Part shown: positions 1-33,735 of the stretch, one piece after another
Layout of the letters: the number at the start of each line of letters is the position of its first letter
Position numbering within the stretch: the first letter of the stretch is position 1
DNA from: a virus
Length of the DNA stretch: 33,735 bases
Reading direction: 5' to 3' (one strand)
IMG/VR virus record: IMGVR_UViG_3300020283_000014
Location: 1-33,735 of that record
The notes under the pieces: model-generated
Told to the model about the DNA's origin: nothing
What the model saw: the letters and a program-made list of their open reading frames with translations, nothing else
The model's database searches: none
Program-made: the position numbers and the translations under genes

Positions 1-673
1 CAACTGGGACAAATAAACTGCAAGCTCTTTGCTTCATAGTGTCGTAGTAAACTTTTTTAAACGCCGAACCTGCTAGAGGTAAATAAAATAAGAGTTGATC
101 CATTTCTGGTGTGTACTCTTCCATTTCCGTAGTGATCTGATAATTCATAAACTCTTGCACACGGCTGGATTGCATTTCTACTTCTGGTGTTACTGCACCC
201 ATGATCTGAGTTTTGACTGGACCTTTGGATGGTAATAGTTCTTTAAACGCTTGGGCTTGGAATTGAGTGACAGCTTCAGCCATCATTGGGTGCGTTACTC
301 CTGAAGCACCAGGAAAAGGTCGGTCACGATCTTCGTATTTAAAACCAAGTAAATCTAAACCTCTAATGTAAGTATCTTCCCATTCCTCTCGACTACTTTG
401 ATCTTCTTCAAAGTCGCCCATTAGCTGAGAACTTAAGGCACCTAGTTCGCCTTCATCTACGAACTCAGCTAAGTTTGCATCGAATGGCGTTTCGGCCATC
501 GTCTCTTCGTCGGGAAAATAATTTACTTCTGCTGAACCATCCGCAGCAAACTCAACATCAACTTCGGTGTCGGTTGGGTTTGGCGTTTCTATTTCTACAG
601 TTTCACCAGACTCAACATCCAAATCAATTAGATCAGAGAGTCGTTCGATGTTTGTAGGTGTGTTGTTTGACAT
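1..673 (-). CDS. Portal protein, N-terminal part (truncated by window edge)
   Basis: The portal forms the dodecameric ring at one capsid vertex through which the terminase pumps DNA. The 224 residues visible here have an acidic, low-complexity N-terminus. This is followed by a segment at about residues 94-150 with the pattern EEWEDTYIRGLDLLGFKYE, PFPGASGVTHPMMAEAV and QAQAFKELLP, which I recognise from P22-like portal proteins of marine podoviruses. The ATG at 671-673 lies three bases after the terminase stop on the minus strand, so the two are co-transcribed and probably translationally coupled. The C-terminal part lies beyond base 1. Joining the window ends would stop the protein after only three more codons, so the contig continues to the left. 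I am confident of the portal call; the subfamily is from memory. Confidence 0.85.
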   Translation of the reverse strand, partial: MSNNTPTNIERLSDLIDLDVESGETVEIETPNPTDTEVDVEFAADGSAEVNYFPDEETMAETPFDANLAEFVDEGELGALSSQLMGDFEEDQSSREEWEDTYIRGLDLLGFKYEDRDRPFPGASGVTHPMMAEAVTQFQAQAFKELLPSKGPVKTQIMGAVTPEVEMQSSRVQEFMNYQITTEMEEYTPEMDQLLFYLPLAGSAFKKVYYDTMKQRACSLFVPV

Positions 674-676
674 ATA

Positions 677-2167
677 TTAATAAAAAACTTTTAATCTTCT
701 AGGCTCATTATCATTCATATCGTCATCAGATGCTAGTCCTATGAAACCGCCTTGACGATAACGCATTAAAGCTTGTGTCGTAGAGTCTACCAAATCATCG
801 TGGTCACCAAAAGGAAAAGCTGCACATTCTTCAATTAGTTCTTCTGCCCAACGTGTATCTGGAGCGTAAACCATGCCTGCTTCTAACAGTGGTGAAACTG
901 CATTAACTCGAGCTATCTTGTCTTGCCCACGTCCAGGCGTAAAATTTACTACGGGTATGCCCATTTGTCTGAGTTCATGTGTCAATGGCATACCAGAAGC
1001 TTTGGCTTCAACAATAACAGTGTCGGGTTCCCAATATTCATATTCTTTTAGAGCTTGACGTTTTAGGTCTGGAAAGTCCCAACGTCCTTTTTTCACGTCT
1101 AAGAGCAATAAAGCTGGTCGATTGGTGTGTTGATCGGGCATAAATACGCACCAAGTGGTAATAGCAGAGTAATCTGCCGTTTCGTTCTTAGAAAATGCCG
1201 TATCATACGACTGAATAACGTATTGCATTTCTGGAATGTCGTCTTGTTCCCAAGTTTGCCACCATTCACGCTTTAAAATTGCACCTTCTTCGGAAGTTGG
1301 GTTCTGTAACCACTGCGCGGACCACTTTGAAACTGGTAAAGACGCTTTAATTGACTCTAATTCTTCTATTTTCCAAAACTCTGGCCACAAGGGGTTGTTA
1401 GTATCAGGAAAAATAGCCGGAAACTCGACAACTTCCCACTGATCTGCCTTTTCTTCGGATTGTTTGGCCAATAATCGGCCGGTTAAGTCCTTGGTGCTCC
1501 ATCTAGTCATCACTACAACGATAGATCCGCCAGGTTGCAGCCTTTGTCTTGGTCCAGAACTGTAATATTCCCACGCATTGTCCAATGATCTAGGTGACAT
1601 GGCGTCTTGTTCCGAGTGAATATCGTCTAACACTAGTAAATCGGCACCACGTCCAGTCACCGCACCACCAATACCAGCATAAAATGCCTCACCGCCCTTG
1701 TTAGTTTCCCATCTTCCAGCTGATTTGTTGTCGGCTTTGAGTGAAACGTCAGGAAAAACTTGTTTGTACTCTTCAGAATCAATTAGATCACGTACTTTAC
1801 GACCGAATCTAAACGCTAGTTCAGCGGTGTGGGTAATCTGCATGAGCTTGAGCTTTGGATTTATACCCAACAACCAGCTAGGAAAGAACACCGAAGCAAA
1901 TTCTGACTTGGTGTGACGAGGTGGCATGTTGACAATAAGTCTTTTAATCTTGCCTTTCGCTACATCTTCTAGTTTTTTGGCAAATATTTTGTGATGTTCG
2001 CCTTGCACAAAGTCTGGCCACATGTGTTTTATGTAAGTAATGAAATCATCACTGCCTTCTTTCTGCAATAATTTAGAATCTAAAGCTTGCGTGTACGACA
2101 AGAGTTCTTTAGCAGCGTCTGGATAAAGTTCTGCTAACTTTTCTAAATCAAAATTTTTATCTGTCAT
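677..2167 (-). CDS. terL: Terminase large subunit (TerL), DNA-packaging ATPase/nuclease
   Basis: TerL is the motor that cuts concatemeric DNA and drives it into the prohead through the portal. The 496 residues are full length for the family. The ATPase has a Walker A-like MPPRHTKSE at 81-89, Walker B LLVLDDI at 177-183 and an adenine or coupling segment around VVVMTRWS (217-224). The RNase H-like nuclease shows SYDTAF (Asp322), VIVEAKASG (Glu387) and DHDDLVD (Asp455-461), the expected three acidic positions. It is followed at once by the portal gene. The small terminase is not adjacent but lies about 6.4 kb away at 8563-9087, which is unusual. The ribosome-binding site is weak, and the gene starts one base after the stop of the small upstream gene, so coupling is likely. 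Confidence 0.96.
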   Translation of the reverse strand: MTDKNFDLEKLAELYPDAAKELLSYTQALDSKLLQKEGSDDFITYIKHMWPDFVQGEHHKIFAKKLEDVAKGKIKRLIVNMPPRHTKSEFASVFFPSWLLGINPKLKLMQITHTAELAFRFGRKVRDLIDSEEYKQVFPDVSLKADNKSAGRWETNKGGEAFYAGIGGAVTGRGADLLVLDDIHSEQDAMSPRSLDNAWEYYSSGPRQRLQPGGSIVVVMTRWSTKDLTGRLLAKQSEEKADQWEVVEFPAIFPDTNNPLWPEFWKIEELESIKASLPVSKWSAQWLQNPTSEEGAILKREWWQTWEQDDIPEMQYVIQSYDTAFSKNETADYSAITTWCVFMPDQHTNRPALLLLDVKKGRWDFPDLKRQALKEYEYWEPDTVIVEAKASGMPLTHELRQMGIPVVNFTPGRGQDKIARVNAVSPLLEAGMVYAPDTRWAEELIEECAAFPFGDHDDLVDSTTQALMRYRQGGFIGLASDDDMNDNEPRRLKVFY

Positions 2168-2168
2168 A

Positions 2169-2327
2169 CTAGTTTCCAGAATCGTACTCTTTCAAAGCTT
2201 TCCAATACTCTTTTAATTTTATTCTAACTTTGTACCAAAAAATATTCATCCCTCTTGGATTTGAGTTTTCACCTATCATAGCAATAATACATAAAAATAA
2301 TGTCGTATATAAAATAAATTCGGCCAT
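2169..2327 (-). CDS. Small putative membrane peptide (52 aa)
   Basis: The reading frame starts at the ATG at 2325-2327 and stops at TAG one base before the TerL start. The N-terminal half is one hydrophobic stretch (EFILYTTLFLCIIAMIG), long enough for a single membrane segment. The second half is basic and aromatic (WYKVRIKLKEYWKALKEY). It fills the gap between the HNH gene and TerL on the same strand, which argues for a real gene in that operon. I do not recognise a family. A short membrane peptide could act in lysis timing or superinfection exclusion, but nothing here proves that. An alternative 23-aa frame from the ATG at 2338-2340 overlaps it and looks less protein-like. Confidence 0.55.
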   Translation of the reverse strand: MAEFILYTTLFLCIIAMIGENSNPRGMNIFWYKVRIKLKEYWKALKEYDSGN

Positions 2328-2342
2328 AATGTTTTTTCATAT

Positions 2343-2825
2343 CTATTCCTTTTCTTTGTATTCGACTATATTTTTACACCACCAGTAGAGTAAATCTTCA
2401 CTTAGACTGTGTTTTAGTATATTAACGCGACTACAAACTAATTGAATATTATTAGGAATATACCAGATATTTGGATCTATTCTATCTATTGAAACATTTA
2501 AATCTTTTTTACCTTGTCCGTCTTTGTGATATGTCATGACCAAACCAGTCAAGGCACAGCGTCCGGCTTGAGCTTGCCAGATAGCTACTAGGTCTTCTAC
2601 TTCTATATCCCAAACTACTTCAGGATGATCTTTGGTACGTGAGGATTTTAAATGACTGTATAAATTTTTTAGGTAGGCTTCTGGAGTTTTACTTTTCTTT
2701 CTATTTTGTACAACGCGGCGACAACTGGGACAGGTATTTCGATAGAAAACACCTTTTGAATTTTTTGCTTCAAAGCTAGTTAAGGGGAAGGTTTTACTAC
2801 AGCCCAAGCACTTTCTCTCTTTCAT
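2343..2825 (-). CDS. HNH endonuclease with N-terminal zinc ribbon
   Basis: This 160-aa protein is a metal-dependent DNA endonuclease by motif. An N-terminal zinc-binding ribbon has Cys6-x2-Cys9 and Cys32-x2-Cys35. A basic linker follows. The C-terminal HNH fold is seen in GRCALTGL (88-95), the SIDRID core (112-117), NNIQLVC (125-131) and a closing Asn in SRVN (132-135). HNH enzymes next to terminase genes are known in many phages, either helping packaging cleavage (HK97 gp74 is the model) or as free-standing homing nucleases. The location upstream of TerL fits both readings. It is the first gene of the leftward packaging operon, and its promoter should lie in 2826-3030. No clear Shine-Dalgarno sequence precedes the ATG. 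Confidence 0.85.
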   Translation of the reverse strand: MKERKCLGCSKTFPLTSFEAKNSKGVFYRNTCPSCRRVVQNRKKSKTPEAYLKNLYSHLKSSRTKDHPEVVWDIEVEDLVAIWQAQAGRCALTGLVMTYHKDGQGKKDLNVSIDRIDPNIWYIPNNIQLVCSRVNILKHSLSEDLLYWWCKNIVEYKEKE

Positions 2826-3255
2826 GGCAAAATCATCTTACACTATCTGAGCTTACTAAACACTTTTCGGAAAAATTTTGAAATATTTTTTTCAGCCAAA
2901 AGTAAAGGTTTTATTAATAAAAATAAGGGGGGTCGGGTCTTGAATTATCTGGAATCTTTTCTTATGTGTATTTTCTTTTCTATAGGTATTAGTAAGTCAT
3001 TAAGCAATTGGGGGGGATGGGGGCACAGATACAATCGACAAGCCACATCTGGACACTATTTCTATTTCTATCTCTATTTCTTTTACATTCATTGTCAAAA
3101 CTATTGTGACAGAACATCACGAAGTGCAGATAGCACATCGTTCTTTGTTCTACGTCACATAGTTTTGACATTCATTGTAAAAGAAATACAAATAGAATAG
3201 TGACCTGATGTGGCTTGTCGATTGCCCCGCCCCCGCACGCGAGGTAAAACTTTAC
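2826..3255. other. Divergent non-coding region, AT-rich with G/C tracts
   Basis: No convincing gene lies here; the short frames that cross it run through the inverted repeat and lack ribosome-binding sites. It separates the leftward HNH-TerL-portal operon from the rightward small-gene array. It holds a G-run near 2927-2937, the long inverted repeat at 3010-3234, and on the minus strand a GTGTAAGATGA sequence (near 2832-2842) resembling the TATAAGATA motif found upstream of plus-strand modules. That sequence may be the leftward promoter. Confidence 0.6.
3010..3234. repeat. Long imperfect inverted repeat with G/C-tract outer arms
   Basis: The arms at 3032-3049 and 3207-3224 are a perfect 18-bp inverted match. 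Pairing continues inward with few mismatches through the T/C-rich stretch, down to GTCAAAACTAT and GTGAC at about 3094-3110, matched by 3153-3170. Outside the 18-mer, the left G-runs (3010-3016 and 3019-3023) face the right C-runs (3225-3228 and 3230-3234). The apex (3111-3152) can form a further small stem (AGAAC with GTTCT). The right arm ends about 20 bp before the promoter at 3256-3284. Candidate roles are replication origin, cruciform regulatory site or bidirectional transcription barrier. Confidence 0.85.
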
Positions 3256-3284
3256 TTGCGTTTATATAAGATAGATTATATAAT
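3256..3284 (+). promoter_or_regulatory. Sigma70-like promoter for the rightward small-gene array
   Basis: TTGCGT at 3256-3261 and a consensus TATAAT at 3279-3284 are separated by exactly 17 bp. The spacer contains the TATAAGATA 9-mer (3265-3273) that recurs at 5279 and 16217. Transcription would start near 3291, giving a leader of about 27 nt before the ATG at 3318. Confidence 0.65.
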
Positions 3285-3299
3285 TTTCATATCTTTATT

Positions 3300-3313
3300 A
3301 AAACCATAGGAGG
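3300..3313 (+). promoter_or_regulatory. Conserved leader/Shine-Dalgarno AAAACCATAGGAGG, copy 1
   Basis: A 14-base leader with a full AGGAGG lies 4 bases before the ATG at 3318. The same leader recurs before 4241 and before the ATG-TAA at 4576, so it is conserved beyond the ribosome-binding core. Confidence 0.7.
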
Positions 3314-3317
3314 ACGC

Positions 3318-3506
3318 ATGAAGATAATTTTTAACTTAACTTTGGACAATGGCACTGTAATCGGTGGCGTTGAGAATGACCTTAGAGATTTGGTCATCAA
3401 TGGTGTAACTGTTGTCAGTAATGGCAGAGCAGACACTATCCAACTAGAGGAGATTGCCGAACTTAGCAATCAGTTTCAACCAAGAAGATTGGAGGACTTG
3501 TCATGA
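3318..3506 (+). CDS. Small hypothetical protein (62 aa)
   Basis: This is the first gene of the rightward array, directly behind a strong promoter and a strong AGGAGG ribosome-binding site, so it is probably expressed early and well. The protein starts with an alternating hydrophobic pattern typical of beta strands (KIIFNLTLDNGTVIGGV) and ends with a charged helix-like segment. I do not recognise a family. Its stop overlaps the start of the next gene in ATGA form (3503-3506), which implies translational coupling with the zinc-ribbon protein that follows. Confidence 0.75.
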   Translation: MKIIFNLTLDNGTVIGGVENDLRDLVINGVTVVSNGRADTIQLEEIAELSNQFQPRRLEDLS

Positions 3507-3670
3507 GGAAATGTTCACTTTGTGGAAAGTCTTTTAAAGGTCGAGGGCATAATCCCAGACCTTTGAGAGAATTTACCGAGCGTTGCTGTGATGATTGCAA
3601 CAATGATTATGTAATTCCTATTCGTATGGATTTGTTAGGTCGTGCCATCAGGGAGGACAACAATGACTAG
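3503..3670 (+). CDS. Small zinc-ribbon protein (55 aa)
   Basis: The frame starts at the ATG overlapping the previous stop (ATGA). Four or five cysteines are spaced as a zinc ribbon: Cys4-x2-Cys7 near the N-terminus, then CCDDC at 28-32. The pattern CSLCGKSFKG, HNPRPL, RCCDDCN, then VIPIRM resembles a small conserved phage protein family that I recall as hypothetical, with no known activity. It could bind nucleic acid or a host polymerase, but that is inference. Its end overlaps the next start, since the ATG at 3663 lies within it, continuing the coupled cassette. Confidence 0.75.
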   Translation: MRKCSLCGKSFKGRGHNPRPLREFTERCCDDCNNDYVIPIRMDLLGRAIREDNND

Positions 3671-3824
3671 AAAAGATTATGTTGCTATTGCTAGAGTACT
3701 TAACAAGTACTCTAGTGATTTACCACAAGGTTTGATGTTTGATCTTAACGCTATGTTTAGACAAGACAACAAACACTTCAATGCCGAGCGTTTCAGCAAC
3801 GCAGTTTATGGAGAGGACAAATGA
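3663..3824 (+). CDS. Small conserved phage protein (53 aa), MTRKDY type
   Basis: I chose the ATG at 3663 because GGGAGG sits 7 bases upstream; a longer frame would start inside the previous gene without a ribosome-binding site. The sequence MTRKDYVAIARVLNKY, a hydrophobic middle, then FNAERFSNAVYG resembles a small helical phage protein common in many phages. I recall that family only as hypothetical. The gene sits in an ATGA-coupled run (3663, 3821), which suggests that the set is made together early in infection. Confidence 0.75.
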   Translation: MTRKDYVAIARVLNKYSSDLPQGLMFDLNAMFRQDNKHFNAERFSNAVYGEDK

Positions 3825-3982
3825 AAAAAGAAATAATTTCAATACCACCAAACAACGAGAAGCTTTGGAGATATTTAACAGAGGGATTATCAGGTAGAGC
3901 AACAGCAGAAACTTTGCCTTCTTATCCTAAAAATATTACAAATAAAGCTTATATATTATTTCTCAGTGAGAGTAAGAAATGA
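3821..3982 (+). CDS. Small hypothetical protein (53 aa)
   Basis: The ATG at 3821 overlaps the preceding stop, with GGAGAGGA just upstream as ribosome-binding site. The middle (NNEKLWRYLTEGLSGRATAETLPSYPKN) looks like a helix-turn-helix-sized helical segment, but I cannot assign a family. It is the last gene before a strong terminator at 4004-4031, so it closes the first small operon, 3318-3982. Confidence 0.65.
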   Translation: MKKEIISIPPNNEKLWRYLTEGLSGRATAETLPSYPKNITNKAYILFLSESKK

Positions 3983-4003
3983 TTTCGTGTGTCCCCACAC
4001 TTA

Positions 4004-4031
4004 GGGCGTCTTCGGACGCCCTTCTTTTTAT
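4004..4031 (+). terminator. Rho-independent terminator closing the first small operon
   Basis: GGGCGTC (4004-4010), a UUCG tetraloop (4011-4014) and GACGCCC (4015-4021) are followed by a T-rich tract. It lies 22 bases after the stop of the 53-aa gene. Confidence 0.92.
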
Positions 4032-4054
4032 TTGTTTTTTATTTTTTTACCTGG

Positions 4055-4183
4055 CTGGGAGATCCTGCAGCGGGGTCCAGCGGCCAGATACAAGCGACAA
4101 GTTATCAGATACAAGCGACAAGCTAGACGGCCGTCTAGCTTGTCGCTTGTCAAGGGTTTTTTCGCGCGAGATTGAACTTGACA
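4055..4183. repeat. Palindromic repeat element, copy B (40-bp perfect palindrome)
   Basis: The element begins with CTGGGAGATCC and carries CAGATACAAGCGACAAG twice (4085-4101 and 4106-4122). It contains a perfect 20+20-bp palindrome without spacer at 4111-4150, centred on GGCC. The tail is CAAGGGTTTTTTCGCGCGAG then ATTGAACTTGACA. Copy C at 4704-4838 shares the head, the arm sequence and the tail. On the minus strand the tail reads as codons KFNLARKNP-stop, nearly the same as the end of the nuclease next to copy C. Hairpin plus T-run could also terminate plus-strand transcription. Confidence 0.88.
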
Positions 4184-4217
4184 TGGGCTAATATTTATGG
4201 GACTATACTTATATAAT
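4178..4217 (+). promoter_or_regulatory. Possible promoter for the 4241 gene
   Basis: TTGACA at 4178-4183 is consensus. TATACT at 4204-4209 is a plausible -10 but the spacing is 20 bp, and the consensus TATAAT at 4212-4217 is farther still. The gene needs its own promoter because a terminator lies upstream, so some promoter here is likely, but its exact elements are unsure. Confidence 0.4.
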
Positions 4218-4220
4218 GTC

Positions 4221-4235
4221 AAAAACCATAGGAGG
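4221..4235 (+). promoter_or_regulatory. Conserved leader AAAACCATAGGAGG, copy 2
   Basis: The leader includes AGGAGG five bases before the ATG at 4241. It is identical over 14 bases to the copies at 3300 and 4554. Confidence 0.7.
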
Positions 4236-4240
4236 CAAAA

Positions 4241-4543
4241 ATGACAGATAAAAAAATTAAGGGAAAGACTTTCGAGTTTTGTGATGTAATAATTGGACAG
4301 AAAATTACTGTTGCAGTAATTAGTTCCGAAGATGATGAATGGGGGGATGAAGCAAGAAGAATGATTTGTGATTTTGTTCCCGAAGTCCAAGCTCTTGGAT
4401 TACCATCAGGTAATTATAAAAATGAAATCGAAGGCGACTTTGATGAAGAGATTGATAATTACAAACAATCACTCGCAGGAGGTTGTGGTTTTGAATATCT
4501 TTTAATCAAAGATAAAGATGGAAAGGTAAAAGACTTAGGATAA
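4241..4543 (+). CDS. Acidic hypothetical protein (100 aa)
   Basis: The protein has a beta-like N-terminal part (KTFEFCDVIIGQKITVAVISSEDDE) followed by an acidic helical part and a C-terminal basic/acidic strand (YLLIKDKDGKVKDLG). It is clearly acidic overall. It has the strongest type of ribosome-binding site in this window. It stands alone between a palindromic repeat upstream and a start-stop leader plus terminator downstream. I recognise no family. A short acidic early phage protein could be a host-factor or nuclease inhibitor, but no motif shows that. Confidence 0.75.
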   Translation: MTDKKIKGKTFEFCDVIIGQKITVAVISSEDDEWGDEARRMICDFVPEVQALGLPSGNYKNEIEGDFDEEIDNYKQSLAGGCGFEYLLIKDKDGKVKDLG

Positions 4544-4552
4544 ATAACAAAC

Positions 4553-4581
4553 AAAAACCATAGGAGGTATCGAGAATGTAA
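4553..4581 (+). promoter_or_regulatory. Conserved leader copy 3 driving an ATG-TAA start-stop
   Basis: The third copy of AAAACCATAGGAGG (4554-4567) is followed after 8 bases by ATG (4576-4578) and directly by TAA (4579-4581). A ribosome loaded here would initiate and terminate at once. No longer frame with a good start follows. Either a gene was lost, or this is a ribosome-stalling or sRNA-like element with the hairpin at 4621-4642 and the terminator at 4647-4681. Confidence 0.6.
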
Positions 4582-4646
4582 TTGATAATAAAAAACTTTC
4601 AGCCCAATCACACTTGGGGACATAGGACCGACCACTCCTATGGGTT

Positions 4647-4681
4647 AAAGCCGGAGCTTCGCAAGAGGTTCCGGCTTTTTC
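4647..4681 (+). terminator. Rho-independent terminator after the start-stop leader
   Basis: AAAGCCGGA (4647-4655) pairs with TCCGGCTTT (4670-4678) and runs into a T-tract. A second hairpin, CATAGGA with TCCTATG (4621-4627 and 4636-4642), lies just upstream and repeats the CATAGGA of the leader. Confidence 0.9.
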
Positions 4682-4703
4682 ATTGGCCGACACAGGTGAT
4701 AAC

Positions 4704-4838
4704 CTGGGAGATCCAGGTGACGGCCAGCTCTTACCGAACAGATACAAGCCACAAGCTGGGACACTTCGTTCTTACGCCCAGCTTGTGGCTTGTCAAGGGC
4801 TTTTTCGTGCGAGATTGAACTTCGCAAGGACGCTTGAC
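4704..4838. repeat. Palindromic repeat element, copy C
   Basis: The element has the same CTGGGAGATCC head (4704-4714) and GATACAAGC arm as copy B. A perfect 17-bp stem (4744-4760 with 4777-4793) encloses a 16-base loop. The tail CAAGGGCTTTTTCGTGCGAGATTGAACTT is shared with copy B except for two bases. On the minus strand the tail encodes the last residues and stop of the nuclease at 4793-5212, so the hairpin abuts the nuclease stop codon. Confidence 0.88.
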
Positions 4839-5212
4839 AAATGCTGGTCAAAATTTAACCAACCAGCAGGGACGAGGAACGAAGGTTCAATGCCCTTAGT
4901 CAATAGTTGGTCAAGCTGAGACGAGTGATACAGATAGAGCTGAGATTTTTTCGAAGGTGCTTGGACGAGGGACTTAACCAAGATAAAACTAGGGCTATTT
5001 AATCTAGCTTTATGAAAAGCAATTTGATGAGGCGATACTTTTACTCTTTTACTTTTGGTTACTTTTAATTCAACAGTAAAAAACATTCCGTCTTGAGTTG
5101 TGCCGAGTAAATCGGGAACGCCTTGTGTGGCGTATGACTCAAGCCGTAACCATTGATATTGCTTGAGTTTTTTTCTTATCTCTTGCCAAAAGTTTTTTTC
5201 TAGTGAAGCCAT
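4793..5212 (-). CDS. VRR-NUC/Holliday-junction-resolvase-like nuclease (PD-(D/E)XK)
   Basis: The N-terminal about 85 residues show a PD-(D/E)XK nuclease core: FWQEIRKKLK helix, GVPDLLG (Asp34), TVELK (Glu48-x-Lys50), then SPHQIAFHKAR (Gln63) and a closing strand FILVKS. This matches VRR-NUC or Hjc-like enzymes that cut branched or replicating DNA. The tail from about residue 85 to 139 has no family match and is encoded by repeat-like DNA: GTCC-rich stretches and the end of repeat copy C. It is the only minus-strand gene inside the plus-strand array, and it is divergent from the next gene at 5325. It may belong to the mobile repeat rather than to the array. No good ribosome-binding site is visible upstream. 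Confidence 0.75.
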   Translation of the reverse strand: MASLEKNFWQEIRKKLKQYQWLRLESYATQGVPDLLGTTQDGMFFTVELKVTKSKRVKVSPHQIAFHKARLNSPSFILVKSLVQAPSKKSQLYLYHSSQLDQLLTKGIEPSFLVPAGWLNFDQHLSSVLAKFNLARKSP

Positions 5213-5278
5213 TAATTACAGCAGTTTAAGTTAGAAAAAAGAAAGAGTAAATAATGCTTTATTTTATGGGAGATTTCA

Positions 5279-5289
5279 TATAAGATAGG
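5279..5289 (+). promoter_or_regulatory. TATAAGATAGG promoter-like motif
   Basis: TATAAGATA at 5279-5287 matches the same 9-mer at 3265 and 16217, and all three lie just upstream of plus-strand gene runs. No clear -35 is visible. The gene at 5325 follows with a TAGGAG ribosome-binding site. Confidence 0.5.
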
Positions 5290-5324
5290 ACTACATTTTA
5301 ATTAATAATATAGGAGTAAATAAA

Positions 5325-5795
5325 ATGAAAAAATCACCTATGAGAGTATGCGACAGAAATAATCTAGTTGCGGAAATAATAGAGGGAGTTGAAGCTAACA
5401 ATTTAAAAATTGTTACTGAAGCAATTAACAAAAACAAAAACTATGCCTTAGCCAAAACGCAATATAAAAAAATTACTCGTTTGGTTAAAAAAAGAGCTGA
5501 ACTCAACAAAAAGATAGGAGAAGAGGAACGAGGACTAACCGAACTTGTTAGAACTATAAACGATACTTTGCCTATTCAATGGGGAGCAAAAGAGTATGGA
5601 GGAGAAGCTCATTTGAGTTTTTCATCTTACGATAGCTACGACAAAGGAAATTTTTCAATAAAATCACAATTGCCCTATGCAGTAAGAGATAGAATTGAAC
5701 GCAGAGTAGCAATCGATACCATGATGAGTTATTGCCAAGACGATATATTATCAATTATAGAAAACTTAACTAAAGAGTTTTCGGGAGGGCAATAA
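5325..5795 (+). CDS. Coiled-coil hypothetical protein (156 aa)
   Basis: This is the largest product of the small-gene array. Residues about 15-75 are Lys/Glu-rich and helical with heptad-like spacing (ITRLVKKRAELNKKIGEEERGLTELVRTI), consistent with a coiled coil. The C-terminal part is mixed and contains SFSSYDSYDKGNFSIKSQ, then a helix. Such proteins often dimerise; a DNA or host-protein partner cannot be named. TAGGAG precedes the ATG. The stop is separated by one base from the next start at 5797, so the two are coupled. Confidence 0.75.
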   Translation: MKKSPMRVCDRNNLVAEIIEGVEANNLKIVTEAINKNKNYALAKTQYKKITRLVKKRAELNKKIGEEERGLTELVRTINDTLPIQWGAKEYGGEAHLSFSSYDSYDKGNFSIKSQLPYAVRDRIERRVAIDTMMSYCQDDILSIIENLTKEFSGGQ

Positions 5796-5796
5796 A

Positions 5797-6027
5797 ATGA
5801 GTAAAGTAGGTTGGGTTAAAAAAGAACTCGAAGAAACAGAAAACGAAGTGAACGTCTTATGCAATCGATATTTTATAAATTGCGAGCATCATTGGACTGA
5901 AGACCGAGAGTTTGTACTAGAATTAAAAGGGTTGGTTTCAACAGAAGCTTATCCTTTTTTAGTCGATAGTGTAAACGAAAGTTGGCGAGAATTTATTGAC
6001 GACCAAGCAATAGATTTTTACGCCTAA
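5797..6027 (+). CDS. Acidic hypothetical protein (76 aa)
   Basis: The small acidic protein begins with a helical stretch (VKKELEETENEVNVLCNRYF). It contains a short C-x-x-H-H cluster (NCEHHW) that could bind a metal, although two ligands would be missing for a standard finger. GAGGG lies before the ATG, within the end of the upstream gene. I recognise no family. A structured gap of 134 bases follows before the next gene. Confidence 0.7.
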   Translation: MSKVGWVKKELEETENEVNVLCNRYFINCEHHWTEDREFVLELKGLVSTEAYPFLVDSVNESWREFIDDQAIDFYA

Positions 6028-6161
6028 AGAACATTTGCAAAGATAGAGGTTGTGTACAAAAAATCGGCTTGGAAGAAGTACACATAACATTATTCTTCTT
6101 GAGTATTTAGCGATACTTGATAAAACAAGAACCTTGAACTTGCTTAACAAAGGAACTAAAC
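6028..6161 (+). other. Non-coding gap with competing hairpins
   Basis: No gene is seen here, although genes on both sides are tightly packed. GTGTAC (6052-6057) pairs with GTACAC (6078-6083), and the flanking GTT and AAC extend the stem over a bulge. GAAGAA (6072-6077) can instead pair with TTCTTC (6093-6098). A third small hairpin is AGTAT with ATACT at 6102-6117. It could be an untranslated regulatory leader for the gene at 6162, whose AAGGA ribosome-binding site lies at the end of the gap. Confidence 0.4.
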
Positions 6162-6497
6162 ATGGATTATAAAAAAGAAGAAATCAAAGAATACTTTGAT
6201 AACTACATTGAAGACAATGAGGAATGGTTGAAAGAATCTAAAGATTGGAAAGACGACCTACACCACCACGCTTTTAATGAGGACTACTACATCATAGGAA
6301 CTTATCAAGCTAAACAATGGCTAGGCGATATGGTCTTTGAAGTTATAGAACATATTAGAGAGTATGAACAATTTAATTTTGGCGAAGTTAATTCAGATTT
6401 TTCTTCGCCAGAACACGTTGTCAATATGTACGCTTATATTATTGGCGAAGAAATTGTGCAGGAATACTTAGCAGAATTAGAAAAGGAAGAAGCATGA
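6162..6497 (+). CDS. Acidic conserved phage protein (111 aa)
   Basis: The protein is strongly acidic in its N-terminal half (YFDNYIEDNEEWLKESKDWKDD) and has a helical C-terminal half with recognisable blocks. These are HHHAFNEDYYIIGTYQAKQWL, then EYEQFNFGEV and PEHVVNMYAYIIGEE. I recall similar blocks in uncharacterised proteins of many phages, so this is probably a conserved early gene rather than an orphan. The acidic surface could mimic DNA, as T7 Ocr does, but that is inference only. The end overlaps the next ATG (ATGA at 6494), and the last codons (KEEA-stop) double as its ribosome-binding site. Confidence 0.75.
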   Translation: MDYKKEEIKEYFDNYIEDNEEWLKESKDWKDDLHHHAFNEDYYIIGTYQAKQWLGDMVFEVIEHIREYEQFNFGEVNSDFSSPEHVVNMYAYIIGEEIVQEYLAELEKEEA

Positions 6498-6685
6498 AAG
6501 ACAAACAACAAGTAATTAAAAAAGCAGAATGGGAACAATGGCACTTGGATTGTGCTTGGGAATACATCAAAGATTATGTTTTTAAAAATGGTAAACCAAC
6601 AATTTATACTCAAAATCACAAACGACTAGATGATGCTATAGATTATATTGACAAGTTTATAACAGAGAAAACGGAGGAAAAGTGA
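6494..6685 (+). CDS. Hypothetical protein (63 aa)
   Basis: The protein is small, helical and Trp/Tyr-rich (AEWEQWHLDCAWEYIKDYVF), followed by a second helix (RLDDAIDYIDKFITEKTEEK). I recognise no family. Both ends overlap neighbours: ATGA with the gene before and GTGA with the gene after. The 3' end AACGGAGGAAAA encodes its own last residues and serves as ribosome-binding site for the next frame; the same string ends the next gene too. Confidence 0.7.
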   Translation: MKDKQQVIKKAEWEQWHLDCAWEYIKDYVFKNGKPTIYTQNHKRLDDAIDYIDKFITEKTEEK

Positions 6686-6891
6686 TAAAAGAAAAGAACT
6701 TAGAAGAACTTATCAGACATCAAATAGGAATGATTGATTTGTTAAGAGTAACAGACAAACCAGAACTGATGAATACTGCTATCGATAGATTGGAGCAATT
6801 ATTAAGTGCCATACCAGAAAACGCAGTTATACCTAAACCATTAGACAATTGTCCTATTTGTAACAAAGAAAAAACGGAGGAAAATATTTAA
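6682..6891 (+). CDS. Hypothetical protein (69 aa), GTG start
   Basis: The GTG at 6682 overlaps the previous stop (GTGA) and follows GGAGG at the right distance, so the unusual start is well supported. Two predicted helices (EELIRHQIGMIDLLRV and MNTAIDRLEQLLSAI) precede a single CPIC motif near the C-terminus, enough for half a zinc site in a dimer. The C-terminal EKTEENI repeats the EKTEEK end of the preceding gene, because both carry the AACGGAGGAAAA junction. Function unknown. Confidence 0.65.
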   Translation: MIKEKNLEELIRHQIGMIDLLRVTDKPELMNTAIDRLEQLLSAIPENAVIPKPLDNCPICNKEKTEENI

Positions 6892-7021
6892 TTGGTTGAT
6901 GTTTCGATACTAATTAATAGGTAGCTGGTTTTATTACAATGCATCAGCTGAAGTTAGTACCACACTATATGACGCAAAGGTACCCTTAAAATCAGCTACC
7001 GACCTAACAGAGAAAATAATT
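6892..7021 (+). ncRNA. Candidate structured RNA element
   Basis: The gap between two packed genes is closed by a perfect 8-bp stem, GGTAGCTG (6920-6927) with CAGCTACC (6993-7000). Inside are GTACC/GGTAC (6957-6961 with 6979-6983) and an alternative AGCTG/CAGCT pairing, so a multi-branch fold is possible. It does not fit a tRNA: there is no T-loop or anticodon arm. It could be a cis-acting leader or a small RNA. Confidence 0.35.
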
Positions 7022-7222
7022 ATGATTAAGATGCCCAAAGACACAGATTTTAGCTACAAGGAAAAAAGATCCAACAAGCAGTTATTTATCGACAGGTTTT
7101 ATCAAGAATACTTGTCCGAGAAACATGCTTACGGAGAAACTTTTAAAACTAAAGCTACATGGCAAAAAGAAAATAAAGATTTTATCGACAAGAAATATGC
7201 AGAGGAAAACAGTGAAAGTTAA
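7022..7222 (+). CDS. Basic hypothetical protein (66 aa)
   Basis: The Lys-rich protein (YKEKRSNKQLFIDRFYQEYLSEKH, then KATWQKENKDFIDKKYAEEN) is predicted mostly helical. It is more basic than its neighbours. I recognise no family. It follows the candidate structured RNA and has only a weak GAGA ribosome-binding site, so translation may depend on the upstream structure. The next gene starts inside its 3' end. Confidence 0.65.
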   Translation: MIKMPKDTDFSYKEKRSNKQLFIDRFYQEYLSEKHAYGETFKTKATWQKENKDFIDKKYAEENSES

Positions 7223-7367
7223 ATTAAATGATTATCGCATGAAGATAACCATAGTAGTTTATGACGAGGACACTTTTATCATGCAACACGACCACACAGT
7301 TTTAGCAGACGACACAGTAAGACTTATTTTCAGAGATTTAGATAAACAATACGAGGTAAAAAGATGA
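7212..7367 (+). CDS. Hypothetical protein (51 aa), GTG start
   Basis: I chose the GTG at 7212 because AGAGGA lies 5 bases upstream and the frame upstream of it is only a shadow of the previous gene. An internal ATG (MKITIVVYDED) is a second possibility. The protein has alternating strands (KITIVVYDEDTFIMQHDHTVLADDTVRLIFRDL), suggesting a small beta fold. It overlaps the next ATG as ATGA. Function unknown. Confidence 0.6.
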   Translation: MKVKLNDYRMKITIVVYDEDTFIMQHDHTVLADDTVRLIFRDLDKQYEVKR

Positions 7368-7564
7368 AAAAATACCAAGAACTTAGAGTTGATATAACCA
7401 CAGATTTTACAATTTGGGCAATAGATTGCTCAATAGAAGAAGCAAAAGAAATGGCTATTAGAGATTTAAAAGAAAACATAGAAGATTGGCTAGTTATGGA
7501 TATTTATGACGAAAACACTGATAAATATATAGAGGAAGGAAAACATAGAAGGGAGGAAGTATGA
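7364..7564 (+). CDS. Acidic hypothetical protein (66 aa)
   Basis: A beta strand opening (ELRVDITTDFTIWAIDCS) is followed by an acidic helix (IEEAKEMAIRDLKENIEDWLVMDIYDEN). The pattern resembles small alpha/beta phage proteins in which a helix follows EEA(K/R), but no family can be named. Both ends are ATGA overlaps. The 3' end GGGAGGAAGTATGA supplies the next ribosome-binding site. Confidence 0.7.
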   Translation: MKKYQELRVDITTDFTIWAIDCSIEEAKEMAIRDLKENIEDWLVMDIYDENTDKYIEEGKHRREEV

Positions 7565-7758
7565 GTATTGAAGAAATGAAAGCAAAATTAGTTGAAAGCA
7601 ATATGAAGTATGTTCATGATATGGTTATGCAAGATAGATACGAAGAATTGTATGATTATGTTGAAACACATTACTTTTCTGATTTTAAAGATATAGATGA
7701 TAAAGAGATTATCGAACAATATGGTTGGTTGACTGAGCATTCAGAGGAGGAAGCATGA
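7561..7758 (+). CDS. Very acidic hypothetical protein (65 aa)
   Basis: By count it has about 19 Asp/Glu against 6 Lys/Arg in 65 residues, and it is predicted helical throughout (MKAKLVESNMKYVHDMVMQD, then YEELYDYVETHYF). Such a charge is seen in DNA-mimic antirestriction or anti-CRISPR proteins, but also in unrelated small proteins, so this is only a hint. It sits in the centre of an ATGA-coupled run and ends in EEEA-stop, which encodes the next ribosome-binding site. Confidence 0.7.
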   Translation: MSIEEMKAKLVESNMKYVHDMVMQDRYEELYDYVETHYFSDFKDIDDKEIIEQYGWLTEHSEEEA

Positions 7759-7907
7759 GTAAAACTTACATTATCGCTATTGATGGAATATGTATCGGAG
7801 AAGATGAAATTGATAACACCACGATACATATTTGTAGAAATGGAACGTGGAGTGAAATACCTTTTGATGTAGATGACATAACCGCTATTGAAGAGGAGGA
7901 AGCATGA
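7755..7907 (+). CDS. Very acidic beta-rich hypothetical protein (50 aa)
   Basis: The frame opens at the ATG overlapping the preceding stop and closes at 7907, again as ATGA with the next gene. GAGGAGGAAG precedes it. The sequence alternates as strands (TYIIAIDGICIGED, then TIHICRNGTWSEIPFDV) and ends in IEEEEA. Acidic residues outnumber basic ones about 13 to 2. Coupled overlaps on both sides and a fitting ribosome-binding site support it as real despite its size. Function unknown. Confidence 0.65.
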   Translation: MSKTYIIAIDGICIGEDEIDNTTIHICRNGTWSEIPFDVDDITAIEEEEA

Positions 7908-8110
7908 AATATACAGTTAAATTTGGTATGGCAAGAGCTTATTACACACCTGAATTACATGAAAATACTAGGTCAAAAACTTTTACTAATAGAAAAGAAG
8001 CAGAGAGTTATTGGGATAGATTAGATAAATTTACTTTTAAAGATTCTGTTTTTTCTGAGTTTTATTTAATAGCTTGGAAGGATTGGATTGAGGAGTATGA
8101 GGAAGCATGA
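7904..8110 (+). CDS. Hypothetical protein (68 aa)
   Basis: This is an aromatic-rich small protein. It opens with a strand (KYTVKFGMARAYYTP) and continues with RSKTFTNRKEAESYWDRLDKF, whose layout (strand, then T-x-K/R-EAE helix) is common in small phage alpha/beta proteins. It ends with EYEEA. Function unknown. It is coupled by ATGA to genes on both sides. Confidence 0.7.
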   Translation: MKYTVKFGMARAYYTPELHENTRSKTFTNRKEAESYWDRLDKFTFKDSVFSEFYLIAWKDWIEEYEEA

Positions 8111-8484
8111 AAACCAACATATCAATTGAGCTTTCAGATGAGGAAAGATTAAATTTAGGTAAAAAGTATTACAAGAAAAAGAAAATGATTACTCGTTACG
8201 ATTTAAACGAGTTAGTAAAGAAATATATCTATGATGTTTTGGAAGCTACCCCACCAACGGCACAAGAACAGAAACAAGACCCTTTACTAGCTAGAGAATG
8301 GTCAAGTTTATCTCAGCTCAAAGATTATTTACTTCGTGAAGGAAAGACAATCATTACTCACTTTGATGGCTTTCAAATAGTGGTAAAAGACAAAGACGGC
8401 TATCACTATTCTTATATCCTAGACCCCACAGGTTTGCACAAACTTAAAACCAAAGACGCAAGACCGAAGAATTACGACAGATAA
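8107..8484 (+). CDS. Hypothetical protein (125 aa)
   Basis: The N-terminal half is basic and helical (DEERLNLGKKYYKKKKMITRYDLNELVKKYIYDVL) and could bind nucleic acid. The C-terminal half is beta-like (KTIITHFDGFQIVVKDKDGYHYSYILDPTG). No family is recognised. It starts by ATGA overlap with the previous gene. Its stop is followed directly by the ATG of a 25-codon membrane peptide. Confidence 0.7.
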   Translation: MKTNISIELSDEERLNLGKKYYKKKKMITRYDLNELVKKYIYDVLEATPPTAQEQKQDPLLAREWSSLSQLKDYLLREGKTIITHFDGFQIVVKDKDGYHYSYILDPTGLHKLKTKDARPKNYDR

Positions 8485-8562
8485 ATGCCTATTTATCCTG
8501 ATGCTGTTTTTCTTATGTGTTGTTTTCTGGCTATAACTATCTGGTCTGCCTACAAAAAATAA
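8485..8562 (+). CDS. Putative 25-aa membrane peptide
   Basis: The ATG at 8485 follows the previous stop without a gap. The peptide is one hydrophobic segment (AVFLMCCFLAITIWSAY) closed by KK, the normal layout of a single-span membrane peptide with a cytosolic basic end. It stops exactly at the last base before the convergent TerS gene. Very small size makes this tentative; no ribosome-binding site lies in the immediate upstream bases. Confidence 0.4.
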   Translation: MPIYPDAVFLMCCFLAITIWSAYKK

Positions 8563-9087
8563 TTAAGAATCTAATTTATTATCTTGCGTGATGATGGTTG
8601 CTTCATCTACGCCTTCATCTAGTAGTGGTTTGTAATCACCTACCAGCGTTTTAATTTTAGTTTTTAAATCTTCAATGGACAAGCTTTCCAGGGATCCCGT
8701 ACGGATCTCCTTGCGTTCAATATACAAGCCAGCCGCACGCCCTCGCTGTACTTCGGCCGCCACAGCAGAGGTAAAGTTACCTTTTTCTATTGCTAAGTCT
8801 CTTATCTCAGCAAGTTTTCTTATGTGTCTGCCGTAAGTAACTTGATATTTACTGGCTAATTGATTTTGCAAGTGTTCAATATACTTAACGACTTTAGGGT
8901 ACATTCTTGGGTTGGTTAGTTCGGAAGCTCTAACAGAAGCAGACTCTTTGGCATATCCGGCAGAAATCGCACACTCTTCTTTAGTTTTACTGCCGTCGTT
9001 GTAAACGTATTCTTCAGCAAAGCGTTTGGCTTTTTCAGTAATATTAAAAGCGTTGCTAACTAAGTCTTGATCTTTTATTTTTGCCAT
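8563..9087 (-). CDS. terS: Terminase small subunit (TerS)
   Basis: TerS recognises the packaging site and brings DNA to TerL. The N-terminal 70 residues carry a terminase_2-like DNA-binding domain: AKRFAEEYVYNDGSKTKEECAISAGYAKESASVRASEL, then NPRMYPKV. The C-terminal part (GRAAGLYIERKEIRTGSLESLS, then LKTKIKTL) matches the tail seen in phage TerS proteins. I placed the start at MAKIKDQ (9085-9087) because an in-frame ATG 12 codons upstream would lie in the terminator hairpin at 9105-9150. It is on the same strand as TerL but 6.4 kb away, separated by the plus-strand small-gene array. It must be expressed from a promoter after the hairpin or by read-through. Confidence 0.85.
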   Translation of the reverse strand: MAKIKDQDLVSNAFNITEKAKRFAEEYVYNDGSKTKEECAISAGYAKESASVRASELTNPRMYPKVVKYIEHLQNQLASKYQVTYGRHIRKLAEIRDLAIEKGNFTSAVAAEVQRGRAAGLYIERKEIRTGSLESLSIEDLKTKIKTLVGDYKPLLDEGVDEATIITQDNKLDS

Positions 9088-9104
9088 CGAGATAATTAAA
9101 CAGG

Positions 9105-9150
9105 AAAAAAGCTTAGGGAACAAGGGGAGAAGTGTCGTTGTCCCCTAAGC
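9105..9150 (-). terminator. Hairpin and T-tract upstream of terS
   Basis: On the minus strand the stem GCTTAGGGGACAA pairs with TTGTTCCCTAAGC (arms 9138-9150 and 9111-9123, with one mismatch) and is followed by six T. This is a standard terminator layout for the leftward DUF3310 operon. It lies just before the terS start, so it may instead attenuate terS. Confidence 0.75.
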
Positions 9151-9191
9151 GAAGGAGAAAGTAATGAATATAATATCATAGCACTAATTTT

Positions 9192-9440
9192 CACATAATG
9201 TACATAATGTGGACCTAATGTGGTAGAAATTAGGTCGAAACCCTTATAGGACCTACTTTACAGCTTTACCTAACGTCATAATGTCGATTTATTGTTAAAT
9301 TTTGATAGTCAGTTCCAGAAAAAGTCAGAGAAATAGAAATTCACATTAGGTGTAATTATAAAAGTACCCTCTATAGGAAAGGCTTTTTAGCCCGTTTTTA
9401 CCTAATTTCTACCTAATTTATACGTTTTTTCCACATTATG
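9192..9440. repeat. Iteron-like array (CCTAATGTGG/CATAATGTGG)
   Basis: Short repeats crowd a gene-free stretch: CACATAATGT (9192), ACATAATGTGG (9202), ACCTAATGTGG (9213), ACCTAACGT (9268), CATAATGTCG (9277), the inverted TCACATTAGGT (9341), then ACCTAATTTCT (9400), ACCTAATTTAT (9411) and the inverted CCACATTATG (9431). An inverted ATTAGGT also lies at 9229. Iterons of this kind bind replication initiators or repressors. The last two copies enter the end of the DUF3310 gene. Nothing else is seen in 9151-9412. Confidence 0.75.
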
Positions 9441-9673
9441 TCCTTGGTCCCTTGTCCTTCGTCTTTTTCCACGTGATACATGAGCTTTCTTAAGAACCAA
9501 TCGGCTTTCTGTAAGTCTTCCAGGCCATTTTTCTGTTCATAGCGCCACAAATATTTAATGATACTTGCCTTCAAGTACCCTTTAAATTCTTCGGGGGATA
9601 AACTACTTTCGATTGCTTCAATACACTCAACTAGACCAGTTTTATAGTGTGGGGGATTAATTTTATCGGTCAT
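9413..9673 (-). CDS. DUF3310-like protein (T7 gp1.7 nucleotide kinase family)
   Basis: The family signature is clear: INPPHYKTGLVECIEAIES at the N-terminus, then PEEFKGYLKASIIKYLWRYEQKNGLEDLQKADWFLRKL. DUF3310 proteins are small phage proteins. T7 gene 1.7 belongs to this group and phosphorylates dGMP and dTMP without a P-loop; whether this member is active is unknown. The C-terminal EGQGTKD is encoded by a 13-bp repeat that recurs at 33218-33230 in an unrelated gene. The start overlaps the stop of the upstream gene by one base (TAATG). It is the last gene of its operon before the iterons. Confidence 0.85.
   Translation of the reverse strand: MTDKINPPHYKTGLVECIEAIESSLSPEEFKGYLKASIIKYLWRYEQKNGLEDLQKADWFLRKLMYHVEKDEGQGTKDIMWKKRIN
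9440..9452. repeat. 13-bp repeat GTCCTTGGTCCCT, copy 1
   Basis: An exact 13-mer shared with 33218-33230. Both copies sit inside genes in the same frame and encode G-T-K-D, here within EGQGTKD. Degenerate GTCC-rich relatives lie in the nuclease tail (4865-4980). Confidence 0.6.
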
Positions 9674-9903
9674 TATCTAACTATTTCTATATCTGCCTGT
9701 GTTTCAATAACCACTCGAGCGCCACAAGAAAGAATTGGTTTACCTGCTTCACCATAACGCACTACCGAATCACCTTTAATCTTTACGGCATGACAATAAG
9801 TGTTGGTTTTACCTTCTTTAATTGTAATAACAGGCTCATTACTAGCGTTTTTTAGGTTGGCTTTTATCTTATGTTGATTAACGTGAATGTATTTTTTAGT
9901 CAT
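9673..9903 (-). CDS. Small conserved phage protein (76 aa), YIHVNQH type
   Basis: I chose the ATG at 9901-9903; an upstream extension would overlap the DUF1289 gene. The protein has the pattern KYIHVNQHKIKANLKN, then EPVITIKEGK, CHAVKIKGDSVVRYG and LSCGARVVIET. I recall this as a widely shared hypothetical protein of marine and cyanobacterial phages, probably a small beta barrel. AAGGAG lies 15 bases upstream, a little far. Its stop overlaps the DUF3310 start by one base, so the two are coupled. No activity is known to me. Confidence 0.75.
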   Translation of the reverse strand: MTKKYIHVNQHKIKANLKNASNEPVITIKEGKTNTYCHAVKIKGDSVVRYGEAGKPILSCGARVVIETQADIEIVR

Positions 9904-9964
9904 TTTTAGCGCAGTGTTCTCCTTCCTGTCTACTCCAGGCTTTAAAATTAGCCAGTCTGTAACG

Positions 9965-10228
9965 TTATTCTTTACGCAAGTGTCGGATCTCAAAGCCTTC
10001 AAAAGCGTTGCGTAAATTAATTAATTTACGTTCGGTCTCCGGCAAGGCGTTCCAATATGCCGACATAGTTTCACGTTCATAACGTCCACAGCCTTTGCAT
10101 CTATCGTCGCCCCATTGAGCGACTGAGCATCTGCCAATACAAGGGCTATCCGCCAGACTAGACACTTTTCCATCGAGACGTAGTGCCATAATATGGCAAG
10201 TATTACAAGTTTTATCTGCCTTGTCCAC
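9965..10228 (-). CDS. DUF1289-like Cys-rich protein (87 aa)
   Basis: The core SPCIGRC, then DDRCKGCGRYERETMSAYWNALPETERKLI matches the DUF1289 pattern: two Cys pairs that probably bind zinc or iron, then a short helix. The N-terminus adds a further C-x2-C (TCNTCH). In the family the function is unknown. The start is unsure: GTG at 10226-10228 overlaps the end of the upstream basic gene and keeps the extra Cys pair; an internal ATG at 10187-10189 gives a shorter protein. I prefer GTG because the extra C-x2-C looks meaningful. Confidence 0.7.
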   Translation of the reverse strand: MDKADKTCNTCHIMALRLDGKVSSLADSPCIGRCSVAQWGDDRCKGCGRYERETMSAYWNALPETERKLINLRNAFEGFEIRHLRKE

Positions 10229-10361
10229 GATATTTTTTAAAAGATCGCCTCTTGTGTTTGTTCATCTTGGAAAAACCAATGTTTCTTTTTGTACTTTGTG
10301 ACGTACATTTGGCCTTGTGTTTATTGGGATCGATTACCTGAACTTGTTTGATACGTGCCAT
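10212..10361 (-). CDS. Small very basic protein (49 aa)
   Basis: The frame runs from the ATG at 10359-10361 to TAA at 10212-10214. The protein is strongly basic: KHKAKCTSQSTKRNIGF, then KMNKHKRRSFKKYRGQGR. The start shares one base with the stop of the upstream gene (TAATG) and its end overlaps the DUF1289 start, so it fits the coupled operon exactly and fills what would otherwise be a hole. It probably binds nucleic acid. The RSFKKYRGQGR ending reminds me of small phage proteins of unknown function. Confidence 0.65.
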   Translation of the reverse strand: MARIKQVQVIDPNKHKAKCTSQSTKRNIGFSKMNKHKRRSFKKYRGQGR

Positions 10362-10567
10362 TACAAGTTCTTTTTAAGCTTTTCTATGATCTCTTGAGTG
10401 ATTAACTTGGATTGCGTGTCTAACTCCAAACGTTCTTTGGCCCTGAGCATTTCACCTAGCTCGACCTGGGGATTGTCCAAACAGTATTGGACCACATCAA
10501 AGCTACGCATCTTAATCAGAATACTACGCAATTGTTTTATGGTTTCTGGTTTTTTCATAGCAACCAT
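10361..10567 (-). CDS. Hypothetical helical protein (68 aa)
   Basis: Start taken at the ATG at 10565-10567, eight bases after the stop of the 1283-aa gene; ATG at 10556-10558 (MKKPE) is equally possible. A longer frame would overlap that gene. The protein is helical (PETIKQLRSILIKMRSFDVVQYCLDNPQVELGEMLRAKERLELDTQSKLITQEIIEKLKKN), consistent with a small coiled-coil adaptor. No family is recognised. It is coupled to the next gene through TAATG. Confidence 0.65.
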   Translation of the reverse strand: MVAMKKPETIKQLRSILIKMRSFDVVQYCLDNPQVELGEMLRAKERLELDTQSKLITQEIIEKLKKNL

Positions 10568-10574
10568 TATAACT

Positions 10575-13500
10575 CTATTTATAGCTTCGACCATAATCGC
10601 CGTAATCGACTTTGTATAACGCGGGCGGGGCTTTGACCACACCACCTTTTTTATAGCCTGTAAACCCTTTAAAATCACCCTTAGCAATAAGCTCACGCAA
10701 CGGCTCTAAATCAATTGTTGCCATTGCAGAAGGTATATTAGTAATCATTTCAGGAACAGAACTAGGTTTAGTAATAGACAAATCCAACACTGGCAAATCA
10801 TACTGCGCAGCGATGTCGCGCAACTCTTGAGTAGCTATATCATACGTGCCACCTGCAGTAGTTTGCGAACCAGTATTAAAATCTCGTTGCGTCTGATCGT
10901 TCGGCACTGCTACATAGCGGTCGCCCTTCTTCAAAGCATCAATGATGGTACTAAGCACACCCTTACGCACATAAGATTCAGTAAAAGGCTGATTAATTAC
11001 TGGCGTCATGCCTCCTTTATATTGTTGGTAGCCCTTCGGCGGTTCTCTTTTAAGCGCTGGATCTTGTAACGCCTCTTCAATGTTCTCTAACTTTGGAAAA
11101 AGTTTCGCAACTTGCGGGCGATCTTTAACTAACCTTTGTGCCTCGTCTTTGTATGCTTCAGCAATCTTCTTTTTAGTTTGTAATTTATTATGCGTACGTG
11201 TCGCTAACTGTTCATTTAGTTGGTCCATCGTCCCAAGTTGTGCTTGCAACTCACGTGGCACGACAAAATCAAAAGCCGTGCTAAAGTTTTCTAATTTTGA
11301 CATTCGCGATTGTACTCCTGGATCAGCTAAAAAAGCCTCTACTTCTGCTTCGGTTTTAATCCCACTAATGTCCACATCACGTCCCATTTGCGTAGCTAAC
11401 TCTTTAATTCTAGCCCCCGCCGAACCTTTTTGATTATTGTCTTTGTTGACTTCCTGAGCAATAAACCTTATGTGATCGGCAAAATTTTCTTTTTCAATAT
11501 CATGCAACATTTCTTCTTTTAGTGTTACTTCTTCACCTGTAAATTGAGTGCCAGGAATTAGCATGCCGCCTAAATACGAAGGAATATTTGGGCGTCTCGT
11601 TGCTGTTGGGCCTAAAGTAGTGTGCGGTGCTGTAGGGTCTTTGCTAAAACGTGCTTGTAGAACATCTACCACTAGCGTCACATTTTTCGGTGGCAGGTAA
11701 TCTCGGTTCGAAACAACTTTTCTTAAGACTTCCAACTCTTCTCCTGCCCTAAATAGTTGCGAATCTAAGTCTTGATAATCTGGTAAATTTTCTCCTTCAT
11801 CTATCTTGTATTCTTTTCTATCTAATTTGTCTTCTAATTTAGCTACTTTTTTCTCTGCATTTATAAGACTTTGTCTAACCGAACCATCATAAAAACGTTT
11901 TGGTAGCTCGGTATCATGCGCCAAAATAGCAAAATTAATCATAGGATTATATTCACCTTTAATTCTTTTACTCGCATCTGTGTAACCTCCAGCGGAATCT
12001 TGTCTAATACCTTTTAAGTCTTCGTATTCACCATATAGACCATCATCTTCGCCCCTTAGCTCAGGTGGGTATAAGTCTTTTACCCTAACTAGATTACTGT
12101 AACGATTAGTAATTAAACTTAACTTCTCTGTTTTGTCTTTATATTCTTCGTAACGTGGTGTTTGTTTATCTATGAAACGTTTAGTAAAAGCACTTTCTTC
12201 AGGGTCCCTTGTTTGTTGTACATAGTCATTTTGTATCTCATGAATAATTCTTACGTTAGGCACGCTTTGACCAGCTTCGTTGTATAAAGTGCCGCTTGCC
12301 CCACGCACCCAAAATAAAGGTGCACCATATTTACTACGAAAGTGACTTATTGAATTAGCGTAAGTGGAATTAGCAATGTCACTGAGTATGTCCTCTTGTT
12401 CAAATCGATCAGCCATTACTCCTGCGTCTTCTATACTTTTTTGAACACCTTTTATTTTTTCTTCTTGTTTAGGGTTTAGTCTAGGTAAGTAAGTGTGGTT
12501 TAATTCAAAATCTTTGCTTTTAGCGTCGTGGTTTAAACCTATGCCACTATACGCTCTAGGCACAGACTCGACTACTATGCCAGCCATGTAGCCTTCCATA
12601 AAGCTATCTATTTCAGACACAGAAATTTTTTCTTCGCCTTTTAATTTTAAAAATTTATCCAACTCAGAGTCTTCCATTTCTTGTTGAGCTAATTTATCTT
12701 CTTTAGCATTACCAGTAGTAAGCTCGTTGTAGTAATTGATAGCTTTATCTTCTGCAGGCATATTTTTAATAGCTTTACGCACCACACTGACACTAGCAAA
12801 GTTAGGATCAATTTGTAGATCCGCCAGTAAATCACCTCCGCCTAAAGTTTCTATGTTGTCTTCTAAACGTAGAGCTTCTTTGTCAGCTAACAAAACAGAT
12901 GTTGTATTGCGTGTTGCATCGCGTGGAGTGTAATTTAATTTTCTATAATCTGGGTTTAAAAATCTTTTGTCAGCTTTGACAAACTTTAACTCACCTTCTA
13001 ATCTTGTTTGTTTGGCTAGTAGCGCGCTTTCTATTTCGTCTTCTATTAGTGCATTTATATAATTATCTACGTTTACAAAACTTCCATCTTCATGACGAAC
13101 TCCTTCTGAACTTATAACGTTTTCAATTTCACCTCGGTGGTCACCTAAATACATTCGAAAGTTTTCTCTAACCTCAGCTATTTCATTGGGAGTTAAATCT
13201 TCAACATCAAACTCTTCATCTGGTGAAAAACGATTTCTTAAATTTTCTATGTATGCTTCTATTTTTCCTGGTTCACCAACGTACGCATCAAAACTTTTCA
13301 TAAACTTATCATCGTATGTGTCTTGCAAGTTTAATTTAGTAAAGTCAGCAAGCTCTTTTAAATTCATATCTGGCGAGTTCCCATATCGTTCTAAGTTTTT
13401 AGTTAAAGTTTCTATAACATCAGCGTATGGATAAACATTAAGACCAGAGTCATAAGACAAAAATTCTTCTTCTAAACGAGGCACAGAACGTCCTTCTATA

Positions 13501-14426
13501 AATGTTTTTCTATCACCTTCCAATGATTTATCTTGAGCGTTAGCAAAAACGTCTCGAATACTCATGGTGCTGTAATCAGTTGGCGGTGGTGGTAGTATGA
13601 TTGGTCCTTCGTCCGTGGTCGGTTGTTCCGCTACCACTGGCTCTTCTACGCTTGGTTCTTCGGCTACTGGTGCAGGTAACAATGGTGTTTCGCCAACTTC
13701 TTCTGCTTCTATTTCTTGTCTAGTACTAGCATAAATACTGCTCGGCGTTTGTGCTACGCCACCAACTGCACCACCAATCAAACCTTCTCCAACGGCAGCT
13801 TTTGGATCTATTTGTAAACCTGCGTCAGTTAAAAGTGTGCTACCTATTTGTTCGCCCAAACCTTGTAAACCTTCGGTAACACCTTCACGTAAGGCAGAGC
13901 CATAGACCGTGCTATTTAATTTACCAATGCCATAAACGCCAAAAGCGTTTAACAAACCACTACCCAATGCGGTGCCACCAGCACCCGACCAATCTTCCCA
14001 GTTTGGTTCGTCGCGTCCATTGGCTTTGGCTCGAGCTAAGGCAACCGGACCAGCGATCTGTGCTGCTTCAAATAAAGTTGGTCCTAACACAGCACCGGTA
14101 ACTGCACCAATTGGGCCACCCACCGCAGCGCCGGCAGCACCACCGGCAATACGAGTGGCAATCGAGCCAGCCAGTTGTCCGGCTTGCTCTACCACAGCTC
14201 TAGGTAAAAACCCTACATCAAAACCAAAACCATTTCTGTTTAAAAAACCTTCGGTGGCTGATTCATAATTTTCTGGTGCTTCGGTTAAATCTTTTAAATA
14301 TTTACCGGCATCTTCAAAACCCATGGCATCTAAAGTTGTGCCAATATTGTCTAACGGCTGGTCTAGTGCATAAAGAAACGCACTAGCGAGAGAAGTATTT
14401 TTTTCCTGTTCTTCTGGTGTAGCCAT
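10575..14426 (-). CDS. Giant polyvalent-type protein (1283 aa), probable virion/ejected protein
   Basis: Residues about 85-118 are a Gly/Ala-rich hydrophobic zipper (RIAGGAAGAAVGGPIGAV and so on), with a second such region to about 225; an acidic Pro-rich linker reaches about 310. The middle and C-terminal parts carry features I recognise from large polyvalent-protein domains. These are an AIKNMP...ELDKFLK helical block (about 545-625), SHFR...WVRG...IHEIQNDYVQQ (about 700-735, like the EIQSDWxQ motif) and GDRYVAVPNDQTQRD (about 1165-1180). Polyvalent proteins are injected with the genome and act on host defences or DNA. The Gly zippers would suit membrane passage. It lies downstream of the SNF2 helicase on the same strand, away from the main structural block. 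No catalytic residues can be named. Confidence 0.65.
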   Translation of the reverse strand: MATPEEQEKNTSLASAFLYALDQPLDNIGTTLDAMGFEDAGKYLKDLTEAPENYESATEGFLNRNGFGFDVGFLPRAVVEQAGQLAGSIATRIAGGAAGAAVGGPIGAVTGAVLGPTLFEAAQIAGPVALARAKANGRDEPNWEDWSGAGGTALGSGLLNAFGVYGIGKLNSTVYGSALREGVTEGLQGLGEQIGSTLLTDAGLQIDPKAAVGEGLIGGAVGGVAQTPSSIYASTRQEIEAEEVGETPLLPAPVAEEPSVEEPVVAEQPTTDEGPIILPPPPTDYSTMSIRDVFANAQDKSLEGDRKTFIEGRSVPRLEEEFLSYDSGLNVYPYADVIETLTKNLERYGNSPDMNLKELADFTKLNLQDTYDDKFMKSFDAYVGEPGKIEAYIENLRNRFSPDEEFDVEDLTPNEIAEVRENFRMYLGDHRGEIENVISSEGVRHEDGSFVNVDNYINALIEDEIESALLAKQTRLEGELKFVKADKRFLNPDYRKLNYTPRDATRNTTSVLLADKEALRLEDNIETLGGGDLLADLQIDPNFASVSVVRKAIKNMPAEDKAINYYNELTTGNAKEDKLAQQEMEDSELDKFLKLKGEEKISVSEIDSFMEGYMAGIVVESVPRAYSGIGLNHDAKSKDFELNHTYLPRLNPKQEEKIKGVQKSIEDAGVMADRFEQEDILSDIANSTYANSISHFRSKYGAPLFWVRGASGTLYNEAGQSVPNVRIIHEIQNDYVQQTRDPEESAFTKRFIDKQTPRYEEYKDKTEKLSLITNRYSNLVRVKDLYPPELRGEDDGLYGEYEDLKGIRQDSAGGYTDASKRIKGEYNPMINFAILAHDTELPKRFYDGSVRQSLINAEKKVAKLEDKLDRKEYKIDEGENLPDYQDLDSQLFRAGEELEVLRKVVSNRDYLPPKNVTLVVDVLQARFSKDPTAPHTTLGPTATRRPNIPSYLGGMLIPGTQFTGEEVTLKEEMLHDIEKENFADHIRFIAQEVNKDNNQKGSAGARIKELATQMGRDVDISGIKTEAEVEAFLADPGVQSRMSKLENFSTAFDFVVPRELQAQLGTMDQLNEQLATRTHNKLQTKKKIAEAYKDEAQRLVKDRPQVAKLFPKLENIEEALQDPALKREPPKGYQQYKGGMTPVINQPFTESYVRKGVLSTIIDALKKGDRYVAVPNDQTQRDFNTGSQTTAGGTYDIATQELRDIAAQYDLPVLDLSITKPSSVPEMITNIPSAMATIDLEPLRELIAKGDFKGFTGYKKGGVVKAPPALYKVDYGDYGRSYK

Positions 14427-14428
14427 AA

Positions 14429-14704
14429 CTAATGTCTAGTTTCGTCTTCGTCAACAAATACGCCATCAGTTTGAGCCAGCATGTAACACAGCATAGTAAT
14501 TACTATGTCTTTGTCTAAATCTTTACGACCCACTAACGTAGCAATTTGAATCATGCTGGCGGTAATTAAATCCCAGGTGTCACTTTTTTCTAACAAAGCT
14601 CTTTCTAAAACTGGATTAAGCTCTTCCAAAACTTTTGCAATACCTTCGTTCATGGCAAAGTCTTCTTTTAAGTTAACAAATAGTTTCATATTTTGATTAT
14701 ACAT
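14429..14704 (-). CDS. Hypothetical protein (91 aa)
   Basis: A small acidic helical protein lies between the SNF2 helicase and the giant protein. The ATG at 14702-14704 directly follows the helicase stop; MKLF (14689) or MNEG (about 14653) are later options. The core (EGIAKVLEELNPVLERALLEKSDTWDLITASMIQIATLVGRKDL, then DIVITMLCYMLAQTDGV) is alpha-helical. I recognise no family. It may be a partner of either neighbour, given tight spacing on both sides (1 and 2 bases). Confidence 0.7.
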   Translation of the reverse strand: MYNQNMKLFVNLKEDFAMNEGIAKVLEELNPVLERALLEKSDTWDLITASMIQIATLVGRKDLDKDIVITMLCYMLAQTDGVFVDEDETRH

Positions 14705-16153
14705 CTAATCAAACCATTGGCGAACTTCTCCTAATACTTCATTACTAATTTTAACTTTGTTTAATAAGGTCTTTAAAATCTTTTCATCGACTGTATCTTT
14801 GGCTACTAAGTCTATATAAGTGCATTTGTCGTTCTGCCCGATACGGTGAATACGATCTTCAGACTGAATTCGAAGCTCTAAGTCATAGCTGTTTGAGTAA
14901 TATATTATAACGTTTGCTTCTGTTAACGTGATTCCTCTACCACCTGTTTGCGGATTTGAGATAAAATACTTTAACTCGTTATCTGGGTCTTGAAAGCGAG
15001 TGATTATATTTTGACGTTCATTTTGAGGGGTATCGCCGTAATATGTGGCCACCGAATTTTTTCCATATTTTTCTCGGAGCATTTCTGCTAACCTCTCTAT
15101 GTCTGTACGGAACACAGCAAATAACACAACCTTACCATCCGTCTCTGCCAGCACATCCAATACCGCAGGTAGTCTGTTGTTCTCTAAGTAAATAGTTTCG
15201 CCTGCCTCGTTACGCAAACTGCCAGCTACTACTTGTTGCAAGCGCATCAATTGAGTTAAGACGTTCATGGTCGAGAAAGTTTCGTCCTCCAGGATCATCA
15301 CTGCTTCTTGTTTCATTTGTTCGTAAGCTACCTTTTGTTCTTTGGTAAGTTCAACATAACGTTTTGTATAAGTCTTAGCTGGCAAATCTAAACATTCAGC
15401 TTTGGTGTAACGAATTGAAAAATGTTTAATTGCTTCTTGTAGCTCATCTAAGCGTTGAAATCCAACAATCTGATCGAAACCTCGAGCGCCCATTTGTTGA
15501 CGCTTCATGATTGCATAACGCGCTCTAAAGGCATAATAACTGCTATAGCCCAAAAGGTTTGGGTGTAAGAAATAACATTGTGAGTATAAATCCAAGGGTG
15601 CTTTAGTAATCGGAAACCCAGTCAAGATACGACGATAGTTTGCCAGCGGTGCCAAGGCGGTAAGATTCTTTGTGCGTTTGGCTTTTGGATTCTTAATAGT
15701 AGTTGATTCATCTACTGCAAGCATGCAGTCGTGAGTATTTAAAAACTCTTCAACAAATTTACAACCTTTAACTGTAGCAAAAGCTTCGACGTTAACTAAA
15801 AAAATGTTTAAGGTTCCAGTGCTGTCTTCGTTGACCATTTTGCGGTAGTCCCTGATCCAACGTTGCGTGTGGTTTGTCTGCCAAACTAATACTTCTCGAG
15901 CTATGTCATCTGGCAAATGACGTTCTATTTCATTAATGGACCAGTTATCCAACACTCCTTTGGGTGCGACAATAACCGCGCCAGATATTTTTTTAGCTTT
16001 AAATAAAATGCCAATGTTGTCGATTAAAATTTTAGATTTACCCAGCCCCATTTCTAAAAATAAAGCATAGTTATCTTTGTCATAACTCTGTTCTAAAGTT
16101 TTGTATTGATGATCGTAGGGTTTTGTTTTAAACTGATATGTCTCAAGCTTCAT
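14705..16153 (-). CDS. SNF2-family DEAD/DEAH-box helicase/translocase
   Basis: This is an ATP-driven dsDNA translocase of superfamily 2. It has the Q-like DHQ (14-16), Walker A EMGLGKSK (34-41), motif II as DEST (148-151), motif III LTGFPITK (177-184), motif V GGRGITL (404-410) and motif VI QSEDRIHRIGQ (430-440), which is the SNF2 form. At 482 residues it is a minimal SNF2 core, as in many phages. It has no fused nuclease or methylase. It may remodel replication or recombination intermediates or strip host proteins. It is first in the leftward operon, divergent from the replication block, with AAAGGA before its ATG. Confidence 0.93.
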   Translation of the reverse strand: MKLETYQFKTKPYDHQYKTLEQSYDKDNYALFLEMGLGKSKILIDNIGILFKAKKISGAVIVAPKGVLDNWSINEIERHLPDDIAREVLVWQTNHTQRWIRDYRKMVNEDSTGTLNIFLVNVEAFATVKGCKFVEEFLNTHDCMLAVDESTTIKNPKAKRTKNLTALAPLANYRRILTGFPITKAPLDLYSQCYFLHPNLLGYSSYYAFRARYAIMKRQQMGARGFDQIVGFQRLDELQEAIKHFSIRYTKAECLDLPAKTYTKRYVELTKEQKVAYEQMKQEAVMILEDETFSTMNVLTQLMRLQQVVAGSLRNEAGETIYLENNRLPAVLDVLAETDGKVVLFAVFRTDIERLAEMLREKYGKNSVATYYGDTPQNERQNIITRFQDPDNELKYFISNPQTGGRGITLTEANVIIYYSNSYDLELRIQSEDRIHRIGQNDKCTYIDLVAKDTVDEKILKTLLNKVKISNEVLGEVRQWFD

Positions 16154-16194
16154 AAGATTCGTCCTTTATTATTCGTTATTTTTTAAAATATTTC

Positions 16195-16225
16195 TTGCAA
16201 TGTGCATTAAGCATAGTATAAGATA
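16195..16225 (+). promoter_or_regulatory. Promoter of the replication block (TTGCAA-16-TATAAG)
   Basis: TTGCAA (16195-16200) and TATAAG (16217-16222) are 16 bp apart; TATAAGATA extends to 16225. The expected start of transcription is about 6 bases before the ATG at 16235, and no ribosome-binding site is visible, so the first message could be almost leaderless. The leftward promoter of the SNF2 gene must share this 81-bp divergent region. Confidence 0.6.
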
Positions 16226-16234
16226 CGATTAGTA

Positions 16235-16579
16235 ATGAGTAAAGCAGTAGAAGTAAAAATATTTCAAACCGATTTTGGTTACAGCCTAAGTTTAGATGGT
16301 GCGGTTCCACGCGACAGACTTGGTTACGAAATAAGTTTTACTTCTTTGAACGAAACTTTGTGTTATTTATTCTACGATTTTGGTCGAACTTCAGCTTTTA
16401 AAATAGTTGCTTGCGAAGGCGACGATACTTTAGAAAAGATTATTGATTTTGAAATGGATCACGAGTTAGAGCATGAGGTAGTTAAAGATTGGTCCTGTAT
16501 ACCCACTCCAGATGAGATAAAAGGTAAGGCTAAAAAAACCGACAATGTTTTAATTTTTAAACCTAAAGATGAAAAGTGA
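16235..16579 (+). CDS. Hypothetical protein (114 aa), first gene of the replication block
   Basis: This mixed alpha/beta protein opens with VEVKIFQTDFGYSLSLDGAVPRDRLGYEISF and contains a short acidic HELEHE segment (His/Glu-rich, about residues 75-85) that might bind metal. No family is recognised. It follows a promoter at very short distance without a ribosome-binding site, so it may be read from a leaderless message. The stop overlaps a GTG start of the next small gene (GTGA). Confidence 0.7.
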   Translation: MSKAVEVKIFQTDFGYSLSLDGAVPRDRLGYEISFTSLNETLCYLFYDFGRTSAFKIVACEGDDTLEKIIDFEMDHELEHEVVKDWSCIPTPDEIKGKAKKTDNVLIFKPKDEK

Positions 16580-16686
16580 ACATAAAAGAACACCAAGCTA
16601 TGATGAGGAGAATAAAAGCGGAGTTAGATGCTCAAGAAAAACAAAAGAAATTAAAGAAAACTAAAAAGAAAAAAGAGGAGAAGTAA
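16576..16686 (+). CDS. Very basic small peptide (36 aa), GTG start
   Basis: The GTG at 16576 overlaps the previous stop (GTGA), with AAAGATGAAAA upstream; an ATG at 16600 would give a shorter form. The peptide is a single Lys-rich helix (MRRIKAELDAQEKQKKLKKTKKKKEEK). Its stop abuts the next start, and its last codons GAGGAGAAG form that gene's ribosome-binding site. It could be a real nucleic-acid-binding peptide, or a translated leader that couples the genes on both sides. Confidence 0.5.
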   Translation: MNIKEHQAMMRRIKAELDAQEKQKKLKKTKKKKEEK

Positions 16687-17256
16687 ATGTCAATTGAAAT
16701 ATTATTTGAACAGGAAACTAAAAGAAAAGTAGAGTCCCTAAAAGAAACTGATTTAAAAAGTTTATCCGAACTGTGTGACAAATTATTGCGAGTACAAGGC
16801 ACGATAGGAAATGCTGAGGACCGCTTGCAAAGGTTGAAAGAAACCGAAAAGAATTTATCCGAAGAAGTTATACCCCTGCGTTTACAAGAGCTAGGCATAC
16901 AAGATATTCGTCTAAGTGATGGCTCACGTATTTCAGCAGAACCTTATTATGGCGCTCGTATCTCTAAAGAAAAATTAGATGCGGCTCACGATTGGCTGAG
17001 AGAGAACGGTCACGGCGATCTTATTAAGAACGTTGTGAGCGTGCAGTTCGGCCGTGGTGAAGATGAGCGCGCTAAAGAAGTGATAAACATTTTAATTAAG
17101 GAAGGGTTATTGCCTGACCAGAAAGAAAGTGTTCATCCTAGTTCACTCAAGGCGTTCGTACGCGAACAAGTTGAGTCGAACAATCAGGTGTTTGACCAAG
17201 CAGCCAGAGAACTTTTCTCTGTCTACGAGGGCAAGCGAACTAAAATTGTCAAATAA
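16687..17256 (+). CDS. Conserved phage replication-block protein (189 aa)
   Basis: The N-terminal half is a long charged helix (about 1-60, likely coiled coil: LSELCDKLLRVQGTIGNAEDRLQRLKETEKNLSEEVIP). It is followed by a conserved beta/alpha part: LRLQELGIQDIRLSDGSRI, WLRENGHGDLIKNVVSVQFGRGED and VHPSSLKAFVREQVE. I recall the GRGED and VHPxxLKAFVRE blocks from a widespread uncharacterised phage family found near single-stranded DNA-binding and replication genes. Direct function is unknown. Here it precedes the 259-aa protein and primase, fitting a role in replication. Confidence 0.75.
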   Translation: MSIEILFEQETKRKVESLKETDLKSLSELCDKLLRVQGTIGNAEDRLQRLKETEKNLSEEVIPLRLQELGIQDIRLSDGSRISAEPYYGARISKEKLDAAHDWLRENGHGDLIKNVVSVQFGRGEDERAKEVINILIKEGLLPDQKESVHPSSLKAFVREQVESNNQVFDQAARELFSVYEGKRTKIVK

Positions 17257-17277
17257 CAAATAAAGAGGAACGAATAT

Positions 17278-18057
17278 ATGGCAACGAAGAAAGCAAACGG
17301 TGAGAGTTTAGTCGCTCTCTTTGAAGGTGTCGAAGAAAAAGGCTTCGGCGAAGTAACAGCAGATGATCTACGGACTCCGCGTATCTCCATTGTACAGGCA
17401 CTGTCGCCCCAGCGACAAAAATCCTCGCCTGATTACAATGCTGATGCTGAGGAAGGGGATCTTTATTTTTCAGGAACCAACACAGTCTTGTCGGGCGAAG
17501 AAGGTTTATTGTTCTTACCGGTCTGGTACGAAAAAACTTTGGTGGAATGGAAACTGCGTGAAAAAGGTGGTGGTTTAGTCAAGATACATCCAGCGGATAG
17601 TGACTTACTAAATCGTTGTAGCAGAGATTCACAAAACAGATTGCTAACGCCGTCTGGTGAAACTCAGTTAACAACTACTGCCAATCACTATGGGTATGTT
17701 TTAATTGAAGATACACCGCAGAAATGCGTAATCAGTATGACTGGTTCACAATTAAAACACTCACGTTACTTTAACACCTTAATACAAGGTACGAAGATGG
17801 ATGGTGAAAAAGGCAGCTTCACCCCACCTTCATACTCGCACTGGTACACGATCAAAACTCAAACAGAGTCCAATGACCGTGGTTCTTGGTATTCGTATTC
17901 AATATCACAAGAACGTTCGCTTAATACTAAGGAGACGGACTTGTTTACCGAAGCAAAAGATTTCTCAGAATTCTGCGCAGGCGGTGGTATGAATCAACTA
18001 CCAAACAAAAGTGCTAATACAGAAGCAATAGAGGACAACTCGAAAGCACTGTATTAA
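17278..18057 (+). CDS. Conserved phage protein (259 aa), possible ssDNA-binding role
   Basis: Recognisable blocks are PRISIVQALSPQRQKSSPDYNADAEEGDLY, LLFLPVWYEKTLVEWKLREKGGGLV and HYGYVLIED, then MTGSQLKHSRYFN. I have seen this arrangement in uncharacterised phage proteins of replication blocks. The predicted beta-rich fold, an aromatic-rich middle and an acidic tail after about residue 225 resemble the layout of phage ssDNA-binding proteins such as T7 gp2.5, but no motif proves that. No other SSB candidate is in the window. GAGG precedes the ATG. Two hairpins lie between its stop and the primase. Confidence 0.6.
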   Translation: MATKKANGESLVALFEGVEEKGFGEVTADDLRTPRISIVQALSPQRQKSSPDYNADAEEGDLYFSGTNTVLSGEEGLLFLPVWYEKTLVEWKLREKGGGLVKIHPADSDLLNRCSRDSQNRLLTPSGETQLTTTANHYGYVLIEDTPQKCVISMTGSQLKHSRYFNTLIQGTKMDGEKGSFTPPSYSHWYTIKTQTESNDRGSWYSYSISQERSLNTKETDLFTEAKDFSEFCAGGGMNQLPNKSANTEAIEDNSKALY

Positions 18058-18060
18058 ATT

Positions 18061-18142
18061 TTTTACAAAGGTCTTTTTAATATTTTTTCAGCCTTTGTAA
18101 AACAACCGAGTGGTAGTCTTTTTTATGGCGGGACTACCACTC
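18061..18142 (+). promoter_or_regulatory. Tandem perfect hairpins upstream of the primase
   Basis: Stem 1 is TTTTACAAAGG (18061-18071) with CCTTTGTAAAA (18092-18102). Stem 2 is GAGTGGTAGTC (18108-18118) with GACTACCACTC (18132-18142). Both are perfect 11-bp stems, 5 bp apart. Neither is followed by a clean T-tract; T-runs lie inside the loops. They could be attenuators, processing sites or protein-binding sites that set the ratio of the 259-aa protein to the primase. Confidence 0.7.
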
Positions 18143-18161
18143 ACCTTAACAGATTAAAGTA

Positions 18162-19760
18162 ATGACGCAAACAACAGAAGAAAAATTTATGCAAATATTT
18201 TCGGGCCTAGATAGAGCGTATGGTGTGTACGAAATAACTGGTCAGAAAAATACTGCTAAAGGTATTAAAAAAGATGGCCGAGGTAAAACTTTACAAGAGC
18301 CACTAACTTTAGATTTATGGAAACAACATATTGCTGGGAAAGTTTCAATTGGTGTTATTCCATTAAAAGATGATGAAACCTGTAAGTGGGGATGTATAGA
18401 TATAGATGAGTACCCAATAGATGTTAAGAAGATTATTAAATCAGTTAATGATATGAGTTTACCTGTAGTGCCATGCGCAACAAAATCCGGTGGTGTGCAT
18501 TTGTTTTTATTCACTAAAGAACCCGTGCCAGCAATTAAGTTTAAAAATAAACTAGAAGAGATTGCCGCAGCTTTGGGTCGAACTGGTGATGAGATATTTC
18601 CAAAGCAGTATCAATGGTCCACACAATTACCCAAAGAAAGACAAACCGGTAACTGGTTGAACATGCCGTACTTTTCTGGCGAAGATACTACTCGGTACGG
18701 TTTAAATGCTAATGGTGATGCTTTGTCATTAGAAGAGTTTATTGAGTTTGTGCAAAAGAAATCCATCAGCGAAGAAAAACTAGATGAGTTAATCCCAGTT
18801 AAAAAGTCTAGGAGAAAATTAATTGCTAAAGATAGCGACAGTATTTGGAATGAAGCGCCACCTTGTTTGGTACACATGAAACTAAACGGAGTGCCAGAAG
18901 GTTGTCGTAATACTGCACTGTTTTCTTATGGCGTATTTTTTAGAAAAGTTTATCCAGAAACAGAAGAATGGAAAGATAAGCTTTACGAAGTTAATAAACA
19001 AGTTTGTTCTAAACCAATTTCACACAGTGAAATGACTGCGTTGATTTTAAGTATTGAAAAATCAGACTATCGTTATCAATGCAGTCAACCACCTCTGGTG
19101 GACTTTTGTCAGAGCGGTATCTGTGTCACTAAACGCTTTGGGATTGATGCGTCTGAAAGAGATCCCGTGTTTGGTGGCCTTAGAAAATACCTCACAGACC
19201 CACCGCTCTGGCATCTTGATATGGACGGACAAACTATTGTTTTAGAAACCAAACAACTACATAACTTTTCTATGTTTCAACAAAGATGTATGGAAGTTTT
19301 AAACACCTGTCCACCTGATGTTAAAAAAATAGAGTGGGTGGCTAGATTAAATACTTTATTACAAGACGTGCAAGAAGTAGATATGCCATCTGATATGACT
19401 AAGAGCGGTCTGTTAGAAGAAAGCATCATGGAGTTCTGTGTAAGCACCGAATCTATCTCTAGGCTGGCTATTATGTCTGGCGGAGCTTTTCGCCTTGAGG
19501 AGGGCGTAGAGAAGCCTCAGTGGTGGTTTAGAGGACGCGATGTAGTGAAGTATATACACGAATACAAAGGTATGAAGACAGTTAGAGAGGCAGAAATATT
19601 TGATGAATTAAAAAAGATGGGTGCCAACAACTTAGCTAAGTGGATAGATAAGAGTGTTGGCAACAAAAACATTTGGGTGCTTGATGTTATTGAAATAGAT
19701 AACAGTCACGTCACTGCTGAAGATTTTAAGAAACCAGTTGTCGATAAGGAGTGGGAATAG
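18162..19760 (+). CDS. Archaeo-eukaryotic-type (AEP) primase, 532 aa
   Basis: It makes primers for replication and may also copy DNA (PrimPol type). The AEP core has WGCIDIDEY (catalytic Asp80-x-Asp82) and SGGVHLFLF (109-117, with the conserved His113), followed by DEIFPKQ and GNWLNMPYF (144-171). A helical PriCT-like part follows (PPCLVHMKLNGVPEGCRNTALFSYG, then EVNKQVCSKPISHSEM). Cys307, Cys316 and Cys321 in YQC...DFCQSGIC may bind zinc or an Fe-S cluster. The C-terminal about 200 residues are not a recognisable helicase: there is no P-loop, so helicase function must come from the next gene. No ribosome-binding site precedes the ATG; the tandem hairpins lie just upstream. Confidence 0.85.
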   Translation: MTQTTEEKFMQIFSGLDRAYGVYEITGQKNTAKGIKKDGRGKTLQEPLTLDLWKQHIAGKVSIGVIPLKDDETCKWGCIDIDEYPIDVKKIIKSVNDMSLPVVPCATKSGGVHLFLFTKEPVPAIKFKNKLEEIAAALGRTGDEIFPKQYQWSTQLPKERQTGNWLNMPYFSGEDTTRYGLNANGDALSLEEFIEFVQKKSISEEKLDELIPVKKSRRKLIAKDSDSIWNEAPPCLVHMKLNGVPEGCRNTALFSYGVFFRKVYPETEEWKDKLYEVNKQVCSKPISHSEMTALILSIEKSDYRYQCSQPPLVDFCQSGICVTKRFGIDASERDPVFGGLRKYLTDPPLWHLDMDGQTIVLETKQLHNFSMFQQRCMEVLNTCPPDVKKIEWVARLNTLLQDVQEVDMPSDMTKSGLLEESIMEFCVSTESISRLAIMSGGAFRLEEGVEKPQWWFRGRDVVKYIHEYKGMKTVREAEIFDELKKMGANNLAKWIDKSVGNKNIWVLDVIEIDNSHVTAEDFKKPVVDKEWE

Positions 19761-21310
19761 TGTTGAACGTTAAGAAATACTTTGGTCCACCTGGCACTGG
19801 TAAAACTACTAAGCTATTAGGTTTAGTTGAAAAACATTTGGAAGAAGGGGTGCAGCCAGATCAAATGGCTTTTATATCTTTCTCAGTCAAGGCAGCAACC
19901 GAAGCTAAGAATAGAGCCAACGCTAGTTTAGGTTTAGGCTTTGATGAAATGCCGTACTTCTGCACCAGTCATGCTTTTTGTAAAAGAGTCATGGGCATAG
20001 GTAGAGTTATGGCTGGCGAAGACATTAAAGAATTTTTAGACGAGTACAGTTTTAATTTAACTAAAAACTACAAGCTAGATAATCGTCGCAGTGTGCAGTC
20101 CTTGGTCGAAGACCCCTACTTCCAGATCATAGAAAATGCTAAGACTAATTGTCAGTCTATTGAGCAAGAGCGGTTGTCTACTATCCTATCACTACGTAAA
20201 AATGTTTCGCCCATGCTTCTAACTAATATTGCCGAAGCTTGGGAAGAGTATCGTGGAAACAGTGTGCCAATGATTTATTCGTTTGCTGATATGATTCAAA
20301 GTTTTATAGATAAAGGTACAGCACCACCATTAAAGGTACTAATCGTTGATGAAGCTCAAGACTTAGCGGAACTAAACTGGCGTTTGGTTGATAAACTAAC
20401 GGAAGTTGTTGATATTACTTACATTGCTGGTGATGATGACCAAGCAATTTATGAATGGAACGGCGCTAAACCACAGCGTTTTGTCGATTACATGGGCGAA
20501 AAAATTATTTTAGATCAATCTTTTCGCATACCTAAAAAGGTACATCATGTAGCCGAAATAATATCTAAAAGGATCAAAGTACGTGAAGAGAAAGAGTATA
20601 AACCTAGAGTAGAAGAAGGCGCAGTAACAGAAATATCCTCGGTTGATTTATTACCACTAGAGCAAGGCAGTTGGTTGGTGTTAGCTTCTTGCGACTATAT
20701 GTTATCTGATGCAGCCAAGGGCTATGACATTAGAAAGTTTTTGATTGATAACGGCTTTCCTTTTTCACACAACCACTATCGTTACATACCACATAAGATG
20801 ATGGCGGCGATGTCAGCTTGGGAGAAACTAAATACTGAGGGCGAGATTACAGTTGCTCAGTTAGGTGATCTCTACAATTATTTAGGCAAGACTTATGTCA
20901 AGCGTGGTTTTATTACCAAAGTTTTAAACGAAGAAAACAAAAGCCAAACAGTAAACAAAGAACAAATAATAAACATGTACGGACTAAAAGAAGAATGTTT
21001 AGACGAAGAATGGAAAGAAGTCTTTAGTAAAACTATTGACGTTAAGCGTCGAGCTTTTATTGAGAAAGCTTTGGCAAATGGTGAGGATCTTTTTGGCGAA
21101 CCAAGAATAGCTATTTCAACTATTCATCAAGCCAAGGGCGGAGAAGCGGAGAATGTTGCTGTGTTGTTGGATTTATCGCCAGCTCAACAGCAAGATTTTA
21201 TTTTAAAACCAGATGGCTTGCACCGACAGTTTTATGTAGCAGTAACAAGAGCGCTACAAAATTTGTATTTGGTAAAAGCTAAAAGCGAAAACTATAGGTA
21301 TTTAATATGA
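19760..21310 (+). CDS. UvrD/Rep-like superfamily 1 DNA helicase (516 aa)
   Basis: The helicase has Walker A GPPGTGKT (9-16), FISFSVKAA (motif Ia-like, about 39-47), Walker B DEAQD (197-201), motif III GDDDQAIYEW (224-233), then ISTIHQAKGGEAENV and FYVAVTRA near the C-terminus (motifs V and VI). This is the SF1A 3'-to-5' type. I start it at GTG 19760, which overlaps the primase stop (TAGTG) and lies 8 bases after AAGGAG; GTG at 19751 would sit inside that site. Gene order primase-helicase-polymerase suggests it is the replicative or primase-partner helicase. No DnaB-type helicase is present. Confidence 0.9.
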   Translation: MLNVKKYFGPPGTGKTTKLLGLVEKHLEEGVQPDQMAFISFSVKAATEAKNRANASLGLGFDEMPYFCTSHAFCKRVMGIGRVMAGEDIKEFLDEYSFNLTKNYKLDNRRSVQSLVEDPYFQIIENAKTNCQSIEQERLSTILSLRKNVSPMLLTNIAEAWEEYRGNSVPMIYSFADMIQSFIDKGTAPPLKVLIVDEAQDLAELNWRLVDKLTEVVDITYIAGDDDQAIYEWNGAKPQRFVDYMGEKIILDQSFRIPKKVHHVAEIISKRIKVREEKEYKPRVEEGAVTEISSVDLLPLEQGSWLVLASCDYMLSDAAKGYDIRKFLIDNGFPFSHNHYRYIPHKMMAAMSAWEKLNTEGEITVAQLGDLYNYLGKTYVKRGFITKVLNEENKSQTVNKEQIINMYGLKEECLDEEWKEVFSKTIDVKRRAFIEKALANGEDLFGEPRIAISTIHQAKGGEAENVAVLLDLSPAQQQDFILKPDGLHRQFYVAVTRALQNLYLVKAKSENYRYLI

Positions 21311-23178
21311 GTGTTTTTAAACCAGCAACGGAATGGATAGCTCCAGATGTATTTCCAACAGAGCTATTGGTAAACGCAAAGGAGATAGCGATTGACACAG
21401 AAACTAGAGACCCAAACCTAACTAGTGTTGGTCCTGGTTATATTAGAAACGATGGCGAGGTCGTCGGTATTTCAGTTGCTTGTGATGGCTTTGAAGGTTA
21501 CTTTCCGTTTGGTCATGAGTCTGGTTTTAACTTTCCTAAAAATAAAGTGGTTAACTTTTTTAAAAAGGTCTGTGCTAGTGACAACGATAAAATATTTCAC
21601 AATGCGACGTATGATGTCGGTTGGCTAGAAAACTTAGGCATAAAAGTAAACGGCAAGATAATTGACACCATGATCGTTGCGCCACTAGTTGATGAAAACC
21701 ACTACTCTTATTCGCTCAATGCGTTGGGTCGTATGTATTTAAATGAAGGTAAGACTGAGGCAGATTTAAATGAAGCTGCAGCTGAGTGGGGTTTGGACCC
21801 TAAAGCTGAAATGTGGCGTTTACCTTCGGCCTATGTCGGTACGTATGCTACACAAGATGCTGCGTTAACTTTAAAACTTTGGAACTATTTTAAAGTAGAG
21901 TTAGAGAATCAAAACTTATGGAATGTATTTGAGTTAGAAATGGAAGTGTTACCTTTAATTATAGAAATGAAACGCAAAGGTGTGCGAGTTGATTTAGAAA
22001 AAGCAGAACGTATTAAAAAAGAATTAATTAGCAAAGAGAAAAAACTTATTAAACAAATACAAGAAGAGTCAGGCGTAGAGGAGGTACAGCTCTGGGCAGC
22101 ACGTTCGTTGGCAAAAGTATTTGATGCTTTGAAGTTAAGCTATTTGCAAACACCAACTGGTCAGCCTAGTTTTACCAAAGCTTTTTTAGAAAATCATACA
22201 CACCCAGTTGCTAGTATGATTCGTGAAGCTAGAGAACTAAATAAATCACACAGCACCTTTATTGATTCTATTTTAAAACACGAACACAACGGCAGAATAC
22301 ATGCTGAGATTAGACAGCTCAAAGGTGAATCTGGTGGCACAGTCACTGGTCGGTTGTCTATGAGCAATCCAAACTTACAACAAGTGCCAGCACGTAATAA
22401 AAATATTGGCCCGTTGATTCGTTCTTTGTTCTTACCAGAAGAAGGTGAGTTTTGGTGTTCAGCAGACTTTAGTCAACAGGAACCTAGAATACTTACGCAC
22501 TACTCCGACCTATCTAAGTATGACGGCGCAGAGGTTATTGCTGAGGCGTATCGTGATGGGGACGCTGACTTTCATCAAGAGGTAGCTAACCTAGTGGACA
22601 TTGATAGAAAGACTGCTAAGACTATTGGTTTAGGCATTATGTATGGCATGGGCAAAGGTAAGTTAGCCGATCAGCTTGGTGTTACTCTAGAAGAAGCAGC
22701 GGATATATTAGCTAAGTTTAATACGTATGCGCCATTTGTACGTCAGTTGGCTGATTCAGTTATGCGTAGTGCAAATCAAAAAGGCTACATCAAAACTTTA
22801 TTAGGTAGGCGTTGTCACTTTGACATGTGGGAGCCAGTTAAATATGGCACCGGTCGACCACTTAAATACAAAGAAGCCGTGCATGAGTATAACGGCGAAG
22901 TAAAAAGAGCTTTTGTTTATAAAGCGCTAAACAAATTAATTCAAGGCTCGGCCGCAGACATGACTAAGAAAGCTATGGTCGAGTGCTACAAAGCTGGCTA
23001 TACGCCACTTTTACAGGTTCATGATGAGTTGGTTTTCTCCGTAGCTTCGCAAGAAGACGTAGATAACATAACTAAAATTATGGAAGAAGCTGTGCTACTG
23101 TGCATACCTAACAAGGTAGACGCAGAGCTTGGCGACAATTGGGGTGATTCTATGGAGTCATCAGATAATAACTTATAA
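21307..23178 (+). CDS. polA: Family A DNA polymerase with 3'-5' exonuclease
   Basis: The polymerase (623 aa) copies the phage genome. The exonuclease motifs are intact: Exo I AIDTET (Asp30, Glu32), Exo II HNATYD (Asp103), Exo III YATQD (Tyr180, Asp184). Polymerase motif A is SADFSQQEPRI (Asp387), motif B RKTAKTIGLGIMYG (434-447) and motif C VHDELVF (571-577). No 5'-3' exonuclease domain is present, as usual in phages. In motif B, Leu442 occupies the position of E. coli Pol I Phe762. That residue affects nucleotide selection and speed, and Leu forms are reported as common in marine viromes. It overlaps the helicase stop by 4 bases (ATGA). Confidence 0.96.
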   Translation: MSVFKPATEWIAPDVFPTELLVNAKEIAIDTETRDPNLTSVGPGYIRNDGEVVGISVACDGFEGYFPFGHESGFNFPKNKVVNFFKKVCASDNDKIFHNATYDVGWLENLGIKVNGKIIDTMIVAPLVDENHYSYSLNALGRMYLNEGKTEADLNEAAAEWGLDPKAEMWRLPSAYVGTYATQDAALTLKLWNYFKVELENQNLWNVFELEMEVLPLIIEMKRKGVRVDLEKAERIKKELISKEKKLIKQIQEESGVEEVQLWAARSLAKVFDALKLSYLQTPTGQPSFTKAFLENHTHPVASMIREARELNKSHSTFIDSILKHEHNGRIHAEIRQLKGESGGTVTGRLSMSNPNLQQVPARNKNIGPLIRSLFLPEEGEFWCSADFSQQEPRILTHYSDLSKYDGAEVIAEAYRDGDADFHQEVANLVDIDRKTAKTIGLGIMYGMGKGKLADQLGVTLEEAADILAKFNTYAPFVRQLADSVMRSANQKGYIKTLLGRRCHFDMWEPVKYGTGRPLKYKEAVHEYNGEVKRAFVYKALNKLIQGSAADMTKKAMVECYKAGYTPLLQVHDELVFSVASQEDVDNITKIMEEAVLLCIPNKVDAELGDNWGDSMESSDNNL

Positions 23179-23190
23179 TTGGAGATCCTT

Positions 23191-23361
23191 ATGGACATCA
23201 ATAAATGGAAAAGCGTAGCAATACGTAAAGAAATAGTCGAGCTGGCTGCCGAGATTGGTAAGAAGACAGAGCGACCTACTAGTAATGTTTTTGCTTTTGC
23301 GGTGAAGCGTCTTGCTGAAGACATTGAGAAAGGCAAACTAAACGAAGTACCGAAAGCATGA
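23191..23361 (+). CDS. Small ribbon-helix-helix-like protein (56 aa)
   Basis: I use the ATG at 23191, seven bases after GGAG; TTG at 23179 is less likely. The pattern KWKSVAIRKEIVELAAEIGKKTERPTSNVFAFAVKRLAEDIEKG (a short strand, then two helices around the RPTSN turn) is that of an Arc/CopG-type DNA-binding dimer. It may regulate the replication operon or bind a site such as the iterons, but no target is visible. It overlaps the next gene by ATGA. Confidence 0.65.
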   Translation: MDINKWKSVAIRKEIVELAAEIGKKTERPTSNVFAFAVKRLAEDIEKGKLNEVPKA

Positions 23362-24074
23362 AGCATGTAATAAAATATGAGTCGCCTTACGAGTATGGCA
23401 ACTTTTCTAGTGAAGATCGTAAAGAAGGTAGATTTTACGACTGTAACGGAACAAAGTTGCCATCGGTAACCACCATACTTTCTGCTACTAAGAAAGACAA
23501 AGAGTCGCTGACTAGGTGGATTGAACGCGTTGGTGAGGAAGAGGCCAACCGTATTCGCGATGAAGCTGCAGCTAGAGGTTCGCATGTGCATTACATTTTA
23601 GAAAAACAAATTGTGCACGGCGACCTTTGGGACTATCGTCCGGATAGTGGTGAAGAAAAACGTGCCTACAAGATGGCCTGTAAAATTATGGACGAAGGAT
23701 TTCCTAGAATCTCACAGGTCTATGGTTGTGAAGTGTCTTTGTACAACCCTGATAAGTATGCTGGTCGAGCGGATGTTGTCGGTGTCTTTGAAGGTGAACC
23801 AGCTATCATGGATTTTAAACAAACTAATAAACCTAAAAAGCGTGAGTGGATTGAAGATTACTTCTGCCAGTTGGCTGCCTATGCTTTGGCTCACAATGAG
23901 TTGTATGGCACTAACATACAAAAAGGCGTGATTTTAATGTGTTCGGTAGATTTAATTTACCAAGAGTTTGTTATTCAAGGTGATGAGTTTAAACGCTGTG
24001 CTGATCTGTGGTTAGAGCGAGTAGCAGAATATCAAAAAGAAGTTTCAAATATCGTCGGGGGTAAAGAACTCTAA
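23358..24074 (+). CDS. RecB/Cas4-like PD-(D/E)XK exonuclease (238 aa)
   Basis: The nuclease core shows GTKLPSVTTILS, then RGSHVHYILE (His76, His78), Glu125, GRADVVG (Asp139), IMDFKQTN (Asp152-x-Lys154) and QLAAY (Gln171-x3-Tyr175). This is the RecB-type arrangement in phage exonucleases that digest DNA ends or host DNA and support recombination. Four clustered cysteines for an Fe-S centre, as in Cas4, are not present. It ends the replication block, and its last 30 bases overlap the end of the convergent 1679-aa gene. Confidence 0.85.
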   Translation: MKHVIKYESPYEYGNFSSEDRKEGRFYDCNGTKLPSVTTILSATKKDKESLTRWIERVGEEEANRIRDEAAARGSHVHYILEKQIVHGDLWDYRPDSGEEKRAYKMACKIMDEGFPRISQVYGCEVSLYNPDKYAGRADVVGVFEGEPAIMDFKQTNKPKKREWIEDYFCQLAAYALAHNELYGTNIQKGVILMCSVDLIYQEFVIQGDEFKRCADLWLERVAEYQKEVSNIVGGKEL

Positions 24075-27000
24075 ACTTAAATTTAATCTGTTTCTTCTAT
24101 AAAAATTAAGTAAATCAATTATTTCTCTATTAGGATAGTATCTATCTGGAGACACCAAAGCTCCTGCATTTAACATTCTTTTAGTAGCTAACTCAAAATT
24201 TCTTCTAGCAGACTTAGGCGGTTTGTATGGCGTAAACACACCTCGCATAATATTAGCTCTTATTTTTCTGTCACCTATTCTTTGTTTTATTTGTTTACGT
24301 AGCTCTCTTTTATTAACACCTAATCTCTGTAATGCTAAGTAATCTTTATAAAAATTTTGTTGTGCAGTATAACTAGCTCGCTGTGAGTTACTATAAGCGT
24401 TTAATATATCTTGCGCCGAAACAGCTCCAGACTGATAAGTAATTCTAGTAAACAATCGTTTTGAATTAGCATCTGCTTTTTTAAAATCACTTATAAGAAA
24501 CGGCAAAGACTGTGTTGGGTTTACTTTTGATACTTTTAAACCCATTAAACCTAAAATAGCATCATCAAACTCTTGTCTGTTACCATATTTATCAAAAGCA
24601 AACTCACCCATTTCTCCACCTTGCATGACTCTACCTAACTGTTGTATAAAGCCTGGTTGAGCTTTTTCAAAAGCATAGTTAAACATGTCTTTTGCTTGAT
24701 TTCCCCAAGTGTCTCCTTCTATACGTATTGCTCCGCCACTTTCTTTTCTGTTATTGTAAAGATCCAAAGTTACTTGTGGGGCAATAGAAGGAGTTAAGTA
24801 AGCCGAAGTTAAATCTGTAATTGCATCAAACATACCAGCAGCTACACTGCTTGGTGTGCCTCTACCAATGTCTTCTCCTTCTCTAATAGCGTTAAAAACT
24901 GTAAAAGGTATACGAGCTACAGTGTCATAAACAAATAAATGACTGCCATCAATAAAATTAAAACCACCGCCTTCTTCAGCGCTACGTTTACTAACTGGGA
25001 TAATAAAATTATTTTTAGCATATTCAGGCAAAATTCTTCTGGCTGCTTCTAAATCTTCGTCGTCTATCCCTGACTCAGCTTTACCATAAGCAAAAGCCAT
25101 GAGTGGCAGTCCAAGAGCCATAGTGCCACCACTTAATAATCTACGATAACCTTGAATCATTTGTTGTTCATTACCAGAACTAATTTCTTTTCCAGCTAAC
25201 CAAAACATGTTAAACGAAGTTCTAATAATTTCTGTTGGAAAAGCAACAAAATTACCAAGCGGTGTTCTTCGTAAACCTTTTACAAAATTACCAACATAAT
25301 CATAGTTAGGTATAGTATGTCTTACTTTGTAAGCAGCTATATGATTAAGCATATCTTCATGCGATAGATTTTCTACTTTTAGGTTGCCTAAACTTTTAGC
25401 AAAATTTTCTAAACTTTGCATACTAGCTTCTGAGTTGTCGTAAGCTTTAGCTAGTTTTCTTTTTTCAGAAAAGAAAGATGCAATTTTAAAAAAATCATCC
25501 GAGGCTTGGTAAATGTCTGCTGGTTTTTTAGCTATTTTAGTTACGCCTTTAACAAATTTATTTACTACTGGGATATGTTTGCTATTTAAAAAAGCCTGAA
25601 AATCATTTAAGGTTCGATAACCTCCAGAGCCTGCTTCGTTAAAAACAGCTATAACATCTTGCAAACGTACACTAGTGTTAACAATACCTAAATCTTGCAT
25701 TAGTTTATAAATTTTTTCTCTGTGTATGCGGGGCGAAAGTTTTTGCCCAGAACTATCAAAGCCAGTGCCAGAAAGTTCATAGTAAATAGTTCGCATAGCT
25801 TCAGAAAAATCTGAAGTATTTAAATGTCCATTACCTAAATAAAACATACTAGCAGTTATAGCGTTACGAGTTTGAGCCGTGATGCTATAAACAGTTTTAA
25901 ATGATTGCACTATTGCTTTGGGTATTAAAAAGAAACTATCATAAAATTTAAGGAGACTACTTTTATCTTCTTTATTTAAAGCCAAAGCTTTAGCCAACTC
26001 TTTAGTTGTAAACAAACCATCTATAGGCGAGTTTTGTAAAGGCACTTCTGTATCTAATTCTTCAGTCGGACTAGTAGCAAATATTTTCTTTCCAGGTTTG
26101 CTGTCTTCATCTAAAAGTTTTTGATAGAAGTTAAAATTTTCTACATAGCTAGTTAGTCGATTAACTGTAGTTGCAACTAACTGCGAGGGGTTAGTTATCT
26201 CACCAAACAAACCACGTAATTCTTCTGGTAATTTTTCTCGTTGTTTTAAAAATTGAGTTAAAGGAGATATTTTTCCTTCATTTACTTGTCTACCTGTTAT
26301 GGTTTGTATGAGACTGGGATCTATTGTTTCTGCAGCTAAAGAGTTTTTTATAATGCTGTTTACTGAAGTTGTAGCTTGTTCTCTAGACATGCTTTTATCT
26401 TTCATTTGGTATTCAACGGCTACATTAAAAGCTTTTTGTTGTTCTTTATTTAACTTGCCAAAAAAACTAGAGGGGTTCCAACCGTAACTTGGATCAAATA
26501 ATTTATAACTTCTGGTTAAATATGCGCCTAATTGTGCTTCAATAATATTTTTTTTTAACTCGGTTATTTTTTTACCGCCTCTATCAACCTTTGTTTTTTC
26601 GTCTAAAACAGTTGCTGGAAACTCATCTAAAATTCTAGTACTAAGAGAGTCTATAGTTGTACGCATTTGTGCGGCAACATTTCTAACATTTTCAGGCAAG
26701 TCTTCTAAAGTTACTGCGTCAATACGAGCTCCTTCTTCTAACTCTCGTTCTAAACTTTCTATTGCTTTAGCAAATTGACCTTTTTTAATTTCGTCAATTG
26801 TTCCAGCAGACTTTTCTTGCAAATCTGCTATCTCTCCACGTTTTGCTATTCTTTGTTCTTCGTTTAAGGGTTTTGGTTCATACGCTTTAGTTAAAAAATC
26901 ACTTACTAGTTGATCTATTTCTGCTCTATCCTTAACACTACCCTCTAAAACAGCAGTATCAGCTGCACGTTCATAAGCTTCTGCTGCTTGTTGAGCTATT

Positions 27001-29084
27001 TTATTTAAGCCTCTTTGACGTCCAATTCTTTGTCGATCTAATTCAAAAACAGTTTGCCCTAAACCGTTATCAGCAAAAAACAAATATTTCCAAATATTTT
27101 TAAGACTACCAAGCACGCCGTTTTGTTGCATAGGCATGTCACCTCTAAATACAGAATAACTTTTAAACACTGTTGGGTTACCTTCGGCTTCTACTTCTCC
27201 AGCAATAAAGTCTGGGACCGGTCGACCACCTTGTTCGTTTTGAATTTGCTCGTAAGATTTACCAGATGATTTATCAACATACTGAAAACCCACTACATCG
27301 CCAGCATCGCTTTCAATCTTTTCTTTTACAAAAGTAAAATTTTCTTCGTTAATTGCAACTACAAATTCTTGTACTAAACTTTTTTCAGGATTCCTAGTAT
27401 TTATTTGTTCAGAAGCTGCACCTTGTTGATTTCCAAGCGGACCGACTTCAATTAAAATAGGTGTGTTTTTCTCATTTAAAGTTAACTGTTCTTGATTTTG
27501 TTCGATGTTGTATTTCTTTTCAGCAATTTCTTTTATTAAAGCAGCTCTATTTTTTTGTAAAGCGGCAGGAGCGCTGGTGCTATCGTATTTATTTGGGAAA
27601 AGGTCTTCAGCTAAACGTAGTATAAAATCATCAGGTTTTTCTGTTTCCAACATTTTTATATATCTACTAAAAGATCCAGGGGCCATTAACAATTTGCTCT
27701 GCCCGTTAGAAATATATTGATTTCTAACTCTTTCTTGAGCTAAATCTTGAGCAGCTTGTTTAACTCCACCAGTTTTAGCTGTATAAGTTTTTCCAAAAAG
27801 TTTTTCAGCTTGTTGTATTATTTCTGCGCCGTCTAATTCGTTTATTATGTCCTTGTATTCTTTTCTTTCTAAAGCTGTTCTAGATTGTTCTGTGCCTATT
27901 TGTTGTTCAATTAAATCTCTAGCATATTCGGTCATTGCCGCAGATTTTCTAGAATTTTTTAGTTCAGTAATAAGTTCTTCTTTTGATAAGTTTGACCAAT
28001 CTTTTTGATTTGGAAACTCTCTATTAGCAAATGCTCGTAAGTCTTGTTCTGATAAATTTTCTAGTTCTTCGTCCCTTGCAAACTGTTCTACTTCTGCTTC
28101 TACCTCTTCTACTTTTTGATTGTATTGTCGTTGTGCTTCAACGTTTTCTTTTAAACTTCTAGCACGCAGACCACCAGCTACTAAACCAATTGGTGAGCCA
28201 CCAACTGCTCCTAAAGCAAAAGAGTTCATTAAAGTGCTGGCTAATTCTTGTTCATCCGAAGAGACTCCAGTGTTGGCTTCTGCTATGCGATCGGTTAAAA
28301 ATTCTTGTGTAGCTTCAGTTGAGCCTTCGGCAACAGCTGCGGCTAATCCCTGAGCAACTGCCCTTCCAGCTACATTTGGTGTTACGCCTCGTTCTACTAA
28401 TGAGTTAACAGTATCGTTAAAAGCTTGTAGTCCAAACTTATCACCAACTCCTATCTTTTTGGCTAGTTGAGGTATAACACCCTTCAAACCAAAAGCTAAA
28501 GCTGCGGTATCTAAGGCTCCAATAATAGCTCCGCCACCTAACGCTGCTAATGGGTCTTGAAAACCATCATCAAGTCTAGACTTCATTTCTCGATCCACTT
28601 CTCCAGCGCCTAAGAAAGCTGAAGGTAAGAAAGCACCAAGACCACCACCAATAGCCGTTCTAGTAGCAGCCGTACCCAAAGCTGCAGGTAAAAGAGCACC
28701 ACCAGCAAAACCTCCAACTATAGCCAAAGGTAAACTAGCAGCTATGCTGGGTATGACCTGTGGTATGGCATTGGTAAATAGCCAGTCTGCTACATCGCCT
28801 GGACCTTCAATATCTTCTATAGTCATTGGTCGGCCGTACCTAGCCGCAGATTGTTCGTTACGAATAACTCCTTCCGTACCTATTCTTTGTAAAGCTTCGT
28901 TGCCAAACGTCTCTCCCAGAACACGCACTCCAGCATAACCAGTAGCCTGTAACTGATCTAAACTTTGTTGAAAAACTTCAAAAAAATCAGGGCGATCTAA
29001 GTCATCAGTAGTAGTTGTAGAACCAGAAAGAAATTCGTCTTCCGTAATTTCTCCGGCCATGTATTGTTCATATTTAGTGGCCAT
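24045..29084 (-). CDS. Giant internal virion/ejection protein (1679 aa)
   Basis: This is the largest gene in the window and the last of the leftward structural block. Residues about 105-161 are a long Gly/Ala-rich hydrophobic region (IPSIAASLPLAIVGGFAGG and following) suited to membrane insertion, as in ejected proteins such as T7 gp16. The middle (about 300-850) is helical and highly charged. Near 1270-1298 the block RTPLGNFVAFPTEIIRTSF, followed by AGKEI, resembles a domain (LPD38-like) of large polyvalent proteins. No lytic transglycosylase or protease site is visible to me. It probably enters the host with the DNA. It overlaps the exonuclease gene tail to tail by 30 bases. Confidence 0.7.
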   Translation of the reverse strand: MATKYEQYMAGEITEDEFLSGSTTTTDDLDRPDFFEVFQQSLDQLQATGYAGVRVLGETFGNEALQRIGTEGVIRNEQSAARYGRPMTIEDIEGPGDVADWLFTNAIPQVIPSIAASLPLAIVGGFAGGALLPAALGTAATRTAIGGGLGAFLPSAFLGAGEVDREMKSRLDDGFQDPLAALGGGAIIGALDTAALAFGLKGVIPQLAKKIGVGDKFGLQAFNDTVNSLVERGVTPNVAGRAVAQGLAAAVAEGSTEATQEFLTDRIAEANTGVSSDEQELASTLMNSFALGAVGGSPIGLVAGGLRARSLKENVEAQRQYNQKVEEVEAEVEQFARDEELENLSEQDLRAFANREFPNQKDWSNLSKEELITELKNSRKSAAMTEYARDLIEQQIGTEQSRTALERKEYKDIINELDGAEIIQQAEKLFGKTYTAKTGGVKQAAQDLAQERVRNQYISNGQSKLLMAPGSFSRYIKMLETEKPDDFILRLAEDLFPNKYDSTSAPAALQKNRAALIKEIAEKKYNIEQNQEQLTLNEKNTPILIEVGPLGNQQGAASEQINTRNPEKSLVQEFVVAINEENFTFVKEKIESDAGDVVGFQYVDKSSGKSYEQIQNEQGGRPVPDFIAGEVEAEGNPTVFKSYSVFRGDMPMQQNGVLGSLKNIWKYLFFADNGLGQTVFELDRQRIGRQRGLNKIAQQAAEAYERAADTAVLEGSVKDRAEIDQLVSDFLTKAYEPKPLNEEQRIAKRGEIADLQEKSAGTIDEIKKGQFAKAIESLERELEEGARIDAVTLEDLPENVRNVAAQMRTTIDSLSTRILDEFPATVLDEKTKVDRGGKKITELKKNIIEAQLGAYLTRSYKLFDPSYGWNPSSFFGKLNKEQQKAFNVAVEYQMKDKSMSREQATTSVNSIIKNSLAAETIDPSLIQTITGRQVNEGKISPLTQFLKQREKLPEELRGLFGEITNPSQLVATTVNRLTSYVENFNFYQKLLDEDSKPGKKIFATSPTEELDTEVPLQNSPIDGLFTTKELAKALALNKEDKSSLLKFYDSFFLIPKAIVQSFKTVYSITAQTRNAITASMFYLGNGHLNTSDFSEAMRTIYYELSGTGFDSSGQKLSPRIHREKIYKLMQDLGIVNTSVRLQDVIAVFNEAGSGGYRTLNDFQAFLNSKHIPVVNKFVKGVTKIAKKPADIYQASDDFFKIASFFSEKRKLAKAYDNSEASMQSLENFAKSLGNLKVENLSHEDMLNHIAAYKVRHTIPNYDYVGNFVKGLRRTPLGNFVAFPTEIIRTSFNMFWLAGKEISSGNEQQMIQGYRRLLSGGTMALGLPLMAFAYGKAESGIDDEDLEAARRILPEYAKNNFIIPVSKRSAEEGGGFNFIDGSHLFVYDTVARIPFTVFNAIREGEDIGRGTPSSVAAGMFDAITDLTSAYLTPSIAPQVTLDLYNNRKESGGAIRIEGDTWGNQAKDMFNYAFEKAQPGFIQQLGRVMQGGEMGEFAFDKYGNRQEFDDAILGLMGLKVSKVNPTQSLPFLISDFKKADANSKRLFTRITYQSGAVSAQDILNAYSNSQRASYTAQQNFYKDYLALQRLGVNKRELRKQIKQRIGDRKIRANIMRGVFTPYKPPKSARRNFELATKRMLNAGALVSPDRYYPNREIIDLLNFYRRNRLNLSLEFFTPDDI

Positions 29085-29098
29085 AAAGCGTTCCTATT

Positions 29099-30529
29099 TT
29101 ATGCCCTTGGCAATGCGTTAAAGTCGGCCTCTATTTCTGCGTATGGTTTATCTTTAGTTTTTGGATTTGCTCTAACCTTTCTAACATATCCTCTAAAATC
29201 AACTAAGTCACCCCCCGCTAAAGCTACTTGTCCAGAAGGGAAACTTAAACCAGAAGTAGCTGGTAAAGTTTTGCCGCCTAGTAAAAATTGTTCTTTAGCA
29301 TAGTCTATGCCACTAAGGTCTGCTAGTTGATTAAATAAATCTATATCTGCTTTTTGACCCAATAACTCTGCTTGACCTCGTACCTTAAGTTCATTTAAAA
29401 GATTTTCTCGTTCGGCTTTAGCACCTAATAAGTTTGCTTGACCTAATACATCCATAAATCCTGAGACACCACCTTGTTTAGATTTACCCGTCATTAAAGC
29501 AGCAGTTTCTATATCTCTAGCATTGTTTGTCAATAACTCACGAAGATCGGGAGTAACTGTAGAAGTTTCTACAGTCTCGCTTCCGCCAGTGTTGGTATTA
29601 GTTTCAGCAGGAGTCGTTGTACTACCGGACGTTGGTGATGTTAACGGAGCAGGAGTTGGATTTCTTCTAGTAGGTCTACCCACTAAAGGATGACGTAAAA
29701 GCTCTGTATCTCTTTGTAATTTTCTTATTTGATTTTCTATTCGTAGTCTTGCCTTTCTTTGTTTTCTACTACCAGAAGGCATAGGACCTAATTTAGCGTT
29801 TAGTTCAGCTATTTTTGTTTCGTTTTGCTTTATTTGTGCAGCATTAACAACACCACCATGCTCCATAGTTACTATGTCACTTTCTTCTGCTGTAGCTACC
29901 TGCATATCCTCATCAGAATCTAAAGCTGCAATGCTTGGGAACATCGTTTCTAATTTAGTAGAAAAGTCGTCTGTCAGTAAAGTAATTTGTTCTGGCATGA
30001 TTTCAACGTTTAATTTATTGGCTATCTCAGTAACCTTTCTTTTAAATAAACTATCAGCCTTAGTTATGAAATCAGTTATTTGTGATTCTAAAGTTATTGG
30101 ATCTAAACCTTCTTGAGTTTTTTCTGCTACTACTTTTTCAATAGTGTCTTGTAACACTTTCTTTTGTTCATTTAATTCAGCAATAAATAAACTCTCTTTG
30201 CTAGAGCTATCGCCAGTTGTAGTTTCAGGTATAATTTCTGCAACATCGCCAGTTGGTTCTTCTATAGCCATACTAGGAACTGCGTCACCAGTTGGCATTG
30301 CAGTAGCGATCATAGTATTTAAAGCTTCATTTATTTGTTGATCGCCAGACTCAAATACTTCTGGTACCAAGCTGCCAGCTTCCATGCCAATTGGATATTC
30401 AACTGTGCCGCCACCAATATAGTTTCTTGGATTAACAAAACCACCTTCTTTATAACGTGGAATAGGCTCGAGTCCAGAGACTATGCCTTGTGGTAGATTA
30501 TTAAATAATTTTCTATTTTTCCAACTCAT
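29099..30529 (-). CDS. Structural/internal virion protein (476 aa)
   Basis: The N-terminal part contains short GG(F/T)V boxes (YKEGGFVNPRNYIGGG) and an acidic Thr/Ser-rich linker. Residues about 110-220 and 235-285 are coiled-coil-like helices. A Pro/Thr-rich spacer (PTPAPLTSPTSGSTTTPAET) follows, then a C-terminal globular part with LLGAKAERENLLNELKVRGQAELLGQKAD. I recognise the style from marine podovirus internal proteins, but no family. It is coupled to both neighbours: the ATG shares a base with the upstream stop at 30529, and the 1679-aa gene starts 14 bases downstream. Confidence 0.65.
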   Translation of the reverse strand: MSWKNRKLFNNLPQGIVSGLEPIPRYKEGGFVNPRNYIGGGTVEYPIGMEAGSLVPEVFESGDQQINEALNTMIATAMPTGDAVPSMAIEEPTGDVAEIIPETTTGDSSSKESLFIAELNEQKKVLQDTIEKVVAEKTQEGLDPITLESQITDFITKADSLFKRKVTEIANKLNVEIMPEQITLLTDDFSTKLETMFPSIAALDSDEDMQVATAEESDIVTMEHGGVVNAAQIKQNETKIAELNAKLGPMPSGSRKQRKARLRIENQIRKLQRDTELLRHPLVGRPTRRNPTPAPLTSPTSGSTTTPAETNTNTGGSETVETSTVTPDLRELLTNNARDIETAALMTGKSKQGGVSGFMDVLGQANLLGAKAERENLLNELKVRGQAELLGQKADIDLFNQLADLSGIDYAKEQFLLGGKTLPATSGLSFPSGQVALAGGDLVDFRGYVRKVRANPKTKDKPYAEIEADFNALPRA

Positions 30530-31434
30530 TAAATTAATCTCCCGCCACGTAATAAACTTAATAAACCAGCGATAGGATCAGTTCCAGCACCAGCTCGATA
30601 AACTGTTGAGGCTCTAGCACTTGGCAACATACCAAGCATACTTTGTAAGGTAGTCAATCTTTGTCTAGGTTCTTGCGCAAGTCTGCTTGCTGCATCAAAC
30701 CTAACATCTTCTCTAGCTTGATCTATACTTCTACCGGTAGCACCTAAACCAGATAAAGCGTTTATTTGTGAGATTGTATTAGCTAATCCAGTAGAGCCCA
30801 AGCCAGCAAACTGTTGGCCTGCGCCACCCATAAATCTACCTAAATTTCCAAATTGTGAACCAATACCTGCTATACCTCTACCTGCGCCTTGAGCTGCTTG
30901 TTGTGCTGTTAAAAATCCTTTTGATCTAATTCCACCAATAGCTTCACCTAAGCCTCTACCCAAAGCTCTTTCTCTTTCTACATCCATCAATCTACCGCGC
31001 GAGCCACCAAATGCACCAGAGCGAACTGCTTTAAATCTGTCACCAATACCAGCTACATCTGATTTTTCAGTTAAGTCTCTAATTGTTTGTTGTACAACAT
31101 CTTGTTCAAAAGGATTGTAAAAAGCTCTGACTGCGCCAGGTCTAAAAAATTGTGCAGCTCCAGCTAAAGTGCCTCTGCCCAAACCTAAAGTATCAAAACC
31201 TTGTTGTGCCATATTAGCACCAGTATTTAAAAAAGGTTGAAAGCCACCAAGACCGCTAGCTATTGTTCTAGCTTGTGTTTCTAATGGATCAAGGCCAGCT
31301 ACGCCTTGAACGGGTATAGGTGTTGGTTGTCCAGCTAAATCAAAAGCAGACTCTAAAAAACCTGCACGCATTTTTGCGGCACGCGGGTCTTCTAAACCAG
31401 CTACGGTAGTTACTGGATCTAAATAACTTGCCAT
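30529..31434 (-). CDS. Virion structural protein (301 aa), FYNPxxQDVVQ type
   Basis: Recognisable blocks are AFYNPFEQDVVQQTIRDL (about 104-121), RSGAFGGSRGRLMDVERERAL (about 138-158) and a Gly/Gln-rich helical part (AQQAAQGAGRGIAGIGSQF). I recall this arrangement in a common internal or tail protein of marine phages, annotated as structural. The Ala/Gln-rich helices suit assembly into a tube or core, possibly a P22 gp7/gp20-like ejection complex (inference). One-base overlaps (TAATG type) at both ends couple it to neighbours. Confidence 0.7.
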   Translation of the reverse strand: MASYLDPVTTVAGLEDPRAAKMRAGFLESAFDLAGQPTPIPVQGVAGLDPLETQARTIASGLGGFQPFLNTGANMAQQGFDTLGLGRGTLAGAAQFFRPGAVRAFYNPFEQDVVQQTIRDLTEKSDVAGIGDRFKAVRSGAFGGSRGRLMDVERERALGRGLGEAIGGIRSKGFLTAQQAAQGAGRGIAGIGSQFGNLGRFMGGAGQQFAGLGSTGLANTISQINALSGLGATGRSIDQAREDVRFDAASRLAQEPRQRLTTLQSMLGMLPSARASTVYRAGAGTDPIAGLLSLLRGGRLI

Positions 31435-32621
31435 TACGCCATCCTCTCTGCGTCTTTCATTAACTTATATAAATTTCTAGCTCCTAAAACTTGTGTTGCT
31501 GGTCTAGTCATTACAAACTCACCGGGCTCTAAAAACGCTGGCGTAATATCTCCAGGACCATTGTCGTCCATTCTATTAGGATTTACCATTGTGCCAGCTT
31601 CTAAACCCATAATACCGCCAGCCTCAGCTGTAGCAATTGGTGTGCTCGTTGGCATATTTTCAGGGTCAAGGTTTGCATATTGTTGACCTTGTATCAAAGC
31701 AGGTTTTAAATTACCTATACGATAACTGTCGTTCTTTAAAGCTTCAATCATACCTGGCGTGTAACCAAAAGCATTTAAGCCCATAGGTACAATGTCAGCA
31801 GGGTTAGGACTATCTTGATCTAGTAATCTTTTAGCAAGAACACCTTTAAGAACAGTGTCTAAAACACCACCGCCACCTATGTTTCCTAATAAACTGCCTA
31901 AACCTTCTCGACTAGTTCCCGGTGTTGTTGTTCCGCCACTAAAAATATTGCCTAAGAAACTACCTAAACCACCAGATTTTGGCAAAGTTAAAGTTTGCCC
32001 AGCCATAATCATATTTGGATTAGCTATATTATTAAGTTTAGCTAATTCAGCTACAGTCGTATTATTAGCAGCAGCTATTTGACTTAAGGTATCGCCAGAT
32101 TTTACTGTGTACTGACCGCCACCGCCAAAAATACTACCAAGACCTTGTTGCGGACCTCCGGCACCGGTGCCACCAAAAAAACTACCTATGCCTCCTCTTA
32201 TTCCAGACATGGTATCTAATATTCCTTTTCCACCTAGTAAACTTGAACCAATACCGCTTGGTATGCTAAGTGCACTTCCTAAACTACTAAGTCCTCCACC
32301 AATGACATTACCAATACCCGGAATAGCTAAACCAGCAACAACAGGAAGAGCTTTCTTAGCTATTTTTTTAACACCTTTAAATACTTTTTTAAAAAAGAAT
32401 TCTGGTAGACCAGTAATTGGGTTGATGGACATACCCTCACCAACAGTATATCGGTCAGGGTCTAATCCTGCTTGTTGCATTTCTTGGAATAAACGAGCTC
32501 TAGTTTCTGGTGTGATGACTGGTGGTACGACCATTTCGCCAGCAGCAACGTGCGCCATAAATTCGTCCCCGTTTCTGCCTAATGCTGCAATACCTGCGCC
32601 ACTATTGTCTATTTTATTCAT
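31434..32621 (-). CDS. LysM-containing virion protein (395 aa) with tape-measure-like end boxes
   Basis: A LysM peptidoglycan-binding module is clear at 171-214 (YTVKSGDTLSQIAAANNTTV, then LNNIANPNMIMAGQTLTLP). It is flanked by Gly/Ser-rich low-complexity spacers with GLGS(F/L/I) repeats and a hydrophobic Gly-rich stretch (93-112). Two similar boxes frame the protein: GDEFMAHVAAGEMVVPP (18-34) and GDITPAFLEPGEFVMTRPA (357-375). The second resembles the PAxLxPGEFV box near tape-measure C-termini. It probably sits in the virion and contacts the cell wall during ejection. No lytic catalytic domain is present. It is coupled by a one-base overlap to the next gene downstream. Confidence 0.75.
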   Translation of the reverse strand: MNKIDNSGAGIAALGRNGDEFMAHVAAGEMVVPPVITPETRARLFQEMQQAGLDPDRYTVGEGMSINPITGLPEFFFKKVFKGVKKIAKKALPVVAGLAIPGIGNVIGGGLSSLGSALSIPSGIGSSLLGGKGILDTMSGIRGGIGSFFGGTGAGGPQQGLGSIFGGGGQYTVKSGDTLSQIAAANNTTVAELAKLNNIANPNMIMAGQTLTLPKSGGLGSFLGNIFSGGTTTPGTSREGLGSLLGNIGGGGVLDTVLKGVLAKRLLDQDSPNPADIVPMGLNAFGYTPGMIEALKNDSYRIGNLKPALIQGQQYANLDPENMPTSTPIATAEAGGIMGLEAGTMVNPNRMDDNGPGDITPAFLEPGEFVMTRPATQVLGARNLYKLMKDAERMA

Positions 32622-32656
32622 AGTAATTAAATTTTACCCTATATATGTTAAATGTT

Positions 32657-33346
32657 TTAAGCATTTTCTGCATCACTTTTTAGCCAAAAAACTAATAAAT
32701 ATCTGTCTCCAGACTCTACAGGCAGCCCTCTGTGCATGTGTGTAAAACTAGGAAATATCATAGCATTTCCTGTGGGCAATGGATAGATTGTACCACGGTT
32801 AAAAAACTCAGTGCCGCCACCCTCATACTCACCAGTATTTAAAGGTACAACCATGCTTATATCAGCACTAGCATCATGGTGCCAAGCGCCTTGTTTTTTA
32901 TCTTTTAAATTATAATTAGCTAATTGTATAGTGCCGTCTACTACATACCTGTTCCAAATACTTAAAAATATAGGGTTGACTACGTTCTGTACCACAGTCA
33001 TTAACGAATTAAATAGTTCTGGACAGTGTTCGTTAAAAACTATTTCTGGTATTTGTCTAAGCGTGTCTTCATCTGGGTTAGGTACAAAAGCAATTGTTTT
33101 TTGCATGTGCTGTAGTTCATCAACTAACAGCGCACAAAACTTTTTAGAGAATAACGGTAAAGTATAGACCTCTGATAAAGGTTCTTTTATTAAATCTTGC
33201 AGTGGTGCTTTCTCTGGGTCCTTGGTCCCTAGGCCCTCGTAAAAAGCAATAATGTGTCCTAACGAAGCTTTAGCTTTTTCTAAAGTTTCTGGTTCAATAA
33301 ACCAATCAGCAGGATATTTTAGTAATAAGTTTTTAAACTCATACAC
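32657..33346 (-). CDS. 2-oxoglutarate/Fe(II)-dependent oxygenase (prolyl-4-hydroxylase-like)
   Basis: It hydroxylates or otherwise oxidises an unknown substrate. The double-stranded beta-helix core shows the iron triad: His156-x-Asp158 in AWHHDAS and distal His205 in THMHRGLPV. Arg215 in SGDRYLLVFW would bind the 2-oxoglutarate carboxylate. GGGTEFFNRG and GNAMIFPSFTH are typical strands. The N-terminal about 100 residues are helical and specific to this group. Such enzymes are common in marine phages; targets are unknown (nucleobase, protein or glycan). It starts at GTG 33344-33346, sharing a base with the holin stop. A 13-bp repeat encodes part of EGLGTKD (37-43). Confidence 0.9.
   Translation of the reverse strand: MYEFKNLLLKYPADWFIEPETLEKAKASLGHIIAFYEGLGTKDPEKAPLQDLIKEPLSEVYTLPLFSKKFCALLVDELQHMQKTIAFVPNPDEDTLRQIPEIVFNEHCPELFNSLMTVVQNVVNPIFLSIWNRYVVDGTIQLANYNLKDKKQGAWHHDASADISMVVPLNTGEYEGGGTEFFNRGTIYPLPTGNAMIFPSFTHMHRGLPVESGDRYLLVFWLKSDAENA
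33218..33230. repeat. 13-bp repeat GTCCTTGGTCCCT, copy 2
   Basis: Exact match to 9440-9452. It lies within the oxygenase gene, where it encodes GTKD of EGLGTKD, in the same frame as copy 1. CTAGGCCCTCG follows it, comparable with the CTTGTCCTTCG after copy 1. Confidence 0.6.
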
Positions 33347-33732
33347 TACTTATCTCTCTGCACACCCTTCATCTTTTCGTATGATCTCAAGCTCCCAAGC
33401 CCGAGCATGCCCATAAGAATAGTACTAAGTTGTGAAAACTCAAAGGTAGGCATAGATATTTGAACACCGGCTAAAACTAAAACAAAACCTAATATTGGTG
33501 AGATTACAAAATGATACGCTAGTGCAACACCACAGGTCCAGCCAACAAAGGGCCTCCAGCCCGCAACAAACATACTCTTGTGTGCAGCTTCTTGTTTGTT
33601 TATTTCTATCTGCGCTAAATTAGCTGAGTGAAAAGCTGTCTTGAGCTCATGGTCCAACTTAGCCTTCAGGTCCTTATCAGCCACAAATTTGTCAAGCACG
33701 TTACCGGCTACGCCTACTATTGATTCAATCAT
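33346..33732 (-). CDS. Holin of the three-TM gene-transfer-agent type
   Basis: Holins permeabilise the inner membrane at the end of infection. The N-terminal amphipathic part (LDKFVADKDLKAKLDHELKTAF, then IEINKQEAAHKS) leads to WRPFVGWTCGVALAYHFVISPILG, the signature of the GTA_holin_3TM family. Predicted membrane spans are about 58-76, 77-93 and 100-115, ending in LGLGSLRSYEK. The length (128 aa) is normal. No endolysin is seen in this window and it may lie beyond the right edge. The start codon is 4 bases from the window end. Confidence 0.88.
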   Translation of the reverse strand: MIESIVGVAGNVLDKFVADKDLKAKLDHELKTAFHSANLAQIEINKQEAAHKSMFVAGWRPFVGWTCGVALAYHFVISPILGFVLVLAGVQISMPTFEFSQLSTILMGMLGLGSLRSYEKMKGVQRDK

Positions 33733-33735
33733 TAT

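Follow-up and report, generated by a model that had tools for sequence, protein, structure and literature searches.

Short palindromes repeated within a genome are known from several systems. REP/BIME and MITE-type palindromes are short, intergenic and present in multiple copies, and operator-type palindromes at phage sigma70 promoters are inverted repeats that lie at a fixed upstream distance from several promoters. The c4 antisense RNA of phages P1 and P7 is complementary to a ribosome-binding region and carries an anti-SD loop (PMC12197685). VRR-NUC/Hjc resolvases have a PD-(D/E)XK core with a GxPDLL...ELK motif, and such enzymes cleave four-way junctions (PMC4103454). The locus described here resembles each of these in part.

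The window, by which we mean the whole 33.7-kb virus record (G+C 38%), is related to HTVC023P-type podoviruses, with polA 51-54% and terL 57-62% identical to those of HTVC023P, HTVC027P, 023Pt_psg01 and DSL-LC04. It shares the order terL-nuclease-terS with HTVC023P-type pelagiphages; both here and in the HTVC023P-type isolates, the terL-terS gap holds the repeat region. HTVC027P differs in having direct heptad arrays where the window has hairpins. Neither palindromes nor hairpins came up in a term search of the main text of PMC9599517, a blastn search of GenBank phages with the locus returned short chance matches only, and an Rfam scan gave no match above threshold, the weak PhrS, MIR6288 and snoZ30 matches being read as chance. 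The idea of a tRNA or att site was dropped, as the window is devoid of tRNAs. Elsewhere in the window, a 25-nt inverted repeat with arms 152 nt apart (9217-9418) lies between terS and its neighbor, the DUF3310 gene.

Anatomy and conservation of the palindromic units

The features of the locus are listed by position in the window.

3026-3224, plus strand: unit A, a near-perfect hairpin of about 200 nt with outer arm CAGATACAATCGACAAGCC
3256-3284, plus strand: predicted promoter A (TTGCGT-17-TATAAT), 31 nt past hairpin A
3300-3313, plus strand: shared leader/RBS AAAACCATAGGAGG, serving gene 3318-3506 and the rest of the A operon
4004-4030, plus strand: canonical intrinsic terminator that closes the A operon, ahead of B
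4055-4084, plus strand: head of unit B (GAGATCC and CTGG/CCAG-rich)
4085-4102, plus strand: first of the two arm copies in B (CAGATACAAGCGACAAGT), with the second 21 bp further on
4106-4150, plus strand: arm and hairpin of B (20-bp perfect stem at 4111-4150)
4151-4177, plus strand: tail of B with the TCGCGCGAGAT box; the "ghost" nuclease codons are its minus strand
4178-4206, plus strand: predicted promoter B (TTGACA-17-TGG GACTAT, extended -10)
4222-4235, plus strand: shared leader/RBS of cassette B
4241-4543, plus strand: exchangeable cassette gene, 100 aa, no family match
4554-4581, plus strand: second leader/RBS, then a start-stop ATG TAA
4635-4646, plus strand: anti-leader CTCCTATGGGTT, complementary to the shared RBS leaders
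4647-4681, plus strand: canonical intrinsic terminator before C
4704-4738, plus strand: head of unit C
4739-4793, plus strand: arm and hairpin of C (17-bp stem, 16-nt loop), then no promoter
4793-4822, minus strand: tail box of C, forming the final 9 codons and the stop codon of the nuclease gene (KFNLARKSP-stop)
4793-5212, minus strand: VRR-NUC/Hjc-like PD-(D/E)XK nuclease, 139 aa

The preliminary description held that B and C share head, arm and tail, with a third relative at 3026-3042, and sequence comparison bears out both statements. An exact 11-bp head (CTGGGAGATCC) occurs at 4055 in B and at 4704 in C, the arm CAGATACAAGCNACAAG is found at 4085 and 4106 (both in B, the two copies 21 bp apart) and at 4739 in C, and the tails form a 55-nt direct repeat (4132-4186 and 4775-4829; 85% identical). 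This likeness is more than chance. The third relative proves to be the left arm (3026-3044) of a 199-nt hairpin spanning 3026-3224, unit A. The B stem is perfect and loop-free over 20 bp (4111-4150), and the C stem is perfect over 17 bp with a 16-nt loop (4744-4793); under a first-order Markov model of the window, 0.27 stems of at least 12 bp and none of at least 15 bp are expected by chance. The arms are built from 7-nt units, with autocorrelations of 0.59, 0.56 and 0.80 at 7, 14 and 21. GATCC is present in most heads of the window's units.

Pattern and protein searches recover the units, with their order kept, in about ten lineages (window/L007, L005, L006, L010, L099/L102, L090, L105, L107/L015, L088/L089 and L108), with the C-unit hairpin lost in L088/L089/L108. 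Downstream of A and B, the order is TCGCGCGARAT, a TTGAC(A/G/C)-17-(TG)GATAAT-like pair, the shared leader with its RBS, and a start codon. A promoter-like pair stands 25-33 nt past the hairpin in each of the 16 A/B units; the -35 begins at 25-28 nt in all B units, L089_A and L108_A, and at 29-33 nt in the other A units. The promoter score reaches at least 10.5 in 11 of 16, compared with 0.7% of random windows, and an RBS and start follow in 14 of 16. None of the eight C units is followed by an RBS and start, and their promoter scores are near background in every case. The A and B units thus have the makings of phage promoter units, with -35 and -10 elements at 17 bp and then an RBS and start. 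The window's promoter B has a weak -10 (GACTAT), the extended TGG aside; the corresponding promoter in L090, L107 and L108 reads TTGACA/G-17-GATAAT.

From these comparisons we infer that A, B and C are probably copies of a promoter-linked, cis-regulatory palindrome unit, C being a promoter-less copy captured by the nuclease gene. One unit would run from a head through one or two heptad arms (CAGATACAAGCNACAAG) and a perfect palindrome to the TCGCGCGARAT box, followed by a sigma70-type promoter and the leader (AAACCATAGGAGG). A and B would be complete and would drive small exchangeable accessory genes, and C would be a promoter-less duplicate lying where it meets the convergent nuclease gene, whose frame would now cross the box of C and end at the hairpin base. 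The palindrome and heptads would act as DNA, forming a putative operator for a regulator that jointly controls the promoters. The units are most likely operator palindromes of an accessory-gene bay and not a homing or palindromic mobile unit. They differ from known operator-type palindromes in that the stem can reach 20 bp (and about 80 bp in A), the tip sequence is free, the structure has 7-nt units and a GATCC head is attached.

The stems also show how the units change. Unit A is kept with altered stem sequence in L006, L090, L089 and L108. Variation is almost absent from the outermost 12 bp of the stem, and the inner part varies freely yet remains paired. Across 15 distinct arms, 98.3% of cells pair and both sides have changed at 7 of 16 pairs; double-change cells number 31 against 7.0 in shuffles, and the covariation score is 0.381 against 0.083, with no slid register coming close. 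This shows that either a pairing constraint or self-correction of the palindrome acts on the stem, two processes that the data do not separate, and the stem's symmetry could result from template-switch correction and not from selection. Concerted evolution of B and C was rejected as a general rule, within-genome similarity of the two being generally no greater than that between lineages. Only single cases point that way: L099, where C has the TTTA-linked double arm of B, and L005, where the B tip resembles the C tip.

Template switching might also maintain palindromes and slippage generate heptads as neutral, self-perpetuating repeats of no function, an alternative that we regard as unlikely. 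L005 and L010 fit it, as they are 96% identical over their main aligned part and differ in the B head and tip while their stems remain perfect, and other phages carry other repeat types after the nuclease (GCTN tetrads in psg01). The constant promoter spacing, the retention of the outer 12 bp, the conserved TCGCGCGARAT box and the conserved positions across lineages count against neutral repeats.

The placement of the region in the terL-terS gap, common to the window and HTVC023P-type isolates, and the resemblance of heptads to iterons would suit origin or packaging-site iterons bound by replication or packaging proteins. We assign this a low probability, given that three units are spread over 1.8 kb and that A and B are each tied to the promoter of their own operon.

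We give still less credence to the units being transcription terminators or insulators. B and C do fall in gaps between transcription units, and the window has a T-rich stretch after the hairpin (CAAGGGTTTTTT), but a 6-nt gap precedes this T-run, which is absent from L090, L105, L107 and L089, and canonical terminators are already present 60-90 nt upstream of B and C. Moreover, A is placed between divergent genes, HNH on the minus strand and the cassettes on the plus strand, so transcripts of the neighboring genes do not enter it. The Endonuclease VII/HNH-like gene (2343-2825) adjoins unit A; its place in L105 (944-1390) is taken by a different-looking 148-aa ORF.

The nuclease gene and the tail box

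The nuclease contains invariant residues E25, G31, P33, D34, E48 and K50 (GxPDLL...ELK). Its PHROG matches are resolvases, and its best sequence matches among structures are the VRR-NUC chains 4qbo and 4qbn. The AlphaFold model (pLDDT 82) retrieves 1ob8 (E 9e-4) and 4qbn (E 7e-3) with Foldseek, the closest folds being Hjc, RecU-type and the VRR_NUC protein 4qbn; Pfam Hjc scores 17.2 bits, below its cut-off of 21.1. On the strength of the motif, the PHROG and 4qbo/4qbn matches and the predicted fold, we identify the protein as a VRR-NUC/Hjc-like junction nuclease. In contrast to other VRR-NUC/Hjc resolvases, its variable C-terminus appears to have been overwritten by repeat DNA. A cruciform extruded by the palindrome could in principle be a substrate for such an enzyme.

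The minus strand of the tail reads KFNLARKSP-stop in C and KFNLARKNP-stop in B, as first reported. At B the frame is open for only 6 codons upstream, to a stop at 4195-4197, and there is therefore no gene; a tblastn search of the window with the nuclease has no match at B past those 9 residues. The box TCGCGCGARAT is clear in B and in the A units of L089/L108, and the tail box also lies behind A units (L089, L108 and L090), far from the nuclease. Related nucleases end before the box in L014, L016 and L024-L026, read 9 aa into it and end at the hairpin base in the window, L009 and L011, and read into their own version of it in L013. Because the nuclease of relatives stops short of the box and that of the window reads through, the gene seems to have annexed element DNA. 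Likewise, since promoter, leader and RBS follow A and B but not C, the tail of B is best read as the promoter-proximal part of the unit, and B, the gene-less copy, is by this comparison not a relic of a lost nuclease.

These results overturn the proposal that a nuclease-plus-palindrome unit inserted twice and lost one nuclease: in every related contig B is followed by a promoter-like pair and never by nuclease remnants, and the tail box behind unit A is far from any nuclease. The companion suggestion, that the gene's 3' end travels with the palindrome, holds only in reverse, the last 9 codons being element DNA that the nuclease reads into. The analogy with homing units likewise finds no support. 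The best profiles and folds are those of Holliday-junction resolvases and not of a homing family, palindromes A and B lie away from the nuclease, and the nuclease occurs without palindromes in L017-L023. A mobile or homing unit is therefore very improbable, even though 8 of the 9 minus-strand residues encoded by the shared tail are identical and related repeats overlap the nuclease 3' end in 60 of 60 distant loci (many of them near-duplicates), for in addition to the missing remnant at B of the window and the promoters there in relatives, the tail is also part of A, the fold is that of a junction resolvase, and neither a target-site duplication nor a palindrome-free insertion site was found. 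The lost-nuclease account thus gives way to one in which a gene annexes regulatory DNA as its 3' end.

Exchangeable cassettes and a candidate antisense RNA

The cassette between B and C holds a different gene in L005, and other genes in L010 and L090. In L006 both palindromes are kept with no gene between them, an empty cassette in which promoter B and its leader run straight into the pre-terminator RNA, with the AAACCATAGGAGG repeat as the boundary. A start-stop ATG TAA/TAG similar to that of the window (4554-4581) is found at the same place in L006, L090, L105 and L107. A and B occur without the nuclease in every genome. It appears that the genes are the exchangeable parts and the palindromes stay. 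Nuclease and palindrome were not seen to move together, and close relatives yielded no palindrome-free B or C site. In the sampled phages, unit copies are confined to the conserved A, B and C sites. The units thereby differ from REP/BIME and MITE elements, having only three copies at conserved, mostly promoter-linked sites with no target-site duplications seen; no transposase was recognized next to them, though this was not a systematic transposase search. Dispersed copies with a transposase or target duplication, the marks of REP/RAYT or MITE families, were not observed.

In L088, L089 and L108, the last unit has promoter-like sequence but no gene. There it could specify an antisense RNA of ~80 nt (L089:6296-6378 and L108:2213-2294; in L088 on the reverse strand, 4265-4343 of the reversed contig), with its own promoter-like and terminator-like sequences and CUCC in a loop. 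In the cassette mRNAs of its own clade, this RNA is complementary to SD, start codon and leader. The predicted duplexes have energies of -21 to -30 kcal/mol and z scores of -2.8 to -7.4, and are weaker with the other clade's RNA. Leader and anti-leader differ together between clades. The candidate has the features of a c4-like antisense RNA, and by analogy phage c4 RNA is its nearest precedent (PMC12197685); unlike c4 of P1/P7, one RNA here faces a leader common to several accessory operons. In the window's clade, each genome has one CTCCTATGGGTT before terminator 2, matching two or three AAACCATAGGAGG leaders. The complementarity in this clade is only a 9-12 bp anti-SD match, statistically weak except in L107, with z scores of -0.6 to -0.8 in the window and -4.0 in L107.

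These elements can be joined into a broader but tentative scheme, possible rather than probable, in which the locus would be an accessory-gene bay, an antisense RNA from the last unit would silence all leader-bearing genes, and the (NNCAAGC)n heptads would be the operator code of this regulon throughout HTVC023P-type phages. If true, small genes would each be added behind a palindromic promoter unit and common leader, and any newly acquired gene would fall under one RNA switch. The comparisons point to a promoter-linked heptad/palindrome system, apparently undescribed, and to a leader-matching antisense RNA in this abundant marine phage group, and isolates such as HTVC027P make the heptad/palindrome system testable.

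Heptad arrays in distant phages and bacteria

All 60 distant loci (L028-L087), with nucleases about 42-49% identical and many near-duplicates among them, have GCTTGNN heptads in tandem at the 3' end of the nuclease gene. Their density at the 3' end is 46 pairs per kb, with none upstream of the gene. HTVC027P has the same array at its nuclease 3' end; its heptad arrays there and those abutting TTGACA -35 boxes fall within 16036-17256 (L243). The nuclease ORF of this isolate (about 15761-16110) is absent from the GenBank annotation, and an opposite-strand ORF, gp32, is annotated over the heptads in that record. The array is partly coding; the motif DELVACGL yields GAGCTTGTAGCTTGTGGCTTG, and for this reason the array may have begun in the gene. 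Judged by position and a short motif, we take the distant arrays to be probable homologs of the hairpins in the window's clade.

Of the 101 unique (NNCAAGC)n arrays found elsewhere than at the nuclease, 47 sit directly against a TTGACA-like -35, compared with a background of 8%. Such arrays often fill the spacer too, and -10-like hexamers and an RBS follow. This association is an independent tie between the heptad motif and putative promoters.

Bacterial matches (L121-L240, in Pseudomonas, Bacteroidota and Alloalcanivorax) were considered as possible host copies and set aside, as they are independent (NNCAAGC)n palindromes with different flanks. These palindromes, for which no established name turned up, are abundant: matches to the tandem triplet number 363 in Flavitalea, 141 in Hymenobacter and 37 in P. 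lurida, and the reversed pattern gives 0. A literature search by heptad sequence gave matches in unrelated fields and no paper on such a repeat. Hairpins with CAAGCGACAAG in unrelated phage contigs were also discarded; the L116 example resembles a simple terminator followed by a T-run, and that of L119 is the same case on the other strand. A different repeat type, GCTC/GCTT tetrads (GCTN), directly follows the nuclease in 023Pt_psg01 (L244, 15270-15385). Finally, a second palindrome family with another 7-nt unit (CTGATCCCAGATCC...GGATCAGGGATCAG) is present at L028:3710-4110 and L029:1935-2370, with several copies inside 0.5 kb.
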